Positions 1 through 64,000 of a DNA stretch of 64,000 nucleotides are shown in pieces. Positions within the stretch are counted from its first letter, which is position 1, and each line of letters begins with the position of its first letter. The position numbers and the translations under genes are program-made. The notes beneath the pieces were generated by a model, which saw only the letters and a program-made list of their open reading frames with translations, made no database searches and was not told where the DNA came from. Origin of the DNA: Actinocatenispora sera (lineage in GTDB: Bacteria > Actinomycetota > Actinomycetes > Mycobacteriales > Micromonosporaceae); NCBI RefSeq assembly GCF_018324685.1, contig NZ_AP023354.1:682001-746000 (forward strand), read 5' to 3'.

Positions 1-1168
1 TGGTGTCCGCGTCCAGCTGGGCCAGCGCGACCATCCCGACGATCATCAGCGCGCCACCCAGGATCGGGAACATCCGGTACTTCCCGGTCCGGGTGATGAC
101 CTGGCCGGCGATCAGGCTGACGACGATCATGCCGAGCATCAGCGGCAGCAACGCGAGGCCCGAGCCGGTCGCCGACTCGCCCTGCACGATCTGCTGGTAC
201 TGCGGCAGCGCCAGGGTGGCGCCGAACATCGCGAACCCGACCAGGAAGCCGAGGACCGACACCACCGCGAAGTTGCGGCTGCGGAACAGCCCCAGCGGGA
301 TGATCGGTTCCGCGACCCGCCGCTCCACCAACACGAACCCGATCAGCGACAGCACCGCGAGCACGCCCAGGCCGATGATCTGGGTGGACAGCCACGGGTA
401 CTGGCTGCCGCCCCAGGTGGTGCCGAGGATCAGCGAGCCGGCGGCGAGCGCGAGCAGCCCGGCGCCCAGGTAGTCGACCCGGTGGCTGGTACGCACCCTG
501 GGCAGCTTCAGCGTCGCCACGATCACCGCGAGCGCCACCGCGCCGACCGGCAGGTTGACGTAGAACGCCCAGCGCCAGCTCAGGTGGTCGGTCACGTACC
601 CGCCGAGCAGCGGGCCGCCGATCATCGCCAGCGGCATGATCGCCGCCATGATCCCCTGGTACCGGCCGCGTTCGCGCGGCGGCACCAGCACGCCCATGAT
701 CGACATCGCCCCGACCATCAGGCCGCCGGCGCCGAGTCCCTGGAACGCGCGGAACGCGATCAGTTCGGTCATGCTCTGTGCCGCGCCGGACAGCGCGGAG
801 CCGCCGAGGAACAGCACGATCGCGGCCAGGTAGACCTTCTTCTGCCCGTACAGGTCGCCGAGCTTGCCCCAGATCGGCGTGGTCACCGTGGTGGCGAGCA
901 GGTACGCGGTGACGACCCAGGAGTAGTGGGCCAGGCCGCCGAGGTCGCCGACGATGCGCGGCAGCGCGGTGTTGACGACCATCTGGTCGAGCATGCCGAG
1001 CAGCATGGCGAGCATGACGCCGACCAGCACCACGTACATCCGGGCCTTGGACTGCGGTACCGGCTCCGCTGGTCCTGCCGGTTCTGCCGGCGAGGTCGCC
1101 GGACCCGGCTCGTCTCCTGTGGTGTGTGCCCCGACGTACCGGCTGGGGGTGTGCCTGCGAGCGGCCAC
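1..1168 (-). CDS. DHA2-family MFS drug exporter (partial at left edge)
   Basis: Inner-membrane proton-coupled drug exporter of the EmrB/QacA (14-helix DHA2) type. The complement begins with GTG at 1168, preceded by GAGAGGAG seven bases upstream. It encodes a ~45-residue Pro/Thr-rich cytoplasmic tail, then helix 1 with the motif LDQMVVNTALP, the loop motif GKLGDLYGQKK, and GGPLLGGY in the helix 5 (antiporter) region. About 389 codons are visible; the C-terminal part lies outside the window. The gene is divergent from the TetR gene at 1424 across an operator-rich interval, so repression by that TetR is the natural inference. The substrate cannot be told from sequence. Confidence 0.9.
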   Translation of the reverse strand, partial: MAARRHTPSRYVGAHTTGDEPGPATSPAEPAGPAEPVPQSKARMYVVLVGVMLAMLLGMLDQMVVNTALPRIVGDLGGLAHYSWVVTAYLLATTVTTPIWGKLGDLYGQKKVYLAAIVLFLGGSALSGAAQSMTELIAFRAFQGLGAGGLMVGAMSIMGVLVPPRERGRYQGIMAAIMPLAMIGGPLLGGYVTDHLSWRWAFYVNLPVGAVALAVIVATLKLPRVRTSHRVDYLGAGLLALAAGSLILGTTWGGSQYPWLSTQIIGLGVLAVLSLIGFVLVERRVAEPIIPLGLFRSRNFAVVSVLGFLVGFAMFGATLALPQYQQIVQGESATGSGLALLPLMLGMIVVSLIAGQVITRTGKYRMFPILGGALMIVGMVALAQLDADT

Positions 1169-1198
1169 GGGTACGCTCCTCTCAGAGGCCAGCAATTT

Positions 1199-1263
1199 AC
1201 TTGCCGGCCGGCTAGTTTCCTTACCTGTCGTAAGGTAAGCTCTGTACTAGCCGGCCGTCAAGT
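1199..1263. promoter_or_regulatory. Nested inverted-repeat operator between divergent MFS and TetR genes
   Basis: Outer arms at 1199-1216 and 1246-1263 are 18-base inverted repeats matching at 17 of 18 positions (core CGGCCGGCTAGT). Inside them a second dyad, CTTACCT (1220-1226) and AGGTAAG (1233-1239), is spaced by 6 bases. TTACCT (1221-1226) followed after 17 bases by GTACTA (1244-1249) could be the rightward promoter, so a protein bound here would block both directions. Operator function is inferred from symmetry and from the divergent TetR/exporter arrangement. Confidence 0.65.
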
Positions 1264-1295
1264 AGGTAGCGAGTGACGAGGAGCGCATCGGAGCC

Positions 1296-1427
1296 ATGAG
1301 CGAGCGTCAGCGAGCGAATCATGGGCATCGCGCGGCGTGGCTCCTCATGGGTGTTCCGACCAGCGGAACGCCCATGAGCAGGGCGCAGCGGGTGTCGGAG
1401 AACCACGGAAGCGGGGAGCGGCGATGA
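1296..1427 (+). CDS. Leader ORF (43 aa) overlapping the TetR start
   Basis: An ATG at 1296 opens a 43-codon frame beginning MSERQRANHGHRAAWLL. It ends with the TGA of an ATGA overlap with the TetR ATG at 1424, the classic arrangement for translational coupling. GAGGAG lies about 11 bases upstream. The first 26 bases match the leader at 40168 in 25 positions. A 14-bp hairpin (1344-1357 with 1365-1378, one T-G wobble) lies inside the frame. The peptide itself resembles no known protein, so its role is probably to carry ribosomes into the TetR gene. Confidence 0.5.
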   Translation: MSERQRANHGHRAAWLLMGVPTSGTPMSRAQRVSENHGSGERR

Positions 1428-1981
1428 CGACTCGGGAGCGCCCCCGCGACACCAGGGCCCGCATCCAGCAGGTCGCGCTCGACCTGTTCGCCGAACACGG
1501 GTACGAGAAGACCGCGCTGCGCGAGATCGCCGAGAAGCTCGGCGTCACCAAGGCCGCGCTCTACTACCACTTCAAGACCAAGGAAGACATCCTGGTCAGC
1601 ATCTTCACCGACTCGGCCGAGCAGATCGACGAGCTGATCGAGTGGGCGCGCGCCCAGCCGCCGACGGTGGAGACCCGGCGCGAGGTGATCCGGCGCTACT
1701 CCGGGCTGATGCGCGGCAACCGCAAGCTGCTCCAGTTCATGCACGAGAACCAGCCGACGCTGCGCGACCTGCCCATCGGCGAGACGATGAAGCACCGGAT
1801 GGCGGGCTTGTTCGAGGTGCTGACCGACGACGGCCAGTCGCTGCCCGACCAGCTGCGCGGCCGGCTCGCGGTGTTCGCGATCAGCTTCGGCACCATGGTC
1901 GGGATGTCCGACACCAAGCACTCCGGCGACGAGGTGGCCGACGCGGCGGTCGAGGTCGCCCTCGACCTCATCCGCGAGTAA
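1424..1981 (+). CDS. TetR-family transcriptional regulator
   Basis: One-component repressor of 185 residues. The N-terminal helix-turn-helix is typical (residues ~10-55, with GYEKTALREIAEKLGVTKAA and YYHFKTKEDIL), followed by a ligand-binding/dimerisation domain too variable to name. A frame open upstream to 1337 is rejected as a start in favour of ATG 1424, which fits the conserved N-terminus and overlaps the leader ORF stop. Divergent orientation to the DHA2 exporter and the palindromes at 1199-1263 suggest it represses that exporter and itself. Similar half-sites near 5270-5320 suggest it may also affect the MarR/exporter operon. The inducer is unknown. Confidence 0.93.
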   Translation: MTTRERPRDTRARIQQVALDLFAEHGYEKTALREIAEKLGVTKAALYYHFKTKEDILVSIFTDSAEQIDELIEWARAQPPTVETRREVIRRYSGLMRGNRKLLQFMHENQPTLRDLPIGETMKHRMAGLFEVLTDDGQSLPDQLRGRLAVFAISFGTMVGMSDTKHSGDEVADAAVEVALDLIRE

Positions 1982-2016
1982 CGCCCGCCCCGGGCCGGAG
2001 AGCACACCCGGGCAGC

Positions 2017-2054
2017 ACGAGGGCCCGGCGGCGCACCTGCCGCCGGGCCCTCGT
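2017..2054. terminator. Bidirectional terminator hairpin
   Basis: A perfect 16-bp stem (2017-2032 with 2039-2054) around a 6-base loop lies between the convergent ends of the TetR gene and the exporter at 2063. There is no U-tract, as is usual in high-GC actinobacteria. Confidence 0.75.
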
Positions 2055-2062
2055 CGTACCGG

Positions 2063-4657
2063 TCAGTCGGTCGAGTGGCTCAGCTCGACATCGTGCTCGT
2101 GCCGGTCGCCGATGCTGAGCGTCAGCGAGCTGCGCACCGGCGCGTACCCGGACGCGACGACGGTGTAGTCGCCCTCCGGCACCTCGGTGAACGCGTACCG
2201 CCCGGCGTCGTCGGTGATCGTCGCGGCGATCTCGGTCCCGTCCGGCCGGCGCAGGCTGACCCGGGCACCGGGCACCAGCCGGCCGTCGGACGACCGCGCC
2301 ACGCCGCGCAGCTGGGCGCCGCCGGCCAGCTCGATGTCCTGCCGGACCCGGCCCACGTCGGGCACCGTGACGAGCAGCGCCACCGGCTGGTAGGACGGCG
2401 CGCTGACCGCCAGCGTGTACGACCCGGCGACCAGCTCGACGAACTCGTACGTGCCGCCCACGTCGGTGGACTGCGAGCCGACCACGTTGCCGTCGGCATC
2501 CGCGAGGATCACCGCGGCGCCCGGGATCGGGTGGTCACCGGTCTGCTTGACCGCACCGACCAGGCCGGCCGAGCCGGCCAGGGTCAGGTCCAGCTGGACC
2601 GGGTTCCCGTTCACCGTCACCATCGTGGCCTGCGGCTGGTGCGCCCGGGCGCGGGCGATCAACACGTAGTTGCCGGGCCGGTCGACCGCAATCTGGTACC
2701 CGCCGTCCCCGGCGGTGATGCCGCGCCCCATCTGCTGCCCGGCCGGATCGATCAGGGTCAGCGCGGCGTCCGAGACCACCGCACCGCCGGCCTGCCGCAC
2801 GTACCCGCGGATCGGTGTACCGATCACCGGAGCCGGCGGCAGGTCCGCGGTCGGGTCGGCCGCCGGCAGCGCCGCCACCGCGTCGACCGGCGGTTCCGCC
2901 GCGGGATCGGCGTCGGCGGCGTGCCGGCCGCCGGGCGGCACCGAGTCCTCGGTGTCGGCCACCATCGCGGCCGGGTCGGCCGCGGCCTCCGCGCTCTCCG
3001 CGGACAGCCGCGCCGCGGTGCCGGACTGGGTGCGCAGCGGCACCTCCTTGGTGAACAGGAAGAGCACGAACGCGATCGCCGCGACGCCGGCGGAGATCAG
3101 GAACACCAGGTCCATCGAGTTGGAGAACCCGACCAGGAACGGCCGGGCCAGCCGGTCGTCGATGTGGGAGAGGAACGACGAGTCGCTCATCACCTGCTTC
3201 GCCGCCTGGGCCGGATGCTTCAGCATGTCGACGTTCAGCGGGTTCTTCAGCACCGACGGGTCCTGCGCGGCCTGCGCGATGCCGTGCTGGATCGACTTCT
3301 CCTTGAAGGCGTCGGTGATCTTGTCGCCGACCGTGCTGAACAGCACCGAGATGAACACCGCGGTACCGAGCGTGCCGCCCATCTGCCGGAAGAACGTGCT
3401 GGTGGCCGACGCGACGCCCATGTCCTTCGGCGGCGCCGCGTTCTGCACCGCGAGGGTCAGCGTCTGCATGCAGTTACCGAGGCCGAGGCCGAGCATCGCC
3501 ATGAAGACGTTGACCTGCCACAGCGCGGTGTCGGCACCGATCGTGTGCAGCAGCAGCAACGCCGCGACCATCAGCGCGGTACCGATGATCGGGAAGATCT
3601 TGTACCGGCCGGTGCGGGCGGTGATCTGGCCGGACAGGATCGAGCCGACCATCATCCCGAGCACCATCGGCAGCATCAGGAAGCCGGACTTGGTCGCCGA
3701 CGCGCCGTGCACGATCTGCAGGTACTGCGGCAGGATCGCGATGCCGCCGAACATCGCCATACCGACGATGAAGCCGCCGGCCGACATCAGCGAGATCACC
3801 GGGTTGCGGAACATCCGGAGCGGGATCAGCGCCTCGTCCTTGGCGAACTTCTCCGCGATGATGAACGCGACGATGCCGACCACGCCGATGCCGTAGGCGG
3901 CCAGCGACCGGGTCGAGGTCCAGCCCCACGACTGCCCCTGTTCGGCCACGACCAGCAGCGGCACCAGCCCGACCACCAGGAACAGCGCGCCGGCCCAGTC
4001 GATCTTGTGCTTGTGCGCCGCATGCGGCACGTTGAGCACCTTGGTCACCACGACCATCGCGACGGCCGCGATCGGCACGTTGATCAGGAACACCCAGCGC
4101 CAGCCGGTCAGGCCGAGGATCGAGCTCTGCCCGGACAGCACCCCGCCGAGCACCGGGCCGAGCACGCTGGAGGTACCGAACACGGCGAGGAAGTAGCCCT
4201 GGTACTTGGCTCGTTCCCGGGGCGCGACGATGTCACCGATGATCGCCAGCGCGAGCGACATCAGGCCACCGCCACCCAGGCCCTGGAACGCCCGGAACGC
4301 GGCCAGCTCGTACATCGAGGTGGAGAACGTGCAGGCGACCGAGCCGGCGATGAAGATCAGGATCGCGGCCAGGAAGAACGGCTTCCGGCCGTACATGTCG
4401 GACAGCTTGCCGTAGAGCGGGGTGGCGATCGTCGACGTGATCAGGTACGCCGTCGTCGCCCAGGCCTGCTTGTCCAGGCCCTTCAGGTCGTCCGCGATGT
4501 TCCGGATGGCGGTACCGACGATCGTCTGGTCGAGCGCGGCGAGGAACATGCCGAGCATCAGGCCGATCAGGATCGTCATGATCTGTCGGTGCGTCAGCAC
4601 GCCGTTGGACGGGGACGCAACCGCCTTGCTCGGTGCCGCAGCAGCGGTATGACTCAT
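2063..4657 (-). CDS. DHA2-family MFS exporter with three C-terminal carboxypeptidase-regulatory-like repeats
   Basis: An 864-residue drug exporter. Residues ~20-540 form the 14-helix DHA2 permease (ALDQTIVGTAIRNI in helix 1, GKLSDMYGRKP loop, GPVLGGVLSGQ). Residues ~612-864 form three beta-sandwich repeats of the CarboxypepD_reg/Cna-B type, each with a G-x-V-x(n)-P-GA-V pattern and ending near a D-x-G-x-Y-x-F strand. A low-complexity acidic/Ala-rich linker joins the parts. ATG 4657 follows GGAGAGAAGG and overlaps the MarR stop (ATGA), so the two are one operon. Such repeats are normally extracellular, whereas a 14-helix DHA2 protein ends in the cytoplasm, which makes the topology puzzling. 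Confidence 0.92.
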   Translation of the reverse strand: MSHTAAAAPSKAVASPSNGVLTHRQIMTILIGLMLGMFLAALDQTIVGTAIRNIADDLKGLDKQAWATTAYLITSTIATPLYGKLSDMYGRKPFFLAAILIFIAGSVACTFSTSMYELAAFRAFQGLGGGGLMSLALAIIGDIVAPRERAKYQGYFLAVFGTSSVLGPVLGGVLSGQSSILGLTGWRWVFLINVPIAAVAMVVVTKVLNVPHAAHKHKIDWAGALFLVVGLVPLLVVAEQGQSWGWTSTRSLAAYGIGVVGIVAFIIAEKFAKDEALIPLRMFRNPVISLMSAGGFIVGMAMFGGIAILPQYLQIVHGASATKSGFLMLPMVLGMMVGSILSGQITARTGRYKIFPIIGTALMVAALLLLHTIGADTALWQVNVFMAMLGLGLGNCMQTLTLAVQNAAPPKDMGVASATSTFFRQMGGTLGTAVFISVLFSTVGDKITDAFKEKSIQHGIAQAAQDPSVLKNPLNVDMLKHPAQAAKQVMSDSSFLSHIDDRLARPFLVGFSNSMDLVFLISAGVAAIAFVLFLFTKEVPLRTQSGTAARLSAESAEAAADPAAMVADTEDSVPPGGRHAADADPAAEPPVDAVAALPAADPTADLPPAPVIGTPIRGYVRQAGGAVVSDAALTLIDPAGQQMGRGITAGDGGYQIAVDRPGNYVLIARARAHQPQATMVTVNGNPVQLDLTLAGSAGLVGAVKQTGDHPIPGAAVILADADGNVVGSQSTDVGGTYEFVELVAGSYTLAVSAPSYQPVALLVTVPDVGRVRQDIELAGGAQLRGVARSSDGRLVPGARVSLRRPDGTEIAATITDDAGRYAFTEVPEGDYTVVASGYAPVRSSLTLSIGDRHEHDVELSHSTD

Positions 4658-5180
4658 CCGACCTTCTCTCCCCGTTGCTGTTTCTGGCTGCAGCCCTCGT
4701 GGACCCGCAGCAGGTATTCCTCGAAGTCGTCGTTGAGGCGGTCGAGCAGCGCCAGCAGCTCGCGCCGGTCCTCGTCCCCCAGCCGGCGAGCACGTGGGCC
4801 ATGTGTTCGTTGCGGCGCTTGCGGATGCGCCGGTAGACGCGTCGGCCGTCCTCGGTCGGCGCGAGCAGGTAGGCCCGGCCGTCCTCCGGGTCCGGGGTGC
4901 GCTCCACCCAGCCCTGCTTGACCAGCGCGGTGACCTGCCGGCTGATCGTCGAGATGTCCGAGTGCACGGCCTCGGCCAGGGCGGTGGTGCGCTGCGGCCC
5001 GTCCGCCGCGAGGCGCCACAGCAGCACGTAGCCGACCTTCTCGATGTCCGCCTGGTAGATCTCGGGAAGGTTGGTGTGGTTGCGGCCCACCAGGCGCAGG
5101 AACCGGACAAGCTGATCGCCGAGGCGGTCTGCCAGCGCAAGTTCCTCGTCCGGCGGAGTCGCCGGCGTCGAACCGGACAT
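4654..5180 (-). pseudogene. MarR-family regulator, frameshifted (or sequence error)
   Basis: The winged-helix MarR protein begins near ATG 5180 (a TTG at 5189 is possible). It reads well through the recognition helix and wing (DISTISRQVTALVKQGWVERT, DPEDGRAYLL) to HVLAGWG. It then leaves frame at a run of five G on the coding strand (4776-4780 as C on the plus strand). Adding one base restores DEDRRELLALLDRLNDDFEEY and a stop at 4654 that overlaps the exporter ATG. The expected intact protein is about 175 residues. As written, the DNA-binding part survives but the C-terminal dimerisation helix is lost and the frame runs on into the exporter. A homopolymer sequencing error and a genuine inactivating deletion are both possible. 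Confidence 0.75.
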
Positions 5181-5599
5181 GATCTCCAAGCTGCCTGCCG
5201 ACCGACAGCCGGGCAGGCCCCACCGAGGATGGATAGTTGTTCCCTACAAGCATCAGTTTTGCCGGCCCGGCAGGCAAGTTGATTAGCTGTGACGAAGAAC
5301 CCAATTACTTGCCGGCCGGTCAATTCCGCCCCGCAGACCGCCCGTACGGCGACGAGAGGGTGGTCGACCACGGCCCCGTTGCCGGGTCGAACGCCGGCGA
5401 CCCGACCGCGGCGGTCGGCCGGCGGTACGGGTCGGGCTCAGCCTAGGCACGGTCGGCTCGACGCCGGCCGGCACCCCGGACAGGCGCAGGCCGCTCGACG
5501 GTTCACCCGAAGGATTGTCGGGTAGGAAAAGCGGCAAATGCCCACCAAGCGGTACCGGAGCAATGCAGCCTGAGGGGATCCCGACGGAAAGGGGCGACG
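5181..5599. other. Intergenic region between divergent MarR and POT genes
   Basis: This interval holds no convincing gene. It contains ACTTGCC-type operator half-sites (annotated separately) and, just before the POT gene, a GAAAGGGG ribosome site. Promoters for both directions must lie here, but no hexamer pair is clear enough to assign. Confidence 0.5.
5267..5325. promoter_or_regulatory. Operator half-sites resembling the TetR/exporter operator at 1199
   Basis: ACTTGCCGGCCGG occurs at 5307-5319, matching 1199-1211 exactly; the flanking AATT/CAATT bases also resemble those at 1193-1200. A diverged copy (AACTTGCCTGCCGG) lies on the opposite strand at 5267-5280, so the two face each other. They sit upstream of the MarR-exporter operon, suggesting that one regulator recognises both loci. 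This is inference from sequence identity only. Confidence 0.5.
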
Positions 5600-7093
<1,494 letters not shown>

Positions 7094-7097
7094 CGGA

Positions 7098-7127
7098 CGC
7101 GGTGGCCCGGCCGGCCGGGCCACCGCG
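7098..7127. terminator. Perfect palindromic terminator between convergent genes
   Basis: The 30 bases are a perfect palindrome (GCGGTGGCCCGGC arms). It begins five bases after the POT gene stop and faces the convergent end of the sugar-binding-protein gene at 7136, so it can serve both strands. Confidence 0.7.
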
Positions 7128-7135
7128 ACGCGGTA

Positions 7136-8479
7136 CTACTTGTAGTGCGAGTCGTAGGTTTCGCGGATCAGATCGGCGAGCGAACCGAGCTTCTTGTCCA
7201 GCCGGCCGAAGACGTCCGGCACCGAGGCGTTCGACGAGTACAGCTTGGTCAGCTGCTCGTCCATTGTGTCGCCGGCGCTGGACACGATCAACCGGATCAG
7301 GTCCTGCGGCTGGGTCTTCGGCAGCTGCCGCAGCGCGGTCAGGTAGTTCTTGTCCTTGGTCGCCTTGATCAGCTCAGGCTCCTGCTGGGCCGCCTTCACC
7401 ACCGGCAGGTAGCCGGTACCGACGGTCCAGTGCGCCGAGTTCTTCGGCTGCGCCAGGAACTTGATGAACTGCCAGGCGGCCTCCTTGCGTGACTTCTCCG
7501 CGTACTTGAGCACGCCGATGCCGGACCCACCGGTTGGGCAGCCGAAGTTCCCCTCGTGCTGCGGCAGGAACGCGGTACCGACCTGGTAGTGGCCGCCCTT
7601 GGCGTTCAGGCCGGCCTGGGTGAGGCCGCCGGTCGAGGACAGGTAGCAGGCGGTGATCCCGCTGCCCATGTCCTGGTCCGGCTTCTGCGACAGGTACGCG
7701 GCCTTGTGCTTGCGGATGAAGTCGACCATCCACTGGCCGGCGTCCATGAGCTGCTTGGTGTCGAACTTGACGTCCAGGCCATTGGAGTAGTGGCCGCCCC
7801 AGGTCCAGACGTTGCTCTGGAAGTACCAGCTGGCGTACGTGCTGCCCAGCGCCAGCACCTTGGGATGCCCCGCGGCGGTCTTCTGCCGCATGATGGCCGG
7901 CGCCCACTCCTGCAGCTGCTCCCACGACTCGGGCCCGTCCGACGACAGCCCGGCCTTCTCGAACACCGTCTTGTTGTAGTAGAAGATCGGCGTGCTGCGG
8001 GCGAACGGGATCCACCACAGCTTGCCCTGGACCGTGCCCTCCTCGATGAACTGGTCCATGAACTGGTCCGGCTGCACGTCGCCGTCGAAGAAGTCGTTGT
8101 ACGGCTCCAGCGCGTCGGCCAGGTGGATCTTGCGCCAGGTGACCTCGGACAGTACGCAGATGTCCGGTACCTGCTTGGCCACGATGGCGGTGGCGAGCTT
8201 CTGCATCGTCATCTCGTAGCTGCCCTGGAACTGGGCCTCCACGTAGATGTCCGACTGGCTGTCGTTGAACTTCGCCACCAGCTCGGTGAGCACCTTGAGC
8301 GGGGTACCGCCGAACGAGTGCCAGAACACCACATGCTGCCGCTTGGCGTACTTGCCGGGCACCGTGCCGGCGGTCTGCTGGAAGCTGCCGGCGCAGCCGG
8401 ACATCGCCGCGACGCCGGTGAGCCCCAGCGCGCCGAGCAGGGTGCGCCGGCTCAGCGCGGCGCGTGCTTTCGCGTTCAT
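7136..8479 (-). CDS. Sugar ABC transporter substrate-binding lipoprotein
   Basis: A 447-residue family-1 extracellular solute-binding protein (UgpB/MalE-like). The N-terminus has a twin-arginine-like SRRTLLGALGLTG followed by a lipobox ending SGC, so it is probably exported folded and lipid-anchored outside the membrane. Aromatic-rich segments (FWHSFGGTP, LWWIPFARSTPIFYYN, WGGHYSNG) are typical of carbohydrate-binding clefts. It is the last gene of the operon whose permeases lie at 8482-10244; the upstream permease stop is two bases away. No ATPase is encoded beside it, so the MsiK/UgpC-type ATPase at 21284 is the likely energiser. The sugar is unknown; resemblance to UgpB is family-level only. 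Confidence 0.92.
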   Translation of the reverse strand: MNAKARAALSRRTLLGALGLTGVAAMSGCAGSFQQTAGTVPGKYAKRQHVVFWHSFGGTPLKVLTELVAKFNDSQSDIYVEAQFQGSYEMTMQKLATAIVAKQVPDICVLSEVTWRKIHLADALEPYNDFFDGDVQPDQFMDQFIEEGTVQGKLWWIPFARSTPIFYYNKTVFEKAGLSSDGPESWEQLQEWAPAIMRQKTAAGHPKVLALGSTYASWYFQSNVWTWGGHYSNGLDVKFDTKQLMDAGQWMVDFIRKHKAAYLSQKPDQDMGSGITACYLSSTGGLTQAGLNAKGGHYQVGTAFLPQHEGNFGCPTGGSGIGVLKYAEKSRKEAAWQFIKFLAQPKNSAHWTVGTGYLPVVKAAQQEPELIKATKDKNYLTALRQLPKTQPQDLIRLIVSSAGDTMDEQLTKLYSSNASVPDVFGRLDKKLGSLADLIRETYDSHYK

Positions 8480-8481
8480 TC

Positions 8482-9297
8482 TCAGCCCTTCGTCGCGCCG
8501 GCGGTGAGCCCGGCGATGATCTGGCGCTGGGCGATGAAGAAGACGATCAGCACCGGCACCACGATGAACACCGAGGAGGCCATGACCGCGCCCCAGTTCG
8601 TGAAGCCCTGCGCGTCCTTGATCATCAGCAACCCGACCGGCAACGTACGCATCGAGTCGGTACTGGTCGACACCAGCGGCCACACGAAGTCGTTCCACTT
8701 CTCCACCAGTGCCACCACGATCACCGTGACCACCATCGGCCGCGACATCGGCAGCACCACGTGCCAGAGGATGCGCAGGTGGTTCGCGCCGTCGACCTTC
8801 GCCGCGTCGGTCACCTCGGACGACAGCGTCAACATGTGCTGGCGCAACAGGAACATCGCGAACACCGATCCGACACCGGGGATCACGATGCCGGCGTAGG
8901 AGTTGACCCAGCCGAGCGCCGCGATGGTGAGGAAGTTCGGCATCAGTACCACCGTGCCCGGCACCATCATCGCGCCGAGGAAGATCAGGAACACGATGCG
9001 CTTGCCCGGGAAGTCGAGGAACGCGAACGCGTACGAGCTGAGGATCGCCACGCAGATCTGGATCAGCGCGCCGGCCAGCGTGACGATGATCGAGTTCTTG
9101 TACATCGCGCCGAACGGTGCGGACTTCCAGCCGTCGATGTAGTTCTGCCAGTTCAGCCCGTCCGGGAACCACTGGAACTGGAAGATCTTCTCCGGCGAGG
9201 TGACCGAGGTGGACAGCAGCCAGTAGATCGGCACCGCGGCGAGCACCAGGACGACGATCAGCCCGAGGTATTTCAGGCCGGTACCAACGGTCTTCAT
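8482..9297 (-). CDS. Carbohydrate ABC transporter permease (MalG type)
   Basis: A 271-residue inner-membrane permease with six predicted helices. The EAA loop that contacts the ATPase is visible as DAAKVDGANHLRILWHVVLP. ATG 9297 overlaps the stop of the preceding MalF-type permease (ATGA) and the gene ends two bases before the binding-protein start, so the three are translationally linked. The C-terminus follows the family pattern RQIIAGLTAGATKG. Confidence 0.93.
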   Translation of the reverse strand: MKTVGTGLKYLGLIVVLVLAAVPIYWLLSTSVTSPEKIFQFQWFPDGLNWQNYIDGWKSAPFGAMYKNSIIVTLAGALIQICVAILSSYAFAFLDFPGKRIVFLIFLGAMMVPGTVVLMPNFLTIAALGWVNSYAGIVIPGVGSVFAMFLLRQHMLTLSSEVTDAAKVDGANHLRILWHVVLPMSRPMVVTVIVVALVEKWNDFVWPLVSTSTDSMRTLPVGLLMIKDAQGFTNWGAVMASSVFIVVPVLIVFFIAQRQIIAGLTAGATKG

Positions 9298-10244
9298 CGG
9301 TAGTGCACCTTCCGCTCCATGAACCGGGCCTGGGCCGCCGTGATCGCGATCAGGATCACGAACATCACGAGCGCGCCGGCGCCCGCATGGCCGGCGTCCA
9401 GAGCCTGGAAGGCCTCTTTGTAGATGTACCAGGAGATCGTGGTGGTGGCGTCGCCCGGACCGCCGTCGGTCATGATCGCGATGACGTCGAACGCCTGGAA
9501 CGTGGCGACGATCGTGACCACCACGACGAAGAACGTCACCGGCGACAGCAGCGGGAACGTGATCTTGCGGAACAGCGTCCAGGAGCCGGCGCCGTCCAGC
9601 CGCGCCGCCTCGTACAGGTCGCTCGGCATGCCCTGCAGGCCGGCCACGTAGACCACCGCGACGAAGCCGATCGTCTTCCACAGGTAGACGATGATCAGGC
9701 CGGCGAGCGCCCAGTTCGAGTCGGTCATCCAGGCCGGGCCGTCCGCGCCGATCTTGCCCAGCACCATCTTCATCAGCCCGATCTGCGGGTCGAAGATGAA
9801 CAGCCAGACGGTACCCATCGCGACGCCGGACAGGATGTGCGGCGCGAACGCGACCGTGCGGACCACGTTGCGGCCGCGCAGCTTCTGGTTCAGCAGGATC
9901 GCGACCGCGAGCCCGGCCACCACGCAGCCGATGACGACCGCGCCGGAGAACAGGATCGTCCGCAGGATGACCCACCAGAAGTCGGTGTCGGTGAACATGT
10001 CCTTGTAGTTCGCCAGGCCGACGAACGGGATGTGCGGCGAGACCATGTCCCAGCTGGTCAGGCTGAGGATCCCGTTGAACACGATCGGCCAGTACGCGAA
10101 TACCGCGAGCAGCACCGCGTTCGGCGCGATGAACAGCAGGAACAGCAGGTACTCGCGCCGTTTACGGCGCGTTCTGCTGGCCGACCGCACTGCAGGCGCG
10201 TCAGCCTCGGCGGTAGCCGCCGATGATCGGTCAGTGACTGTCAA
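9294..10244 (-). CDS. Sugar ABC transporter permease (MalF type)
   Basis: A 316-residue permease and first gene of the sugar-uptake operon. It has a basic N-terminal tail (TRRKRREY), six helices, and the EAA loop EAARLDGAGSWTLFRKITFP. The start is the TTG at 10244, because GGAGGGAA stands just upstream and no better ATG/GTG exists; the frame itself is open to 10349. The 209-base upstream gap must hold the promoter. It includes GTCGT (10286-10290) and ACGAC (10303-10307), a weak dyad around an AT-rich core that could be a sugar-repressor site. Confidence 0.92.
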   Translation of the reverse strand: MTVTDRSSAATAEADAPAVRSASRTRRKRREYLLFLLFIAPNAVLLAVFAYWPIVFNGILSLTSWDMVSPHIPFVGLANYKDMFTDTDFWWVILRTILFSGAVVIGCVVAGLAVAILLNQKLRGRNVVRTVAFAPHILSGVAMGTVWLFIFDPQIGLMKMVLGKIGADGPAWMTDSNWALAGLIIVYLWKTIGFVAVVYVAGLQGMPSDLYEAARLDGAGSWTLFRKITFPLLSPVTFFVVVVTIVATFQAFDVIAIMTDGGPGDATTTISWYIYKEAFQALDAGHAGAGALVMFVILIAITAAQARFMERKVHYR

Positions 10245-10453
10245 CGTTCCCTCCCACCACGGCAACCGGCACGATGCACAACGCGGTCGTTGAAAGATTT
10301 TTACGACAGCGTTCACGGGAAGATAGAGCAGCTTCCGGCTGTGCCGCAACCCACAAGACAGACGTCGTTAACCTTCTGGACACCTGCCGGTCACCCGGAC
10401 GGCACGCAGCGACTCGGCGTGGGTACCGACAGCGATGATGCGGCGGGCTCGGG

Positions 10454-13400
10454 TCAGCGTGCTGCCGTGATGGTCTGACCGGTGGTGAAAACCTCCCACT
10501 GCCGGGCGTAGGCGCCGTCGGCGGCGAGCAGCTCGGCGTGCGTACCGGCCTCGACGATGCGGCCGCGGTCGAGCACCACGATCCGGTCGGCCCGCGCCGC
10601 GGTGGTCAGCCGGTGCGCCACGACCAGCGTGGTTCGCTTACCCACCAGGCGATCCGTGGCCCGCGTGACCTCGGCCTCGGTGGCCAGGTCGAGCGCCGCG
10701 GTGGCCTCGTCCATCACCAGGATGTCCGGCGCCACCAGCTGCGCGCGGGCCAGCGCCAGCAGCTGCCGCTGCCCGCTGGACAGGTTGCGGCCGCGCTCCG
10801 CGACCTCGTGGTAGTAGCCACCCTCCAGCCGGGCGATCATGTCGTGCGCGCCGACCGCCCGGGCCGCGCGCTCCACCTCGGCGTTGCTCGCCGCCGGCCG
10901 GCCGTACGCGATGGTGTCCCGAACCGTGCCGGGGAACAGGTACGGCTCCTGCGGCACCACACCCATCCGGTGCCGGTAGCCGGGCAGGTCGTAGTCGCGG
11001 ATGTCCACGCCGTCGACCAGGACCGCGCCGCCGGTCACGTCGTAGTACCGGGAGACCAGCTTGACCAGCGTCGACTTCCCGGCGCCGGTCTCACCGACCA
11101 CCGCGACCGTCTCCCCCGGGGAGACCGCGAGGTCCACATCGGACAGCGCCGGGGGCAGGTCCGGCGAGTAGCCGAACGACACGTCGGCGAACACGATCTC
11201 GCCGCGCAGCCGCGGCGGGACCGCGATGGGGTCGGCGGCCTGCGGCGTGCTGGTCGGGGTACGCAGCAGCTCGACGATGCGGCGCAACCCCACCGCGGCC
11301 TGCTGGTACCCGTCGAAGACCTGGGACAGCTGCTGCACCGGCGCGAAGAACATCTCGATGTAGAGCAGGTACGCGATCAGCGCGCCGGTGCTCAACGATC
11401 CACTGTGGACCAGCTGGCCGCCGACCACCAGCACCAGCGCACCGGCCACAGTGGACAGGAACTGCACGAACGGGAAGTACGTGGCGATGTAGCGCTGCGC
11501 CCGGGTGCGGGTGCGGCGGTAGTCGTCCGAGCGGGCTGAGAACCTGGCCCGGTTGCGCCCCTCCCGGCGGTACGCCTGGGCCACCCGCATGCCGGCGACG
11601 TTCTCCTGCAGGTCGGCGTTGACGATGCCGACCTTCTCCCGCGCCTCGGTGTACGCCTTCGACGAGCGGGACCGGAACACCAGCGTGGCCAGCACCATGA
11701 TCGGCAGCACCGAGCAGACCACCAGGCCGAGCTCGACGTTCAGGTAGAGCAGCGCGCCGAGGATGCCGAAGAACGTCAGGACCGACACCACCGCCTGCAC
11801 CAGCCCGGTCTGCAGGAACGACGAGAACGCGTCCACGTCGGTGGTCATCCGGGTCATGATCCGGCCGGACAGCTCCCGCTCGTAGTAGTCCAGGCCGAGC
11901 CGCTGCAGGTGCGCGAACGTCTTCACCCGCAGCGCGTACAGCATCCGCTCGCCGGTGCGGCCGGTGATCCGCGTCTGTCCTATCTGGACGACCCAGTCGA
12001 TCAGCACGACGCCCAGCCCGATGATCGAGACGGTCGCGATCACCGCCAGGTGCCGGTGCTGCACGCCGGAGTCGACGCCGGAGCGGATCAGTGCCGGCAG
12101 GATCAGCGTCGCCGCCGCATCCACCGCCACCAGCAGCAGCGCCACCAGCAGCGGCGCGCGCATCGGGGCGATCAACCGGCGCAGGCTGAACCGCGGGTCG
12201 GCCGCCCGTACCGAGTCGTCGTCGACGTCCGGGGTGTCGGTGGCCGGTGGCAGCGCGGCGACCTTCGCGAGCAGGTCCGGCGTCGGCGGCATGCTCGCCA
12301 GCGCGCCGCCCATCCGGCCCATCCCGCCACCGCCACCGCCCCCGCCGCCACGCGGCAGCGCGGCCGGATCGCCGGCCAGGCCCGGCACGTGCTCCGGCTC
12401 CGGCGCGCGGCTCGGATCCCACAGCCGCGCCGTGGTCCCGTCGTCGTTCAGCTCGTCGGCCGCCGAGTCCGGTACCACCAGCGCCGGTTCGGCGGGCAGC
12501 TCGCCGGCGTCGATGCCCTCCGCGTCGTCGCCCGGGCCGGACAGCAACAGGGTGTACAGCGGGCAGCGCTCTGCCAGCTCGGCCTCGGTACCGATGTCGA
12601 CGACCCGGCCGCCGTCCAGCACCGCGATGCGGTCCGCCAGCGCCAGGGTCGAGCGGCGGTGCGCGATCAGCAGCGTGGTGCGGCCCTGCATGACCCGGTG
12701 CAGCGTCGCGTGGATCTCCGCCTCGACCTGCGCGTCCACCGCCGAGGTCGCGTCGTCCAGGACCAGGATGCGCGGGTCGGTGATCAGCGCCCGGGCCAGC
12801 GCCACCCGCTGGCGCTGGCCGCCGGACAGAGTCAGCCCCTTCTCCCCGACCATCGTGTCGTACCCGTCGCGCAGGCCGAGGATGAACTCGTGCGCCTCGG
12901 CCGCCTTCGCCGCGGCGACCACCTGCTCGTCGGTGGCGTCGGGTCGCCCGTACGCGATGTTGTCCCGGATCGACTCGGAGAACAGGAAGCTGTCCTCCAA
13001 CACCAGCCCGATCGACGCCCGGAGCGAGTCGATCGTCAGCTCCCGCACGTCGTGCCCGGCGACCCGGACCGCGCCGGCGCCCACGTCGTAGAACCGGGGC
13101 AGCAGCAGCGACACCGTCGACTTGCCCGACCCGGACGAGCCGACCAGCGCGATCGTCTCGCCGGGCGCCGCGGACAGGGTCAGCCCGGACAGCACCGGCT
13201 GCGACGGCACGTACCCGAAGTGCACGTCGTCGAACTCGACGGTCGGCGTGGTGTCGGCCGGTACGTCGATCGCGTCGGGCGCCTCGGTGACCAGTGGCTG
13301 CGAGTCGATCACCTCGAACACCCGGATCACGCTGGCGCGCGCCTGCTGGCCGATGGTCAGCAACCCGGCGAGCATCCGTACCGGGCCGATCAGCTGGGCC

Positions 13401-14308
13401 AGGTAGCTGGAGAAGGCGAGGAAGGTGCCGAGCGTGATCGACTGGTTGACCGCGAGCCAGCCGCCCAGCGCCAGCACGCCCACCTGGCCGAGCGCCGGGA
13501 TCGCCTGCAGGGCCGGGTTGTACCGGCTGTTCAGCCGCACCGCCCGCAGCCGGGACGCGAACAGCCGCCGGGCCACCCGCTCCAGCTTGGTCAGTTCCTG
13601 GGACTCCTGGCCGAAGCCCTTGACCACCCGCACGCCGGTGACCGCGTCGTCCACCTCGGCCGCGACCGCCGCCGCCTCCTGCTGCGCCGCCCAGGTCGCC
13701 GGGAACAGCTTGCGCCGGGACAGCACGGAGATCCAGTACAGGCCGGGGCCGACCGCGAGCGCGACGAGCGTCAGCAACGGCGACAGGGTGATCATCACGA
13801 CCAGCGAGATGACGAACAGCAGGACGTTGCCGATCATGATCGGGATCATCCCGAGCAGGCCCTGCACCATGGTGATGTCCGAAGTGGCGCGGCCGACCAC
13901 CTGGCCGGTCTGCAGCTCGTCCTGCCGGGCACCGTCCAGCCGGGACAGCGCGGCGAACAGCGCGGTCCGCATGTCGTGCTGCACGTCCAGCGCCAGCCGG
14001 CCGCCGTGGTACCGGCGCAGGAACGCGGTGCCGTAGATCGCCAGCGCGGCCAGCACCAGCAGCCCGACCAGCGGCAGCAGCGGCCGCTTCGAGGACAGGA
14101 TCGAATCGTCCACAATGGAGCGTTGAATCAGCGGTACCAGCGCGGTGACGCCCATCCCGGCCACCGAGGCGCCGAACGCCACGATCACCCGGCCGCGGTA
14201 GCGCCAGCAGTACCCGAGCAGGCGCCGCAACCATCCGGCCTCGCTGCCGCCGCCCCCGGCGTTGCCGGACCGGGCGTTATGTCCCCGTTTGCGGTCGTCC
14301 GCCCTCAT
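10454..14308 (-). CDS. Fused two-half ABC exporter (TMD-NBD-TMD-NBD)
   Basis: A 1284-residue type IV ABC exporter with both halves in one chain, six helices plus one ATPase each. NBD1 (residues ~350-590) has Walker A GSSGSGKST, signature LSGGQ and Walker B ILVLDDATSAVD, where the catalytic glutamate is aspartate. NBD2 (from ~1030) has GETGAGKST, a variant signature LSSGQ and a normal Walker B ILVMDEATAALD. The D-for-E site and the LSSGQ signature fall in the same composite ATP site, so one site is degenerate, as in heterodimeric exporters. The halves are joined by an acidic linker with a run of nine glycines (~652-661). Mycobacterial Rv0194 has the same architecture; drug export is inference. 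It follows the exporter at 14381 by 72 bases. Confidence 0.92.
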   Translation of the reverse strand: MRADDRKRGHNARSGNAGGGGSEAGWLRRLLGYCWRYRGRVIVAFGASVAGMGVTALVPLIQRSIVDDSILSSKRPLLPLVGLLVLAALAIYGTAFLRRYHGGRLALDVQHDMRTALFAALSRLDGARQDELQTGQVVGRATSDITMVQGLLGMIPIMIGNVLLFVISLVVMITLSPLLTLVALAVGPGLYWISVLSRRKLFPATWAAQQEAAAVAAEVDDAVTGVRVVKGFGQESQELTKLERVARRLFASRLRAVRLNSRYNPALQAIPALGQVGVLALGGWLAVNQSITLGTFLAFSSYLAQLIGPVRMLAGLLTIGQQARASVIRVFEVIDSQPLVTEAPDAIDVPADTTPTVEFDDVHFGYVPSQPVLSGLTLSAAPGETIALVGSSGSGKSTVSLLLPRFYDVGAGAVRVAGHDVRELTIDSLRASIGLVLEDSFLFSESIRDNIAYGRPDATDEQVVAAAKAAEAHEFILGLRDGYDTMVGEKGLTLSGGQRQRVALARALITDPRILVLDDATSAVDAQVEAEIHATLHRVMQGRTTLLIAHRRSTLALADRIAVLDGGRVVDIGTEAELAERCPLYTLLLSGPGDDAEGIDAGELPAEPALVVPDSAADELNDDGTTARLWDPSRAPEPEHVPGLAGDPAALPRGGGGGGGGGMGRMGGALASMPPTPDLLAKVAALPPATDTPDVDDDSVRAADPRFSLRRLIAPMRAPLLVALLLVAVDAAATLILPALIRSGVDSGVQHRHLAVIATVSIIGLGVVLIDWVVQIGQTRITGRTGERMLYALRVKTFAHLQRLGLDYYERELSGRIMTRMTTDVDAFSSFLQTGLVQAVVSVLTFFGILGALLYLNVELGLVVCSVLPIMVLATLVFRSRSSKAYTEAREKVGIVNADLQENVAGMRVAQAYRREGRNRARFSARSDDYRRTRTRAQRYIATYFPFVQFLSTVAGALVLVVGGQLVHSGSLSTGALIAYLLYIEMFFAPVQQLSQVFDGYQQAAVGLRRIVELLRTPTSTPQAADPIAVPPRLRGEIVFADVSFGYSPDLPPALSDVDLAVSPGETVAVVGETGAGKSTLVKLVSRYYDVTGGAVLVDGVDIRDYDLPGYRHRMGVVPQEPYLFPGTVRDTIAYGRPAASNAEVERAARAVGAHDMIARLEGGYYHEVAERGRNLSSGQRQLLALARAQLVAPDILVMDEATAALDLATEAEVTRATDRLVGKRTTLVVAHRLTTAARADRIVVLDRGRIVEAGTHAELLAADGAYARQWEVFTTGQTITAAR

Positions 14309-14380
14309 CGCTCGCCTCGTCGCACCACGACCACCACGCTAATACGGAGTCAGGCTCGCCAACTGCCGCCGCGGTACAGG

Positions 14381-15859
14381 TCACACCCGGGGCGGCAGGG
14401 ACCCCTGGGCCCGGCGGTGCCGGCGATCCAGGACCAGATCGGCCACGCCGACCAGCACTGCGACCAGGACCAGCGCGATCGAGCCGCGGATGCCCAGCGC
14501 CGCCGCCTGGTGGTAGTCGCCGTGCGTGGTGGCCAGGCTGCCGAAGAACAGCGCGCCGGCCACCGCGGTGCCGATCGCCGAGCCGATCCGCTGCCCCGTC
14601 TGCAGCACGCCGGCGGCGGTGCCACCCTCCGCCGGCGGTACCTCGGCGAGGGTCAGCGTCTGGTTCGGCGCGATGGTCAGGCCGCTGCCGATCCCGGCCA
14701 CCGCGAGCGGCAGCGCGGTCACCAGCCCCACGTGCCCGCCGGTGAACGCGCCCAGCACCAGGTCGGTACCGACCAGGCCGACCGCGACGGCGAGCACCCC
14801 CAGCACCACCAGCGCCCGCCCGTACCGGGACACGATCCGGCCACCGAGCGCGGCGGCACCGGCCGACCCCATCGCGAACGGCAGCATCGCCGCGCCGGCC
14901 TGCAGCGGCGTGTAGCCCAGCCCGCGCTGGAAGAACAGCGTGATGACGAAGAAGATCCCGGTGAACCCGGCGAAGTAGGCCAGCCCCAGTGAAGTACCCA
15001 TCGCGTAGCTGCGGGTACGCAGCAGGCCCAGGTCGACGAGCGGCTGCCGGCCGCGGCGGGAGTACCGCCGCTCCCAGCCGACGAAGCCGCCGAGCAGCGC
15101 CACCCCGACCGCGAGCAGCCACCACGGCGCGCCGGACGGGTCCTTCTCCGCCTGGATCAGCGGCAGCATGATCGCCACCACCGCCACGCCGAGCAGCACC
15201 ACGCCAACCAGGTCGAGCGTGTGCCGGGAGGCGTTGCGGTCGATCCGGTCGTGCGGCAGCAGCCGCGCCCCGGCGAACAGCGCGAGCACCCCGATCGGCA
15301 GGTTCACGTAGAAGACGAACCGCCAACCCTCCTGATCACCGAAGCCCTGCAGCAGCAACCCGCCGAGCAGCGGCCCGATCGCCGTCGAGATGCCGACGAC
15401 CGCACCGAACAGGCCGAACGCGCGACCCCGCTCCCGGCCCCGGAACAGCTGCTGGATGACGCCGATGACCTGCGGGTTCAGCAACCCGCCGGCGGCACCC
15501 TGGAGCAGCCGCGCCACGACCAGCCAGGTGCCGGAGGTGGCCGCGCCGGCGAGCGCACTGGTCGCGGTGAACAGCACCAGCCCGGCCAGGAACATCCGCT
15601 TCCGACCGCGGTCGTCGCCCAGCCGGCCCGCTGTCACGAGCACCAGCCCGAACGTCAGCGCGTACCCGGAGATCACCCAGGACAGGTCGGAGGCGCTGGC
15701 GTGCAACCCGTCCTGCATGGACGGCAACGCGACATTGACGATGCTGACGTCCAACAGCGTCATGAACCCGGCGATCAGGCACACCGTCAGCGCGCGCCAC
15801 CGGCGCGGATCCGGGGTGTACTCGCCGAGCACGCTGGCTCGGGCGTCGACGGAGGTCAC
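14381..15859 (-). CDS. DHA2-family MFS exporter
   Basis: A 14-helix drug:proton antiporter of 492 residues. It shows the helix 1 motif LLDVSIVNVALPSM, the loop motif GRLGDDRGRKR and GPLLGGLLLQG. The frame is open to a TTG at 15874, but GTG 15859 is preferred because the -10-like AACGAT (15866-15871) lies six bases before it, the leaderless spacing used by many genes here. It may be cotranscribed with the fused ABC exporter downstream. Substrate unknown. Confidence 0.92.
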   Translation of the reverse strand: MTSVDARASVLGEYTPDPRRWRALTVCLIAGFMTLLDVSIVNVALPSMQDGLHASASDLSWVISGYALTFGLVLVTAGRLGDDRGRKRMFLAGLVLFTATSALAGAATSGTWLVVARLLQGAAGGLLNPQVIGVIQQLFRGRERGRAFGLFGAVVGISTAIGPLLGGLLLQGFGDQEGWRFVFYVNLPIGVLALFAGARLLPHDRIDRNASRHTLDLVGVVLLGVAVVAIMLPLIQAEKDPSGAPWWLLAVGVALLGGFVGWERRYSRRGRQPLVDLGLLRTRSYAMGTSLGLAYFAGFTGIFFVITLFFQRGLGYTPLQAGAAMLPFAMGSAGAAALGGRIVSRYGRALVVLGVLAVAVGLVGTDLVLGAFTGGHVGLVTALPLAVAGIGSGLTIAPNQTLTLAEVPPAEGGTAAGVLQTGQRIGSAIGTAVAGALFFGSLATTHGDYHQAAALGIRGSIALVLVAVLVGVADLVLDRRHRRAQGSLPPRV

Positions 15860-15983
15860 GGTCCCATCGTTCAACGCCGGACCCCGATCCCGCCCGCCGA
15901 CCCGACCGGACGGTGGGCACTCTCACCCGGTACGGCCAGGCGACGGGTGCTCTCGACGCCGGGCCCGACCCGGCTCGGCCGGC

Positions 15984-16172
15984 TCAGCCGGCGCCGTTGA
16001 CGTTCTCCCGGGCCAGCTCGAACCAGCCGCTGCCCCGGCACTCCGGGCAGCGGGTCGGTGCGGCCAGCGAGAACGTCTCCCGGCTGCCCCACTGCACCGC
16101 CATCTTCGGTGCCCAGACCACACCCGTACTACGGCACAACTGGCACATCAGTCGGGTGCGGTGCGCAGACAT
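15984..16172 (-). CDS. Small zinc-ribbon protein with a DnaJ-like CxxCxGxG motif
   Basis: A 62-residue protein with two metal-binding knuckles, MCQLCRSTG and CPECRGSG; the second is a DnaJ-type CxxCxGxG repeat. It is likely a one-zinc cytoplasmic ribbon of unknown partner. ATG 16172 is chosen because TAGGCT (16180-16185 on the complement) stands seven bases before it, giving a leaderless start. It lies between the DHA2 exporter and divergent egtD. No named family is recognised with confidence. Confidence 0.7.
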   Translation of the reverse strand: MSAHRTRLMCQLCRSTGVVWAPKMAVQWGSRETFSLAAPTRCPECRGSGWFELARENVNGAG

Positions 16173-16336
16173 GAGGCGCAGCCTACCGACGGCACAACCA
16201 CCCAGCCGCCGCAACCCGGCAGCCGGCGTACCAGCACACCCGGCGGCCGGCATTCGTCCCTCGCCCGCTCGCCGCAACTCCGCCGCCGGCCGCCCGCCAC
16301 GCCGTACCGTGAATCCATGGCTGCGGAGGTGGCGGC

Positions 16337-17314
16337 GTGCTGAGCGATCGGCCGACCTTCGACGTCCGCCTCGGTACCGAGGAGAAGGCCCGGGCGCTGC
16401 GCGCGGACGCGGTCGCCGGGCTGACCGAACACCCGAAGTGGCTCCGGCCGACCTGGTTCTACGACGCGCACGGCAGCATGCTGTTCGACGAGCTGAGCCA
16501 CGCGCCCGGCTACTACCTGGCCCGGGCCGAATCGACGGTGCTCGCCGAGCACGCCGCGGACGTCGTCGCCGACACCGACGTCCGCACCCTGATCGAGCTG
16601 GGTTCCGGCGCGTCGACGAAGACCCGGCTGATCATCGAGGCCGGGCACGAGCACGGCACGCTGCGCCGGTTCGTCGGGTTCGACGTATCGGAGAGCGCGC
16701 TCGCGTCGGCGGCCGCGACGCTGTCCGCCCGGTACCCGTGGCTCGACATCCACGCGGTGGTCGGCGACTTCACCCGGCATCTCGACGCGCTGCCGGCAGA
16801 CGAGAACCGGCTGGTGCTGTTCCTCGGCGGCACCATCGGCAACCTGCTCCCACCGGACCGGGCGCAGCTGCTGTGCGGCCTGCGCGCGGTGCTCGCGCCC
16901 GGCGACGCGCTGCTGCTCGGCGTCGGCCTGGTCACCGACCCGGAGGCGATGGTCCGGGCGTACCAGGACCCGGACGGGCGCACCGCCGAGTTCAACCGCA
17001 ACGTGCTGCGGGTACTCAACCGCGCGCTCGGCGCCGACTTCCCGATCGAGGCGTTCGAACACGTGGTGCGCTGGGACGCCGAACACGAGTGGGTACAGCT
17101 GCTGCTGCGCGCGACCCGGCCGATCGAGGTGACGCTCGCCGCGGTCGACCTGACGATCTCGTTCACCGCCGGCGAGCTGCTGTGCACCGCGGTCTCCACC
17201 CGGTTCCACCGGGCCGGTATCAGCGCGGAACTCGCCGCCGCCGGGTTCACCGTCGAGCACTGGTGGCCAGACGGTACCGAGCGGTTCGCGGTGACGCTCG
17301 CCCGCGCCCGCTGA
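16337..17314 (+). CDS. egtD: L-histidine N-alpha-methyltransferase EgtD
   Basis: A SAM-dependent enzyme that trimethylates histidine to hercynine, the first step of ergothioneine synthesis; cytoplasmic. The 325 residues match the family length, with the N-terminal KWLRPTWFYDAHGSMLFDEL, the SAM-binding LIELGSGASTKTRLI, GFDVSESAL, and FLGGTIGNLLPPDRAQLL. GTG 16337 follows GGAGGTGG. Unlike in many actinobacteria, no egtA, egtB, egtC or egtE lies beside it: upstream is a divergent zinc-ribbon gene and downstream an unrelated repeat protein. Confidence 0.95.
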   Translation: MLSDRPTFDVRLGTEEKARALRADAVAGLTEHPKWLRPTWFYDAHGSMLFDELSHAPGYYLARAESTVLAEHAADVVADTDVRTLIELGSGASTKTRLIIEAGHEHGTLRRFVGFDVSESALASAAATLSARYPWLDIHAVVGDFTRHLDALPADENRLVLFLGGTIGNLLPPDRAQLLCGLRAVLAPGDALLLGVGLVTDPEAMVRAYQDPDGRTAEFNRNVLRVLNRALGADFPIEAFEHVVRWDAEHEWVQLLLRATRPIEVTLAAVDLTISFTAGELLCTAVSTRFHRAGISAELAAAGFTVEHWWPDGTERFAVTLARAR

Positions 17315-17442
17315 CGTCCCCGTCCCGGCGGCCTTTCGCCGGACGCGCCCGGCGCCGGCTCACCCGCAGTATCGATGCCGGCTACCCCGTGCGGGCGTCG
17401 TGTCGTACGCCTGTGCGAAGGTCATTCCGCACCTGTCGTACG

Positions 17443-17459
17443 GAGGTCGGTCCGACCTC
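17443..17459. promoter_or_regulatory. Odd-length palindrome upstream of the 17521 gene
   Basis: GAGGTCGG-T-CCGACCTC is a perfect 8-bp dyad around one base, 61 bases before the GTG at 17521. It could be an operator or a small leader hairpin. There is no independent support for either. Confidence 0.35.
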
Positions 17460-17520
17460 TGCGGCCGCGGAACGTCGCCGACGTCGTTCCGCCGTGCCAT
17501 CACCGAAGGAAAGGACGAGC

Positions 17521-18414
17521 GTGAGCGCTGGTTCCACCGATCAGCTCAGCGACCGTGACCTGCATGCCCTGGTCAGTGCGTTGGGGCGAGGCGAGCAGCC
17601 CAGGGTCGCGGTGCACACCGCACACGGCGAGGTTCCCGCCGGTACCAAGGGGGTCCTGGTCGACCACGACCCGGACGCCGACCTACCCTGCACGGTGCGG
17701 ATCACCCGCAACGGATCCGAGCAGGACGTCCGGCTGCCCACCACGGTGCTCACCGTCGTGCCGCGCGGTCGCGCCGACGTCATCGCCCGCACCGCCGCGA
17801 CCGACCCGGACGCGACCGGACCGGCCTCGGCCCCCACCCGCCCGACCTCCGACGCTGCGAGCGGCGCCGACCCGACCTCCGACGCCGACCCGGCCTCCGA
17901 CGCGGCGACCGGCGCTGGTCCGGCCTCCGACGCGGCGACCGGCGCCGGCCCGGCCGGCGCCGCAGGCCGCGCCGACTCGGCCGGCGTCGGTGAAGCGGCC
18001 AGAGCCGGCGGCGCATCGGCTTCCGATGGCGAGAGTGAAGCGGCGCCGGCCCGGCGCGGCCGACCGGCCAAGGCGGCGGCGAAGAAGGCCGCCCGGGGCA
18101 GCGCCGGTGACGTGGTCATCACGGTGACCGTCGCCGGCGACGGCGCCACCGTGGAGGCGAGCCACGGCTCGCGCAAGCTGGTCAAGCCGACCCCGCTGCC
18201 GGTGACCGCCGGACACGCCGTCGCCCGGGCGATCGACATCGAGTCCATCACCGGCGCGGTCGAGACGGTCATCGACGAGCACCGCTCCGCCAAGCAGGCC
18301 GAGGCGGAGGCGCTGCGCGCCCGGCTGGCCGAGCTGGAACGCGAGCTCGCCGGCTACCCCGGCGCCGACGACGCCGAGCCCGCCGGCGAGCCGGAGCCGG
18401 CCGCCGCATCCTGA
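17521..18414 (+). CDS. DUF6319-like protein with repeat-rich linker
   Basis: A 297-residue cytoplasmic protein of unknown function. An N-terminal ~85-residue domain (DQLSDRDLHALVSALGRGEQ, then a beta-rich RITRNGSEQDVRLPTTVLTV) and a C-terminal module (GDVVITVTVAGDGATVEAS, then a coiled-coil-like helix rich in Glu/Ala/Arg) are joined by an Asp/Ala/Gly/Pro linker containing PASDAATGAG twice and an AT-hook-like ARRGRPAKAAAKKA. The layout resembles Streptomyces proteins labelled DUF6319; that match is from memory and moderate. GTG 17521 follows GAAAGGA. Confidence 0.7.
   Translation: MSAGSTDQLSDRDLHALVSALGRGEQPRVAVHTAHGEVPAGTKGVLVDHDPDADLPCTVRITRNGSEQDVRLPTTVLTVVPRGRADVIARTAATDPDATGPASAPTRPTSDAASGADPTSDADPASDAATGAGPASDAATGAGPAGAAGRADSAGVGEAARAGGASASDGESEAAPARRGRPAKAAAKKAARGSAGDVVITVTVAGDGATVEASHGSRKLVKPTPLPVTAGHAVARAIDIESITGAVETVIDEHRSAKQAEAEALRARLAELERELAGYPGADDAEPAGEPEPAAAS
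17891..17950 (+). repeat. 30-bp tandem repeat, two copies, within coding sequence
   Basis: Bases 17891-17920 and 17921-17950 are near-identical (two differences) and encode PASDAATGAG twice; degenerate relatives flank them at 17855-17890. This is a likely slippage-prone linker. Confidence 0.8.
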
Positions 18415-18426
18415 CCCACCCGGGAG

Positions 18427-18464
18427 GTCCGCCCGGCCAGCCGGCGTTGGCCGGCCGGGCGGAC
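18427..18464 (+). terminator. Terminator hairpin after the DUF6319-like gene
   Basis: Arms 18427-18442 and 18449-18464 pair at 15 of 16 positions around a 6-base loop, starting 12 bases after the stop codon. Confidence 0.7.
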
Positions 18465-18472
18465 ACTCCTGC

Positions 18473-18605
18473 CACGCACCGGGACCGCCAGCCGTCGGCG
18501 CGACGTGGCGCCCGGCACGTCCCGGGAACGACAGCCGCCGGCGCGACGTGGCGCCCGCCGGATGCCCCTGGCACGTACCGAGAACGACACCGGCAGCCGT
18601 CGGCG
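18473..18605 (+). repeat. Degenerate tandem repeat, about three units
   Basis: Units starting near 18473, 18516 and 18572 share the pattern CACG-x-ACCG-GAACGACAGCCG-CGGCGCG-ACGTGGCGCCCG, with an insertion in unit two and a truncated unit three. The repeat is intergenic and of unknown role. It leads directly into the perfect hairpin at 18606. Confidence 0.6.
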
Positions 18606-18655
18606 CGGTGCGGTGCCACCACCGGATGCGGTACTCCGGTGGTGGCACCGCACCG
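18606..18655. repeat. Perfect 21-bp inverted repeat with 8-base loop
   Basis: Bases 18606-18626 are exactly complementary to 18635-18655; the loop is TGCGGTAC. The upstream gene already has its own terminator at 18427, and the FAD-enzyme promoter box lies at 18687. The hairpin is therefore either a second terminator or a structured intergenic element. Confidence 0.75.
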
Positions 18656-18699
18656 GGGCGTGCCGCGGCCGGGTGCACGGCCACGGCATGATGGGTGCC

Positions 18700-20022
18700 A
18701 TGGCGGTACCTCGACGGGTGGTGGTGGTCGGCGCCGGCCCCGCCGGGCTGACCGCGGCGCGCGCGCTGACCACGGCCGGTGCCGCGGTGACCGTGCTGGA
18801 GCGAGATCCCCGACCCGGCGGTCGCTCCGGCGTCGCCGAGCTGCGGGTCGACGGCCAGGTCTGGCGGTTCGACCGGGGCGCCGAGTTCATCGCCTCCTTC
18901 TACCGCTCCACCCGCTATCTCGCCCGGCAGGTCGGCCTCGGCCGGCGCGACCTGATCCGGCTGGCGATGGACAGCCGGATCGTCCTGGACGGCCGCCGGC
19001 ACCCGCTGCCGACCGCCACCGCGGCGATGCTGCGCACCCCGTTGCTGTCGGCGGCCAGCCGCCGGCGGGTGGCCGCGCTCGGCACCCGGCTGGCCGCTTC
19101 CGCACCCCGCTGGGGCGATCTGGCCGCCGCCGCGGACCTGGACGACGAGGACGCCGCCAGCTGGTTCACCGCGCACGTCGGCCGCGACTACGCGGACCGG
19201 ATCCTGCCGGCGACGCTCGACGCGCTGATGCTCTCCCCGGCCCACCGCACCTCCCGGGCCGTCGCCCTGGCGCAGTTCGCCGCCGCACCCGGCGCCCGCC
19301 TGTACTGCCCGCGCGGCGGCCTCGGCACGCTGTGGGAGTCGGTCGCCGCGGCGTTGGACGTCCGGTACGAGACAACCGTCGTGGCGCTGCGGCCGGACGG
19401 CGACCGGGTGCACGTCGACACGGCCGGCGGCGACACCCTCACCGCCGACGCGGTGCTACTGGCTGGCCCGCCGTCGCTCGCCACCACCCTGCTGCCGGCC
19501 GACCACCCCGACCGGTCGCTCGCCGACGACGCCGCGTTCTCCCCGGCGGTACTGCTGCACGTCGCGCTGGCGGCGCCGGCGCCGGTGCCGCACCCGGTCT
19601 GCCCGGTCGGGGCCGGCCGGCATCCGCTCGCCGGGGTCGAACCGCTGGAGATCCGCGGTACCGGGCAGGTGCCGGACGGCCGCGGCGGCCTGGCGATCTG
19701 CGCGTCGCCGCAGCTCGGCGCCGAGCTGCTGGACGAGCCGGACCGGCCGATCCGGTCGCTGCTGCTGGCCGAGGCGGAGCGGCTGCTCGGCCAGCCGTTG
19801 GGCGACATCCTCGGCTGGGCGGTGGTCCGGCACCGGTACGGCGTACCGCTGTTCGGGGTCGGCTGGCTGCGCCGGCTGCACGCGCGCGACGCCGCGCTGC
19901 GGGCCCGTACTCATCGCGCCGACCGGATCCACCTCGCCGGCGACTGGCTCGCCAGCCCCAGCCTCGAAGGCGCCGTCCGCAGCGCCCTGCACGCCTGTGC
20001 CAACCTCCTGCACACCTCCTGA
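18700..20022 (+). CDS. FAD-dependent amine-oxidase/protoporphyrinogen-oxidase-like flavoprotein
   Basis: A flavin oxidoreductase of 440 residues. The N-terminal dinucleotide fold VVVVGAGPAGLTAARAL is followed by LERDPRPGGRSG, the flavin-pyrophosphate region of the amine oxidase/protoporphyrinogen oxidase superfamily. The C-terminus carries the FAD-binding end motif IHLAGDWLASPSLEGAVRSA. No haem gene lies nearby, so the substrate cannot be assigned; phytoene desaturase- and HemY-like relatives share these motifs. The start at 18700 is set by CATGAT (18687-18692) seven bases upstream (leaderless); ATG 18688 is an alternative. Confidence 0.88.
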   Translation: MAVPRRVVVVGAGPAGLTAARALTTAGAAVTVLERDPRPGGRSGVAELRVDGQVWRFDRGAEFIASFYRSTRYLARQVGLGRRDLIRLAMDSRIVLDGRRHPLPTATAAMLRTPLLSAASRRRVAALGTRLAASAPRWGDLAAAADLDDEDAASWFTAHVGRDYADRILPATLDALMLSPAHRTSRAVALAQFAAAPGARLYCPRGGLGTLWESVAAALDVRYETTVVALRPDGDRVHVDTAGGDTLTADAVLLAGPPSLATTLLPADHPDRSLADDAAFSPAVLLHVALAAPAPVPHPVCPVGAGRHPLAGVEPLEIRGTGQVPDGRGGLAICASPQLGAELLDEPDRPIRSLLLAEAERLLGQPLGDILGWAVVRHRYGVPLFGVGWLRRLHARDAALRARTHRADRIHLAGDWLASPSLEGAVRSALHACANLLHTS

Positions 20023-20158
20023 CCACATCGCGGTACGGGGCGGACCGCACCGCGGGGCCGGGCGCGACCCGCCGGGCCGGTTCGCAGGCCCGGCGAGCGC
20101 GGTCCGCAGGCCGCGGCGAACCGGTCATCGGGTGGTGTCGGGTCGCTACGGTGGCCGG

Positions 20159-20965
20159 ATGCGTGCCGAGTTTCGTACCACGTTGTCCGTCGTCAGGGCG
20201 TTCGTCGTGATCCTGCAGCTGCTTCCGCCGGTCGCGTTGCTCGTCGGGCTGGCGCTGGTCGCCGACCAGCGGCTGGTCCGCACGCCGGCGTTCGCCGCGG
20301 CGGTCGGGCTGCTCGTCCTGGCGGTGGTGCAGCTGGTCCGGCACTGGAACGACACCGACGAGTGGGCCCGCTCCGGTCGCTGGATCGCGGCGCTCACCGC
20401 CGGTGCGATCGCCGGGTACGCGACCGACCTCGGCGCCGACGGTGGCGGGCACACGCCGTCCTGGATGCTCGCCACCACCGGCGGCGCGGTGGCCGGCGCC
20501 TGCGGCGCCGTGCTGCTGTTCACCGTGCTGCGGCGACTGTGCCTGCGGCCGATCCTCGCCGCTGACCCGGCCGATCTGGCCGCGAGCCCGCTGGCGGTGA
20601 CCTGGAGGCTCGACCTTCCCTGTCGGATGCGGGTCGGGCCGGACGAGGTGGGCGTGAACAGGCGGGTCCAGTCGCGACACTGGGGCAGCCGGGTCGTCTG
20701 GTACGACCGAGCCGACTGGTCCGAGGTGGGCGATGTCGCCGCGGTGACCGTCTCGGAGCCGGGGACCGTGGCGTACCCGACCACCAGAACGGGGCTGACC
20801 ATCGCGATCGGCCGGCCGGCGGTCCGGATGTCCGTCCGGGCCGGCGTCTGGTGCGTACCGGTCGGGTCTGCGGACCGGCTCGCCCGGCTGATCACCCTGC
20901 GCGCCGCCGGCGCGACACGCCCCGCCCGTGCCAGCGGTGGCGCCACCGCGGGCCAGTGGTCTTAG
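20159..20965 (+). CDS. Membrane protein of unknown function
   Basis: A 268-residue protein not recognised as a named family. The N-terminal half has four hydrophobic segments (around VVILQLLPPVALLVGLALVA, AAVGLLVLAVVQLV, WIAALTAGAIAGYA, and GAVAGACGAVLLFTVL). The C-terminal ~120 residues look like a soluble beta-rich PH-like domain ending in an Arg-rich tail. ATG 20159 lies six bases after TACGGT (20147-20152), a leaderless start. The stop is 14 bases before tRNA-Thr. Confidence 0.75.
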   Translation: MRAEFRTTLSVVRAFVVILQLLPPVALLVGLALVADQRLVRTPAFAAAVGLLVLAVVQLVRHWNDTDEWARSGRWIAALTAGAIAGYATDLGADGGGHTPSWMLATTGGAVAGACGAVLLFTVLRRLCLRPILAADPADLAASPLAVTWRLDLPCRMRVGPDEVGVNRRVQSRHWGSRVVWYDRADWSEVGDVAAVTVSEPGTVAYPTTRTGLTIAIGRPAVRMSVRAGVWCVPVGSADRLARLITLRAAGATRPARASGGATAGQWS

Positions 20966-20978
20966 ACTGGCTGCGTTT

Positions 20979-21054
20979 GCCGCCTTAGCTCAGTTGGTAG
21001 AGCGACGCTCTTGTAAAGCGTAGGTCGTCGGTTCGAGGCCGACAGGCGGCTCCA
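20979..21054 (+). tRNA. tRNA-Thr (anticodon UGU)
   Basis: A full cloverleaf of 76 nt: acceptor GCCGCCT pairs with AGGCGGC, D-arm GCTC-AGTTGGTA-GAGC, anticodon loop CTTGTAA within ACGCT/AGCGT, T-arm GTCGG-TTCGAGG-CCGAC. CCA is encoded at the 3' end. Anticodon TGT reads ACA. Confidence 0.97.
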
Positions 21055-21283
21055 GGAGCGCCCGCGGACAATCCGGGCGCGCAGGCCCGGCGCGGGGTGA
21101 ACCGCCGGTGCGAGACCCACCCCGCCGTACGGCGAGTCAGCGGCGCGGCACCGCTCGTACGGACTCTGTTCATTCACAGGGCCAGCGGCTATGTTGGCGA
21201 CAGCACACCGCCCTCGGCGCGGCTGTGCGGTCTTTCACTCGGATCGTCCGGCACGTACCTGCCGGTGAAAGGACGCCATCACC

Positions 21284-22375
<1,092 letters not shown>

Positions 22376-22394
22376 GCGACACCGTTCCAGCGAT

Positions 22395-22426
22395 GCGGGG
22401 CATCGGCCTTCGGGCCGGTGCCCCGC
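22395..22426 (+). terminator. Terminator hairpin after the sugar ATPase gene
   Basis: Arms 22395-22408 and 22413-22426 pair with one mismatch around a TTCG tetraloop, 20 bases after the stop. Confidence 0.75.
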
Positions 22427-22461
22427 TCGCGTCCGCGGCCGGGAAGCGGCGGGACAGCGAC

Positions 22462-22495
22462 AAGGGAGGCACCGGCGGCTACCGGTGCCTCCCTT
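22462..22495. terminator. Second, perfect terminator hairpin between convergent genes
   Basis: A 14-bp perfect stem (22462-22475 with 22482-22495) with loop CGGCTA, followed on the plus strand by a pyrimidine-rich tract. It lies between the converging ATPase gene and the Hsp70-like gene. Confidence 0.75.
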
Positions 22496-22631
22496 GCTGT
22501 TCCTACTCTCTGCAGTCGCGGTACCGGCATGCGCACGGACGGCGACCGTGCCACCCGGTACCAGCGGGAAGTGCCTGGGTGCCCTCATTGTGTGCCGCAG
22601 GACGGCGCCGCTGGGGGCGATTCGCGCAAGC

Positions 22632-25376
22632 TCAGCTCCGGAAACGCCAGAACTCGAACTTGCCGTCGCCCGAACAGGCGAGGTATGTGTCGCTGAACTC
22701 GCACCTGGACAGGTCGGCGGCGAGCGGGCCGAGCGTGTCGGTGTTGCCGGACTGCACGCCGTACCCGGTCATCGTCCAGTTCGGATCGGTCTCGTTGGTC
22801 TCCACCACGCCGTTGGCGAGCAACATGGTGGCGTCGTCGACCCGGGCCGCGTCCATCCCGGCCCGGCGTTCCTGGAAGGTGCCGTCCTCGTCGTACACGG
22901 TGGTGGTGGCCCTGTCGTCGTGCGCGGTGACGACGACCCGGTTGCCGACCCCGATCGCGCCGTCGAGGCCCTTGACGTCCTTGTGCCAGGCTTCCTTGTT
23001 GCCGTCGTCGAGGTGCAGCGTGACCAGCCGGACGCCCTTCTCGGCGGAGCCGTCGGTGCTGTCGCCGCGGTGCTCCTTGATGCACAGCAGCGACTCGCCG
23101 CACGGCTGGATCCAGTCGGGGGTGTAGCCGCTGCCCCCGTGGTACGCCCACTTCTGGTCCATCGAGTCGAGCGCGTACGCCCGGATCTGGAAGCCTGCCG
23201 CCGGGGTCATGTCCATCAGCATGCCGTTGTAGACCAGCCGGGTCGGACCGGTGGTGGCGCCGGTCGTCGTGCCGGAGAGCCGCTGGCTGCCGCCGTCGGC
23301 GAGCTTGTGGCCGGTCTTGAGGTCGACGAGCGTGGCGACGTTGTCGGTGTCGACGACCACCGCGCGGGTAGCCTTCTCCGCGCTGTGCATCGGCCACGAG
23401 CTGCCGAACCAGGCCGGCCGGGCCAGATCGCCGGGCGTGTTCTCGACGTACGCGATGCCGGCGAGGTGCCACTTCGGCTTCCCGTCGGACAGGCCGAGCG
23501 CGGTGATCCGGGAGCCGTCGCTGGCCTGCCGAAGCACCACACCGGCGGCGACCGACACCCCGAACGCCTCGTTGTTGGCGGTGTCGCTGTGCCAGTTGCT
23601 GCCGCCGTCGAGGTCGAGCAGGTAGTACCGGCCGGGGGTGTCGCCGTCCGGGCCGTAGCGGATCGCGATGCCGCCACCGTCGTACACGTGCATGCCCCAG
23701 TCGGTGTCCCAGTCGGCGCCGCCGGAGTCGATCCGCTTCGTCCACTTCGCCTTGAGTGGCTTCTGGCCCAGCGGAATCGCCCGCAGGATCGCCGTACCGG
23801 AGCTGGTGTAGGACTCGCCCGAGTCGATCTCCATGGTGTACGCGGTGTCGCCGACGACCTGCACCCACGTCTTGTCGTCGGCGCCGGCGTACTTCACCGA
23901 GCCGATCGCCTTCAGCCCGTCGAAGCCGCGTTCCTGGTAAGGGTTGCGGAGCAGCAGGTACCCGCCCACGACGAGCAGCAGCACGACGGCCGCGGCGGCG
24001 GGCACGATGACCTTCGGCCGCTTGTACCAGGCGCGTCGCGCCGGCGGCGGGGCCGGGATCGGCGCCGGCTGGCCGAACTGCGCCTGCGGGTAGCCGCCCG
24101 GCCCGCCCGGCGGTGGCCCGCCCGGCAGGTACGGCCCGGGCGGCCCACCCGGTGACATCGGCGCGCCGGACGGCTGTCCCGGCGCACCCGACACCGGGCC
24201 GGCCTGGCCGGGCAGGGCGCTGACGGGCATGCCGGCGGCGGGGCTCGCCGGCATCGCCGACATCGGGTACGGCATCGACTCGGTCGCCGCGTCGGCCGGC
24301 GCGAGCTCCGCCAGCGCGCCCTCGGCGACCGGCAGCTCCGGCTGCTCCAGCACGGTCGGCGCGATGCCGAGTTTGGCGTGCAGCAGCCGGGCGACCATCG
24401 GTACCCGGCTCGACCCGCCGACCAGGAACAGCCCGGAGAGCTGGTCGGCCCGCAGGCCGGCCTGAGCGATGGTCGCCTCGGTCGCTGCGACGGCGCGATC
24501 CAGCAGCGGCGTGGTCAGCCGCTCCAACTCGTCGCGGGTCAGGTGGATCGCCGCGTCGGCGCCCGGCACCGGCACCGGCGCGTTCGTCGACCGGGACAGC
24601 ATCTCCTTGGCGCCGCCCACGTCCGCCCAGAACAGCCGGCGGTACCGGCGGTCGGTGGTCGAGGTCGGCTGGGACAGGTGCTGCCAGATCTGCGGGTACC
24701 GCTGGCCGATCTGGCCGCCGACGTGCGTCACCAGCGCCTCGTCCAGATCCAGCCCGCCGAGCCGCTCGTCGCCACCGGAGCCGATCACCGTGAACCCGGT
24801 GCCCTCGTTGCGCACCACCGCGACATCCAGCGTGCCACCACCGAAGTCGAACACGGCCAGCGACGACCCGACCGGCACCGGCCGGCGCATCACCTGCGCG
24901 AAGTAGCGCGCCGCCGCGATCGGCTCCGGTACCAGCTTCACCGGCGGCCACCCCGCCTGTCGCACCGCCTCCAGCAGCGCGCCCCGGCGGGTCGGGCCCC
25001 AGGCCGCCGGGTGCGTCATCGCGGCGGGCGGGAGGAACCCGACCGCCTCGACCGCCTTGGCCGCGATCTCCTTCAGCAGCCCCGCCAGCAGCGCCACCAC
25101 CGGCACCTCGCGGTCACCCAGCAGTACCGACGGCTCGTCGATCCGCCGCTTGGGGTTCGGCTCGCACCGGGCCGGATCCAGCTGCGCCAGCCGCTGCGCG
25201 TCCCGGCCGACGTGGATGTGACCGGACTCGTCCACGAACACCGTCGATGGCAGGATCGGCTGCCCGTCGAACAGCAACGGCCGGGTCCGGCCGTCCGGTG
25301 AGCGCACCACTGCCACCGTGTTCGACGTACCGAGATCGATCCCGATACCGAAACCCGGCTGAAGCGGCGTGGTCAC
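22632..25376 (-). CDS. Hsp70-like ATPase fused to a membrane-anchored beta-propeller
   Basis: A 914-residue fusion. Residues 1 to ~350 are an Hsp70/actin-fold nucleotide domain (FGIGIDLGTSNTVAVV, LAVFDFGGGTLDVAVV, GLFLVGGSSRVPMV), but the DnaK substrate-binding domain is absent. There follow a ~100-residue Pro/Gly linker, a basic stop (ARRAWYKRPK), one helix (~456-478, IVPAAAAVVLLLVVGGYLLL), then ~430 residues with PQQ/WD-like blades (GDTAYTMEID, GRYYLLDLDGG, WHLAGIAYVEN). Cys pairs (CGESLLC; CEFSDTYLAC) suggest oxidation outside the cell. GTG 25376 follows GGAGGGAT. Role unknown; the ATPase may relay a signal across the membrane. Confidence 0.88.
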   Translation of the reverse strand: MTTPLQPGFGIGIDLGTSNTVAVVRSPDGRTRPLLFDGQPILPSTVFVDESGHIHVGRDAQRLAQLDPARCEPNPKRRIDEPSVLLGDREVPVVALLAGLLKEIAAKAVEAVGFLPPAAMTHPAAWGPTRRGALLEAVRQAGWPPVKLVPEPIAAARYFAQVMRRPVPVGSSLAVFDFGGGTLDVAVVRNEGTGFTVIGSGGDERLGGLDLDEALVTHVGGQIGQRYPQIWQHLSQPTSTTDRRYRRLFWADVGGAKEMLSRSTNAPVPVPGADAAIHLTRDELERLTTPLLDRAVAATEATIAQAGLRADQLSGLFLVGGSSRVPMVARLLHAKLGIAPTVLEQPELPVAEGALAELAPADAATESMPYPMSAMPASPAAGMPVSALPGQAGPVSGAPGQPSGAPMSPGGPPGPYLPGGPPPGGPGGYPQAQFGQPAPIPAPPPARRAWYKRPKVIVPAAAAVVLLLVVGGYLLLRNPYQERGFDGLKAIGSVKYAGADDKTWVQVVGDTAYTMEIDSGESYTSSGTAILRAIPLGQKPLKAKWTKRIDSGGADWDTDWGMHVYDGGGIAIRYGPDGDTPGRYYLLDLDGGSNWHSDTANNEAFGVSVAAGVVLRQASDGSRITALGLSDGKPKWHLAGIAYVENTPGDLARPAWFGSSWPMHSAEKATRAVVVDTDNVATLVDLKTGHKLADGGSQRLSGTTTGATTGPTRLVYNGMLMDMTPAAGFQIRAYALDSMDQKWAYHGGSGYTPDWIQPCGESLLCIKEHRGDSTDGSAEKGVRLVTLHLDDGNKEAWHKDVKGLDGAIGVGNRVVVTAHDDRATTTVYDEDGTFQERRAGMDAARVDDATMLLANGVVETNETDPNWTMTGYGVQSGNTDTLGPLAADLSRCEFSDTYLACSGDGKFEFWRFRS

Positions 25377-25510
25377 GGCGGATCCCTCCGATCCTCGACG
25401 GGGCCGGCGCCTGGGCACGACGACCGGACCCGATCGTACGGACGCAGCCCAAGCGCGGTCCCGGTCTCCGCCGGACGGCCGCAGCGTGCCGGGATGGTCA
25501 CCCGGTGCAA

Positions 25511-26572
25511 TCAGGCGGTGCGGATCCGGGCGATCTCGGCGAGCGCGACGGCCATCGCGACCGACGCGTTCAGCGACTCGACCTCGGACGCGATCGGGAT
25601 CGACACCCGCAGGTCACAGGTCTCGCCGACCAGCCGGGACAGCCCGCGGCCCTCGGAGCCGGCGACCACCACGATCGGATCGACCGACGCCTCCAGCTGG
25701 TACAGCGGGACGTCGCCGTCGGCGGCCAGCCCGGCCACCACGAACCCCGCCTGCTGGCACTGCTTGAGCGCCCGGGTCAGGTTGGTGACCTGGGCGACCG
25801 GCAGCCGCGCCGCGGCGCCCGCCGAGGTGCGCCACGCGGTCGCGGTCATCCCCGCCGCCCGCCGGGACGGCAGGAACACGCCCTGCGCGCCGAACGCCGC
25901 GGCCGACCGGATCACCGCACCCAGGTTGCGCGGGTCGGTCACGCCGTCCAGCGCCACCAGCAGCGGCGCCGGGGCCTCGCCGGAGGCCGCCAGCATGTCC
26001 TCGAACGACTCGTACTCGTACGGCGGGACCTGGATGCCGATGCCCTGGTGCAGCACGCCGCCGGTGAGCCGGTCGAGCTCGGCCCGGGACACCTCCATGA
26101 TCGCGATGCCCCGGTCACCGGCGGTCCGCACCGCCTCGGTGGTCCGGGCGTCCAGCTCGATGCCCTGCGCCACGTACAGCGCGGTCACCGGCACGTGCGC
26201 GCGCAGCGCCTCGACCACCGGGTTGCGCCCGACCAGCAGCTCCGGCGCGTCCTTCGGCGTGCTGCTGCGTCGGCCCGGGGACACCCGCGGGCCGCGGCGG
26301 CCGGACGCCGGTGAGGCGTCGCGCCGGCCACCCGCCTTCGGCGCGCGCCCCTCGGCAGCGGCCTTGCGGCGCTCCTTCTCCTGCTTCCACTTGGTCCGCT
26401 TCGGCAGCTGCTCGTTCTCACCGGGGCGGTACTGCTTGTGCCACGGCCGCTCGTCGGCGGGCAGGGTACGGCCCTTGCCGGCGAGCGAGTGCTTGTGGTG
26501 CCCGCCGGAGCCCGACGTGCTCCCCTTCTTCGACGAGGTGCGACGATTGCGGCGCTGCGAGTTGCCGGGCAT
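25511..26572 (-). CDS. rlmB: 23S rRNA (guanosine-2251-2'-O)-methyltransferase RlmB
   Basis: A SpoU/TrmH-family knotted methyltransferase of 353 residues. A basic Ser/Lys-rich N-terminal extension (~110 residues) precedes the substrate-binding domain (LLVGRNPVVEALRA). The SPOUT core has motif 1 LDGVTDPRNLGAVIRSAAAFG, motif 2 VVVAGSEGRGLSRLV and motif 3 IPIASEVESLNASVAMAVAL. ATG 26572 shares one base with the cysS stop (TGATG), so it is the second gene of a cysS-rlmB operon, a linkage common in actinobacteria. Confidence 0.95.
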   Translation of the reverse strand: MPGNSQRRNRRTSSKKGSTSGSGGHHKHSLAGKGRTLPADERPWHKQYRPGENEQLPKRTKWKQEKERRKAAAEGRAPKAGGRRDASPASGRRGPRVSPGRRSSTPKDAPELLVGRNPVVEALRAHVPVTALYVAQGIELDARTTEAVRTAGDRGIAIMEVSRAELDRLTGGVLHQGIGIQVPPYEYESFEDMLAASGEAPAPLLVALDGVTDPRNLGAVIRSAAAFGAQGVFLPSRRAAGMTATAWRTSAGAAARLPVAQVTNLTRALKQCQQAGFVVAGLAADGDVPLYQLEASVDPIVVVAGSEGRGLSRLVGETCDLRVSIPIASEVESLNASVAMAVALAEIARIRTA

Positions 26573-27987
26573 CAGGGACCGTCCGTTGCGTTGGCCGCGA
26601 GTGTCCACCGTGGACCGTGCGGGGTGTCTTCGATCAGTACGCCGGCCTGTTTGAGCTGGTCACGCACGGCGTCGGCGGCCGACCAGTCGCGCCGCGCGCG
26701 GGCCGCCTCGCGCTGTTGCAGGGCCAGCGCGACGAGCGAGTCGACCGTGTCGGCGAGGCCGCTGCCGCCGGCGGCCGGTGCGCCGGCCAGCGGGTCGAGG
26801 CCGAGCACGCCGAGCATCGCCAGGACCTCGCCGAGCGCCTGCCGGGCCGCCTCGTCGTCGCCGGCCGCGAGCGCCGTGTTGCCGGCCCGCACGGTCTCGT
26901 GCACCAGCGCGAACGCCTGCGGCGTGTTCAGGTCGTCGTCCATCACCGTCTCGAACCCGGCCGGCACCACGCCGTCGGTCTCGACCACCCCGACCCGCTC
27001 CACCGCCCGCTGCACGAACCCCTCGATCCGCCGGTACGCGGCGGCGGCCTCGTCCAGCGCGGCCTCCGAGTAGTCGATGACCGAGCGGTAGTGCGCGGCG
27101 GAGAGGTAGTAGCGCACCTCCGCCGGGCGCAGCCCGCGGGCGGCCAGCGACGGCAGGTCGACGACGTTGCCGAGCGACTTGCTCATCTTCTCGCCGCCGA
27201 GGTTGAGCGGCCCGTTGTGCACCCAGTACCGGGCGAAGCCGAAGCCGGCCGCGCGGGACTGGGCGATCTCGTTCTCGTGGTGCGGGAACCGGATGTCCAG
27301 CCCGCCGCCGTGGATGTCGAACTCCTCGCCGAGGTAGCGCCAGGTCATCGCGGAGCACTCGATGTGCCAGCCGGGTCGGCCGCGGCCCCACGGCGACGGC
27401 CAGTAGGCGTCGTCCGGTTCGGTCGGCTTGACGCCCTTCCACAGCGCGAAGTCGAGCGGGCTGTGCTTGCCGGGCGCGGCGCCCTCACCGGAGCGCATCT
27501 CGTCCGGCCGCTGCCCGGACAGCGCCCCGTAGTCGGCGAACGACGAGACGTCGAAGTAGACCTCGCCGGCGTCGGTGACGTAGGCGTGGTCGCGGTCGAT
27601 CAGCCGCTGGATCAGCGCGTGGATCTCCGGGATGTGCCCGGTCGCGCGCGGCTCGTAGGTGGGCAGCCGCACCCCCACCGCGTCGTACGCGTCGTCGAGC
27701 AGCCGCTCGTTGCGGTACGCGATCGACCAGTACGGCACCGCCTCGGCCACAGCCCGCGCCAGCACCTTGTCGTCGATGTCGGTGATGTTCCGGATGAACC
27801 GAACGTCCAGACCGCGGTACTCCAGCCAGCGGCGCAGCACGTCGTAGTTGACGCCGGAGCGCAGGTGACCGATGTGCGGCGGGCTCTGCACGGTGACACC
27901 ACACAGGTAGATCCCGACCTTGCCGGGTTCCCGCGGGACGAAGTCCCGCACCGAGCGGGTCGCGGTGTCGTACAGCTGCAGGCTCAC
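26572..27987 (-). CDS. cysS: Cysteinyl-tRNA synthetase
   Basis: Charges tRNA-Cys; 471 residues, class I. PPHIGHL is the HIGH motif, [11 protein letters not shown] the KMSKS loop, and the zinc site is visible as [15 protein letters not shown] and FPHHENE. The frame extends to 28014, but GTG 27987 is chosen: it matches the family N-terminus ([10 protein letters not shown]) and lies six bases after TACGCT (27994-27999 on the complement), so the mRNA is probably leaderless. Confidence 0.97.
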
Positions 27988-28140
27988 CCTGAAAGCGTAA
28001 CGGCCCGCCCACACTCCTCGAACCCCGCGCCACCCCCACCGGGTCGATCACGGCGCGGTACGCGGAGAAAGCGCTTACCAGTCGACACCGCACCATGATC
28101 AACCGGGGGTGGTGGGGGCGGCAGCCGGTAAGGTCTGGCT

Positions 28141-28779
28141 GTGGAGAGGGCGACCGAGACCGCGCAGACGCTCGACCGCGGGCTGCGCCTGCTCGCCCTC
28201 GTCGCCGAGCACCCCGGGGGTGTCTCGATCAGCGCCGCCGCGCAACACCTGTCCGTCGGCCGTACCGTCGTCTACCGGCTGGCCGCCACGCTCGCCGCCC
28301 ACGGGCTGCTGCACCACGACCCCGGCGGGCCGCTGCGGCTCGGCATCGGCGTACTGGCGCTCGCCCGGCGGGCCCAGCCGCTGCTCGCCGAGGCGGCGTC
28401 ACCGATCCTGCGGGCCCTCGCCGAGGACCTCGGTGCCACCGCGCACCTGACCGTCGAGGACGGCGGCGAGGCGCTCGCCCTGCTGGTCGTCGAGCCCTCC
28501 TGGACCGCGCTGCACGTCGCGTACCGGACCGGCTCCCGGCACCCGCTGTCCGCTGCCGCCGGTGGCCAGGCCATCCTCGCCGGGCGCCGCGGTGAGCGCG
28601 GCTGGACCAGTTCGGCCGGCGGATTCCAGTCCGGTGCCTACGGCGTCGCGGCCCCGGTCCTCGGCATCGACGGCCTCGAGGCCAGCGTCGGCGTCGTCGC
28701 CCTCGGCACCCTCGACGACACCACCACCGGTCCGCGCGTCCTCGCCGCCGCCACCGCTCTGTCCACCTCTATCCGCTGA
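28141..28779 (+). CDS. IclR-family transcriptional regulator
   Basis: A 212-residue regulator with an N-terminal winged helix (TLDRGLRLLALVAEHPGGVS, ISAAAQHLSVGRTVVYRLAA) and the IclR effector domain (HLTVEDGGEALALLVVEPSW, HPLSAAAGGQAILAG). GTG 28141 sits six bases after TAAGGT (28129-28134), a leaderless start. The last residues TSIR and the stop are written in sequence that duplicates the end of the repeat element beginning at 28788, so the native C-terminus may have been replaced. Target unknown; it is divergent from cysS. Confidence 0.9.
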   Translation: MERATETAQTLDRGLRLLALVAEHPGGVSISAAAQHLSVGRTVVYRLAATLAAHGLLHHDPGGPLRLGIGVLALARRAQPLLAEAASPILRALAEDLGATAHLTVEDGGEALALLVVEPSWTALHVAYRTGSRHPLSAAAGGQAILAGRRGERGWTSSAGGFQSGAYGVAAPVLGIDGLEASVGVVALGTLDDTTTGPRVLAAATALSTSIR

Positions 28780-28813
28780 GCTGAACCCCACCTCTATACG
28801 CTGAGGTGAACCC
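28763..28813 (+). repeat. Tandem copy of the repeat-element terminus at the 3' end of the IclR gene
   Basis: CCACCTCTATCCGCTGAGCT at 28763 and CCACCTCTATACGCTGAGGT at 28788 start two 26-base copies (two differences) in direct tandem. The first contains the IclR stop codon, the second is the end of element A. Confidence 0.8.
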
Positions 28814-29523
28814 GAAGCGCCGCCCGTCCGGCTCGCGTGCGCGCGATGTAAAGCCCGCCCCTGTTCGCGCCGGCGTGCGCTTCTGCTGGTGGTGTAAAGC
28901 CCACCTCTGTTTCCTCTTTCCACCCCTCGTGGGGGAACCGTGGGAGCGGGCTTCGCCCCTCCCCACACCCCTCCCCATCAAGGGGGCAGCCGCCCCCTTG
29001 ACAATCCCCCGTCGGGGAAGCAGTGATCGGGCAGGACGCCGCCTGGCCGTTTCGGAAGATCGGAGTGTCGGCACGGCCTACCCATCGACGCCGAGCCCGC
29101 CACGCCAAACCAAACCCCCACCCCGCCTGCGGGCCGCCAGGACACGAAGCGACGCGATGCGTTGCGAGGCGGGCGTTGGCGTGATGGACATGCCGGGCCG
29201 GTTCCCTGTTCTTCTTCGACGGGCACTGGGCGTCGAGGGGCATCGTCACCGGGCCTGGCAAGGGGATGGCCAAGGGGAATCCCCTTGGCGGGGAAGGAGC
29301 GCGAGGAGGGGGCGAAGCCCTCTCCTCGCATTCCCCCACGCGGGGTAAAGCGGCGAACAGAGGTGGCCTTTACACCCGCACGCCGAGCGCGCAGCGGCGA
29401 ACACGGGGCTCACTCCGCACGCCGAGCGCGCAGCACCGGACGGGGGTGGGCTTTACACCGCCAGCGCCGAGCGCACGCCAGCCGCGCAGTGGCGCTTCGG
29501 GTTGACCTCAGCGCATAGAGGTC
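28788..29523. repeat. 736-bp palindromic intergenic element, copy A
   Basis: It is bounded by terminal inverted repeats (CTGAGGTGAACCCGAAGCGCC-like at left; complement CTGAGGTCAACCCGAAGCGCC at right). Subterminal GTGTAAAGCCCACC-type motifs repeat two or three times per arm, then come GTGGGGGAA, GGGCTTCGCCCC and CAAGGGG hairpin blocks. A central ~200-base unique core includes CACGAAGCGACGCGATGCG. Copy B at 38308 is the same length and inverted. Frames across it are open on several strands but are repeat-driven, and no transposase is seen, so it is taken as non-coding. It fills the gap between the convergent IclR and fumC genes, and the fumC stop touches its right end. Confidence 0.85.
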
Positions 29524-30913
29524 ACGGATGCGTCATGGAGAGGACGTCGAGGATCTCGTCGAGCTGCGACTCGGTGAGTTTGCCCGAGGAGACGTGACCC
29601 CGCTCGATGACGACCTCGCGGATCGTCTTGCGCTCCTTCAGCGCCTGCTTGGCGATGGCCGCGCCCTCCTCGTACCCGAGGTACCGGTTGAGCGGCGTCA
29701 CGATCGACGGGGAGGACTCGGCGAACTCGGTGCAGCGTTCCACGTTCGCGGTGATGCCGGCGACGCAGCGGTCGGCGAGCAGCCGGGACACGTTCGCGAT
29801 CAGCCGGACGGACTCCAGCACGTTGACCGCGATGACCGGCAGCATCACGTTGAGCTCGAAGTCGCCGAGGGTGCCGCCGAACGCGACGGTCGCGTCGTTG
29901 CCGATGACCTGCGCGACGACCTGGCGTACCGCCTCGGGCAGCACCGGGTTCACCTTGCCCGGCATGATCGACGAGCCGGGCTGCAGGTCGGGCAGCGCGA
30001 TCTCGCCCAAGCCGGTACGCGGACCGGAGCCCATCCACCGCAGGTCGTTGACGATCTTGTACAGCCCGGCTGCGATGGTGCGCAGCTGGCCGGACGTCTC
30101 GACCAGCCCGTCCCGCGCGCCCTGCGCCTCGAAGTGGTCCCGCGCCTCGGTGAGCGGCAGGTTGGTCGCCGCGGCGACCTCCTCGATCACCTTCGCGGAG
30201 AAGCCGGCCGGCGTGTTGATCCCGGTACCCACGGCGGTACCGCCGAGGGGCAGTTCGGCCAGCCGCGGCAGCGAGGCCTGCAGCCGCTCCACCCCGTACC
30301 GGACCTGCGCCGCGTACCCGGCGAACTCCTGGCCGAGGGTGACCGGGGTGGCGTCCATCAGGTGGGTACGGCCGGACTTGACCACGGTGGCGAACTCGGC
30401 GGACTTCGCCGACAGCGCGTCGGCCAGGTGGGTCAGCGCCGGTACCAGGTCGTTGATGACCGCGGCGGTGGCGGCGACGTGGATGGAGGACGGGAACACG
30501 TCGTTGGACGACTGCGACGCGTTGACGTGGTCGTTCGGGTGGACCGGCTTGCCGAGGCGCTCGGTGGCGAGGGTGGCGAGCACCTCGTTGGTGTTCATGT
30601 TCGAGGAGGTACCGGAGCCGGTCTGGAACACGTCGATCGGGAACTGGTCGTCCCAGGCACCGTCGATGACCTCGACGGCGGCGGACCGGATCGCCTCGGC
30701 GACGTCCGTGTCGATCACGCCCAGCTCGGCGTTGACCTTGGCGGCCGCCGCCTTGATCTGGGCCAGCGCGGCGATGTGCGCGTGCTCCAGGGTGCGGCCG
30801 GAGATCGGGAAGTTCTCCACCGCGCGCTGGGTCTGCGCCCGCCACTTGGCCTTGGCCGGTACCCGGACCTCGCCCATCGTGTCGTGCTCGATCCGGAACT
30901 CTTCCTCGCTCAT
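29522..30913 (-). CDS. fumC: Class II fumarate hydratase
   Basis: Interconverts fumarate and malate in the TCA cycle; cytoplasmic homotetramer, 463 residues. The superfamily signature [11 protein letters not shown] is present, with [14 protein letters not shown] and [16 protein letters not shown] forming the active site. ATG 30913 is preferred over GTG 30919 because GGAG lies five bases upstream. Its TGA coincides with the right end of repeat element A. A GAGCGAAGCGAGCG tract lies just before the start. Confidence 0.96.
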
Positions 30914-30977
30914 CGCCACTCCGCTCGCTTCGCTCGCCGTGCTGTTCGGCTCGGTTACTGGTGTCGTCGCCCGACGC

Positions 30978-31439
30978 TCACTGCTCGTCCGGGTCGGTCA
31001 GGGGCTGGGGCCGGTTCTCCCACTTGGTGGACAGCGCGATCGTCGAGTGGGTACGGGCCACCCCGGGCACCCGGTTGAGCCGGCCGATCAGCGTCTCGAG
31101 CTGCCCGATCGTGCCGACCCGCACCTTGCACAGGAACGATTCCTGGCCGGCCAGGTAGTAGCAGGACTCCACCTCGGGCAGCTTGGCCAGCTCGGCGGCG
31201 ATGTCGTCCGCCTCGCTGCTGTCGGTCTGCACGATGCCGACGAGCGCGGTGACGCCGAGGCCGATGGTCTCCGGTTCGACGAGGGTGCGGTAGCCGAGGA
31301 TCACCCCGGTGGCCTCCAGCTTGGACACCCGGTCGTGCACCGCGGGTGGCGAGAGGCCTATCTGTCGACCGAGTTCCGCATACGACAGGCGGGCGTTGGT
31401 GCGCAGCAGGTCGAGGATCTGCCGGTCGGTCGAGTCCAC
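30978..31439 (-). CDS. Lrp/AsnC-family transcriptional regulator
   Basis: A 153-residue regulator: helix-turn-helix ([39 protein letters not shown]) followed by the RAM ligand domain ([20 protein letters not shown]). GTG 31439 stands six bases after TAAACT (31446-31451 on the complement), a leaderless start. It lies 65 bases upstream of fumC on the same strand and could be cotranscribed with it. Effector unknown, probably an amino acid. Confidence 0.93.
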
Positions 31440-31785
31440 CGCGACAGTTTAGGTCGGCGTCCTGGTCCGTTCTGTCGGGGCCGGGAGAGGCGGAACTTGC
31501 CGGGAAAGGGGTCGGCACTCGCCGCCGGTGACTGCGCTCAGTACACGCGAGCGGGCTCGATCGGCAGCGTTCGGCGGATCGGTGCGGTAACCCGATAGCG
31601 GATACCGACTGTTAAAAATCCCAACATCCGCCCTTGTGCACAGCTCCGAGTGACAATATTCCTACAGGCGGTTGAAGAAGTGTGCGTCGCCACAACACCC
31701 CATCGGGTGGCGTTCCGACCATTTCCGGGACGGCGGGGGACGTCGATGCTGTAATGGATTCAGGGAGTATGTACAAAGGGGGGTC
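31440..31785. other. Intergenic region upstream of bldC
   Basis: No gene is supported. The stretch is locally AT-richer (around 31600-31690, with TTAAAAATC and ACAATATTCC) and ends in AAAGGGGGG before the bldC GTG. It probably holds a long bldC 5' leader and promoter; none can be assigned exactly. Confidence 0.45.
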
Positions 31786-31998
31786 GTGGAGAGTTCCGAT
31801 CGGCTGCTCACACCGGGTGAGGTGGCCTCGTTGTTCCGAGTAGACCCGAAGACAGTGACCCGTTGGGCCGCAGCCGGGCGGATCGGCAGCATCCGTACGC
31901 CGGGCGGGCACCGCAGGTTCCGGGAGTCGGAGGTTCGCGCGCTGCTCAGCGGCGACGAAGCAGGGTTCGCAGAGGAGAGTCAGGCAACGTCGCACTGA
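31786..31998 (+). CDS. bldC: BldC-type developmental regulator
   Basis: A 70-residue MerR-like winged helix without an effector domain. The core LLTPGEVASLFRVDPKTVTR and GSIRTPGGHRRFRESEVRAL is nearly that of Streptomyces BldC, which controls the onset of development by cooperative binding to direct repeats. GTG 31786 follows AAAGGGGGG, and 70 residues matches the family size. Its presence supports a filamentous, differentiating actinomycete. Confidence 0.95.
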   Translation: MESSDRLLTPGEVASLFRVDPKTVTRWAAAGRIGSIRTPGGHRRFRESEVRALLSGDEAGFAEESQATSH

Positions 31999-32057
31999 CG
32001 CGGCCAAACCACAGAGACAGCGGTCCGGCGGCGCCGGCCAGACGCGGCACCGGGGTT

Positions 32058-32735
32058 CTACTCCGGGTCTGGCCGACTCGCCGGATCGTTGGTGTCCGCG
32101 GCCAGCCGGGCCTCGCCCAGCCGGCCGGACCAGCGCAGGTAGAGCGTGTGCGGGACGGCCAGCGCGTCCAGCACCCGGCCGGCCACGAAGTCGACCAGCT
32201 GCTGCACGTCGCGCGCGCCCGCGTAGAACGCCGGGCTCGCCGGCAGCACGGTCGCGCCCGCGTCGTGCAGCGCCAGCAGCTGTACCAGGTGGCTGCGTGG
32301 CACCGGCGTCTCCCGCGGTACCACGACCACCGGCCGATGTTCCTTCAGGTTGACGTCCGCCGCCCGCTGCAACAGGTCCTTCGACAGTCCGAGCGCGATG
32401 CCGGCGCAGGCGGCCGTGCTCGCCGGCACCACCACCATGCCACGGGCCGGGTACGAACCGGAGCTGGGTCCGGCGGCCAGGTCACCGGCCGGCCAGTACC
32501 GCAGGTCGGCACCGGCAGCAAGGTCACGGCCGAGGAAGCCGGCCAGGTCCTCGCGCCAGTGCCCGTCCCGGATCGGCCGGCCGGTCTCGTCCAGCACGGT
32601 CAGCCGGGCCGCCCGCGAGACGATCAGGTCGACCGGCGCCCCGGCGTCGAGCAGCGCGCCGACGACAGCCCGCGCGTACGGGGTGCCGGACGCGCCCGAC
32701 ATCCCGACGATCCACGGTCGACGCTGTTCCGCCAT
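32058..32735 (-). CDS. UbiX-family flavin prenyltransferase
   Basis: A 225-residue enzyme that attaches a dimethylallyl group to FMN to make prenylated FMN, the cofactor of UbiD decarboxylases. The N-terminal MSGASGTPYARAV, SRAARLTVLDE and PASTAACAGIALGLSKDLLQR are family motifs; RPVVVVPRETPV is the phosphate-binding stretch. It supports the UbiD enzyme at 34853 (MqnM/MqnL roles in the futalosine menaquinone pathway). ATG 32735 lies seven bases after CAGAGT (32743-32748 on the complement), so it probably has its own leaderless transcript. Confidence 0.93.
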   Translation of the reverse strand: MAEQRRPWIVGMSGASGTPYARAVVGALLDAGAPVDLIVSRAARLTVLDETGRPIRDGHWREDLAGFLGRDLAAGADLRYWPAGDLAAGPSSGSYPARGMVVVPASTAACAGIALGLSKDLLQRAADVNLKEHRPVVVVPRETPVPRSHLVQLLALHDAGATVLPASPAFYAGARDVQQLVDFVAGRVLDALAVPHTLYLRWSGRLGEARLAADTNDPASRPDPE

Positions 32736-32812
32736 GCACCCCACTCTGCCGCACCACCCGCCACACCGGGCCGGCCGCCCGGGCCGGGTGTGCCCGGCGT
32801 GACCCGCGCGCC

Positions 32813-33277
32813 TCAGCTCAGCGCGACCGGTACCCGGTGGTCGGGCGCACCGTCCTTGGCGAGCATCCAGTACCCGTCGGCGACCGCGCGGTAGAGCACC
32901 AGGCCGGCGGCCTCGCCGACGTCGGCGGTGGTCCAGGCCCGGCCGCCGTGGTCGAGCGAGCGGCGGCTGAACACGGCGAGCGCGTGGGCCAGCTCGGTAG
33001 CGGGCACCCGGGCGGCGGTCGCGGCGAGGTAGACGCCCTGCCCGGTGCCGATCGGCGCGGCCGAGTCGAACACGACCCCGCCGACGTCCGGCCTTGTCTC
33101 GATGTTGCGGGAGTGCGCCGCGGCCGGCGACGACACCCAGTAGAACGTGCGGTACCGGTCGTGCGCGAAATACACCGGGGTACTCCACGGCCGGCCGGTG
33201 CGGTCCGCGGTCGCGAGCACCAGGTAGCGCTGCGCGTCCACGATGTGCCGCGCCGTCCGAACCGGATCGTCACCCAT
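32813..33277 (-). CDS. Pyridoxamine 5'-phosphate oxidase-family protein
   Basis: A 154-residue split-barrel flavin/F420-type protein (YLVLATADRTGRPWSTPVYF, TFYWVSSPAAAHSRNIETRP). The family includes many F420- or FMN-dependent reductases and the substrate is unknown. ATG 33277 is chosen for the preceding AGGTGG and the conserved N-terminus; the frame is open to 33343. It sits between the small gene at 33395 and UbiX, inside a group otherwise devoted to menaquinone. Confidence 0.88.
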   Translation of the reverse strand: MGDDPVRTARHIVDAQRYLVLATADRTGRPWSTPVYFAHDRYRTFYWVSSPAAAHSRNIETRPDVGGVVFDSAAPIGTGQGVYLAATAARVPATELAHALAVFSRRSLDHGGRAWTTADVGEAAGLVLYRAVADGYWMLAKDGAPDHRVPVALS

Positions 33278-33344
33278 CCCGACCACCTGCCTCCCCACTG
33301 TCGATGATTGTCGGACGGCGAACTCGTCGCGGGGGCCGGACACG

Positions 33345-33381
33345 CCGCGGGCCGGTGCGCGACCTGCGCACCGGCCCGCGG
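33345..33381 (-). terminator. Perfect 16-bp terminator hairpin
   Basis: 33345-33360 pairs exactly with 33366-33381 around GACCT, 14 bases after the stop of the 61-residue gene on the minus strand. Confidence 0.8.
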
Positions 33382-33394
33382 TGGTAGGACCCGA

Positions 33395-33580
33395 TCAGGG
33401 CCCGATGAGGTACTCGTCGGTGTCGGTCCAGCCGTCCACCGGGCCGTCCCCGGTGACGCCGTCGACGACGACCTTGTCACCGGCTGCGTCGACGGTGCGT
33501 TCTTCGGTGTCGGCGCTGGGCCGACGTGGTGCCGGGGGCTTCGTTGCCGCATCCAGCTCTCGCCATTTCGATCTGGTCAC
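33395..33580 (-). CDS. Small hypothetical protein (61 aa)
   Basis: Not recognised. It starts at GTG 33580 with one of the strongest ribosome sites in the window (GGGGGAGGAGG, about seven bases away) and ends just before a perfect terminator, so expression is well supported. The product is hydrophilic: a basic N-terminus (MTRSKWRELDAATKPPAPRR) and an acidic C-terminus (DGWTDTDEYLIGP). No membrane segment or Cys. It lies downstream of the UbiA gene in the same direction. Confidence 0.6.
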   Translation of the reverse strand: MTRSKWRELDAATKPPAPRRPSADTEERTVDAAGDKVVVDGVTGDGPVDGWTDTDEYLIGP

Positions 33581-33848
33581 GCGCTACCTCCTCCCCCATC
33601 GCCGAGCGGCGGGGTCGGTCCGACACTCGGACAGAACCGGGGGCAGACATCCAGGATCGCGGAATGTGAATCTACCGTCCACCCTCCGTACAGTCGCAGC
33701 CGGTTGCCGCGGTTGTCACCTGGACCACATCCACCCTGTTCGATACCCACGACGGCGGGCTCCACTCAAGCCGGTGCCGGAGTCGCGCCGGTTGTCGCGG
33801 GATTTCCGATCGGTACGGATCGCCTGACGTACCGGTTGCGGCGACCGG

Positions 33849-34853
33849 TCAGGCGCCCAGGCCCTGCAGGAACACCAGGTCGGCGAGGGCGAAGGCGAAC
33901 AGCACGATGCTGACCACACCGTTCGCGGTGAAGAACGCCCGGGTCATCCGGGACAGGTCGGACGGCCGCACGATGGCGTGCTCGTACACCAGGATCAGGG
34001 CCGTGATGCCGAGCCCGACCCACCAGATCGGGCCGTATCCGGCAGCCAGGGCGAAGGCTACGAACAGCCCGAGGGTGACCACGTGCACCACCGCGGAGGC
34101 GCGCAACGCGTTCGCGACACCGAACCGGACCGGCACGCTGCGGACACCGATCCTGGCGTCCACGTCGACGTCCTGGCAGGCGTACATGCAGTCGAAGCCG
34201 CCGATCCAGGCGCCCACCGCGAGGCCGAGCAGCAGCGCGGTCCAGGACCAGTGGCCGGTGACACCCAGCCAGGCGCCGATCGGGCCGATCGCCTGCGCGA
34301 GGCCCAGGAACACCTGCGGGAAGTCGGTGAACCGCTTCGCGTACGAGTAGATGATCAGGAAGAACAGCGCGATCGGCGACAGCGCCAGGCACAGCCAGTT
34401 GAGCAGCCCGGCGCTGACGAAGAACACCAGCAGCGAGATGCCGAGCCCGAGGTACGCCTTGCGCAGCGACAGCGCGCCGGTGACCAGCTCGCGGTGCGCG
34501 GTACGGGGGTTCTGCGCGTCGATGTGCCGGTCGATGATGCGGTTCGCCGCCATCGCGACGGTACGGCCGGCGACCATCGCCACGGTGATCTCGACCAGCG
34601 TGAGCCACTGCACGTGCCCGCCGTGGATGCGCATCGCCGACAGCGCGGCGACGTAGGCGAACGGGAGCGCGAAGATCGAGTGCTCGATCATCACCAGCCG
34701 CAGGAACGCGCGGGCGCCGTGCCCGGGGCGTACCACCGAGTCGCTGACCGCGTCCGCGGTGCCGCTGCCGCCGGCCGTCGGGGTGGGCGAGCCGTCGGTG
34801 GCCGGGGTCGGTGCCCCGCCGGTGGCCGGGGTGGGCGAGCCGTCGGTGGACAT
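33849..34853 (-). CDS. mqnP: UbiA-family prenyltransferase, probable MqnP
   Basis: A membrane prenyltransferase of 334 residues with about eight helices. It probably prenylates 1,4-dihydroxy-6-naphthoate in the futalosine route to menaquinone. The two Asp-rich motifs are NRIIDRHIDAQNPRTA and DCMYACQDVDVD. ATG 34853 overlaps the UbiD stop (TGATG). The first ~30 residues are a tandem Gly-Ser-Pro-Thr repeat (GSPTPATGG/APTPATD) absent from most relatives. UbiD-UbiA-UbiX grouping matches Streptomyces SCO4490-SCO4492. Confidence 0.9.
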   Translation of the reverse strand: MSTDGSPTPATGGAPTPATDGSPTPTAGGSGTADAVSDSVVRPGHGARAFLRLVMIEHSIFALPFAYVAALSAMRIHGGHVQWLTLVEITVAMVAGRTVAMAANRIIDRHIDAQNPRTAHRELVTGALSLRKAYLGLGISLLVFFVSAGLLNWLCLALSPIALFFLIIYSYAKRFTDFPQVFLGLAQAIGPIGAWLGVTGHWSWTALLLGLAVGAWIGGFDCMYACQDVDVDARIGVRSVPVRFGVANALRASAVVHVVTLGLFVAFALAAGYGPIWWVGLGITALILVYEHAIVRPSDLSRMTRAFFTANGVVSIVLFAFALADLVFLQGLGA

Positions 34854-36322
34854 CAGCGGCCCGTCCCCAGGCCGTACTCGGCCCAGCGTTTGTCCACAGT
34901 GGACACGATCTCCGGTGACATGGTCATCATCTCCGGCCACTCGCGGGTGTACCCCTCGGTCGGCAGCTTGCGGGTCGCGTCGACGCCGAGCTTGCCGCCG
35001 AAGAACTGGTGGTACGAGGAGTGGTCGAGATGGTCGACCGGTCCCTCGGAGACCACGATGTCGTGCAGGTAGTCGACGTTGCCGAAGGCACGGAACGACA
35101 CCTCGCGCAGGTCGTGCACGTCGCAGTCGGCGTCCACCACGATGACCAGTTTGGTCAGCGACAGCAGGTGTGCACCCCAGACCGCGTGCATCACCTTCTG
35201 CGCCTGCTTGGGGAACCGCTTGTCGATCGACACGACCAGGCAGTTGTGGAACACCCCGGGCTCGGGCATGTTCATGTCCACGATGTCCGGGATGAGGATC
35301 TTGATCAGCGGCAGGAAGATCCGCTCGGTCGCCTTGCCCAGGCCGAAGTCCTCCTGCGGCGGCTTCGAGGTCACGATCGACTGGTACACCGGGTTCTTCG
35401 CCGTGGTCATGCACTCGACGTGCAGCACCGGGAACGGCTCGACCGGCGTGTAGAAGCCGGTGTGGTCGCCGAACGGCCCCTCCGGCGCCCGCTCCCCCGG
35501 CTCGATCCAGCCCTCCAGCACCACCTGGGCGTTCGCCGGTACCTGCAGCGGCACGGTCCTGCAGTCGACCATCTCGACGCGCTCGCCGCGCAGGAACCCG
35601 GCGAACAGGTACTCGTCGATCTCGGCCGGCAGCGGCGCCGACGCGGCGTACGACACGGCCGGGTCGCAGCCGAACGCGATCGCCACCGGCAACCGCTGAC
35701 CGAGCCGCTCCGCGACCGCGTGGTGCGCGGTCGAGTCCTTGTGGATCTGCCAGTGCATGCCGAGCGTGTTGCGGGAGTGCTGCTGCAACCGGTACAGGCC
35801 GAGGTTGCGCTTGCCGGTTTCGGGATGCTTGGTGTGGGTCAGTCCGAAGTTGTGGTAGATCCCCCCGTCGCCGGGCCACACCTGCAGGCCGGGCAGCCGG
35901 TCCAGGTCGACCTCGTCGCCGGTGTACACCACCTGCTGACACGGCGCACTCTTCACGTGCTTCGGCGGCACCGACTTCAGCTGGCCGAGCTTGCCCAGCG
36001 CGCCCCAGATGCCGCCGAGCCCGGTCGGCAGCTCCAGCTTGACCAGCTCGGCGATCCGGTCACCGATCTCGTCGACGTCGCGTACCCCCAGCGCCAGCGA
36101 GGTGCGGCGGCGGGTGCCGAACAGGTTCATCAGCACCGGCATGTCGCCCCGGGTCGGCCGCTCGAACAGCAGCGCCGGCCCGCCGGCCCGGACCACCCGC
36201 TGGGTGATCTCGCTGATCTCCAGCGTCGGATCGACCGGTACCGACACCCGCTTCAGCTCGCCGGCCTTCTCCAGCCGGCGCAGGAAATCGGGCAGATCCG
36301 CGTACGGGTAGCCGTGTGCCAT
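34853..36322 (-). CDS. UbiD-family decarboxylase, probable menaquinone biosynthesis MqnL
   Basis: A 489-residue prenylated-FMN-dependent decarboxylase. It begins with YADLPDFLRRLEKAGELKRV, carries the family metal/cofactor region GIYHNFGLTHTKHPETGKRN and the E-R-A-P-E-G-PFGDHTGFY active-site strand, and ends with the usual DKRWAEYGLG. Context with UbiA (overlapping stop/start) and UbiX supports a role in decarboxylating the futalosine-pathway naphthoate. ATG 36322 is fixed by the conserved N-terminus. Confidence 0.93.
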   Translation of the reverse strand: MAHGYPYADLPDFLRRLEKAGELKRVSVPVDPTLEISEITQRVVRAGGPALLFERPTRGDMPVLMNLFGTRRRTSLALGVRDVDEIGDRIAELVKLELPTGLGGIWGALGKLGQLKSVPPKHVKSAPCQQVVYTGDEVDLDRLPGLQVWPGDGGIYHNFGLTHTKHPETGKRNLGLYRLQQHSRNTLGMHWQIHKDSTAHHAVAERLGQRLPVAIAFGCDPAVSYAASAPLPAEIDEYLFAGFLRGERVEMVDCRTVPLQVPANAQVVLEGWIEPGERAPEGPFGDHTGFYTPVEPFPVLHVECMTTAKNPVYQSIVTSKPPQEDFGLGKATERIFLPLIKILIPDIVDMNMPEPGVFHNCLVVSIDKRFPKQAQKVMHAVWGAHLLSLTKLVIVVDADCDVHDLREVSFRAFGNVDYLHDIVVSEGPVDHLDHSSYHQFFGGKLGVDATRKLPTEGYTREWPEMMTMSPEIVSTVDKRWAEYGLGTGR

Positions 36323-36521
36323 GCCGACAGTCTGTCAAGCGCTTCCCGGCGCGCCGCCGCGACCTGACCAGATCGTGACCGCTGCCCCGCGGGCCCGCCC
36401 GTGCGGTACCGCTCGAAGCGTCCGCCCGGTTTTCCCGGTCTGGCACACTCACGACGTCCACAGAGGTCAGGGCCGTGAGGTGCGCCCGGCCGAGCCACCA
36501 CCCCGAGGTACGAGGCCGTTG

Positions 36522-37283
36522 ATGCTCGACGAACCACAGTCCCCTTCCGCGTCGCAGCCGAGCGGCGCCGCCGCACCGGCGGTGGACGCTGCCACCCGGG
36601 CCGAGGCGGAGGAGATCCGGCTGACCCGGGTGGAGGTGGAGTTCGCCGCGGCCGAGCGGCTCACGTTCTTCTCCGACGCGGTGATCGCGATCGCCATCAC
36701 CCTGCTCGCGCTGGAGCTTCCGGTGCCGCAGCGTGGCACCAGCGCCGAGGTGCTGAGCTGGATGTACGACCGCAAGATGGAGTACATCGCGTTCTTCATC
36801 AGCTTCGCGGTGATCGGCGCGCACTGGATGAGCCACCACGCGGTGTTCCGGTGGGTGCGCCAGCTCGGCGGGCGGGTACTGCGGTACAACATGCTCTGGC
36901 TCATGATCACCGTGCTGCTGCCGTACCTGACGAAGCTGCTCACCCAGAGCGAGGACGACGGCGCGTTCCTCGTCCGGTTCGGGCTGTACGCGCTGGCGCA
37001 GGCGGTGTCCGGTCTGCTGTTCGCGCTGATGGTGCGGGACATGTGGAAGTACGGGCTGTTCCGTCCCGGCGTTCCCACGAAGGCGATCGACGGTGCCCAG
37101 ATGCGGTCGCTGATGATGGCCGGGGTGTTCGCGATCTCCATCCCGATCGCGCTGCTCGGCCAGTGGTCGTTCCTGGTCTGGCTCGCGATACCGGTGCCGA
37201 TGCGACTGCTCGGCGACCGGCTGCGGCGCTGGCTCGGGACACACCGGCCGTCGTCACCGACACCGGAGACCACCGTTATGTAG
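36522..37283 (+). CDS. TMEM175-family (DUF1211) potassium-channel-like protein
   Basis: A 253-residue membrane protein with six helices. Helix 1 carries the family signature RLTFFSDAVIAIAITLLALE, the selectivity-filter region of bacterial TMEM175 channels, and HWMSHHAVFRWV follows. Prokaryotic members form tetrameric K+-permeable channels. An acidic ~45-residue cytoplasmic N-terminus precedes it. ATG 36522 is chosen because it precedes the conserved region with GAGG nearby; upstream frame to 36321 lacks a better start. Confidence 0.9.
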   Translation: MLDEPQSPSASQPSGAAAPAVDAATRAEAEEIRLTRVEVEFAAAERLTFFSDAVIAIAITLLALELPVPQRGTSAEVLSWMYDRKMEYIAFFISFAVIGAHWMSHHAVFRWVRQLGGRVLRYNMLWLMITVLLPYLTKLLTQSEDDGAFLVRFGLYALAQAVSGLLFALMVRDMWKYGLFRPGVPTKAIDGAQMRSLMMAGVFAISIPIALLGQWSFLVWLAIPVPMRLLGDRLRRWLGTHRPSSPTPETTVM

Positions 37284-37287
37284 TCAC

Positions 37288-38301
37288 GTGAATCCTCGGC
37301 GTTGCCGGAACGGTACCGGCATCCCCTCGCGCCTACCCGCCCGTTGGTCGGCACTGCTGCTGGTGCTCGGCGTGCCCGCGGTGGCGCCGCTACCGGCGAC
37401 CGCCGGCACCCCCCGGCCGGTCGCGGCCGTCGCCGCGGGCGACGAGCTGCCGGCCTGCCCACCAGGCGGACCCACCGCACCGCGCCGCCCGCCCACCGCA
37501 CCGCCCGGCGCCGGGGCCTGCCGCGCCGCCCCGACCCGCGTCGTCCCCGCCCGGCCGGTACCAGCGACGCGCGTCGCACCGGCCGGCACCGGTCCGTCGG
37601 GCGGGCGACGGGCACCGGCCGGCGGCGCTCCGTCGGGCGGGGGCGTCGGGCTCGCCGCGCGGCCGGGTGAAGATGCCGACGGGTACCGGCACCTCGGCGC
37701 GTACAGCGAGAACGACTACGCCGCCGTCGGCGCCACCCTGCAGGTCCGCGACACCGGGGTACGGCGGCGCAGCAACGACTTCGTCGCCGCCCGGGTGATG
37801 GCGCGCGCCGACGCGGCCGGCCGCACCCGGTGGCTCGAGGCGGGCTGGACCGAGGACGGCTGGCTCGACGACAACGCCCAGCACGTCTACACCTACGACA
37901 GCACCGGCGGCGACTGGGCCTACTACGACCAGTACCCGGTGCACGACGGCGACCGGATCTCGGTCGTCGTCGAGTCCGGGCCCGCCGCGAGCGGCGGCAC
38001 CACCTGGCGCGCCTACCTGTGGTGGGACAACCGCTGGAACCTGCTCGCCGCGCCGACCCTGCCGTTCGGGCCGCGGGCACAACTGGAGCAGTACGTCGAG
38101 GTGTACGTGGATCCGCGACGCGGCGGGCGGTACCCGGTGCCCGCGGTGGCCGTCACCGGCAGCATCGTGGCGGCCGATCCCCGCGGGGACGCCGTACCCT
38201 GGCGCGACCCCGCCATACCGACCGACACGTCCCCCGCCTACTCCGGGTACTGCGTCTCCTGGCGGGAGCGGTACGACTCCTGGGCGGCGGGGACCTGCTG
38301 A
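37288..38301 (+). CDS. Secreted protein of unknown function
   Basis: A 337-residue protein with a signal peptide (basic RRCRNGTGIPSRLPARW, hydrophobic ALLLVLGVPAVAPL, cleavage near ATAG) and a ~90-residue Pro/Ala linker. The C-terminal ~210-residue globular domain is rich in Trp/Tyr (AGWTEDGWLDDNAQHVYTYD, WRAYLWWDNRWNLL). The aromatic content suggests a lectin-like sandwich, but no family is recognised. GTG 37288 follows four bases after the previous stop; TATGTA (37277-37282) may make it leaderless. Repeat element B begins seven bases after its stop. Confidence 0.75.
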   Translation: MNPRRCRNGTGIPSRLPARWSALLLVLGVPAVAPLPATAGTPRPVAAVAAGDELPACPPGGPTAPRRPPTAPPGAGACRAAPTRVVPARPVPATRVAPAGTGPSGGRRAPAGGAPSGGGVGLAARPGEDADGYRHLGAYSENDYAAVGATLQVRDTGVRRRSNDFVAARVMARADAAGRTRWLEAGWTEDGWLDDNAQHVYTYDSTGGDWAYYDQYPVHDGDRISVVVESGPAASGGTTWRAYLWWDNRWNLLAAPTLPFGPRAQLEQYVEVYVDPRRGGRYPVPAVAVTGSIVAADPRGDAVPWRDPAIPTDTSPAYSGYCVSWRERYDSWAAGTC

Positions 38302-38307
38302 GTGGGG

Positions 38308-39043
38308 GACCTCTTTGCGCTGAGGTCAACCCGAAGCGCCGGTGCGCGGCTGGCGTGCGCTCGGCGCTGGCGGTGTAAAGCCCACCCTTGTCCGGCGCCG
38401 GTTGCAGCCGGCGGTGTGTACGCGTCTCTGGCCGGGGCCGTTGGGTGCTGGTGGTGTAAAGGCCACCTCTGTTCGCCGCTTTACCCCGCGTGGGGGAATG
38501 CGAGGAGAGGGCTTCGCCCCTCCTCGCGCTCCTTCCCCGCCAAGGGGATTCCCCTTGGCCATCCCCTTACCCATCCCGGTGACGATGCCCCTCGACGCCG
38601 AGCGTGCGTCGAAGAAGACCGGGGAACCGGCCGGGCCTTCCCATCACGGCAACGCCCGCCTCGCAACGCATCGCGTCGCGTCGCTTCGTGTCCTGGCGGC
38701 CCACAGGCGGGTGGGGTTGGCTTGGCGTGGCGGGCTTGGCGTTAATGGGTAGGCCGTACCGACATCCCGTAGTTCCGAAGCGGGCCAGGCGGGGTAAGGA
38801 TCTCGTCTCTGGTTTTCCGGTGGTGGATTGTCAAGGGGCGACTGCCCCCTTGACGGGGAGGGGTGTGGGGAGGGGCGAAGCCCGCTCCCCACGGTTCCCC
38901 CACGGGGGGTGAAAAGGGGAAACAGAGGTGGGCTTTACACCGCCAGCACCAGCGCGCCAGCGCCGACAGGGGGTGGGCTTTACATCGCGCGCACGCGAGC
39001 CGGGCACCGGCGCTACGGGTGTACCTCAGCGCATAGAGGTGCC
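38308..39043. repeat. 736-bp palindromic intergenic element, copy B (inverted relative to A)
   Basis: The left end GACCTCTTTGCGCTGAGGTC corresponds to the right end of copy A read on the other strand; its right end (complement GCACCTCTATGCGCTGAGGT) corresponds to the left end of A. Internal order matches A inverted: GTGTAAAGCCCACC motifs, GTGGGGGAATGCGAGGAG, CAAGGGGATTCCCCTTGG, the unique core and the mirror arm. The last codons and stop of murB lie inside its right end. It is again between convergent genes and judged non-coding. Confidence 0.85.
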
Positions 39044-40111
39044 CAGGGAGGTGTTGACGAGGACGGGTTCGGGGTGGAGGGAGACACCGAAGGTCTTGTG
39101 GACGCCGGCGGCGATCTCCCGGGCCAGGTCGAGCAGCTCGGCGGTGGTGCCGTGGTCGGCGTTGGTGAGGGCGAGCGTGTGCTTGGTGGAGATCCGTACC
39201 GGGCCGGGGCCGTACCCCTTGGTGAAGCCGGCGCGCTCGATCAGCCAGGCGGCGGGGACCTTGACCCGGTCGCCGGACTCGGGCCAGGACGGTACGGGCA
39301 CGTCGGCACCGAGCAGGTCGGCGCACCGGGCGGACAGCGCGGCGAACTCGTCGGCGGACAGGATCGGGTTGGTGAAGAACGAGCCGGCGCTGCGGGTGTC
39401 CGGGTCGGCCGGGTCGAGCACCATGCCCTTGCTCCGGCGCAGCTCCAGCACCGCGTCCCGGACGAGCGGCAGCGGTACCCGGTCGCCGACCTCGACGCCG
39501 AGGGCGCGGGCCAGCTGCTCGTACCGGATCGGTTCGGACTCGCCGCCCTCGTGCAGCACGAAGGCGACCGACAGCACCACCCACCGGTCGTTGCCCTTGA
39601 ACAGGCTGGTCCGGTAGCCGAACGCGCAGTCGTCGGCGCGCATCGCGGCGGTGCGCTGCTCGACCCGGTCGTACACGGTGACCTCGACGATGGTGTGCGA
39701 GACCTCCTGGCCGTACGCGCCGACGTTCTGGATGGGCGTTGCGCCGGCCGCGCCGGGAATGCCGGACAGGCACTCGATCCCGGACCATCCCTGGGCGACG
39801 GTGGCCTCGACCACCGCATCCCAGTCCATCCCGGCCGGTACGGTCACCGCGACCCGGCCGTCGCCGCCGCGGCCGAAACCGAGGCCGTCGCCGCCGGTGC
39901 GCAGCAGGACCACGGTCCCGGGGAACCCTTCGTCCGCGATGACCACGTTCGACCCGCCGCCGAGCAGCAACAGCGGCTCGCCGGTGGCGTCCCCGGCGCG
40001 TACCGCCGCGACGATCTCGTCGGAATTGGTGACCTCGACCACACGTTGCGCAGGGCCACCGAGGCCGAGCGTCGTGTAGCGACCCAGAAACTCTTGACTG
40101 ACGTCCTGCAC
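39026..40111 (-). CDS. murB: UDP-N-acetylenolpyruvoylglucosamine reductase MurB
   Basis: Reduces enolpyruvyl-UDP-GlcNAc to UDP-MurNAc in peptidoglycan synthesis; cytoplasmic FAD enzyme, 361 residues. Motifs include TLGLGGPAQRVVEV, LLLGGGSNVVIADEG, GIPGAAGATPIQNVGAYGQE and SAGSFFTNPI with the catalytic Ser. After HPEPVLV the usual short family ending is replaced by NTSLGTSMR-stop, whose TSMR codons are the end of repeat element B. GTG 40111 lies six bases after TAGGCT (40118-40123 on the complement), a leaderless start. Confidence 0.95.
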   Translation of the reverse strand: MQDVSQEFLGRYTTLGLGGPAQRVVEVTNSDEIVAAVRAGDATGEPLLLLGGGSNVVIADEGFPGTVVLLRTGGDGLGFGRGGDGRVAVTVPAGMDWDAVVEATVAQGWSGIECLSGIPGAAGATPIQNVGAYGQEVSHTIVEVTVYDRVEQRTAAMRADDCAFGYRTSLFKGNDRWVVLSVAFVLHEGGESEPIRYEQLARALGVEVGDRVPLPLVRDAVLELRRSKGMVLDPADPDTRSAGSFFTNPILSADEFAALSARCADLLGADVPVPSWPESGDRVKVPAAWLIERAGFTKGYGPGPVRISTKHTLALTNADHGTTAELLDLAREIAAGVHKTFGVSLHPEPVLVNTSLGTSMR

Positions 40112-40167
40112 CCGGTCAGCCTAAGCTCGAAGTATCCAGCCATCCGCGCGGATGGGGGTGCAGGACG

Positions 40168-40248
40168 ATGAGCGAGCATCAGCGAGCGAATCAGAGGTAC
40201 CGCGCATCGCGGCTCATCGGGCTTCCGACGAAGGAGGCAGGCCGATGA
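40168..40248 (+). CDS. Leader ORF (26 aa) overlapping the downstream start
   Basis: ATG 40168 opens MSEHQRANQRYRASRLIGLP, 26 codons, ending in TGA within an ATGA overlap with the gene at 40245. The first 26 bases match the leader at 1296 in 25 positions. GCTCATCGG at 40212-40220 is exactly complementary to 40242-40250, the start region of the next gene, with the AAGGAGG ribosome site in between. Ribosomes finishing the leader would therefore open a hairpin that otherwise hides that start. Peptide function unlikely. Confidence 0.5.
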   Translation: MSEHQRANQRYRASRLIGLPTKEAGR

Positions 40249-41015
40249 GCAGGATTCCGGTGCGGCCGGGAAAGGATTTCTGGCTGGCCGCGCTGCGCCA
40301 CGACGGTGTGCTGCTCGGCGAGTCGGCGGTCGGGGACGCCCTCGAACTGCCGGTACCCGGCCACGTCGACCGGACCGTGGGCGATCTGCTCGGCACGCTC
40401 GGCGCCGAGTACCGGTGGGTTCGCGCACACGTGACCCGCGGCGAGACGAGCCGACCCACCCTCCCGCTGCCCGAGCCGCCGCACGGTCTGGCGCTGCTCG
40501 ACTTCTGGCTCGACGCGTACCGCGACCTGCTCGCCACGTTCGACGAACTCGACCCCGACCTGCCGGCGTGGAACTGGGCGCCGCAGCCGAAGCAGGCCCG
40601 GTTCTGGATGCGCCGCACCGCGCACCTGACCGCGCTGGACCGGTGGGACGTGCAGCTCGCCACCGGCGCACCCGTACCGCTGGAGGCGAAGGCCGCCACC
40701 GACGGCGTGACCGAGCTGTTCGACACGATCCTGCCGGCGCGCCGCATCGGCCGGCACGACCCGACCGGTACCGTCCGGCTGCTCGCCACCGACACCGGCG
40801 CCGAGTGGCTGGTCCGCCTGCGCGAGGAGGGCATGGCGCTGCTGGACAACAGCGGCCACACCACCCCGGCGGTGCGCGCCGTGGCCGCCGGTACCGCGAG
40901 CGACCTGCTGCTCGCGCTCACCAGCCGGATCTCGTTCGAGCTGGTCGGTACCGCCGGCGAGGCGCGGCTGCTCGACCAGCTGCGGCCGGACCGCCGTCCC
41001 ACGCTCGACCCGTGA
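40245..41015 (+). CDS. Maleylpyruvate-isomerase-like (TIGR03083/DinB-fold) protein lacking metal ligands
   Basis: A 256-residue protein of the mycothiol-dependent maleylpyruvate isomerase superfamily (N-terminal DinB-like four-helix bundle plus C-terminal domain; PGKDFWLAALRHDG, LPAWNWAPQPKQARFWMRRT). Compared with its tandem paralogue at 41140, the three positions that bind zinc are changed: FRHTG is LGTLG, and the E-x3-H of HELAVHRWD is L-x3-D in HLTALDRWD. It probably is not a metal-dependent transferase. Start ATG 40245 follows AAGGAGG and overlaps the leader stop. Confidence 0.85.
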   Translation: MSRIPVRPGKDFWLAALRHDGVLLGESAVGDALELPVPGHVDRTVGDLLGTLGAEYRWVRAHVTRGETSRPTLPLPEPPHGLALLDFWLDAYRDLLATFDELDPDLPAWNWAPQPKQARFWMRRTAHLTALDRWDVQLATGAPVPLEAKAATDGVTELFDTILPARRIGRHDPTGTVRLLATDTGAEWLVRLREEGMALLDNSGHTTPAVRAVAAGTASDLLLALTSRISFELVGTAGEARLLDQLRPDRRPTLDP

Positions 41016-41139
41016 ACCGGCGCCGGATCCGCCCGGGGTGCCCCGAGCGTGACGATCCGGGCGGCTTCTGCTATCCCTAGAGGGCCCTGCGCCGCCGTGC
41101 CGCGCCGGGCTTCGCGGTATGTCGGAAACGGGGGACGCC

Positions 41140-41901
41140 ATGACCTTGACCTCGGCCAGGCCGGACAAGGCGTTCTGGCTGTCGGCGATCCAGCGGGAGG
41201 CGGCGGCGCTGCGCGCCGTCACGGCGGTCGACGACGCGCTCGCCAGCCCGGTACCGAGCTGCCCCGGCTGGACGGTCGCCGACCTGTTCCGGCACACCGG
41301 CGCCGGGCTGCGCTGGGTCGCGGCACACGTCGTCCGGGGTGAGACCGGTTCGCCCGGGGACCCGTCCACCGACGGCGCGCCGACCGGCGCCGACCTGCTG
41401 CCGTGGTGGGACGCCGCGCTCGCCGCCGCGGTGGCCGCGCTGGGCGGTACCGCGCCCGATCTGCCGGCGTGGAACTGGGCGCCGCAGGACAAGGTCGCCC
41501 GGTTCTGGTACCGCCGGTTCGCGCACGAGCTCGCGGTGCACCGCTGGGACGGGCAGGTCGCGGTCGGGCTGCCGGAGCCGATCGAGACCGCGCTCGCGGT
41601 CGACGGCGTCGACGAGGTGCTCGACACCTGGCTACCGGCCGACGGCGGGCTCGCCAAGACCGGCGACGGCGTCGTCCAGCTGATCGCCGACGACTCCGAG
41701 GACAGCTGGATCGTCCGGGTCCGCGGCGGCGCCATCTCGCTGCTGGACACCGCCACCCTGCTGCCCGAGGAACGCCCGCTGCAGACCCAGGTCAGCGGGT
41801 CCGCCAGCGACGTGGAACTCGCCCTGTACGGGCGGGTGCCGTTCGACATCCTCACCGTCACCGGCGACGAGACGCTGCTGGACTGCCTCCGGGTCGGCTG
41901 A
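41140..41901 (+). CDS. Maleylpyruvate-isomerase-like (TIGR03083) protein
   Basis: A 253-residue member of the same superfamily with the metal set intact: DLFRHTGAGLRW supplies the first His, and FAHELAVHRWDGQ the Glu and second His. Family members use mycothiol or related thiols; the substrate is unknown. About half of the residues of conserved stretches match the preceding gene, so the pair is a tandem duplication. ATG 41140 with GGGGGA upstream is preferred over ATG 41119. Confidence 0.88.
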   Translation: MTLTSARPDKAFWLSAIQREAAALRAVTAVDDALASPVPSCPGWTVADLFRHTGAGLRWVAAHVVRGETGSPGDPSTDGAPTGADLLPWWDAALAAAVAALGGTAPDLPAWNWAPQDKVARFWYRRFAHELAVHRWDGQVAVGLPEPIETALAVDGVDEVLDTWLPADGGLAKTGDGVVQLIADDSEDSWIVRVRGGAISLLDTATLLPEERPLQTQVSGSASDVELALYGRVPFDILTVTGDETLLDCLRVG

Positions 41902-41906
41902 CCGGC

Positions 41907-41937
41907 TTGCTCCTCCAGCAGGGGGAGCAGGCACAGT
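41907..41937 (+). promoter_or_regulatory. MerR-type promoter/operator with 19-bp spacer
   Basis: TTGCTC (41907-41912) and CACAGT (41932-41937) are separated by 19 bases, the overlong spacing characteristic of MerR-regulated promoters. The dyad GCTCCTCC-AGCA-GGGGGAGC (41909-41928) fills the spacer. The -10 box ends six bases before the MerR ATG, so the transcript is predicted leaderless and autoregulated. Confidence 0.7.
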
Positions 41938-41943
41938 GGCTGC

Positions 41944-42864
41944 ATGACCAGCGGCGCGCACCTCGCGATCGGTGACCTGGCCCGGCTGACCGGGCTGTCG
42001 GTCAAGACCGTCCGGTTCTACTCCGACCTCGGACTGGTGCCGCCGGCCGGGCGGACCGCGGCCGGGCAGCGCCGGTACGACGCGGCCGCGGTGACCCGGC
42101 TCCGGCTGGTACGCACGCTGCGCGCGCTCGGTCTCGACCTCGCCACCGTGGCCCGGATCCTGGGCGGCCAGACCTCCCTCGCCGAGGTCGCCGCGGTACG
42201 GGTCGCGGCGGTCACCGAGCAGCTGCACGCGCTGCGCCGGCAACGCGCGGTACTCGCCGCGGTGGCCGAACACGGCATCGACCCGAAGGAGACCGATCTG
42301 ATGAGCCTGCTGTCCGACGACGACCGCGTCGCCCTGATCGACGACTTCCTCGGCACCGTCTTCGCCGGCCTCGACCTCGACGGCGTGCCGCGCTCGCTGA
42401 CCCCGGAACTGCCGGACGATCCGGACGCGGCCCAGGCGGCGGCCTGGCTGGAGCTGACGGCGCTGCTCGCCGACGACGGCTTCCGTGCGGTCCTGCGCCG
42501 CACCGCCGAACAGTTCCACGCCGACCGGGTCGCGCAGGACGCGGTCGCGGGTGGCCGGCTGCCCCGGCCGGACGCGGTCGCGCTCGCCATCGAGCAGGCG
42601 CGGCCGGCGCTCGCGGCGCGGGTCGACCCCGGCTCGCCCGCCGCCGCGTCGCTCGTCGCCGCGCTGACGGAGCGGTACGCGGCGACCCTGGGCCACCCCG
42701 CCGGCCTCGACGTGCGTACCCGGCTGGCGGCGCGGCTGGAGACCGCCGCGGACCCGCGGCGGCAGCGCTACCTGGAGCTGCTGTCGGTGGTCAACGGCTG
42801 GCCGGCACTCCCCGCCCAGACCGAACCGATCGCCTGGTCCCGGGCGGCACTCTCCGCATCCTGA
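41944..42864 (+). CDS. MerR-family transcriptional regulator
   Basis: A 306-residue regulator. The N-terminal winged helix (LAIGDLARLTGLSVKTVRFY, AGQRRYDAAAVTRLRLV) and dimerisation helix are typical. The ~190-residue C-terminal effector region is helical and all its own, with no cysteines that would suggest metal sensing, so a small-molecule ligand is more likely. ATG 41944 is fixed by the promoter at 41907-41937. The 3' end, encoding WSRAALSAS and the stop, is repeated twice downstream. Confidence 0.92.
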   Translation: MTSGAHLAIGDLARLTGLSVKTVRFYSDLGLVPPAGRTAAGQRRYDAAAVTRLRLVRTLRALGLDLATVARILGGQTSLAEVAAVRVAAVTEQLHALRRQRAVLAAVAEHGIDPKETDLMSLLSDDDRVALIDDFLGTVFAGLDLDGVPRSLTPELPDDPDAAQAAAWLELTALLADDGFRAVLRRTAEQFHADRVAQDAVAGGRLPRPDAVALAIEQARPALAARVDPGSPAAASLVAALTERYAATLGHPAGLDVRTRLAARLETAADPRRQRYLELLSVVNGWPALPAQTEPIAWSRAALSAS

Positions 42865-42946
42865 CCGACCGGTCCCGGGCAGCGTTCACCGCATCCTGAC
42901 CGAACCGACCGACTGGTCCCGAGCGGCGCTCGCCGCGTCACGGGCG
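42835..42946 (+). repeat. Three tandem-like copies of the MerR gene 3' end
   Basis: 33-base units begin at 42835 (in gene), 42870 and 42914; each starts GGTCCCGRGCRGC and the first two end CGCATCCTGACCG, including a copy of the stop codon. Short CCGAC spacers separate them. Confidence 0.75.
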
Positions 42947-43048
42947 CTTTCTGGCCCTGGCGGAGTCGAGTCGGATCTACCTGCCCGGCCGAGACCGTGC
43001 GGAGACGAGCACGGCGCCGGCTACCGCGCGACGGGGTTGGGGCGGTGG

Positions 43049-43561
43049 TCAGCGGGCGGCGAGGAGCTGCTCGGCGAGGAGACGCTTGGGTTCGTCGAAC
43101 AACACGAGGGTGGCGCGTTCAACCGCGGTTTCGGTGTCGCGCAGGGTGTTCAGCGCCTGCCGGATCGCATCGTCGGCCGGCCAGCCGTACACGCCGGCGG
43201 AGATCAGCGGGAACGCGACGGTCACCGCCCCGAGCTCGTCGGCGACCCGCAGGCAGTTGCGGTAGCAGTCGCGCAGCAGCGGCGACCGGTCGGTTCCGCT
43301 CGAGTAGACCGGGCCGACGGTGTGGATCACCCACCGCGCGGGGAGCCGACCAGCGGTGGTGGCGACCGCCTGCCCGGTGGGCAGACCCTTGCCGTACCGG
43401 GAGGCGCGCAGCGCGCGGCACTCGGCGAGGATCTCCGGCCCGCCGCGCCGGTGGATCGCGCCGTCCACGCCACCGCCACCGAGCAGCGACGAGTTCGCCG
43501 CGTTCACGATCGCATCGACCTGCTGTTCGGTGATGTCTCCCCGGACCGCGTCGATCTGCAT
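43049..43561 (-). CDS. Macro-domain O-acetyl-ADP-ribose deacetylase / ADP-ribosyl hydrolase
   Basis: A 170-residue single macro domain of the MacroD/YmdB type. The ADP-ribose site reads NAANSSLLGGGGVDGAIHRR, with GP and the second loop LISAGVYGWP. Such enzymes remove ADP-ribose from proteins or deacetylate O-acetyl-ADP-ribose. ATG 43561 is seven bases after the stop of the membrane endonuclease-like gene, so the two form an operon. A GTG one codon earlier is an alternative start. Confidence 0.94.
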   Translation of the reverse strand: MQIDAVRGDITEQQVDAIVNAANSSLLGGGGVDGAIHRRGGPEILAECRALRASRYGKGLPTGQAVATTAGRLPARWVIHTVGPVYSSGTDRSPLLRDCYRNCLRVADELGAVTVAFPLISAGVYGWPADDAIRQALNTLRDTETAVERATLVLFDEPKRLLAEQLLAAR

Positions 43562-43568
43562 CACCGCA

Positions 43569-45746
43569 TCATCCCAGCCGTACCGTGGTGGCCAGCGGGA
43601 AGTGGTCCGACGCGGTGCTGTGCACGATCCGGAAGTCGTTGAACGACACGTCGTCGGAGCCGAAGATCCAGTCCGGCCGGTACTTCGGGGTGTCGGTCGG
43701 CGAGGTCAGTTCGCCGGCGTGCCCGGTCGAGTCCTGCGCGCTCACCAGCCCGGCCCGGTCGAACTTCGCGATCTCCGGCCAGCCGGGCATGGCGTTGAAG
43801 TCGCCGGCGACGACCACGGGCGCGTGCCCGCCGCAGTGTCCGAGCAGCGTGTCGATCTCGGCGTCGCGGGTGGCGTGGTGCTCGGTGATGTTCTGCAGGT
43901 GCGCGGTGCACACGGTCAGCCCCTGGCCGCCGGGCAGCTGCACCGTGGCCTGCGCGTACGAGCGGCGCTGCGGACCCTGGCCGTACGGCAGCGGGCCGGT
44001 GTGCACGTGCGACATCGGCAGGCTGGACATGATCACGTTGCCGAACTGGCCGTCCGCCGCCGGCGACCACACGTACGGCATGCCGAGGGTGCGGGACAGC
44101 CACTCGGCGAGGTCGGTCCCGCCGCCGATCGGCCAGCCGCGGTTCACCTCCTGCAGCAGGATCACGTCCGGGTGCTGGCCCCGCAGGGTGGCGGCGATCG
44201 CGGCCGGGTCGACCGCCGCGTCGTCGTTCACGCCGTAGTGCAGGTTCCAGGTGACCAGCCGGACCGAGTCCGCGGTGGCGCTCGGGTGCGCCGGCGCCGG
44301 GGTGGTCAGCAGCAGCACGATCGGCACGATCAGCAGTACCGCCGGCACCCCCGCAAGCGGGGCGAGCAGCCCGCCGCGCCGGTCCGGCGTCGCCGGCTCG
44401 GTGTCCACTGTGGACCGGTAGCCGAGCGCCGCCGGCAGCGCCATCAGGACCGCACCGGCCAGCGGCAGGAACCGGTTGTCGAACGGCAGCGGCAGGTCGT
44501 AGCTCGCCTGGTACAGCAGGACGACGAGGACGAAGCCGAGACCGGCGCCGAGGCCCGCGGCCGCGAAGCCGAAAGCCGGCGTACGGTGCCGTACCGGCGG
44601 AGCCGGCGGTGGGGTCGGGCGGGGCCGGGGCCGCATCCCGCCGCCGGGAACTCCGACCCGCCGACCGCCGGGTGACGGCGCCGAGTCCGGCTCGAGCCCG
44701 GTCGGCCCGGCGTGCGCCCGGCGCCCCGCCGGGCGCCCCGGACCCGCCCCGTCACCGGCGGCGGCGACCCCGGGGCGCAGTACGCCGCCGGCTCGGGCGG
44801 GCGCACCGGCGGGAGCTGGCGGCTGGTATGCCGCGGGCAGCCGCGCCAGCAGCAGCGCGGCGGCGACCTGGCCGACCAGTACCGCGATCAGCGCGGGAAC
44901 GCCGTGCAGGTAGAGGGCGGCGGCGACCGCGCCGAGCAGCACCAGCCCGACGATCCACAGGTACCGGCCGGGCAGCCGCGCGTCCCGCCCGATCGCCTCG
45001 ATCGCCAGCAGCGCGCCGAACAGCAGCAGTACCGTCGCCCACGGCGCGCCGAGGCCGCCCTGCGAGGCGACGAACGCCGGGCTGCCGAGGATCAGCACGT
45101 ACAGCGCCAGGTACGGGCCGAGCACGGCGAACGAGCGCACCTCGCCGGTCACCGGCCCGAAGGCGCGCGCGGTGCGCGCCAGCAGCGCCACCAGCAGCAC
45201 GCAGGCGACCACCGTGTAGAGCCAGGGCAGCAGGCCGGGCCGCCAGACCGGATCCCAGCTGCCGAACGCGGACCGTACCGCGACATCGACGGCGCCGCCG
45301 AGCACGATGCCGAGCGCGAACCCGCGCCGACCGATCCGCACCACCTGCGCGGACACCAGCACCAGCGCGCCGAGGCCGACCACCGTGGTGGTCAACGCGG
45401 TACCGAAGCCGGGCGTCGGCACCGCCTGCTCCAGCAGCCGCACCACCACGAGCAGCAGTACCGCCGCGGAGGTGGCGCGCCGCGCCCCGAGCCAACCGGC
45501 GAGCGGGCCGATCAGTACCGGGAGCAGGTAGACCAGCAGCGCGACCAACGCCGCGACCGCGACCCCACCGGCACCCGCGACGTGGTCCAGCGGCGGACCG
45601 CTGGTGCGCAGCCCCTCGACCGCGAACACGGTGACCACGGCCAGCAGCGCGACCAGCGGTGCCCGGCCCGCCGCGCCCGGACCGCTGGCGGGTTCGGCCG
45701 GGGCCGTGGCCTCGGGCCCCCGTGACGTCGACGCCGGCACATCCAT
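43569..45746 (-). CDS. Polytopic membrane protein with C-terminal endonuclease/exonuclease/phosphatase domain
   Basis: A 725-residue protein. About 12 hydrophobic helices (residues ~30-480, interrupted by a Pro/Arg/Gly-rich loop at ~325-390) lead to an EEP domain (~495-725). The domain has all its catalytic signatures: TWNLHYG, LLQEVNRGW, AGDFNAMPGWP, PDWIFG and the terminal ASDHFPLA. The catalytic domain would lie on one membrane face; phosphodiesters such as lipid or nucleic-acid substrates are possible. ATG 45746 lies seven bases after TAGTGT (45754-45759 on the complement), a leaderless start. Macro-domain gene follows. Confidence 0.9.
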   Translation of the reverse strand: MDVPASTSRGPEATAPAEPASGPGAAGRAPLVALLAVVTVFAVEGLRTSGPPLDHVAGAGGVAVAALVALLVYLLPVLIGPLAGWLGARRATSAAVLLLVVVRLLEQAVPTPGFGTALTTTVVGLGALVLVSAQVVRIGRRGFALGIVLGGAVDVAVRSAFGSWDPVWRPGLLPWLYTVVACVLLVALLARTARAFGPVTGEVRSFAVLGPYLALYVLILGSPAFVASQGGLGAPWATVLLLFGALLAIEAIGRDARLPGRYLWIVGLVLLGAVAAALYLHGVPALIAVLVGQVAAALLLARLPAAYQPPAPAGAPARAGGVLRPGVAAAGDGAGPGRPAGRRAHAGPTGLEPDSAPSPGGRRVGVPGGGMRPRPRPTPPPAPPVRHRTPAFGFAAAGLGAGLGFVLVVLLYQASYDLPLPFDNRFLPLAGAVLMALPAALGYRSTVDTEPATPDRRGGLLAPLAGVPAVLLIVPIVLLLTTPAPAHPSATADSVRLVTWNLHYGVNDDAAVDPAAIAATLRGQHPDVILLQEVNRGWPIGGGTDLAEWLSRTLGMPYVWSPAADGQFGNVIMSSLPMSHVHTGPLPYGQGPQRRSYAQATVQLPGGQGLTVCTAHLQNITEHHATRDAEIDTLLGHCGGHAPVVVAGDFNAMPGWPEIAKFDRAGLVSAQDSTGHAGELTSPTDTPKYRPDWIFGSDDVSFNDFRIVHSTASDHFPLATTVRLG

Positions 45747-45822
45747 GGCGGGCACACTAGCGCCTCTCCGGAACCCACCGTGCCCTGCGTCACCGACCGG
45801 GCAACCGCCGTGACCTGCCCGG

Positions 45823-46608
45823 TCAGTGGGGTACCGGGGCGGGGCGGCGAACCGTGGCCGGATCGCCGAGGGTGTGCCGGGCGAGCAGGGTGGCGCCGGC
45901 GACCGCGGCCGGGGTACCGATCAGCGCCCCGAACGGCACCAGGAACAGCACGAACACCGCGACCCCGAACCCGAGCGCCCGCGGCCGGTACCGGCGCAGC
46001 AGGCGGCGGCGTTCGGCCAGCCGCAGGCCACGCCGCTCGTACGGCACGCCGGTCAACTCCAGCGCCAGGAACCAGCCGCCGACCAGCGCACCCAGCACCG
46101 GCACCACGGTCTGGCCGACCGCCGGCAGGAACCCGGCGGCGAACAGCAGCACGCCGGTGACCGCCGAGGCGAGCAGCATCCGCAGCGCGTCTCGCACCGT
46201 CCGGCCCGCCGAGCGCCACCACGCCACCTCGACCTCGTCCGGCAGCCCGCCACACTGCCGCTCGGTGTGCCGCGAGATCGCCTCGTAGCAGGGGTCACCG
46301 ATGGTCAGCGCCAGCGTGGTGAACAGCAGCGCCGCCACCACCAGCCCGGCGCCGGTCAGCGCGACCCCGGCGACCACGTGCGCGGTGGTCCGCCACCCGG
46401 CCGACCAGCCGTCCGCGAACGGGGTGACCAGCTCGACCTCGTCGCCGAGGAACACCAGCAGGAACGTGTACCCGGTGGCCAGCACCACGAACGCGAGCAG
46501 CGCCGGTAGCGCGCCCAACAGCAGCAGCCGCGGCGAGCGGAACACCACCACGATGCCGCGCCCGAGCAGGGCGACACCGGTCGCGAACTCGCGCAGCATC
46601 CGGATCAT
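45823..46608 (-). CDS. EI24/CysZ-family membrane protein
   Basis: A 261-residue protein with four to six helices matching the EI24 (CysZ-like) family: FATGVALLGRGIVVVFRSPR, LLFTTLALTIGDPCYEAISR, VPYERRGLRLAERRRLLRRY. CysZ members conduct sulfate; others are uncharacterised. ATG 46608 overlaps the hydrolase stop (ATGA), so it is the last gene of the DUF2516-hydrolase-EI24 operon. A sulfur-uptake role would fit the sulfur genes at 57-59 kb but is unproven. Confidence 0.9.
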   Translation of the reverse strand: MIRMLREFATGVALLGRGIVVVFRSPRLLLLGALPALLAFVVLATGYTFLLVFLGDEVELVTPFADGWSAGWRTTAHVVAGVALTGAGLVVAALLFTTLALTIGDPCYEAISRHTERQCGGLPDEVEVAWWRSAGRTVRDALRMLLASAVTGVLLFAAGFLPAVGQTVVPVLGALVGGWFLALELTGVPYERRGLRLAERRRLLRRYRPRALGFGVAVFVLFLVPFGALIGTPAAVAGATLLARHTLGDPATVRRPAPVPH

Positions 46609-47414
46609 CCGTTCAGGAACGCGCTGATCCGGCCGCGCAGGTCTGCCCGGTGGTGCCACAGCACCCCGGGTTCCAGGTACCGGTGCAGGGTGGCGTGCGG
46701 CAGCGCCGCGGCGAGCCGGTCGCCCACCTCCGCCGGATGCGCCGGGTCACCGACGCAGGACAGTACGAGCGATGGCGCGGTCACCGCGGCCAGCGCGGCG
46801 AGGCCGCCGGCGGAGCGGGGCAGCGCCACCGCCTCGGCCAGCCCGGCGAGGCTGGCGCCCAGCCCCGGCCCGAGCAGCGCGGCGACCCGCTGGCGGACGA
46901 ACGTCCGGGCGGTTGCGCTGTCCCGCAGTTCGGCCGGTACGTCCGCTTCGATCAGTTCGGTGGCGAGCTTCTCGTCGCCGGTTGCCGCGGCGGTCGCGAG
47001 CCCGACGATGCGCTCCCGGGCGGCCCCGTCGCGCGGCGTGTCCAGCACCGCCGGCAGGAAGAACACCAGCCGCTCGAACCGCTCCGGTTGCTCGGCGAGC
47101 AGCCGGCACAGGGCGCCGGCGCCGAGGCTGACCCCGAGCGCGCGGGTGGCGCCGACCTCGTCGGCCACCGCGAGCAGGTCCGCGGCCAGGTCACCGTACG
47201 TCCACGGGCCGGGCACCGCCGTCGACCCGCCGTGCCCGCGCTGGTGGTAGAAGACCTTGGTGCCGTCGACCGCGCTGCCCAGCGGGCGGGTGTCCGGGAT
47301 GCCGCCGCCCAGCCCGTGCGCGAAGACCGTCACCGGCGCGCCGGACCCGACCACCAGGTAGTCCAGGTGTGCGCCGTGCGCGGTGTGCAGAGTGCCGGCG
47401 ACCCGGCCGGTCAC
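46605..47414 (-). CDS. Alpha/beta-fold hydrolase
   Basis: A 269-residue serine hydrolase: oxyanion-hole HGLGGG, nucleophile elbow GVSLGAG, acid in LSCVGDPAHP and a late His in LWHHRA. No lid or signal peptide is evident, so it is cytoplasmic and of unknown substrate. The start is one of two successive GTGs (47417 or 47414); 47414 gives a GTGA overlap with the DUF2516 stop. It is the middle gene of a coupled three-gene operon. Confidence 0.9.
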   Translation of the reverse strand: MTGRVAGTLHTAHGAHLDYLVVGSGAPVTVFAHGLGGGIPDTRPLGSAVDGTKVFYHQRGHGGSTAVPGPWTYGDLAADLLAVADEVGATRALGVSLGAGALCRLLAEQPERFERLVFFLPAVLDTPRDGAARERIVGLATAAATGDEKLATELIEADVPAELRDSATARTFVRQRVAALLGPGLGASLAGLAEAVALPRSAGGLAALAAVTAPSLVLSCVGDPAHPAEVGDRLAAALPHATLHRYLEPGVLWHHRADLRGRISAFLNG

Positions 47415-47740
47415 CACAGCCCGCCGCTGTGCAGATCTCGCAGGCCGGGCTTGACGTCCAGCAGGTAGACCGAGGCGGCAACCAGGCCGACCAGCCCGAT
47501 GAGGCCGAGCGGACTGGCGCCGAGCAGCAGCGTCAGCAGGGTCGACCCGCCGATCAGCAGCAGCCACACCGGCTTGCTCAGCGTGCCGACCGCACGGAAC
47601 GCGTCGGACCGCTGGATCGCGCAGTGCACCAGCGCGACCAGCTCCAGCACCAGGGTGAACACGGTCAACAGCAGCGCGATGTAGTACTCCACCACCACGG
47701 CGAAGTTGTCGAGCGTCGGCACCGGGAACTGGAACATCAT
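47411..47740 (-). CDS. DUF2516-family membrane protein
   Basis: A 109-residue protein with three hydrophobic helices (YYIALLLTVFTLVLELVALV, PVWLLLIGGSTLLTLLL, LIGLVGLVAASVYLLDV) and the family ending VYLLDVKPGLRDLH. Function unknown. ATG 47740 lies six bases after TAGGCT (47747-47752 on the complement), so it heads a leaderless operon with the hydrolase and EI24 genes. HbhA and an XRE regulator lie upstream, an order shared with M. tuberculosis Rv0474-Rv0476. Confidence 0.9.
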   Translation of the reverse strand: MMFQFPVPTLDNFAVVVEYYIALLLTVFTLVLELVALVHCAIQRSDAFRAVGTLSKPVWLLLIGGSTLLTLLLGASPLGLIGLVGLVAASVYLLDVKPGLRDLHSGGLW

Positions 47741-47949
47741 GCGACGAGCCTAGCGCCGGTGCGCGCGGTGCACCGCCTCGAACTCCCGCGCCCGCTGCCC
47801 CACCCAGGTCACGGGGGCGGTACGCCGGCGCGCCGCCGGGCCGGCCACGCGGGTACGCCACCGGGCGCAGCGGCCGGCGGTGGAGCCGGTGCCACGCCCG
47901 TACCGGCGTGACGGGGCCCGGACGCGCCGCTCGCGCACCCGGACCCCAT

Positions 47950-47979
47950 CCTCGGGGTGCGCCACTCGCGCACCCGAGG
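47950..47979 (-). terminator. Terminator hairpin after hbhA
   Basis: 47950-47962 pairs with 47968-47979 with one bulged base; it begins one base past the hbhA TAA. The short Arg-rich frame that overlaps it (47750-47965) is therefore not accepted as a gene. Confidence 0.7.
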
Positions 47980-47980
47980 G

Positions 47981-48499
47981 TTACTTGTCCGCGCTCTTCC
48001 GGACTGCCGGACGGGTCGCCTTCTTCGCCATCTTCTTCGGCGCGGGCGCCGACTCCGATTCCGGTACCGGCGCGGCGTGCTCGGCGATCTCGTCCGGCGT
48101 GTCGGCGGCGGTGGTGGCGTCGGCGTCCAGCAGGGTGCTGCCCCGGGCGACCAGGTCCTGGTACGCCTCGGCCGCCCGGACCTGCGCGGTCACCAGCCGG
48201 CGACCCGCCTCGTCGGCCAGCTCGCCGGCCCGGCGGCGCGCGTCGGCCCGCAGCTGGGTGCGGTCGGTCGCGGCGATGTCCTGCACCCGGTGCCGCCAGT
48301 TGGCGAGCCCGGCGCCGACCTTGCCGCCCAGATCGGCGAGGTCGGCCTGGGCCTTCTCCCGGCCACCGGAGAACTCCTCGCGGGCCCACGACTGCAGGCC
48401 GGACACCCGGTCGGGCAGCTCGCGCAGCTTCTCCGCGGCGAGGTCACCGAACCCGGCCGCCGCGTACAGCGGGCCGGGGTACTTCTGCTTGTCTGACAT
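47981..48499 (-). CDS. hbhA: Heparin-binding hemagglutinin-like protein HbhA
   Basis: A 172-residue, mostly helical protein. A coiled-coil core (LAAEKLRELPDRVSGLQSW, RRAGELADEAGRRLVTAQV) is followed by an acidic stretch and a short basic Lys/Ala/Pro tail (APKKMAKKATRPAVRKSADK), the layout of mycobacterial HbhA, where the Lys-rich tail binds heparan sulfate. No signal peptide, as in the family. In a soil actinomycete its role is more likely envelope or lipid related. It lies directly downstream of the XRE gene. Confidence 0.85.
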   Translation of the reverse strand: MSDKQKYPGPLYAAAGFGDLAAEKLRELPDRVSGLQSWAREEFSGGREKAQADLADLGGKVGAGLANWRHRVQDIAATDRTQLRADARRRAGELADEAGRRLVTAQVRAAEAYQDLVARGSTLLDADATTAADTPDEIAEHAAPVPESESAPAPKKMAKKATRPAVRKSADK

Positions 48500-48520
48500 T
48501 TCTCCACCCCTCGACTGTGG

Positions 48521-49366
48521 TCACTGGTCATCCGGTCGGCCGCGCCCCCGCTTGCCGACCGCGGATCGAACTACCTTGCCGGCCGCGGTGTCCGCGGCCC
48601 GTTGCGCCGCCTTGCCGGCCGAACGCTGTGCGGCCTTCGCCGCCGGGCTGCCGGCGGCCCGCGAGGCGCCGTCCGCGGCCCGTTGCGCCGCCTTGCTCGC
48701 TGCCCGCCGCGCCGCGCTCGCCGCGGTGCGCGCCATCGGCACCGCGGTCGACCGCGGCGACCCGACCGGACCGGCCGTGGGCGCTGTGCCACCGTCCGCC
48801 GGCTCGGTCGCGGCCTCAGCGGTCCGGCCACCGTCCGCCGGCTCGGCGGTGCTGCCGACGGATGCCGCCTTGGCGGCCGGGGTCGGTTTCCCACCGGCCC
48901 CGGCCGCCGCACCCACCCCCGGGTCGTGCGGCTCTGGTGTCGGGCCGTCCTCGGCCGTGCCGGCGGCCGGCACCCCGTCGGACGGCTCACCGTCGAACGG
49001 CACCCCGTCGGACGGCGCGTCGGCCTCCGCGTATCGCAGGTTCTCGCGGCGGAACGCCTCGTAGATCTCGGCCAGGGACTGCTTCTGCCGGGCCGTGAGC
49101 ACCTCGTCGGCGGCGATCGCGGTCAGCACACCCTGGCCGTCTCCGTGCTCGAGCAGGCCGGCGCGCAGGTACATCACCGGGGTCGAGACGCGCAGCGCGT
49201 TCGCGATCTGCTGCAGCACCTCGGCACTCGGTTTGCGCAGGCCCCGCTCGATCTGGCTGAGGTACGGATTGCTGACGCCGGTCTGCTTCGCGAGCTGCCG
49301 CAGCGAGATCTGCGCGCTGCGCCGCTGCTCGCGAATGAAGTCCCCGACGTCCCGCAGCCCGGCCAT
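48521..49366 (-). CDS. XRE-family regulator with long Ala/Lys/Arg-rich tail
   Basis: A 281-residue protein. Residues 1-75 are a Cro/C1-type helix-turn-helix (IREQRRSAQISLRQLAKQTG, VSNPYLSQIERGLRKPS), followed by a conserved ~50-residue segment, a disordered Asp/Gly/Pro linker and a histone-like basic tail with repeated KAAQRAAD motifs. The tail may bind DNA non-specifically. ATG 49366 is set by the promoter at 49374-49402. The homologous mycobacterial gene Rv0474 also precedes hbhA. Confidence 0.92.
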   Translation of the reverse strand: MAGLRDVGDFIREQRRSAQISLRQLAKQTGVSNPYLSQIERGLRKPSAEVLQQIANALRVSTPVMYLRAGLLEHGDGQGVLTAIAADEVLTARQKQSLAEIYEAFRRENLRYAEADAPSDGVPFDGEPSDGVPAAGTAEDGPTPEPHDPGVGAAAGAGGKPTPAAKAASVGSTAEPADGGRTAEAATEPADGGTAPTAGPVGSPRSTAVPMARTAASAARRAASKAAQRAADGASRAAGSPAAKAAQRSAGKAAQRAADTAAGKVVRSAVGKRGRGRPDDQ

Positions 49367-49373
49367 GTCAACG

Positions 49374-49420
49374 ACGGTAGCGCGCAGTGCTAACTCCTGC
49401 AAGCACCCTGCTTGCAGGAG
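49374..49420 (-). promoter_or_regulatory. Promoter and palindromic operator of the XRE-hbhA genes
   Basis: On the complement, TTGCAG (49397-49402), a 17-base spacer, then TACCGT (49374-49379) and seven bases to the ATG form a good promoter with a leaderless start. The -35 box lies inside a perfect 12-bp inverted repeat, CTCCTGCAAGCA (49394-49405) and TGCTTGCAGGAG (49409-49420), so autorepression by the XRE protein is likely. Confidence 0.7.
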
Positions 49421-49541
49421 CGTGTCGTCACTGCCGATCCAGCCTGTTCACCTGCGGAAATGACCGCAGAAGTGATCTGCGCCCTGCTAGCAGCACGGTA
49501 TTGCGTTGCCGCTGACGGGACGGCCGGCGAGACTGCGCGAC

Positions 49542-50330
49542 ATGTTCGCATCCAGCGCCCGCCGGGTCGCCCTGGTCACCGGAGTCAGTCGTACCAACGG
49601 GATCGCCGCCGCGGTCGCACACCGGCTCGCCGCCGACGGGTACGACCTGTTCCTGTCCGGCCTGCCCGCCTACGACGCGGCCGAGTACGGCACCGAGGAT
49701 CGCACCGCGCAGGTCGTCGCGGCGTTGCGCGAGACCGGCGCGGCGGTCGAGTACCGGGCCGGCGACTTCGCCGACCCGGCCGAACCCGGCGCGCTCGTCG
49801 ACGCGGCGCTGCACCGGTACGGGCGGATCGACGCGCTCGCCGCGGTGCACGCCTACTCGACCCAGACGCCGCTCGCCGAGATCACCGCGGAGGAGATCGA
49901 CCGGCACCTGAGCGTCAACGCGCGCGGCTCGCTGCTGCTGGTCAAGCACTTCGCCGCGGCGTACGAGCAGGACGCGGAGCTGGGTGGGCCGGGCGGCCGG
50001 ATCGTGCTGTTCACCAGCGGCCAGCGGCTCGGCCCGATGCCGAACGAGCTCGCCTACATCGCCAGCAAGGGCGCGATCGAGGCGCTCACCCTGTCGCTGT
50101 CGGCGTCGGTCGCCGGGCAGGGCATCACCGTCAACGCGGTCAACCCGGGCCCGTGCGACACCGGCTACTCGACCGGCGAGGCCTACCAGCGGGTCGCGGC
50201 GGCGTTCCCGACCGGCCGCTGGGGTACCCCGGCCGACGTGGCGCCGGTGGTCGGCTGGCTCTGCTCGGCCGAGTCCGGCTGGGTCACCGGCCAGGTCATC
50301 AACGTCGAGGGCGGCTTCCATCGCGGCTGA
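49542..50330 (+). CDS. Short-chain dehydrogenase/reductase (SDR)
   Basis: A 262-residue NAD(P)-dependent oxidoreductase. The N-terminal cofactor loop is a variant, VTGVSRTNGIAAAVA. The catalytic set has Ser in VLFTSGQRLG and YxxxK in AYIASKGAIEAL; NAVNPGPCDTGY and INVEGGFHRG are usual SDR ends. Substrate unknown; the closest annotation is often 3-oxoacyl-ACP reductase-like. ATG 49542 fits the conserved start. The ~120-base upstream interval is shared with the divergent XRE promoter. Confidence 0.92.
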   Translation: MFASSARRVALVTGVSRTNGIAAAVAHRLAADGYDLFLSGLPAYDAAEYGTEDRTAQVVAALRETGAAVEYRAGDFADPAEPGALVDAALHRYGRIDALAAVHAYSTQTPLAEITAEEIDRHLSVNARGSLLLVKHFAAAYEQDAELGGPGGRIVLFTSGQRLGPMPNELAYIASKGAIEALTLSLSASVAGQGITVNAVNPGPCDTGYSTGEAYQRVAAAFPTGRWGTPADVAPVVGWLCSAESGWVTGQVINVEGGFHRG

Positions 50331-50366
50331 CCAGCCGGCGCCGGGGCGACGATGCCGCGGACCAGG

Positions 50367-51200
50367 TCAGTCCCGGATGTGCAGCAGCGCGCGGGCCTCG
50401 GCGACCGGCATCGGCGGGCGCTGAGCCAGCCGGGCCAGGCCCGCAGCCCGCGCCACCAGCTGCATGTTGCTCTCCACCGGCTGCCGCCGCGCGTACGTCA
50501 GGGTGTCCTCCATGCCGACCCGCAGGTGACCGCCGGCGGCGAGCGAGGTGAGCAGCACCGGCAGGGTGGTCCGGCCGATGCCGGTCGCGGCGAACGTGGT
50601 GTCGGCCGGCAGCAGGGTGCGCACCTCGTTCGCGGCGGCGACCAGGGTCTGCGCGCTGCCGGACATACCACCCGGCACGCCCATCACGAAATCGACGTGC
50701 ACGTGCCCGCCGTACGGCAGGCCGTGCTTGTCGAGCAGCCGGGCCAGCGAGGCGAGATGCCCGAGGTCGAAGATCTCGTACTCCGGCACGATCTTGGCGT
50801 CGCGCAGCCGGGTGTGCAGCTCGACGATGAACTCCCAGCGGTTGGAGAACACGTCGTCGCCGAAGTTGACCGTGCCCATCGTGCAGGAGGCCATGTCCGG
50901 CTCGGCCTCCAGGACCCGCAGCCGGTCGGACTCCGGGTCGGTCACCGCACCGCCGGACGACAGCTGCACGATCAGGTTCGTCTCGGCGTGCAGCGCCGCC
51001 ACGGTGTCCTTGAGCCGGCCCAGGTCCAGTGTCGGCTCGGCGTCCGCGCCACGGATGTGCACGTGCACCACGCTCGCGCCGAGCGCCTCGCACTCCTTGG
51101 CCGTGGAGACCAGCTCCGCCAGCGTCACCGGCAGCGCCGGTACCTCGGACTTCTTCGACTCGGCGCCGGTCGGCGCCACCGTGATCAACGTGCCACCCAT
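50367..51200 (-). CDS. BKACE-family (DUF849) beta-keto acid cleavage enzyme
   Basis: A 277-residue Zn-dependent TIM-barrel enzyme that splits beta-keto acids with acetyl-CoA (3-keto-5-aminohexanoate cleavage enzyme family). Motifs: TLAELVSTAKECEALGASVV, HVHIRGADAEPTLDLGRLKD with the metal His pair, GGHLRVGMEDTLTYARRQPV. The natural keto acid is unknown. ATG 51200 stands seven bases after CAGGAT (51208-51213 on the complement), a leaderless start. Confidence 0.93.
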   Translation of the reverse strand: MGGTLITVAPTGAESKKSEVPALPVTLAELVSTAKECEALGASVVHVHIRGADAEPTLDLGRLKDTVAALHAETNLIVQLSSGGAVTDPESDRLRVLEAEPDMASCTMGTVNFGDDVFSNRWEFIVELHTRLRDAKIVPEYEIFDLGHLASLARLLDKHGLPYGGHVHVDFVMGVPGGMSGSAQTLVAAANEVRTLLPADTTFAATGIGRTTLPVLLTSLAAGGHLRVGMEDTLTYARRQPVESNMQLVARAAGLARLAQRPPMPVAEARALLHIRD

Positions 51201-51299
51201 ACCCGCGATCCTGCCAGACCTGTCCGGGTCGCTGCGCCGGCCCGATCTCTGCTCTGACGGTGATGTGAGGTCATCGGGCCGGCGCAGCGACCCTGACGG

Positions 51300-52406
51300 C
51301 TACAGGTCGGGGTCGATGGCGGCGTTGGCGTCACCGATGCGCAGGGCGGCGTCGGCGGGGACGTTCTGCTTGACCAGGGCGAGGGTGACGGGGCCCAGCT
51401 CGTAGTGCCGGGCGGCGCTGCCGACGACGCCGACCTGCCGGTCGTCCCGCAGCACCGGAGTACCGGGGGCGGGCAGCTGCTCGCCGATCCCGTCCAGGTG
51501 CAGCAGCACCGTACGGCGGGGCGGGCGGCCCAGGTTGTGCACCCGGGCCACCGTCTCCTGGCCGCGGTAGCACCCCTTGTCCAGGTGTACCGCCGAGGCG
51601 AGCAGGCCGCCCTCGGCCGGGATGGTGCGGTGGTCGGTGTCCAGGCCGAACCGGGGGCGGCCGGCGGCGACCCGCAACGCCTCGTACGCCCAGCTGCCGG
51701 CGACCGGGACGGCCAGCCGCTCGGGCAGCTCGGCCAGCGCCGGGCGGGGCAGCACCAGGTCGATCACCGCGGCGTCGCCGAAGTCCGGCATCCGCCGGGC
51801 GAACCCGCCGCCGGGCAGCGCGACCACCGGGAACGTCGAGGTCGGCGCCGGTGGCACCGCGCCGGTGGCGAACTGAGCCGGCGGTACCGCGGCGACCCGG
51901 GCCGGGCCCAGCTCGGGCACGCCGAGCCGGGCCAGTGCCGCCGGCGCGTCCGGGCCGACCAGGCTGACCACCGCGTACCCGGCGGTGACGTCGGTCGGCT
52001 CGACCCGCAGCAGGAACCGCATCGAGGTGAGGAAGTCCAGCAGCGCGCCGGCCGCGCCGGGCTCGGTGTCCAGCCAGACGGCCTGGTCGAACTCGGCGAG
52101 TACGGCGTGGTGCTCGATGTGCCCGTGCGGGGACAGCAGCAGCAGCTCGCTGCCGGTCGGCGCGTCGACCCGCTCCAGGTGCTGGCTGCCGAGGGTGTGC
52201 AGCCAGCTGAGCCGGTCGGCGCCGGGCACCTGGAGCACCCCGCGGTTGCTCCGGTCGACCAGCCCGACCGTCTCGGCCAGGGTGCGCTGCTCGCGCATCG
52301 GGTCGCCGTAGTGGGCGGCGACGCCGGCGTCCGGGCCGGTCGGGTCGGCGGCCACCGCCCCGGGTAGCCGCAGCAGCGGCGAGGCGGTGTCGGTCGGTGC
52401 GTTCAT
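51300..52406 (-). CDS. YgfZ/GcvT-like folate-binding protein
   Basis: A 368-residue tetrahydrofolate-binding protein of the YgfZ (COG0354) group, implicated in Fe-S cluster enzyme repair. The hallmark KGCYRGQE is present, with DRLSWLHTLGSQHLE upstream. It corresponds to M. tuberculosis Rv0811c in a conserved gene order (Rv0811c-Rv0817c). It lies 112 bases downstream of fur on the same strand, with a hairpin at 52435-52451 between them. Confidence 0.93.
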   Translation of the reverse strand: MNAPTDTASPLLRLPGAVAADPTGPDAGVAAHYGDPMREQRTLAETVGLVDRSNRGVLQVPGADRLSWLHTLGSQHLERVDAPTGSELLLLSPHGHIEHHAVLAEFDQAVWLDTEPGAAGALLDFLTSMRFLLRVEPTDVTAGYAVVSLVGPDAPAALARLGVPELGPARVAAVPPAQFATGAVPPAPTSTFPVVALPGGGFARRMPDFGDAAVIDLVLPRPALAELPERLAVPVAGSWAYEALRVAAGRPRFGLDTDHRTIPAEGGLLASAVHLDKGCYRGQETVARVHNLGRPPRRTVLLHLDGIGEQLPAPGTPVLRDDRQVGVVGSAARHYELGPVTLALVKQNVPADAALRIGDANAAIDPDL

Positions 52407-52434
52407 GGGGCTGCCTGCCTTCCCTCGGTCCGCC

Positions 52435-52451
52435 GGAAAGGGCGCCTTTCC
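52435..52451 (-). terminator. Small hairpin between fur and ygfZ
   Basis: GGAAAGG-GCG-CCTTTCC forms a perfect 7-bp stem with a 3-base loop; a weak terminator or processing site. Confidence 0.4.
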
Positions 52452-52518
52452 TGGTGGACCTCGTGCTCGGATCGGATGCGCCGCCGCTACGGTCGGGGCA
52501 GCCGCGGTTGCCGACGGG

Positions 52519-52953
52519 TCACGACGGGTGCTCGGCGCAGTCGGCGCAGGTGCCGAACAGCGCCATGTGACCGATGTCGAGGCGGAACCCGCGTTCGGCG
52601 AGGAGCTGTTCGGCGAGCGGGCCCATCAGCGACAGCGGCGCCTCGTCGATCGCACCGCACCGGTGGCAGACCAGGTGCAGGTGGGACCGCTCGCCCGGCA
52701 CGTGGTACGTCGGTGCCCCGTGCGAGAGGTGCGTGTGCGTGACGAGCCCGAGCCCCTCGAGCAGCTCCAGCGTGCGGTAGATGGTGGTGATGTTGACGCC
52801 CGCGGCCGTCGCGCAGACCGCCTGGTGCACCTGCTCCGGGGTGGCGTGGCCGAGCCGCTGGACGGCCTCCAGCACGAGCTGCCGCTGGGCGGTGAGCCGA
52901 AGACCCCGGGCGCGCAGCACGTCGGCGAGCGACGGAGCGGTGTCAGCGGCCAT
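52519..52953 (-). CDS. Fur-family metalloregulator
   Basis: A 144-residue repressor: winged helix (GLRLTAQRQLVLEAVQRLGH, NITTIYRTLELLEGLGLV), then a metal-binding domain with the regulatory-site HLHLVCHRCG and a structural zinc site made of CHRC and CADC. These features are shared by Fur, Zur and PerR, so the metal is not assigned. ATG 52953 is six bases after TATGAT (52960-52965 on the complement), a leaderless start. Confidence 0.93.
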   Translation of the reverse strand: MAADTAPSLADVLRARGLRLTAQRQLVLEAVQRLGHATPEQVHQAVCATAAGVNITTIYRTLELLEGLGLVTHTHLSHGAPTYHVPGERSHLHLVCHRCGAIDEAPLSLMGPLAEQLLAERGFRLDIGHMALFGTCADCAEHPS

Positions 52954-53148
52954 GGCCCGATCATAGGCACGGGTACGGCTCGGACGACGAATCCGCGTCG
53001 GCGCGACGTCGGCAATCGGTGATTTGCCCGACCAGATGGTAAATGCCCCTTCCGAAGATACCCAGGGTGATCATTTGCGGCGTGCGAGGCCGAAAAACGG
53101 CGGGTACCGTCGCGCAGAGTGCTACCCCTACCGGATAGGGTCGATGCC

Positions 53149-53988
53149 GTGGAACGAGTCGTCGCGGTCCTGGGCCGCGGAGTCATACCTGCGACCACAC
53201 CGATCCTTCGCGCCGACGACCTCGGCGCGGCGCGTGGTGACGGCGTGTTCGAGACCATGCACGTACGGTCCGGTCGTCCGTGGCTCCTCGACGACCACCT
53301 GGACCGGATGGCCGGTTCGGCCGCCCGGCTCGACCTCGATCTCCCGCCCCGCGCCGAGCTGGTCGGCCTCGCCGACACCCTCTGCGCGCAGTGGCCGGCC
53401 GGCACCGAGGGCGCGCTGAAGATCATCTGCACCCGCGGTCCCGAGGACGGCGACGGCATCACCTGCTACGGCACCCTGACCGCGGTCCCGGACAGCACTC
53501 ACGCGGTGCGCCGCAACGGGCTGCGCCTCGGCACCCTCAACCTCGGGCTCGCGTCCGACGCCCGGTCCGCGGCGCCGTGGCTGCTCGGCGGCGCGAAGAC
53601 CCTGTCGTACGCGATGAACATGGCCTGCCAGCGCTGGGCCGCGGCGGCCGGCCTGGACGACGTGCTGTGGGTGTCGTCCGACGGCTACCTGCTGGAGGCG
53701 CCGACCTCGACGCTGGTCTGGCTGGAGCACCGCACCCTCTACACCGTGCCGCAGGCGACCGGCATCCTGTCCGGCACCACGGCGCGCTGGCTGCTCGACC
53801 ACGTCGACGCGCTCGGCTGGCACGCCGGCGAGCGGATGGTCCGGCAGGACGAGCTGGAGCGCGCCAGCGGCGTCTGGCTGACCTCCAGCGTCCGCGGCAT
53901 CGTCGCGGTCCGCGAACTCGACGGCGTCAAGTTCACCGAACCCGCCCCCACCGAAACGCTCCGCGACCTGTTGGGTTTCCAGGCCTGA
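53149..53988 (+). CDS. Class IV aminotransferase / aminodeoxychorismate lyase-like enzyme
   Basis: A 279-residue PLP enzyme of fold type IV. The PLP lysine is in LLGGAKTLSYAMNMA, the N-terminal ARGDGVFETMHVRSGRPWLL and the phosphate site TGILSGTTA are conserved. It matches the position of Rv0812 (annotated as an aminotransferase and possible 4-amino-4-deoxychorismate lyase). PabC and branched-chain or D-amino-acid transaminases share these motifs. GTG 53149 lies seven bases after TAGGGT (53136-53141), which decides the start. Confidence 0.9.
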   Translation: MERVVAVLGRGVIPATTPILRADDLGAARGDGVFETMHVRSGRPWLLDDHLDRMAGSAARLDLDLPPRAELVGLADTLCAQWPAGTEGALKIICTRGPEDGDGITCYGTLTAVPDSTHAVRRNGLRLGTLNLGLASDARSAAPWLLGGAKTLSYAMNMACQRWAAAAGLDDVLWVSSDGYLLEAPTSTLVWLEHRTLYTVPQATGILSGTTARWLLDHVDALGWHAGERMVRQDELERASGVWLTSSVRGIVAVRELDGVKFTEPAPTETLRDLLGFQA

Positions 53989-54020
53989 GGGTCGGCCCGC
54001 CACACGTTCCGGGCGGGCGG

Positions 54021-54644
54021 TCAGCCCGCCACGCGTTCCAGACGGGCGGACAGGTGCGGGCTGGATTCCTGGCCCATCGCAGTCATGTCGTACGCGTAGA
54101 GCAGGGCGCCCTCGACGATCCCGTACAGCCGGTGGCCGGCGGAGACGTCCTTGGCGGTGCCGGACCGCAACACCGCGTCGGTGCCCAGCTCGACCTGGGT
54201 ACCGGTCATCCGGCCCAGGTAGAGCTCCATGATGCCGGTCGGGTGCGCCAGCTCGACCTCGATCTCGTCGCCGTCGCGGGCGCCGTTCGGGCCGACCTGC
54301 GGCCGCCACCAGCCGACCTCGCGGGCCGCCGGACGGATCGGCTTACGCTCCGCGTCCACCAGCCAGGACCGCGACTCGTAGTAGAGGAACGGCCGGCCGT
54401 CGTGGCTGAACCGGATCTCCTGGGCGAAGTCGAAGTCCTCGATCGTCGGGTAGCCGCCCTTGCCCCAGCCGCGCCACACCCCGACGTACGGCAGCAGGCC
54501 GAGCAGCGACGGATGCAGGTCCGGGCCGACGCGCAGGTCGTGCGTCTCCTCGTACGGGTACGCCGGCGCGGTCTGGCTCGGGAAGCCCGGCGGCAGACCC
54601 GGCTGCTGCGTGCTCGTGCCGTCCGCGCCGCTGTTCTCGCTCAC
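54021..54644 (-). CDS. Nitrobindin/FABP-like heme-binding protein
   Basis: A 207-residue protein: ~35-residue disordered N-terminus then a ten-stranded barrel of the nitrobindin (THAP4-like, Rv0813c) family. The signature GVWRGWGKGGYPT is at the N-terminus of the barrel, and the proximal-histidine region SSPHLSARLERV at its end. Family members bind ferric heme and isomerise peroxynitrite. GTG 54644 follows GGGAGGGCG and overlaps the stop of a small upstream ORF (GTGA). Confidence 0.92.
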   Translation of the reverse strand: MSENSGADGTSTQQPGLPPGFPSQTAPAYPYEETHDLRVGPDLHPSLLGLLPYVGVWRGWGKGGYPTIEDFDFAQEIRFSHDGRPFLYYESRSWLVDAERKPIRPAAREVGWWRPQVGPNGARDGDEIEVELAHPTGIMELYLGRMTGTQVELGTDAVLRSGTAKDVSAGHRLYGIVEGALLYAYDMTAMGQESSPHLSARLERVAG

Positions 54645-54739
54645 CGCGCCCTCCCGATCCGTACCGCGAGATATCCGAACGTGCCGGCGAGCACGCCGAA
54701 CAGCACCACCAGCAGGCTCACGAATCCCAGCTCGACCAC
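54641..54739 (-). CDS. Single-helix membrane microprotein (32 aa)
   Basis: GTG 54739 opens a 32-codon frame whose residues 5-24 (GFVSLLVVLFGVLAGTFGYL) are a clear membrane helix followed by a basic VRIGRAR, predicting a C-terminus in the cytoplasm. TAGACT (54748-54753 on the complement) lies eight bases upstream, so transcription should start at this codon. The stop overlaps the nitrobindin-like GTG (GTGA), coupling the two. No homologue is recalled; it may be a membrane partner of the heme protein or simply a leader. Confidence 0.6.
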   Translation of the reverse strand: MVELGFVSLLVVLFGVLAGTFGYLAVRIGRAR

Positions 54740-54831
54740 GGTGCGTGAGTCTACGGGGCGCTGTCCCCGCCCGCTCGGCCGTGTCGGGTGCGATCGTCGG
54801 CCGGGTCACCCCGGACCGACCGCACGCGAGA

Positions 54832-55623
54832 TCAGCGACATGGTGTGGTGGCGGTGACGGCGAGCCGGTCGCCGTCCGCGGCCACCACCAGGCCGCGGCC
54901 GTGGTCGAGGTAGACGTACCGCGAGTCGTTGTGCGTGATCAGCCGGCCGGCCGGCGGGTGCGCGTCCAGCGCCCGGCCGAGCGGGGCGAGCGACGACGGC
55001 GCGGTGGCGGTCGCCGTGACGGTGCGGGCACCGCACCCGAGCTCGGCCCGCTGCCAGGTCCTCGGCGTCGCGTCGAACAGCCCGAACACCCGCTTCGCCG
55101 TACCCCGTTCCCGGTCGGACGCGGCCGCCAGGAACGCCGGGTACGGGTTGCCCGTGGTGGGCCGGCAGCCGGTGTCGACGGTGGCGATCACGTGTCCCGG
55201 GTCCTTCTCCGCGGCCCGCACCGTCAGCTTCAGGAACGGCGAGGGGTGCGCGACGGTCATCCGGCCGCCGCCGGTGAACGACAGCTCCGACTTCGCCTGG
55301 TAGCGGGCCGGCAGCCGGTCGGCGAGCCCGGCGAGCCGGGCGGTCGGGCCGTAGACGTCGACGACCTGCGACCACTCGACGCCGCGCCGCGCCGCGGTCA
55401 GCGAGCACGTGCCGACCTGCCGGTACGGGCCGACCGCCGTCACGGTGTCCGGCCCGGCGGCGGCGAGCACGCTGGCCAGCGCCGCCTGCACCGACGGGCG
55501 GGCCGCGGCCGGGCTCTGCTGCTGCTTGACGGTGGGGCGGCTGGCCGCCGCGAACGCGAGCGCGACCAGCACCACGGCCCACAGCGCCACCGTCGCCCAC
55601 AGCCACCGCGCACGCCTCGTCAC
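54832..55623 (-). CDS. Membrane-anchored secreted protein of unknown function
   Basis: A 263-residue protein with one N-terminal helix (LWATVALWAVVLVALAFAAA) preceded by RRAR, giving an extracytoplasmic ~230-residue domain. That domain has paired cysteines (GTCSL, DTGCRP, ELGCGA, TTPCR), which suggests disulfides. Not recognised as a named family. GTG 55623 is the first start before the basic-hydrophobic signal. Confidence 0.7.
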   Translation of the reverse strand: MTRRARWLWATVALWAVVLVALAFAAASRPTVKQQQSPAAARPSVQAALASVLAAAGPDTVTAVGPYRQVGTCSLTAARRGVEWSQVVDVYGPTARLAGLADRLPARYQAKSELSFTGGGRMTVAHPSPFLKLTVRAAEKDPGHVIATVDTGCRPTTGNPYPAFLAAASDRERGTAKRVFGLFDATPRTWQRAELGCGARTVTATATAPSSLAPLGRALDAHPPAGRLITHNDSRYVYLDHGRGLVVAADGDRLAVTATTPCR

Positions 55624-55708
55624 GCGACCATGGTGGCAGCCGCCCGCACGGGCCCGGCGAGCGGGGAACGGCCAGGCGCCGCGGTTGCGACCCGTTAGTG
55701 TCGCTGAC

Positions 55709-55786
55709 ATGTCGGGGGACGTGGCGCTGGCGGGCGGGACGGCGCGGTTGCGCCGCGCGGCGGGCACGGGCGGGTGCGTGCGATGA
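55709..55786 (+). CDS. Leaderless leader ORF (25 aa) coupled to the antiporter
   Basis: ATG 55709 lies seven bases after TAGTGT (55696-55701). The 25-codon frame (MSGDVALAGGTARLRRAAGT...) ends in TGA overlapping the antiporter ATG at 55783 (ATGA). Since the transcript should begin at 55709, ribosomes reach the antiporter only by reading this frame or by re-initiation. The peptide has no recognisable domain. Confidence 0.55.
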   Translation: MSGDVALAGGTARLRRAAGTGGCVR

Positions 55787-57366
55787 GCCAGCTTGGGGTC
55801 GTGTTCTTGCTGGCCATTGCGACGATCCTGATCACGCCGCTGGCCGAGCGGCTGAAGCTGCCGTACCCGGTGCTGATCACCGTGTTCGGCCTGATCCTCG
55901 CGGTCATCCCGAACTCGATCGTGCCGGCGCTCAAGCTCGAACCGGACCTGATCCTGCCGCTGGTGCTGCCGCCGCTGCTGTACGCGGCGACCCAGCGCAG
56001 TTCGTGGCGCAGCTTCGTGGCGAACGCCCGGCCGATCCTGCTGCTCGCGGTGGCCCTGGTGTTCGTCAGTACCGCCGCCGTCGCCGCGGTGGCGTCCGCG
56101 CTGATGCCCGGCCTGCCGCTGGCCGGCGCGATCGCGCTGGGTGCGATCGTCGCGGCACCCGACGCGGCGGCCGCCACCTCGGTGGCGAACCGGCTCAACC
56201 TGCCGCGCCGGCTGGTCGCGCTGATCGAGGGCGAGGGGCTGTTCAACGACGTCACCGCGCTCACGCTGTACCAGGTGGCGGTGGCCGGCGTGGTCACGGG
56301 CTCGTTCTCGGCGCTGCGGGTCGGCGGCCTGTTCGTCTACTCGGCGGTCGCCGCCACGGTGATCGGGCTGCTCGTCGGCGTGCTCAGCCGGTACCTGCTG
56401 CGGTGGCTGCCGACGGCGACGTTGCAGAGCGGGCTGTCGCTGCTGGTGCCGTTCGTGTCGTACGTGGCGGCCGACCGGCTGGAGGCGTCCGGGGTGCTGG
56501 CGGTCCTCGCCACCGGCTTCTACCTGGGGCACTTCGCCTCCAATCCGGACGACGCCGAGGGACGGCTGCAGAGCCGGTCGTTCTGGGAGGTCGTGGAGCT
56601 GCTGGTGACCGGGTTCGCGTTCGGGCTGATCGGCCTGGAGCTGACCGAGGTACTGCCGGAGTTGCGACACCACCTGCTGCATCCGCTGATCGACGCGGGG
56701 ATCGTGTGCGTCGTCGTGATCGGCGTACGGATCGGCTGGATGCTGTTCGCCGGCCTGCTGTCGCACACCCGGCGGCGCATCCGTACCTACGCCGGCGTCG
56801 AACCGAGCGGCGTGCGCAGCTGGCGGGAGAGCGCCGTGCTGGCCTGGTCCGGGATGCGCGGCGTGGTCACCGTGGCGACCGCGCTGGCGCTGCCGCTGGA
56901 CTTCCCGCAGCGGGCGAACATCCTGCTGATCGCGTTCGCGGTGATCCTGGTGACGCTGGTGGTGCAGGGGCTGACGCTGCCGACACTGGTGCGGGGGCTG
57001 GGCGTGCAGGCGAGCAGCGAGAAGCAGCGCAAGGCAGAGCTGACGATCACCGGCGCCGCGGCCAAGGCGGCGCTGACCCGGCTGCAGGAGCTCACCGACT
57101 CCGGCGATGTTCCGCCGGAGCTGTACGACCGGCTGCAGTCCTGGTACCAGGCGGTGCTGAACCGGATGCGCAGCGGCGAGGACCGCGACGACGACCCGGA
57201 GCTGGCCCGCCGGCTGGCAATGCGGCACGAGCTGGTCGGGCTGGAGGCCGAACTGCTGTCCGCGGCCCGCCGCGCGGTGCTGGCGGCCCGCCAGCAGGGC
57301 GCCGACCCGGAGGCCGCCGACCACGTCCTGCGCCGCCTCGACCTGCGCGCCATCCAACGAACCTGA
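55783..57366 (+). CDS. CPA1-family Na+/H+ antiporter
   Basis: A 527-residue monovalent cation:proton antiporter with about 12 helices. The ion-binding region reads AIVAAPDAAAATSVAN (helix 5, with the acidic residue of the CPA1 D/ND motif), and EGEGLFNDVTALTLY follows. WSGMRGVVTVATALALP is the conserved late-helix Arg motif. A ~100-residue cytoplasmic helical tail follows. It extrudes Na+ or Li+ in exchange for H+. ATG 55783 overlaps the leader ORF; GTG 55774 is an alternative. Confidence 0.92.
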   Translation: MSQLGVVFLLAIATILITPLAERLKLPYPVLITVFGLILAVIPNSIVPALKLEPDLILPLVLPPLLYAATQRSSWRSFVANARPILLLAVALVFVSTAAVAAVASALMPGLPLAGAIALGAIVAAPDAAAATSVANRLNLPRRLVALIEGEGLFNDVTALTLYQVAVAGVVTGSFSALRVGGLFVYSAVAATVIGLLVGVLSRYLLRWLPTATLQSGLSLLVPFVSYVAADRLEASGVLAVLATGFYLGHFASNPDDAEGRLQSRSFWEVVELLVTGFAFGLIGLELTEVLPELRHHLLHPLIDAGIVCVVVIGVRIGWMLFAGLLSHTRRRIRTYAGVEPSGVRSWRESAVLAWSGMRGVVTVATALALPLDFPQRANILLIAFAVILVTLVVQGLTLPTLVRGLGVQASSEKQRKAELTITGAAAKAALTRLQELTDSGDVPPELYDRLQSWYQAVLNRMRSGEDRDDDPELARRLAMRHELVGLEAELLSAARRAVLAARQQGADPEAADHVLRRLDLRAIQRT

Positions 57367-57404
57367 CCCACCACGCCGTTCGAAGCAGGTGGTGCTCTTC
57401 GGGC

Positions 57405-57471
57405 CCCTTTGCTCTGCTTACTCATGGGAAGCAGTCCAACCTTGCTTACCCATGAGAAGCAGAGCAAAGGG
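57405..57471. repeat. 67-nt long hairpin with two bulged A and nested palindromes
   Basis: 57405-57419 pairs perfectly with 57457-57471, 57421-57428 with 57449-57456, and 57429-57433 with 57443-57447, leaving bulged A at 57420 and 57448 and a 9-base loop: 28 pairs in all. Each half also contains its own palindrome (TGCTTACTCATGGGAAGCA and TGCTTACCCATGAGAAGCA), so a cruciform is possible. It lies between the convergent antiporter and sulfur operon genes and is AT-richer than its surroundings. Confidence 0.75.
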
Positions 57472-57485
57472 AGTGAGAAGAAGTG

Positions 57486-57521
57486 GGTGTGGCCCCTGGA
57501 GGGCGATCCCGGGGCCACACC
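57486..57521. terminator. Terminator hairpin of the sulfur operon
   Basis: An 11-bp perfect stem (57486-57496 with 57511-57521), 13 bases beyond the DUF1416 stop on the minus strand. Confidence 0.7.
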
Positions 57522-57534
57522 TCGTCGATGGCGG

Positions 57535-57867
57535 TCAGCGGGCGACGGCGACCTCGACCTCGTTGAGGCCGCGGTCGGCGGTCACCGGCACGTCGCCGTT
57601 GCCGGCCCGGGACAGCGCCCGTACGGTCCAGGCGCCGGGCGCGGCGAAGAACCGGAAGGCACCGTCGTCGGACGCCACGACCTCCGCGGTGAACTCGCCG
57701 GTGCCGTCCAGCAGCCGTACGTAGGCGCCGGACACCGTGGCGCCGTCGGCGGTGACGGTACCGGCGATGACGGTCTCCTTGGTCAGGTCGACGCTGGCCG
57801 GCAGCGCTGCCGCCTGGTCGGGTGCGCCGCAACCGGCCACGGTGAGCGATGCCTGCTGTGCGGTCAT
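57535..57867 (-). CDS. DUF1416 (SseC-like) protein
   Basis: A 110-residue beta-rich protein matching actinobacterial SseC/DUF1416 (GCGAPDQAAALPASVDLTKE, VIAGTVTADGATVSGAYVRL, AAPGAWTVRALS). It is always found beside the CysA-type rhodanese (Rv0814c beside Rv0815c) and its function is unknown, presumably in thiosulfate or sulfane-sulfur handling. ATG 57867 follows AAGGAGG and lies one base after the rhodanese stop. Last gene of the operon headed by the cysteine leader at 59563. Confidence 0.93.
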   Translation of the reverse strand: MTAQQASLTVAGCGAPDQAAALPASVDLTKETVIAGTVTADGATVSGAYVRLLDGTGEFTAEVVASDDGAFRFFAAPGAWTVRALSRAGNGDVPVTADRGLNEVEVAVAR

Positions 57868-57868
57868 G

Positions 57869-58723
57869 TCAGGCCTCCTTGCTGCCCGGCTCGTCGCCGA
57901 GGGCGACCGGCACACCGACGAGCGAGCCGTACTCGGTCCACGAGCCGTCGTAGTTCTTCACGTCGGGCTCGCCGAGCAGTTCGTGCAGCGCGAACCAGGT
58001 GTGCGACGAGCGCTCCCCGATCCGGCAGTACGCGATCGTCGGCTTGCTGCTGTCCAACCCGGCCTCGATGTACAGGGCGCGCAGTTCGTCGTCGGACTTG
58101 AAGGTGCCGTCCTCGTTGGCGGCCTTGCTCCACGGCACGTTCGCCGCGGTCGGTACGTGCCCGGCGCGCTGCGACTGCTCCTGGGGCAGGTGCGCGGGTG
58201 CGAGCAGCCGGCCGGCGTACTCGTCGGGCGAGCGGACGTCGATCAGGTTCTTGACGCCGATCGCGTCGACGACCTCGTCCCGGAACGCGCGGATCGACAG
58301 GTCCTGCGGCTTCGCGGAGTACTGCGTGGCGGCGCGCTGCGGCAGCTCGGTGGACAGCTGCCGGCCGTCCAGCTCCCACTTCTTGCGGCCACCGTCGAGC
58401 AGCTTCACGTCGCCGTGCCCGTACAGCTTGAAGTACCAGTAGGCGTAGGCGGCGAACCAGTTGTTGTTCCCGCCGTAGAGCACGACGGTGTCGTCGTTGC
58501 CGATGCCCCGGCTGGACAGCAGCTGCTCGAACTGCTGCTGGTTCACGAAGTCGCGGCGTACCGGGTCCTGCAGGTCGGTCTTCCAGTCGAGCTTGATCGC
58601 GCCCGGCAGGTGGCCGCCGTCGTAGGCGGTGGTGTCCTCGTCGACCTCGACGAAGACGATCCCCGGCTGTCCGAGGTTCTTTTCGGCCCAGTCGGCCGAG
58701 ACGAGTGCGGTGTCGCGACTCAT
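57869..58723 (-). CDS. Thiosulfate sulfurtransferase (CysA/SseA-type rhodanese)
   Basis: A 284-residue two-domain rhodanese that transfers sulfane sulfur from thiosulfate to thiophilic acceptors. The inactive N-terminal domain (EVDEDTTAYDGGHLPGAIKL) is followed by the catalytic domain, with the active-site loop YCRIGERSSHTWF carrying the nucleophilic Cys. It corresponds to M. tuberculosis CysA2 (Rv0815c). ATG 58723 has GGGAGAA upstream. Between DUF4395 and DUF1416 genes in one operon. Confidence 0.95.
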   Translation of the reverse strand: MSRDTALVSADWAEKNLGQPGIVFVEVDEDTTAYDGGHLPGAIKLDWKTDLQDPVRRDFVNQQQFEQLLSSRGIGNDDTVVLYGGNNNWFAAYAYWYFKLYGHGDVKLLDGGRKKWELDGRQLSTELPQRAATQYSAKPQDLSIRAFRDEVVDAIGVKNLIDVRSPDEYAGRLLAPAHLPQEQSQRAGHVPTAANVPWSKAANEDGTFKSDDELRALYIEAGLDSSKPTIAYCRIGERSSHTWFALHELLGEPDVKNYDGSWTEYGSLVGVPVALGDEPGSKEA

Positions 58724-58755
58724 GATGCGTTCTCCCTAGATGGTACGTGCGGCGG

Positions 58756-59304
58756 TCAGGGGGTCGATGGATGGACACGGGCGGCGAGCGGGCGGTGGGT
58801 GGCCCGCCGGTACAGCAGGTAGACCTCGCAGCCGAGGCACAACCCGAACGCGGCGTTCAGGAACGCCGCGACCAGCGCCAGCGCGGCGGCGACGACGCCC
58901 AGCGCGACGACTCCGGTACCGAACCCGACGGTGGCGAGCGCCCCGAACACCAGCCCGACCGCCTGCGCGAACCGCACCGGCGCGACCGGCTCCAGCTCGC
59001 TCGGGCGGCCCCGGCGCGGGGCGATCGCGTAGCGGTACACCAGCCCGTACGGCGCGGACCTGGGCCCGGCGAAGGCGCCGATCGCGAACACGACCGTCTG
59101 CACGCCGGCCACTATCGCGGCGGCGAGCGGCGAGGCGAACGCGAGTACCAGGACGGCGACGAACACCGCGGTGGTCACCCAGGCACCGAACCGCGGGCCA
59201 CGCGGATCGAGCAGCCCGGCGGCCGGCCGGGCCGACGGGGGCGGCCCGGCGGGTTCGGACACGGGCGAGGGCGGCTGGGGTTCGGAAACGGACGATGACG
59301 GCAT
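58756..59304 (-). CDS. DUF4395-family membrane protein
   Basis: A 182-residue protein with a Pro/Ser-rich N-terminus and four helices (AWVTTAVFVAVLVLAFASPL, AIVAGVQTVVFAIGAFAG, then two near the C-terminus). The last contains GLCLGCEVYLL, a conserved CxxC at the membrane edge typical of DUF4395. Linked to rhodaneses and thioredoxins across actinobacteria, it may move sulfur or electrons across the membrane. ATG 59304 follows GGAGGTG. First structural gene after the cysteine leader peptide. Confidence 0.92.
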   Translation of the reverse strand: MPSSSVSEPQPPSPVSEPAGPPPSARPAAGLLDPRGPRFGAWVTTAVFVAVLVLAFASPLAAAIVAGVQTVVFAIGAFAGPRSAPYGLVYRYAIAPRRGRPSELEPVAPVRFAQAVGLVFGALATVGFGTGVVALGVVAAALALVAAFLNAAFGLCLGCEVYLLYRRATHRPLAARVHPSTP

Positions 59305-59474
59305 GGCACACCTCCGGCAGACGAGTACGCGTCTTTGCGGCGACTATGCCGAAATCAGACCCGCGGATCCACTGCGAGTCAACAGATCGGTACCGATGGT
59401 TCGCACACCGTGCTCAGTACGGGCGGAATGAGTGCCCGGAATCCAGATCGAGCAGCTGCGGGGTGCGCGAGACG

Positions 59475-59502
59475 GTCGTCGCCGGTCAGGCCGGGCGACG
59501 AC
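59475..59502 (-). promoter_or_regulatory. Attenuator-like hairpin overlapping the end of the cysteine leader
   Basis: On the complement, the arm starting in the last Cys codon (59502-59491) pairs with 59485-59475 across the leader stop codon, leaving one bulged C. A ribosome stalled at the Cys codons for lack of Cys-tRNA would cover the first arm. The ~170 bases from here to the DUF4395 start contain no gene; TTGACT (59377-59382), 17 bases, TCTGAT (59354-59359) could be a second promoter. Confidence 0.55.
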
Positions 59503-59563
59503 AGAGGCAGGTGGCGACGCGGCAATGGTCGATCGGCCGGCGTCGGGTGAGCAGCATGCTCAT
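59486..59563 (-). CDS. Cysteine-rich leader peptide of the sulfur operon
   Basis: ATG 59563 opens 25 codons containing LTRRRPIDHCRVATCLCRR, the pattern of actinobacterial leader peptides found before sulfur-assimilation genes (RR-x2-D-x2-RV ending in clustered Cys). TAGCGT (59570-59575 on the complement) ends six bases before the ATG, so the mRNA is leaderless. Three Cys codons, two within the last seven residues, would stall ribosomes when Cys-tRNA is scarce. Related leaderless poly-cysteine ORFs act as cysteine-responsive attenuators in mycobacteria; here that role is inferred. Confidence 0.75.
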   Translation of the reverse strand: MSMLLTRRRPIDHCRVATCLCRRPA

Positions 59564-59727
59564 GCCGTGACGCTAACACGCCGACCCGTGGTCGCTCACC
59601 CTCGAAGTGACCCCGCTCACCGTTCTTCTCGGTACGGCGCCGATCGGCGGACAGCGGCGGGACGTACCCGTCCGTACCGGTGACGAACCGTCCGACCGGT
59701 TCGGCCCGGCTCGGTACGCTGCCGGCC

Positions 59728-59937
59728 ATGACCGTCAAACGCACCATCGTGTTCGACGACGAGGCCGACTTCCTGCTGCGCCAGGTGGCCGCCCGGGCCG
59801 GCATCTCGGCGTCCGCCTGGCTGTCCGCGGTGACCCGGCGGGAGGCGCTGCGCACCGGCGCCGCCGCGCAGCCCGACGCCGAGCAGCACTGCCGGTACGA
59901 CGAGCAGGAGTTACTCGCCGCCGAGGGCGCGGCGTGA
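59728..59937 (+). CDS. Antitoxin of a MazEF-like pair
   Basis: A 69-residue protein with a ribbon-helix-helix-like N-terminus (TVKRTIVFDDEADFLLRQVA, AGISASAWLSAVTRREAL) and an acidic tail expected to wrap the toxin. ATG 59728 lies seven bases after TACGCT (59715-59720), a leaderless start. The stop shares a base with the toxin ATG (TGATG). Named from its position and fold, not from a close homologue. Confidence 0.75.
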   Translation: MTVKRTIVFDDEADFLLRQVAARAGISASAWLSAVTRREALRTGAAAQPDAEQHCRYDEQELLAAEGAA

Positions 59938-60233
59938 TGCGCGGCGCCATCTACCGCTACGAACCGAAGGGGTCGCCGCGCCGGCGCGACGTGCTGATCG
60001 TGTCCGCCGACGGAATCAACGACTCCACCCGCAGCTGGCTGTACGCGCTGGATGTGCGCGACGGTGACTCCGGCGACCTGCTCACCGTGCGGCTACCGGA
60101 CGGCCGCTGGGCGGACGGCTGCTCGCTCACCCGGGTGTACCGGGATTGGCTGGCCGGCCCGCCGCAGGCGCACATCGGCGAGGAGACGCTGCGCGACGTG
60201 GAAGCGATGCTGCGCAGCGGCCTGGACCTCTGA
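59937..60233 (+). CDS. MazF/PemK-type mRNA interferase toxin
   Basis: A 98-residue protein beginning MRGAIYRYEPKGSPRRRDVL and IVSADGINDSTRS, matching the MazF fold (M-x-RG-x-IYR, then R-P/R-x-VLIVS). Family members cut mRNA at short sites and are neutralised by the upstream antitoxin. The usual basic loop is present (RRR); the later part is divergent, so activity is not certain. Coupled to the antitoxin by TGATG. Confidence 0.8.
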   Translation: MRGAIYRYEPKGSPRRRDVLIVSADGINDSTRSWLYALDVRDGDSGDLLTVRLPDGRWADGCSLTRVYRDWLAGPPQAHIGEETLRDVEAMLRSGLDL

Positions 60234-60257
60234 ACCCCGAGCGTGCCGCCGCCGGCG

Positions 60258-60731
60258 TCAGGAGGTCTGGCCCGCGCCCGCGGGCGCGGTGAGCAGCGGA
60301 GCGATCGCGGCGATCAGCTGCGGCTTGCTCGGCGCGCCGCTGGCCCGCTGCACGATCTGCCGGCCCGCACCGACCACGAACAGCGTCGGGGTGCGCAGCA
60401 CGTTCAGCGCGCGCACCTCGTCGAGGTGGCTCTCCGCGTCGACCTCGACGTGCACCACGCCGTCGAGCTGGTCGCCCACCTCGGCGCAGATCCGCCGGGT
60501 GGCGCGGCACGGCGCGCAGAACGCGGAGGAGAACTGCAGCAGCGTCACCGGCGCGTCCGCCGGCACGCCGAGCCGGGCCAGCACGCCGGCCTCGGCATCC
60601 TGTTCCGTCACCGCCGGGCCCCCCTCCACCGCGCGCAACCGACCGTTGCGGCGCTGCCAGAGCAGGCCGGCCACCGTCGCGGCGGCCAACACCACCGCCG
60701 CGACCACGACACCCGTCACCCAGCTCGGCAC
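60258..60731 (-). CDS. Membrane-anchored thioredoxin-like protein (ThiX-like)
   Basis: A 157-residue protein: one N-terminal helix (VTGVVVAAVVLAAATVAGLL), then a thioredoxin fold with active site SSAFCAPCRATRRI and the cis-Pro loop RTPTLFVVGAG. The topology of the fold relative to the membrane is not certain. Position and fold match Rv0816c (thiX) next to LmeA. GTG 60731 is seven bases after TACGGT (60739-60744 on the complement), a leaderless start. Confidence 0.9.
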   Translation of the reverse strand: MPSWVTGVVVAAVVLAAATVAGLLWQRRNGRLRAVEGGPAVTEQDAEAGVLARLGVPADAPVTLLQFSSAFCAPCRATRRICAEVGDQLDGVVHVEVDAESHLDEVRALNVLRTPTLFVVGAGRQIVQRASGAPSKPQLIAAIAPLLTAPAGAGQTS

Positions 60732-60810
60732 GCTGTCGACCGTATCGCGCGCGGCGCGAACCGGACAGTGCGCCGCCGGCCGGTCGATGTCGTGCCGGTC
60801 ACGGCGGTGG

Positions 60811-61590
60811 TCACTCGGCGAGCGTGACGTTCTCGGCCGTGGCGGTGACCAGCAGCCCGTCGGACTGCGGGTCCACGTGGGTCAGCTTCAGCCCGTACGG
60901 CAGGGTCGGCAGCTTGATCTGCAGGCCGAGCTGCTGGAGCACGCCGTCCAGGATGTTCTTCGCCGCGTCCGGCAGCTTGCCGGTGGTGTGCAGGCCGGCG
61001 AAGCTGACCCGCAGGCTCTTGCCGTCGTCGTTGAGCGTCGGCTTGGCGGTACCGGCGAGTTGGAGATCCTGGCCGAGCACGGTGACGGTCATCCGCACGT
61101 CGAGCGCGCCGTCGTGTCCGGACAGCTGCACGTCCTTGACCTGGTCCTGCTCGAGCTGCTCCTTGGCCGCCTGATTGACGTACCCCCAGCCGACGGTCGC
61201 GGTACCCGAGACGGTGTCGGCGGTGATCGGGCCGTTGCCGTTGAGCACGTCGCTGGTCTTCGCGTGCACGCCGTTGGCGGTGATGTCGAGCTTCGGGATC
61301 GCGTAGCTCTGCACCGTCACGTCCCGCATGTGCACCAGGATCTTGTCGTACTTGCCCGCCGCGACCTGCGTCAGGAACGGGAAACCGGTGATGTCGGCGG
61401 TCGGTGGCACGCCGAGCTTGACATCCTTGCTCTGCGCCTGGGCGGCGACCTGGTCGGCCAGCTTGTCGTCCGCGACGGAGTGGCCGACGCGGTCTGCCGC
61501 GACGAGCAGCAGCACGAGCACGATCAGCAGCACGAGCAGGACGATCGGCGCCTTGCGCCGGGTGCGCTTGGGTTTCGCGTACACAACCAC
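60811..61590 (-). CDS. DUF2993 (LmeA-like) lipid-binding envelope protein
   Basis: A 259-residue protein: basic KPKRTRRK, one N-terminal helix (APIVLLVLLIVLVLLLVAAD), then a long beta-rich DUF2993 domain (VPPTADITGFPFLTQVAAGK, YDKILVHMRDVTVQS). In mycobacteria the homologue Rv0817c (LmeA) promotes lipomannan elongation; the same role is plausible but not shown. GTG 61590 stands six bases after CAACCT (61597-61602 on the complement), which decides the start. Confidence 0.9.
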   Translation of the reverse strand: MVVYAKPKRTRRKAPIVLLVLLIVLVLLLVAADRVGHSVADDKLADQVAAQAQSKDVKLGVPPTADITGFPFLTQVAAGKYDKILVHMRDVTVQSYAIPKLDITANGVHAKTSDVLNGNGPITADTVSGTATVGWGYVNQAAKEQLEQDQVKDVQLSGHDGALDVRMTVTVLGQDLQLAGTAKPTLNDDGKSLRVSFAGLHTTGKLPDAAKNILDGVLQQLGLQIKLPTLPYGLKLTHVDPQSDGLLVTATAENVTLAE

Positions 61591-61729
61591 GGGCCCAGGT
61601 TGCCAGATGACCGCACCACCGCAACGCGCGGCATCCGACAAACCACGCAGATCGCCTGCGAGGTGCCGATAATCTCGTCAGATTTTCCCGGGGCGAGCGG
61701 TCCGCGGGCCGGCGGCCCGGGCCGGCGGT

Positions 61730-63931
61730 TCACTGCGGTGGCAGCAGCACCAGCCAGCCGAGCACGAACGCGACCGGCGCGACGAGCGCCGCCGCCACCG
61801 CCGGCCCCAGGACGAACCGGGCCGGCCACAGGTGCGGCGGTTCCCCGGACAGCTCCCGGCCGGAGCTGCCGAAGCTGACCCCGACGTCGGCGAGTACCGC
61901 GGCCAGCCCCATCAGCAGCCCGGCGACGGCGGCGTGCAAACCGGGCAGGCCGGCGAGCTGGCCGGCGACGAAACCGACCACCGTGCCGGCCACCACCCCG
62001 CCGGCGACCACCCCGATCACCCCGCGGGCCACCGGCGCGCTGGCCCGCGGCGCGTGCCAGGCCAGGTCGACCAGCCGGGCGAGCGCCACCGCGGCACCGG
62101 CGGCGCCCAGCAGCGGGACCACCGCGGACGGCCCTTTGTCGAGCCGCGCCAGCATCACCACCGCCGGCACCGCGACCGTGCACGTGACCGCGAACATGGT
62201 CGACGCCAGCGAGTCGGTGATCCGGTTCCGGCCGGCGCCGCGGGCCAGCTGGCCGGCGGCCGCGGCGAGCAGCCCGCCGGCCAGCACGTATCCGAACGGC
62301 GCGAGCGAGACCGCCGCGCCGTACTGCGCGAACCAGTCGGCGACGAAGCCGGCGCCGAGCGCGACCACCGCCACCACCGCCGGGCCCGGCCGGCGGGTGC
62401 CGAACACCCAGGTCGACACCAGGACGACCTGGATCAGGGCACACGCCGCGAGACCGACCGGCGAACCCACCCGGCCGGCCGCGATCAGCGCCCCGAACAG
62501 CACGACCGCCAGCACGGCGTTGATCGCCGCGGCCGCCCGGTCCGGCGGTACCGGCTCCAGCGACACCGGCGCGGCGGCGTCGGCACCCGCCGGTCCGGTC
62601 GCGGGCGGCGCCGCCGGCCAGCCGTCCGCCGGCGCCTGCGCGTCGTACCGGCCGGCTGGCTCCGGCTGCCCGCGGTACGGGTCGCCCGCCCCGCGGTACG
62701 GATCGTCGACCGGAGCCCCGCCGGCCGCCCGCCCGCCGTACGTGTCGTCGGCCGGGTCCTCGGCTGCCGGTGGGCGGCCGTACGGATCGGCAACCTGGTA
62801 GGGGTCGGGCCGCGGGTCGTGACGGTCGGGCCGCGGGTCGTGACGCTCGCCGGGCGCGTCGTACCGGTCGGCCGAGTACGGCCCGGCCCCGTACTGGTCG
62901 GCGGACTGTGGCCCGGCGCCGTACGACTCCGACGAGCCCGGCTCGTGCGGCCCTGCGTCGTACCGGCCGGCGGACTGTGGCCCGGCGCCGTACGGCTCCG
63001 GCGAGCCCGGCTCGTAGGGCGCGGCGTCGTACCGGTCGCGCGGCGCCTGGTACCTGTCCGGCTCGGCGCTCCACCGGTCCGGGCTGTCGGCGTAGCGGTC
63101 CGGTCCGGCGGTGTAGCCGTCCGGCGTACCCGCATACCTGTCGGGCCGGCCGGCACCGTGATCCGCACCGTCGGGGTACCGGTCCGGACTGCCGGCGAAG
63201 CGGGATGTCGCGGCACCGGCTGGATCCGGCTCGTCGCGGTAGCGGGGCTGAGCCGCGGTGCCCGGATCGGGCTCCTCGCGGTAACGAGGCTGGGACGCGG
63301 TGCCTGGGCCGGGCTCGTCGCGGTAGCGGGGTTGGGACGCGGTAGCCGGGCCGTCGCCGGTCGACGGTGGGGCGAACCAGTCGTCGTCGGCCGTCGGCCA
63401 GTCCTCCCGGCCGGACGCTGGCGACTCAGGGTTACCGTCACGACCCACAGAGTTAGCGTACTGGCCGGCGCGGCCGGCGCCGGGCGGTTCGGGGGCGTAC
63501 CGGTCGGGCGCCCGCAGGTCGGCGAACGGGTCCGGCTCCGCACCGCGCGGCGGGTTCGGCCGGTCCGGCGGGGCGGCGCCGAAGTACGGCACGTCCGCCC
63601 CCGATGCGCCGCCCAGAAAACGCCCGGCACCGGGCTCGTCCGGCCCGGGTGCGCCGCCCGGGAAACGGCCAGCGCCGGGCTCGTCCGGCCCGGGTGCGCC
63701 GCCCGGGAACCGGCCGGCGCGAGGCTCGGCTGGGCCGGGCGCGGCGCCGAACCAGTCGACCGTCGAGGTCCCGTCCGGCATCGACGGTGATGGATCCGCC
63801 GGCCGGTACCGCGGATCGTCCTCGACGACCCCGTCGGGCGCGGGATCGGCGGGCGAGCCGAACCAGTCCGGGTCGTACTGGTATCGACCGGTTCCGTCGC
63901 CGGCTGGGCGGGGTGGCGGGTTCGCGGACAC
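61730..63931 (-). CDS. Membrane protein with long repetitive Asp/Pro/Tyr-rich N-terminal domain
   Basis: A 733-residue protein. Residues ~1-455 are disordered and repetitive: AGRFPGGAPGPDEPG-type units three times (~75-110), RYRDEPDPGTAxQP units (~195-240), PDRYxxxPDRY units (~255-320) and YGAGPQSAxxYDAGP units. Residues ~465-733 hold about eight helices (INAVLAVVLFGALIAAG, GVIGVVAGGVVAGTVVGFVA and others). No family recognised. The soluble part would be cytoplasmic if the first helix is in-out. GTG 63931 is the likely start; the frame is open a little further. Confidence 0.75.
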   Translation of the reverse strand: MSANPPPRPAGDGTGRYQYDPDWFGSPADPAPDGVVEDDPRYRPADPSPSMPDGTSTVDWFGAAPGPAEPRAGRFPGGAPGPDEPGAGRFPGGAPGPDEPGAGRFLGGASGADVPYFGAAPPDRPNPPRGAEPDPFADLRAPDRYAPEPPGAGRAGQYANSVGRDGNPESPASGREDWPTADDDWFAPPSTGDGPATASQPRYRDEPGPGTASQPRYREEPDPGTAAQPRYRDEPDPAGAATSRFAGSPDRYPDGADHGAGRPDRYAGTPDGYTAGPDRYADSPDRWSAEPDRYQAPRDRYDAAPYEPGSPEPYGAGPQSAGRYDAGPHEPGSSESYGAGPQSADQYGAGPYSADRYDAPGERHDPRPDRHDPRPDPYQVADPYGRPPAAEDPADDTYGGRAAGGAPVDDPYRGAGDPYRGQPEPAGRYDAQAPADGWPAAPPATGPAGADAAAPVSLEPVPPDRAAAAINAVLAVVLFGALIAAGRVGSPVGLAACALIQVVLVSTWVFGTRRPGPAVVAVVALGAGFVADWFAQYGAAVSLAPFGYVLAGGLLAAAAGQLARGAGRNRITDSLASTMFAVTCTVAVPAVVMLARLDKGPSAVVPLLGAAGAAVALARLVDLAWHAPRASAPVARGVIGVVAGGVVAGTVVGFVAGQLAGLPGLHAAVAGLLMGLAAVLADVGVSFGSSGRELSGEPPHLWPARFVLGPAVAAALVAPVAFVLGWLVLLPPQ

Positions 63932-64000
63932 GCAGCGATGGTGCCAGAGCACCGCAGCCGGAGGCGAACCTGTGACCGATCACAACCTGCGCCGGCCCCG

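Follow-up and report, generated by a model that had tools for sequence, protein, structure and literature searches.

Large paired palindromes at gene 3′ ends in Actinocatenispora: a candidate REP/BIME-like family that appears to evolve in concert within species

What kind of sequence are two long palindromes that lie in opposite orientation within a 64,000-nucleotide stretch of the Actinocatenispora sera contig NZ_AP023354.1 (positions 682,001 to 746,000; hereafter the window), and do they serve the genes beside them? The original prediction had described a pair of 736-bp elements; the pair and its opposite orientation were recovered, whereas the exact bounds moved inward by 1–3 bases when set by the end motif ACCTCTNTGCGCTGAGGT, which is common to many copies (Table 1). 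Elements E1 and E2 align with 85% identity over their length and form inverted repeats with arms of 174, 91, 87, 78, 68 and 68 nt (81–100% complementary). The terminal inverted repeats (94% in E1, 28790-28821 against 29491-29522), the subterminal repeats GTGTAAAG(C/G)CCACC and the mirrored hairpin blocks were each found again on re-analysis. Three details had been overlooked: a further, degenerate copy of the end motif in which the IclR gene beside E1 ends, the murB stop codon within E2, and the overlap of the fumC stop codon with the last base of E1. In one sister species (G001), the IclR gene terminates in the element's own end motif.

Table 1. Position and parts of elements E1 and E2 and their flanking genes (window coordinates; host genome coordinates under remarks)
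Feature	Position	Strand	Remarks
E1, full A-core-B element	28790..29522	+	Between IclR-family gene and fumC
E2, full element, opposite orientation	38309..39040	-	Between ORF without Pfam match and murB
E1 left end motif	28790..28807	+
E1 right end motif	29505..29522	-	Last base is part of fumC stop codon
Extra degenerate end-motif copy, 2 mismatches	28765..28782	+	Last codons and stop of IclR gene
E1 unit A, GGTGTAAAG head and three hairpins	28891..29009	+	710891-711009
E1 unit A hairpin H2	28940..28966	+
E1 unit A hairpin H3	28978..29001	+
E1 core between units	29010..29261	+
E1 unit B, inverted	29262..29376	-	711262-711376
E1 unit B hairpin H2	29301..29329	-
E1 unit B hairpin H3	29270..29288	-
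E2 unit B	38453..38566	+	720453-720566
E2 unit A	38823..38941	-	720823-720941
E2 end motif toward Pfam-less ORF	38309..38326	+
E2 end motif toward murB	39023..39040	-	Contains murB stop codon 39026-39028
IclR-family regulator gene	28141..28779	+	Pfam-checked
fumC	29522..30919	-	Pfam-checked
ORF, no Pfam match	37288..38301	+
murB	39026..40111	-	Pfam-checked

These are not the only copies. The host genome (G000) contains 33 hairpin units at 19 loci, arranged as 14 head-outward pairs and five single units, in line with the sharp-ended repeat family that had been proposed from the two elements. Each pair consists of a unit A, a core of 229–270 bases and a homologous, inverted unit B (599–818 bases for the whole element), the units being 114–121 bases long (about 118) with three hairpins each and a 15-base head, GGTGTAAAGGCCACC, that recurs in the arms. 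The head-outward arrangement around the core was seen in 14/14 pairs of the host genome and 7/7 pairs of G003, a sister species with 24 units. In a sample of up to 300 Micromonosporaceae genomes, matches occurred in four Actinocatenispora genomes only, using family-wide model searches whose stricter filters can lose weak matches; the family was thus found here only in this genus of soil bacteria. The fourth species (G002) gave 13 matches with model R2, while overlapping contigs inflate the unit count of G001, only some of whose copies were fetched.

A comparison of the 14 host elements led us to reject a coding element, as their long stop-to-stop frames vary among the copies, and none of seven ORF translations scored above the Pfam cut-off (best DUF7577, E 0.049, with 13.7 bits where 28 are required); the earlier statement that no transposase or convincing coding frame is present therefore holds. 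No known RNA from Rfam matched within the elements. A plasmid or phage origin was likewise rejected, because E1 had no match among 72,556 plasmid and 50,697 phage records.

The position of the elements relative to genes is more regular than their orientation between them. E1 and E2 do lie between convergent genes, as first described, but this does not extend to the family, since the 17 fetched host loci comprised eight convergent, nine tandem and no divergent arrangements (gene calls by a simple codon scorer, with a Pfam check of the neighbours of E1 and E2). Convergent gaps are over-represented among element places. Sixteen further loci were 10 convergent, six tandem and none divergent, a set in which two rows are host orthologues of other rows, one row is orthologous to L074, and L143 was scored tandem while its orthologue L086 was scored convergent; the ten G002 copies with gene context read were nine convergent and one tandem. 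Where a recognised element end faces the 3′ end of a gene (17 cases), it always falls between −15 and +15 bases relative to the stop codon, and in three cases among the 17 host loci the stop codon falls inside an element end. At L061, L071 and L075, the nearest gene 3′ end is 50, 409 and 80 bases away respectively, and at 9/17 loci only one neighbouring gene ends at the element.

Both elements are predicted to fold far more stably than dinucleotide shuffles (n = 20 each; E1, −478.8 kcal/mol, z −13.2; E2, −471.2 kcal/mol, z −16.3), which excludes chance palindromes. In an alignment of 35 units hand-picked out of 78 full-length ones, 96.8% of the stem cells were paired and 50 cells carried two-sided changes (18.2 ± 6.0 in shuffles); across four species (14 hand-picked full-length units plus 10 G002 units found with model R1) there were 37 such cells (16.7 ± 2.5 in shuffles). 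How many pairs carried two-sided changes was unexceptional, 67/500 and 36/500 shuffles reaching that number in the two alignments, and pair types did not rise above shuffles in either; the two-sided changes are few independent events.

For 15 of the 17 host loci, at least one of the two sister species carries an element at the corresponding place, and element orientation agrees in 22 of 23 cross-species comparisons (the orientations of L108 and L114 have weak BLAST scores, L114 being backed by unit order). The copies nonetheless group by species and not by place. Identity within species was 0.908, 0.889 and 0.860, while orthologous copies (0.807 and 0.754) were no more alike than other cross-species pairs (0.811 and 0.759). 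These values are from 36 elements (14 from G000, 14 from G001 and eight from G003) of 54 loci, single units and fragments being excluded; two of the 11 G000–G001 pairs are doubtful (L087, whose contig apparently has its first 50 kb in common with a second contig, and L084, which sits where a contig ends), and the other nine average 0.808. One G003 copy, L100, is an exception and clusters with G001 copies. With L087 and L100 set aside, a recombination signal between copies was detected inside each species (P 0.001, 0.001 and 0.005). Judged from these comparisons, the family is evidently evolving in concert within species. Seven places in G000 correspond to extra copies of the sisters; four are empty and one holds only a 45-base remnant, so the element is dispensable at some genes.

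The suggestion that the inverted pair might invert the fumC–murB segment was not borne out, as gene order is kept in G002 and G003, the two relatives in which it was readable; G001 was excluded because the segment is absent from its scored matches and its contigs break in the elements. The elements disturb short-read assemblies, G001 contigs breaking or forking within them. An invertible core was also discarded, the single apparent flip in 23 comparisons being at murB in G001, where the contig breaks off within the element.

Of the options offered in the original prediction, the REP-type and the structured bidirectional 3′-end readings fit best. With confidence a little better than even, we interpret the elements as a non-coding, REP/BIME-like family of large 3′-end palindromes whose hairpins are under selection, which are homogenised in each species and which end or protect transcripts. 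The copies would first have arisen by insertion in an ancestor shared by three of the four species studied, after which gene conversion would keep them alike and selection on the hairpins would retain them. A transcript from either flanking gene would meet a very stable G+C-rich hairpin block just past its stop codon, which might end transcription without a U-tract, shield the 3′ end from exonucleases, or both; given its symmetry, one element could serve both genes, and its end could additionally supply a stop codon. We infer bidirectional termination or 3′-end protection from this arrangement. The G+C-rich hairpin after the stop codon, a trait of intrinsic terminators, is present, and the sequence right after H2 and H3 is C-rich. 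A scan for T-tailed terminators (28600-39300) gave five sites against 2.6 ± 1.8 in shuffles, no clear excess, three of them being weak matches inside E1 and E2. In Streptomyces clavuligerus, 353 of 535 structured transcript ends are described as lacking a U-tract, and bidirectional ends are likewise reported (PMC8269248).

The same elements could instead be non-autonomous, MITE-like transposons, moved by a transposase that favours gene 3′ ends, with the hairpins as its recognition structures and the position after stop codons as its target preference. Their ends are sharp terminal inverted repeats as in MITEs, some places are not common to all three sisters, and G002 has no unit at any of the 17 places (with matches to both flanks at 11 of them), its related copies sitting elsewhere and one of those places being empty in G000. 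A MITE in the strict sense is nevertheless disfavoured, as the nine copies with both ends recognised share only 0–2 flanking bases, with no target-site duplication found, and a search of G000 brought up no larger copy bounded by such ends. Y1 transposase genes number one in G000, one in G001 and zero in G002 and G003, although G003 carries 24 units. The Y1 gene (PF01797) of G000 lies some 35 kb away from the closest element and, being unlinked, was ruled out as the driver. The shared places and agreeing orientation leave little sign of recent movement, and we regard the transposon reading as unlikely. Independent, repeated insertion into the same hot spots would yield clustering by species without gene conversion and would accommodate the small junction differences at some places, but it is very improbable in view of the conserved orientation, the recombination signal and the junctions that are base-identical to G001 at several places (e.g. 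L062 left, L067 right and L073 left).

The elements might instead act as DNA, the units binding a protein such as gyrase or a nucleoid protein and so relieving supercoils that accumulate between convergent genes or organising the origin half of the chromosome. In G000, 14 of the 19 loci are found no more than 1.2 Mb from dnaA (6.5 expected, P 5e-4; the 14/17 loci of G003 are not independent of this figure), and the over-represented convergent places, the head repeated in the arms and the gyrase binding reported for BIME-2 (PMC2817692) point in the same direction. Yet tandem places make up about half of the G000 loci, the origin bias may merely reflect the location of conserved genes, and the two-sided stem changes favour a single-stranded form, though a DNA cruciform would also be possible; a DNA-level site is in our view quite improbable. 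We consider equally doubtful a broader idea in which each species holds its own 'dialect', a trans-acting factor reading the 3′-end units chromosome-wide and gene conversion moving the whole set together while places and orientation are inherited. Sites would then change jointly and stay readable and, as the set favours the origin half, its role may be chromosome organisation or supercoiling as much as transcript ending.

Palindromes scattered through bacterial genomes tend to be discussed as mobile relics, and concerted evolution within species is familiar from rRNA operons. Shared places, two-sided stem changes and within-species concerted evolution, occurring together in one family, contrast with the mobile-relic view. 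A limited literature search, covering few subscription journals, returned no description of shared-place concerted evolution of 3′-end repeats, and among the matches listed no Actinocatenispora genome paper addressed such repeats in its title or abstract opening. This family makes selection on 3′-end repeats testable, the 14 near-alike pairs and a relative without elements at the same genes providing a natural experiment on transcript ends.

Among known systems, the elements work most like REP/BIME, without the size, tag or transposase of the latter. Two accounts of the GTAG and CGTC superfamilies (PMC3733652; PMC2817692) describe related palindromic units in head-to-head pairs, located between convergent and tandem genes less than 20 bp from gene 3′ ends, with ends that supply stop codons and complementary changes that keep the stems; the Actinocatenispora elements similarly pair opposed, related units in intergenic positions near 3′ ends, never between divergent genes, and likewise show stop codons within their ends and two-sided changes in their stems. 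A REP/BIME palindromic unit, however, measures 20–40 bp, against about 118 bases and three hairpins here, carries a GTAG/CGTC stem tag, which is absent from the hairpin foot in our unit alignments, and has a linked Y1 (RAYT) transposase, for which the elements have no linked counterpart; the Actinocatenispora family also has fewer copies and a separate homogenised version in each species at shared places. YPAL, ERIC and similar enterobacterial stem-loop families are also dispersed intergenic repeats with a conserved fold (100–170 bases; PMC2267715), whereas our elements, compared by description, are several times longer and consist of two units and a core. MITEs share the inverted ends, the lack of a gene, the dispersed copies and the empty sites in a relative, but differ in their target-site duplications, which were not found here, and in their autonomous partners, of which G000 showed none. 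The bidirectional or U-less (I-shaped) terminators and the hairpin clusters of G+C-rich bacteria (PMC8269248; PMC8355165) resemble the elements in their strong hairpins right after stop codons and in being usable from both sides, as we propose for the elements; those are individual sequences, whereas the Actinocatenispora elements form a multicopy family with a fixed architecture.

Both elements of the original prediction exist, are mutually inverted and resemble each other. An end motif, ACCTCTNTGCGCTGAGGT, occurs in inverted order at the two ends of each and sets their bounds. From the outside inwards, an element comprises the end motif, an arm, a palindromic unit (A), the core, an inverted second unit (B), the second arm and the second end, spanning 599-818 bases in the nine A. 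sera copies whose two ends were both recognised. The two units are homologous: both start with a GGTGTAAAG(C/G)CCACC-like head followed by three hairpins. For a stretch of about 50 bases in unit B, the consensus sequences of three species are identical. The arms carry repeats of the unit head spaced 44-50 bases apart, most clearly in the sister genome A. comari NUM-2625 and in G003 (a further Actinocatenispora genome).

Coordinates of the elements and other features in the window
Feature	Position in window	Details
Element E1	28790-29522	Between an IclR-family gene and fumC
Element E2 (inverted)	38309-39040	Between an unassigned ORF and murB
Second dispersed repeat	40162-40251	About 85-90 bases
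msiK RNA	21222-21280	Rfam RF01747, 55.4 bits; directly after a tRNA-Thr gene
Tandem repeat	34768-34849	24-base period, three copies; within the start of predicted gene 33849-34853 (minus strand)

A covariance model of the unit detected 33 units in A. sera (assembled as one contig of 7.04 Mb), 24 in G003 and 46 in A. comari, the last count including some duplicates from overlapping contigs. The A. sera units form 19 loci (14 pairs and five single units), all 14 pairs being head-outward with 229-270 bases between units; G003 has 10 single units alongside seven pairs. The A. comari assembly appears to fork or break at the repeats: contigs C1 and C124 (loci L078 and L087) carry elements at identical coordinates followed by different genes, and contig C90 (L084) terminates within an element. 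Under stricter filters, matches to model R1 among 150 genomes sampled from the bacterial family were confined to the four Actinocatenispora genomes, as were those to model R2 among 300 (one of 44 genera). Searching 61 genomes with the E1 sequence matched three of the four, plus two marginal matches of 72 and 45 bases in two other genera (E 4e-4 and 7e-4). The elements contained no Rfam family match and had none among plasmid and phage records. Fourteen of the 19 A. sera loci lie within 1.2 Mb of dnaA (6.5 expected), a bias that may merely reflect where conserved genes are located.

In 17 fetched A. sera loci we recognised 22 ends, 17 of which face a gene 3' end, all at -15 to +15 bases from the stop codon; at three places (murB, L074 and L076) the end motif contains the stop codon, in a common frame (TSxR-stop). 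Eight of these loci are convergent, nine tandem and none divergent. Against neighbour-pair counts for the whole window (10 convergent, 32 tandem and 9 divergent, with a similar gene caller), the lack of divergent places gave a binomial P of 0.037, or 0.013 once close tandem pairs were excluded; the corresponding values for the excess of convergent places were 0.010 and 0.040.

Whole elements folded far more stably than shuffled sequences. Across 35 units, 96.8% of cells in the three proposed hairpins were paired, and two-sided changes occupied 50 cells over four pairs. Shuffling gave 18.2 +/- 6.0 such cells, with none of 500 shuffles reaching 50, and sliding the partner gave no more than 24. 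In 24 units from four species, 37 cells at six of 14 pairs changed on both sides (shuffles, 16.7 +/- 2.5; slid control, at most 8). Less striking was the count of pairs with such changes, which 67 of 500 shuffles reached in the first set and 36 of 500 in the second; pair types were no more numerous than in shuffles, and the changes amount to few independent events common to many rows. The RNAalifold prediction largely agreed on the second and third hairpins, giving five two-sided pairs, but had an outer helix where the small first hairpin was proposed.

For 15 of the 17 A. sera loci, the orthologous place in A. comari, G003 or both also holds an element, with core orientation concordant in 22 of 23 comparisons (the sole exception being an A. 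comari contig end). Some junctions are base-identical between species, and others are offset by anything from a few bases to about 15. At seven A. sera places matching extra copies in A. comari or G003, we found a unit at two, a 45-base remnant at one and nothing at four. Mean identity was highest within species (0.908, 0.889 and 0.860), and orthologous copies were 0.807 identical between A. sera and A. comari (11 pairs) versus 0.811 for cross-species pairs generally, and 0.754 between A. sera and G003 (seven pairs) versus 0.759. A tree of copies clusters by species except for L100 (G003 925000-928500), which lies at the place of A. sera L077 and groups with A. comari copies, a possible between-species transfer. 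All four combinations occurred at 1238 of 1711, 957 of 1540 and 566 of 1081 site pairs per species, and incompatibility was rarer between neighbouring sites than when site order was permuted (P 0.001, 0.001 and 0.005), as short-tract exchange between copies would give. Most simply, the elements would have been inserted in the three species' common ancestor and then undergone gene conversion among copies. The family's most unusual trait is its concerted evolution at shared places.

The fourth genome, G002, had no DNA-level match to the elements and no unit at any of 17 places checked (both flanks matched at 11, one flank at six; best unit score 39 versus 47 in shuffled sequence). It did give weak model matches (10 with R1, at 35-49 bits, and 13 with R2), and the ten R1 matches form a related family of its own, 78-95% alike among the matches listed, with the same hairpin order and different stem sequences. 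Nine of the ten lie between convergent genes (P 3.5e-6, or 3.0e-5 without close tandem pairs, on the same window-wide counts). Neither of the two copies examined had an inverted partner unit, the A. sera place corresponding to one copy was empty, and the folding of one copy (z -3.9 against shuffles) was weaker than that of whole elements.

The second dispersed repeat of the window recurs in A. comari, G002 and G003 at 72-90% identity, with three tandem copies 72-77 bases apart in G002. It terminates in GGAGGCAGGCCGATGAGC, resembling a ribosome-binding site and start codon, and so may be a portable 5' leader.

The best-supported reading of the family is a symmetric 3'-end element, directly supported in its place, symmetry, conserved pairing and absence of a coding frame. 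RNA polymerase exiting either gene would transcribe a very stable hairpin series no more than a few bases from the stop codon, and the hairpins would end transcription or shield the 3' end; we infer that selection on this role maintains the family. A T-tailed hairpin scan gave no clear excess. In Streptomyces clavuligerus, 353 of 535 structured transcript ends are described as hairpins with few uridines, and bidirectional ends are also reported (PMC8269248); inter-operon hairpin clusters have been proposed as terminators (PMC8355165). Set against the 3'-end reading are a transposon preferring gene 3' ends, a DNA-level site for supercoiling or the nucleoid, and recurrent insertions at hot spots. 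The target-duplication test rejected a MITE.

Membership of the REP/BIME families was rejected on the misfit of unit size and tag, together with the finding of no linked REP-associated transposase. The family nevertheless resembles them in its related units set head-to-head, its location within 20 bp of gene 3' ends, its supply of stop codons from element ends and its stems maintained by complementary changes, all features described for REP/BIME families (PMC3733652, PMC2817692).

Follow-up and report, generated by a model that had tools for sequence, protein, structure and literature searches.

Among the described systems closest to the element reported here are the enterobacterial RU-1 and RU-2 repeats, which are likewise MITE-like and intergenic and are fused to gene 3′ ends. 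In the part of the published account drawn on here, an amidase gene has apparently lost its normal stop to RU-1, and an overlap of 16 nt with RU-2 gives an ABC transporter protein four C-terminal residues (Delihas 2007, PMC2759123). At 127–168 bp these repeats are shorter than the 600–860 bp found here, and the same part of that account describes neither a recurrent terminal stop in one frame nor homogenisation at orthologous sites (PMC2759123). In Coxiella, QMITE1 and QMITE2 are MITEs that overlap gene 3′ ends; QMITE2 extends enhC in one strain, and in another strain an indel leaves the stop just before the element, a history of the same kind as that of murB below (PMC5896051). The QMITEs are nevertheless a separately described family, and the extension there amounts to 33 amino acids, with a stop immediately downstream of the insertion (PMC5896051). 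Rickettsia palindromic elements form an in-frame part of host proteins (reviewed in PMC10969869); they are ∼150 bp long, lie within ORFs and encode a conserved peptide, whereas only the tip of the element here is translated, at the C-terminus. Finally, REP/BIME sequences resemble the present element in being palindromes outside genes; they have been proposed to help end transcription and to stabilise mRNA (PMC3733652), and evolution by gene conversion had been raised in a 1988 review (cited in PMC2267715). Their palindromic units measure 20–40 bp, a size that fits the 20-bp palindromic terminus of the element here but not its repeating unit of about 0.6–0.86 kb across the family.

Here we report that in Actinocatenispora sera the four final codons and the stop codon of murB lie in a palindromic terminus, 20 bp long, of a non-coding, hairpin-forming element of 0.73 kb, copy B (Table 1). 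In the window, by which we mean the whole 64,000-nt stretch of DNA analysed, the minus strand of positions 39026–39043 reads GGC ACC TCT ATG CGC TGA (G T S M R stop) and is the 3′ end of murB. The original prediction, that these codons come from the element, is borne out by the fall of TSMR-TGA within the right terminus of copy B. In MurB the Pfam domain MurB_C is present in full, its last residue being 352 of 361, and what the element contributes is therefore a tail behind the domain. As C-terminal capture is already known from RU-1/RU-2 and QMITE2, the murB case does not establish a new principle. What sets it apart from those cases is the recurrence of capture in one frame and the homogenisation of copies at conserved sites. 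With eight genes, three related species and several pairs of states before and after fusion, frame preference and tolerance become measurable, where earlier cases were scattered; that copies at conserved sites cluster by genome is a clear example from nature of how a dispersed, non-coding repeat of bacteria can evolve in concert, and it opens to test the long-standing proposal that palindromic repeats evolve by gene conversion. Overall, we consider it probable that this is a genus-specific, non-autonomous palindromic repeat located near stop codons, with secondary gene fusions, a role as a hairpin and homogenisation by conversion.

Table 1. Features at copies A and B of the element, in positions of the window.
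Feature	Position	Strand	Evidence or remark
IclR-family regulator (iclR-like), ends TSIR-TGA inside terminus	28141..28779	+	Pfam
Outer second terminus copy, CACCTCTATCCGCTGAGCTG, supplying TSIR-TGA to iclR-like gene	28764..28783	+	
Copy A, between convergent iclR-like gene and fumC	28789..29523	.	
Copy A proper left end	28789..28808		
Copy A right terminus, GACCTCTATGCGCTGAGGTC, outer 2 nt overlapping fumC stop	29504..29523	-	
fumC, native C-terminus SMTHP-stop as in G003	29522..30919	-	
Convergent ORF, native TGA 6 nt ahead of copy B left terminus	37288..38301	+	Pfam search, no match
Copy B left terminus, GACCTCTTTGCGCTGAGGTC	38308..38327	+	
Copy B, non-coding near-palindrome between 3′ ends of ORF 37288-38301 and murB	38308..39041	.	
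Copy B right terminus, CACCTCTATGCGCTGAGGTA, contains murB stop	39022..39041	-	
murB last four codons and stop (TSMR-TGA), within terminus	39026..39040	-	sequence, orthologue comparison
murB	39026..40111	-	convergent with ORF 37288-38301 across copy B

The genome under study, that of a soil bacterium, is a single contig of 7.04 Mb (G000). It was compared with three further genomes of the genus Actinocatenispora, namely the draft assembly of A. comari NUM-2625 (G001), G002, and G003, which is also a single contig. The 733-bp element is present in A. sera in ∼15 full-length or near-full-length copies and ∼10 fragments. A search with the terminus pattern returned 24 matches in this genome, against none with the reversed control, and paired matches all lie ∼0.6–0.8 kb apart. 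Not only are the 20-bp termini inverted with respect to each other, the entire element is an inverted repeat and folds end to end as one long hairpin. Folded as RNA, copy B reaches −513.5 kcal/mol compared with a mean of −371.6 for dinucleotide shuffles (z = −19.5); copy A, folded as DNA, gives z = −13.8. Across an alignment of 22 sequences the central stems are almost invariant, with two-sided changes in 8 of 126 consensus pairs. Copies A and B are inverted in orientation relative to each other, and the same 20-mer, with few changes, stands at the left terminus of copy B and at both ends of copy A. GC3-based prediction called no gene in 28790–29523 or 38308–39040.

The family is present in A. 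comari and G003, absent from G002 and, among 61 related genomes searched, restricted to Actinocatenispora. Among the 57 genomes outside the genus, only four isolated matches of 40–51 bp turned up, in members of other families within the order, and at E 1e-5 to 1e-3 we attribute them to chance. In a collection of named genomes the exact core motif was found only in A. comari, the element had no match in phage and plasmid collections, and Rfam gave nothing at gathering score in window positions 28000–40000. No description of repeats in Actinocatenispora was found among the titles listed in a literature search. Within one arm of an A. comari element (L068:2443–2620) the terminus recurs in tandem (at 2443, 2509, 2553 and 2597) as a unit of 44–66 bp.

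According to the gene calls, ∼10 of the 19 A. sera sites inspected lie between convergent genes, seven between tandem genes and none between divergent genes, two being unclassified. Divergent junctions make up 12 of the 50 gene junctions in the window, so that their absence among the 17 classifiable sites has, by number, a chance probability of ∼0.01; the location of the elements at gene 3′ ends, also part of the original prediction, is upheld. Most neighbouring genes retain their native stops, which lie 1–14 nt, frequently 8–11 nt, ahead of the terminus. To judge by position and fold, the element may serve the genes that adjoin it as a hairpin in their 3′ untranslated regions or as a bidirectional terminator.

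The iclR-like gene had been noted to end in a copy of the terminus, and it does; this copy is, however, an outer, additional one, which lies 25 bp beyond copy A's proper left end and is not the end of the element itself. At the other side, the fumC stop had been placed against the element, and the stop codon (29522–29524) indeed overlaps the final 2 nt of copy A, but the C-terminus is native and not supplied by the element; all that has been lost is the spacer between gene and element.

Orthologues reveal the order of events at several sites. In A. comari, murB ends ...LVNTSMH-stop, followed by an 8-nt spacer, GCGGGGGG, and then by the terminus, CACCTCTTTGCGCTGAGGTG; relative to this arrangement, A. 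sera is shorter by a net 12 nt in the stretch from AACACCTCC to CACCTCT, with the native TGA gone and the frame kept. The murB gene of G003 ends ...LVNAAL-stop next to an element whose end is degraded, and that of G002 ends ...LVGVEF-stop with no element, the convergent stops being 10 bp apart. The terminal residues of unfused murB and iclR orthologues differ from the element-derived ones, and the finding that would have told against the original prediction, an element-free orthologue sharing the fused ending, did not turn up; murB ends natively in A. comari, G003 and G002. At the iclR-like gene the terminus ends the versions of both A. sera (TSIR) and A. comari (TSMR); an ancestral LATRLH-stop and a 9-nt spacer are still discernible in G003, and the site in G002 is without the element. 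At three sites, those of murB, the iclR-like gene (as seen in G003) and the site-l gene, the native stop of a sister species is thus followed by the element, which makes these three fusions secondary. The element at treY is present in A. sera alone, A. comari and G003 having native ends there and G002 lacking the whole family, and may therefore be a direct insertion; on the sequences compared, treY looks like the only case that fits direct, recent insertion into the last codons of a gene. As separate observations, the iclR-like ORF of G003 (L085) has a 1-nt loss upstream and a terminus with CGA, so that its frame continues for ∼90 codons into the element, and at site k, in the position that the element takes in A. 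sera and A. comari, G003 (L118:10192–10994) carries a gene of zinc-ribbon-like appearance.

A T/A-S-x-R-TGA ending within the terminus closes eight different genes across the genomes of A. sera (murB, the iclR-like gene, the site-l gene and treY), A. comari (the iclR-like gene, the site-h gene, an ATP-grasp gene, an AAA-type gene at site n and the site-p gene) and G003 (the ATP-grasp and AAA-type genes). The product of treY, which has a Pfam alpha-amylase domain, we take to be maltooligosyl trehalose synthase. By appearance the site-l gene encodes a large secreted-type protein and the site-h gene a membrane protein; neither these two nor the site-p gene has a Pfam match. Further TS-x-R endings in L017, L078, L065, L013 and L074 were excluded as their frames are not coding-like, and L099 likewise. 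The genome-level search for endings of the TS(M/I)R type that the original prediction proposed has returned a recurrent pattern, always in the TGA frame. With many elements lying at gene ends, such endings might arise by chance, one frame in three reaching the TGA. We hold this to be very improbable indeed: all eight fusions use that frame, for which (1/3)^8 = 1.5e-4 is expected, no coding-like frame was seen to end deeper in a TGA-bearing element, and orthologues show that native stops were truly lost. The frames differ in what they add, as reading into the element in the TGA frame adds four residues in 88% of termini, compared with medians of 22 and 60 residues for the remaining two.

The stop codon is also part of a stem. 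The T of TGA pairs with a nearby downstream base (GCGCT with AGCGC), and at 59 readable termini the pair is T-A in 47, C-G in 10 and mismatched in two; 57 of 59 are thus Watson-Crick, a value attained in none of 10,000 shuffles. The outermost base of the terminus covaries too, 64 of 68 pairs being Watson-Crick. Homogenisation carries linked alleles from copy to copy, so that the termini counted are not independent observations, but C-G pairs at the stop base are seen in all three genomes. Since its T is base-paired and covaries, we read the stop as a by-product of a conserved stem on which selection appears to act. The alternative, the strategy suggested when the element was first noticed, is that the element lands at the 3′ ends of genes with an in-frame stop of its own, an adaptation making insertion harmless. 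TGA is indeed present in 52 of 68 termini (19/24 in A. sera, 29/34 in A. comari and 4/10 in G003), and both the exclusive use of its frame and the direct fusion of treY, at a site empty in the other three genomes, would suit such an adaptation. Against it, six of the 10 G003 termini have C in place of the T, versions with CGA and hence no stop are common and most frequent in G003, the stop base changes together with its partner, most neighbours keep their native stops ahead of the terminus, and at murB, the iclR-like gene and the site-l gene the sister species has the element behind a native stop. An evolved insertion strategy is accordingly not what these data favour, and we regard it as improbable; the borrowed stop appears to be a side effect of the hairpin that is tolerated.

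The repeat occupies sites within a few nucleotides of the stops of convergent or tandem genes, where its hairpin may serve the adjoining genes as a 3′ hairpin or bidirectional terminator. At murB, orthologue comparison shows that the net loss of 12 nt led the reading frame into the terminus; the protein gained a short tail and now stops at the TGA of the element, and other genes were fused in similar fashion, by minor deletions or shifts of frame. Survival would be limited to fusions that use the TGA frame, given four added residues as opposed to a median of 22 or 60. The copies would meanwhile be homogenised by recombinational gene conversion, possibly triggered by cleavage of the long palindromes.

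Most insertions predate the fusions, since for 14 of the 15 full copies in A. sera an element lies at the same place in A. comari or G003, with matching orientation wherever both were compared; some G003 sites hold relics only. The copies nevertheless group by genome rather than by site in a tree, which points to concerted evolution: all 15 A. sera copies fall into one group (95/97), orthologous pairs are no nearer to each other than non-orthologous ones, and constrained orthologue pairing was rejected for all six groupings tried (AU p 7e-4 to 3e-47). Identity between copies is 80% for A. sera and A. comari, 73% for A. sera and G003, and about 87–88% within a genome, where some of the internal similarity of A. 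comari may be an assembly artefact because the draft has chimeric joins at the element (C1 and C124), although the A. sera and G003 genomes, as single contigs, are free of this concern. Elements change faster than the genes that adjoin them, as fourfold-site divergence between A. sera and A. comari is only 7% in murB and 14% in iclR. Two observations stand beside this pattern. Contigs C124 (L063) and C1 (L064) of A. comari share the right flank of site f and have different left flanks, apparently through wrong joins at the element. The G003 copy at site n (L084) groups with the A. comari copies and away from the other G003 copies, so that homogenisation is incomplete or DNA has been exchanged.

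Clustering by genome could also result if each species' own family had independently re-inserted at the same gene ends, and the distance from stop to element does vary between species at some sites. We give little credence to this, as orientation relative to flanking genes agrees at the compared A. sera–A. comari pairs, spacers appear homologous at several junctions, and ∼14 parallel events in the same orientation are less simple than one shared insertion per site. Starting from homogenisation by conversion, a more speculative idea, which we rate as rather doubtful, is that the repeat homogenises itself, hairpin cleavage and repair from another copy keeping the copies alike at fixed sites. A single base change from TGA to CGA could then spread to the majority of copies and give proteins of no relation to each other new C-termini; the iclR-like ORF of G003, which now continues into the element, would be an example.

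As to mobility, the element shares with MITEs its inverted termini and its lack of predicted genes, but no target-site duplication was found at the junctions examined, including the apparently recent one at treY; old ones could have decayed. No related autonomous element was found in A. sera, given the uniform spacing of its paired terminus matches, and no mobilising enzyme was found. A Y1 (RAYT-type) transposase was considered as mobiliser and rejected: A. sera and A. comari have one Y1_Tnp each, G003 and G002 have none, and no terminus adjoins the Y1_Tnp gene. That G003 bears the element without a Y1-type transposase is a further difference from REPs. Elsewhere in the window, runs of a 42–45 bp tandem repeat lie in a minus-strand reading frame at 63220–63349 and 63588–63722.

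Follow-up and report, generated by a model that had tools for sequence, protein, structure and literature searches.

Does the DUF4395–rhodanese–DUF1416 operon of Actinocatenispora sera respond to the charging of Cys-tRNA through a short translated leader, and how could a signal from a Cys codon reach a start site some distance away? An earlier note on this DNA had described, upstream of the operon, a compact attenuator-like unit made of a -10 box, an ATG, a short frame with Cys codons and a hairpin. We analyzed the unit by folding and by comparison with related genomes. The window is the whole stretch of 64,000 nucleotides of contig NZ_AP023354.1 (682,001 to 746,000), and positions below are those of the window.

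A probably leaderless cysteine-containing frame upstream of the operon

The features of the locus are collected in Table 1. The -10 box, the ATG six bases on and the 25-codon frame were all found on the minus strand where they had been placed. The Cys codons had been described as clustered at the end of the frame; they do lie near its end (codons 14 and 19, both TGC, and codon 21, TGT, a spacing of C-4-C-1-C), but they are not adjacent. The 5′ arm of the hairpin, here called H1, begins in the last of them as claimed, position 59502 falling within UGU 59503-59501. The start of the DUF4395 gene lies behind GGAGG, 181 nt 3′ of the leader stop, close to the 180 bases estimated before, and Pfam bears out the domains of the three downstream genes in the order proposed.

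Table 1. Features of the rhodanese-operon leader and of a second cysteine leader in the A. sera genome
Feature	Position	Strand	Basis or remark
Candidate -35 element TGAGCG	59593..59598	-	17-nt spacer to -10; weak
-10 box TAGCGT	59570..59575	-	6 nt before ATG; leaderless geometry
Leader-peptide ORF, MSMLLTRRRPIDHCRVATCLCRRPA and stop	59486..59563	-	25 codons; ATG 59563-59561
Last Cys codon (codon 21), UGU	59501..59503	-	proposed stall codon
Segment 1 (5′ arm of H1)	59494..59502	-	folding and comparison
H1, 9 bp, GTCGTCGCC / GGCGACGAC	59502-59494 / 59483-59475	-	stop codon inside
Segment 2, CCGGCGACGACC	59474..59485	-	3′ arm of H1, alternative partner of segment 3; genus-invariant
Segment 3, TTCGGCATAGTCGCCGCA	59336..59353	-	longest invariant stretch in the leader; 30 nt before the gene
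Shine-Dalgarno GGAGG of the DUF4395 gene	59311..59315	-	sequence
Segment 4, GGTGTGCCATGCCG	59299..59312	-	Shine-Dalgarno end and DUF4395 start codon; pairs with segment 3 (H3)
DUF4395 gene, first of the controlled operon	58756..59304	-	Pfam PF14340
Tandem-rhodanese sulfurtransferase, CysA2/SseA-like	57869..58723	-	Pfam PF00581 x2; NF008557
DUF1416 (SseC-like) gene	57535..57915	-	Pfam PF07210
Second leader peptide, MSAAVQRRLVVRRHVDHCRVHSAICCPVA	G000:C1 about 3197370-3197459 (locus L223, about 1480-1569)		upstream of sulfite/nitrite reductase gene; also located at 3197391-3197444

A TAnnnT box stands 6-9 nt before the leader start in 89 of 93 loci, and leaderless transcription thus looks like a conserved design. 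Across 86 distinct promoters, the stretch that best resembles TTGAC is mostly found 17-18 nt 5′ of the -10 box. Judged from this geometry, transcription in A. sera would start at or next to the ATG at 59563.

Leader genes can boost translation of close downstream genes (PMC4833913), and the frame might accordingly be a constitutive upstream frame that recruits ribosomes for the operon with no sensing of cysteine. We consider this very improbable: 181 nt is far too long for reinitiation, and the Cys codons, the choice of UGU and the alternative pairings described below would be left unexplained.

Two further observations concern the surroundings of the operon. A strong inverted repeat at 57396-57481, between the DUF1416 gene and a convergent Na+/H+ exchanger gene, gave weak and meaningless matches to miRNA models on either strand and is probably a bidirectional terminator. 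On the plus strand (59680-60233), two small overlapping genes of 85 and about 99 aa lie between a thioredoxin-like gene and the Cys leader; their layout is like that of a toxin-antitoxin pair, and they had no Pfam or NCBIfam match.

The peptide belongs to a known family of cysteine leaders

The A. sera peptide matched NCBIfam NF042933 (Ms5788A family Cys-rich leader peptide) with E = 2e-9 and 36.9 bits, which does not reach the curated cut-off of 45 bits; this cut-off is exceeded in 155 of 201 related genomes. A match to NF042934, "putative leader peptide", was also obtained. Matches to NF042933 were present in 197 of the 201 Micromonosporaceae genomes (183 of the 185 good ones) and in 201 of the 297 genomes of the class. 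All four genomes of the genus have the peptide, with 84-100% identity to A. sera in the other three. CxxxxCLC is the usual Cys pattern of the family leaders, and the first downstream gene is a rhodanese gene in 81 loci and a DUF4395 gene in seven, the focal genus included.

Ms5788A is the leader of the mycobacterial cysA2 operon, in line with the papers cited below. Since the A. sera peptide is a homologue of this leader, a known attenuator of that operon, the idea of a cysteine attenuator is not new, and by its sequence the A. sera leader is a divergent member of an already known kind of regulator. The cysA2 leader of M. smegmatis is occupied by ribosomes (Shell et al. 2015, PMC4633059). Such mycobacterial leaders are cysteine-responsive attenuators according to Canestrari et al. 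2020, as cited in PMC9094748, PMC9031893 and PMC13236596, and the last of these relays from the same work an action on translation for the mycobacterial orthologue and Cys loci. Our comparisons and what has been published on the mycobacterial orthologue support the earlier reading of the unit as a leaderless attenuator that depends on its Cys codons.

The Ms5788A leader (Rv0815c, M. smegmatis orthologue) and that of A. sera share a small ORF (predicted to be leaderless in A. sera) with C-terminal Cys codons, the core LTxRRxxDxCRVA and downstream sulfurtransferase/DUF1416 genes. They differ in that the Ms5788A leader has a run of Cys codons in place of C-4-C-1-C, while A. sera has the DUF4395 gene first and a 181-nt leader with an identifiable four-segment switch. 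The A. sera leader would resemble the polycysteine attenuators of Canestrari et al. 2020, as they appear in the accounts cited above, in a Cys stall within a leaderless frame, which is proposed to free a sequestered ribosome-binding site of the next gene. Their run of adjacent Cys codons is absent from the A. sera leader (codons 14, 19 and 21), and the experiments on them were done in M. smegmatis, whereas the A. sera leader is known from sequence alone.

An invariant UGU codon and a conserved peptide core

Among distinct leaders, the last Cys codon is UGU in all 65 from the family and in 135 of 137 from the class. UGC prevails at the remaining leader Cys codons, and the rhodanese genes downstream contain 81 UGC codons and no UGU. 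Pairing within H1 was ruled out as the general cause of UGU, because in many relatives the stem starts after that codon. In the core LT[KR]RRxxD the amino acids L, T, R, R and D are invariant over the 65 distinct family leaders with varied codons (CGG, AGG, CGC or CGA for R, five codons for L and four for T); therefore the peptide is selected, and not the RNA alone. We found no earlier description of an invariant UGU in the last Cys position in the accessible literature, and the UGU preference together with the amino-acid-conserved core is possibly new.

Fixed amino acids encoded by varying codons are also what would be seen if the peptide itself acted, either as a nascent-chain arrest motif (LT[KR]RRxxD...C) that sets the stall in the exit tunnel with Cys as a co-signal, or in trans, and a sirA-type leader has a similar core. 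Conservation alone does not show arrest, however; the leader-end Cys codons sit where a Cys-tRNA stall is expected, and no role in trans is known. We hold an action of the peptide itself to be rather unlikely.

A ribosome stall governed by Cys-tRNA could still involve the peptide. As a tentative idea, which we think more doubtful than probable, a two-part sensor may operate over most of the class: the LT[KR]RRxxD nascent-peptide core would set a codon-specific stall at the obligatory UGU, which would be read by weaker wobble pairing and hence be a more sensitive gauge of Cys-tRNA, and the stall would be coupled to a covarying four-segment RNA switch. No earlier description of a four-segment switch coupled to such a stall was found.

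Some leaders depart from the common form. At L060, L061 and L063 the leaders read LTKRRPIDFG-VA-CLC, the first Cys being replaced by Gly, and have no TAnnnT box at the usual place. The loci L064, L065 and L066, from Glycomyces-like genomes, carry paralogous leaders with the core LTRRRHLDFCRVS-VLC and leaderless geometry, with no adjoining rhodanese operon.

A hairpin around the leader stop codon

H1 has a dG of -18.8 (z = -3.66). None of 200 shuffles was equally stable, and none of 3000 synonymous recodings in which UGU was held fixed reached its stability. Hairpins occur in any GC-rich leader, and of random 31-nt stretches taken from the window about 1.6% match H1 in stability, as would suit a chance coincidence of a frame and a hairpin in GC-rich DNA. 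The conservation of the peptide, of the promoter geometry and of their position across the family already refutes this explanation, and its probability is negligible.

An H1-like stop-codon hairpin is present in most relatives, with differing sequences; L009 and L010 have one mismatch in H1. Because the register of the stem shifts between lineages, column-wise covariation of H1 is blurred family-wide, and the arms of each hairpin were therefore compared with swapped arms. In 46 dereplicated loci the own arms pair better than swapped ones (permutation p < 5e-5), and on aligned loci the covariation score is above that of slid versions. Rfam covariance models matched nothing relevant, either in the window or in 12 related loci.

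No U-run is found 3′ of H1, where the sequence is CGUCUCGCGCACC. Since no U-run follows, this GC hairpin is not an intrinsic terminator, and an attenuator of the trp type with such a terminator was ruled out. The A. sera leader resembles attenuators of the trp/ilv type in having a leader peptide rich in the regulatory amino acid and mutually exclusive hairpins; it differs from them in that its output is predicted at the ribosome-binding site.

A candidate four-segment switch reaching the DUF4395 start

Further structure had been expected between the leader and the first gene. Indeed, segment 3 can pair with segment 4 over the DUF4395 start and, alternatively, with the 3′ arm of H1. Its GTCGCCG (59344-59338) is complementary to segment 2, and CGGCAU/AGUCGCC to segment 4. 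Three pairings are thereby defined: 1:2, which is H1; 2:3, CGGCGAC:GTCGCCG; and 3:4, which is H3. H3 covers the Shine-Dalgarno end and the start codon with -21 kcal/mol, at a z-score of just -1.69.

Leader identity within the genus falls to about 62% (A. sera versus L011). The blocks TTCGGCATAGTCGCCGCA, CCGGCGACGACC, CGGAGGTGTGC and TCGGTACCGAT are invariant in all four genomes. The first three correspond to segments 3, 2 and 4; with runs of 18, 12 and 11 nt, respectively, they are the longest invariant blocks that concern the switch. Column permutation gives p = 0.003 for the 18-nt run. The 7-nt match of 2:3, taken alone, is expected by chance in 22% of simulated leaders. In L009 and L011 the start ATG is replaced by GTG, and pairing with CAU is kept. 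The fourth block is the core of ATCGGTACCGAT (59386-59397), a perfect palindrome inside the Cys leader that might be a small hairpin or an operator.

In relatives, a conserved box farther downstream is a possible alternative partner of the 3′ arm of H1. This 2:3 pairing has 26 two-sided cells compared to 15.4 in shuffles (reached in 0 of 500), which ignore relatedness, and a covariation score of 0.143 compared to at most 0.087 when slid. The box can itself pair with a downstream TGCGAC element, with compensating variants such as GTCGCTC/GAGCGAC, and the 3:4 helix also shows covariation. In L052, another DUF4395-first locus, a like logic is written in other letters: TCGCCGCC pairs with segment 2, and GTCAGG in the ribosome-binding site is a possible partner of CCTGAC. 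Most loci showed no direct pairing of the Cys codons with the Shine-Dalgarno sequence. In relatives where the rhodanese gene comes first, the 3:4 helix is placed well 5′ of the Shine-Dalgarno sequence, and the output step must therefore differ there.

Such remote 3:4 helices, as well as a hairpin devoid of a U-run, would suit termination by Rho. After the leader ribosome exits at UGA, 166-181 nt of untranslated C-rich leader would recruit Rho, unless recruitment was blocked by the 2:3 fold or by a ribosome halted at UGU. Rho was suggested for mycobacterial cys leaders in 2005 (PMC1262725), and the leader gaps are rich in C and poor in G (0.38 C and 0.28 G; C exceeds G in 45 of 46). Yet the A. 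sera leader has hardly any C bias (0.34 C, 0.29 G), C exceeds G in genes too, the pairing of segments 3 and 4 over the start codon points to translation, and the mycobacterial orthologue is reported, via PMC13236596, to be translational. We regard a Rho route as unlikely.

Folding order

Control of translation through the four segments was considered by folding. Folded up to segment 3 with no ribosome, the A. sera leader forms 1:2; with a ribosome at UGU, leaders of all four genus genomes form 2:3 with 5.5-6.0 bp. In the full-length A. sera leader the start codon is buried in 3:4, with an accessibility of 0.02. Even with a ribosome at UGU, 3:4 is favored over 2:3 at equilibrium, with a start accessibility of only 0.02 to 0.16 and a small predicted change, and therefore the switch needs co-transcriptional, kinetic folding. 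In the full-length fold of L010 the start is not in 3:4 and is open in every state.

Family-wide equilibrium folding with simulated ribosomes raised the accessibility of the Shine-Dalgarno sequence in 8 and lowered it in 6 of 85 loci. Equilibrium folding was dropped as a direct family-wide read-out for want of a consistent change, probably because the relevant contrast is the folding order and, in the focal genus, the start codon.

A second cysteine leader in the genome

All four genomes of the genus have conserved a second leader, MSAAVQRRLVVRRHVDHCRVHSAICCPVA. Matches were obtained to NF042934, NF042933 and, weakly, NF042936 (Ms4527A family Cys-rich leader peptide; E 0.2). The second leader resembles the rhodanese-operon leader in its core, RRHVD-CRV-SAIC, in having UGU at the equivalent place and in a hairpin that encloses the stop codon, which is strong in three of the four genomes (GGTCGCCTGAGCGACC in A. 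sera); unlike it, it belongs to another operon and its start is not clearly leaderless. It lies upstream of a sulfite/nitrite reductase gene. The genome thus seems to carry at least two units of the cysteine leader network known in mycobacteria.

Proposed mechanism and its meaning

Our preferred reading, with a probability of about 0.7, is that the leader attenuates translation through a ribosome stall that responds to cysteine, and that it is an orthologue of Ms5788A, the leader of cysA2 in mycobacteria. The transcript would begin at the leader ATG or next to it, and 70S ribosomes would translate the 25-codon frame. With ample Cys-tRNA, the ribosome would pass UGU-21 and exit at UGA, 1:2 would form, and segment 3 would cover the Shine-Dalgarno sequence and start codon by 3:4 pairing, so that DUF4395 and the coupled sulfurtransferase genes would be poorly translated. 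With scarce Cys-tRNA, the ribosome would halt at UGU-21 and cover segment 1; segment 2 would then pair with nascent segment 3, and the DUF4395 start site would remain open. Sequence and comparison show the promoter geometry, the conserved peptide and hairpin, the invariant segments and their complementarities; from these we infer the transcription start, control by cysteine, ribosome stalling, the direction of control and the folding order.

This proposal would take cysteine attenuation beyond mycobacteria, into a family of large soil actinomycetes that produce antibiotics, and it names the RNA segments that would carry the signal from a Cys codon to a start site 180 nt off. The choice of UGU in 135 of 137 leaders, against rhodanese genes that use UGC only, offers a simple test of how a leader may gauge the charging of a two-codon tRNA.
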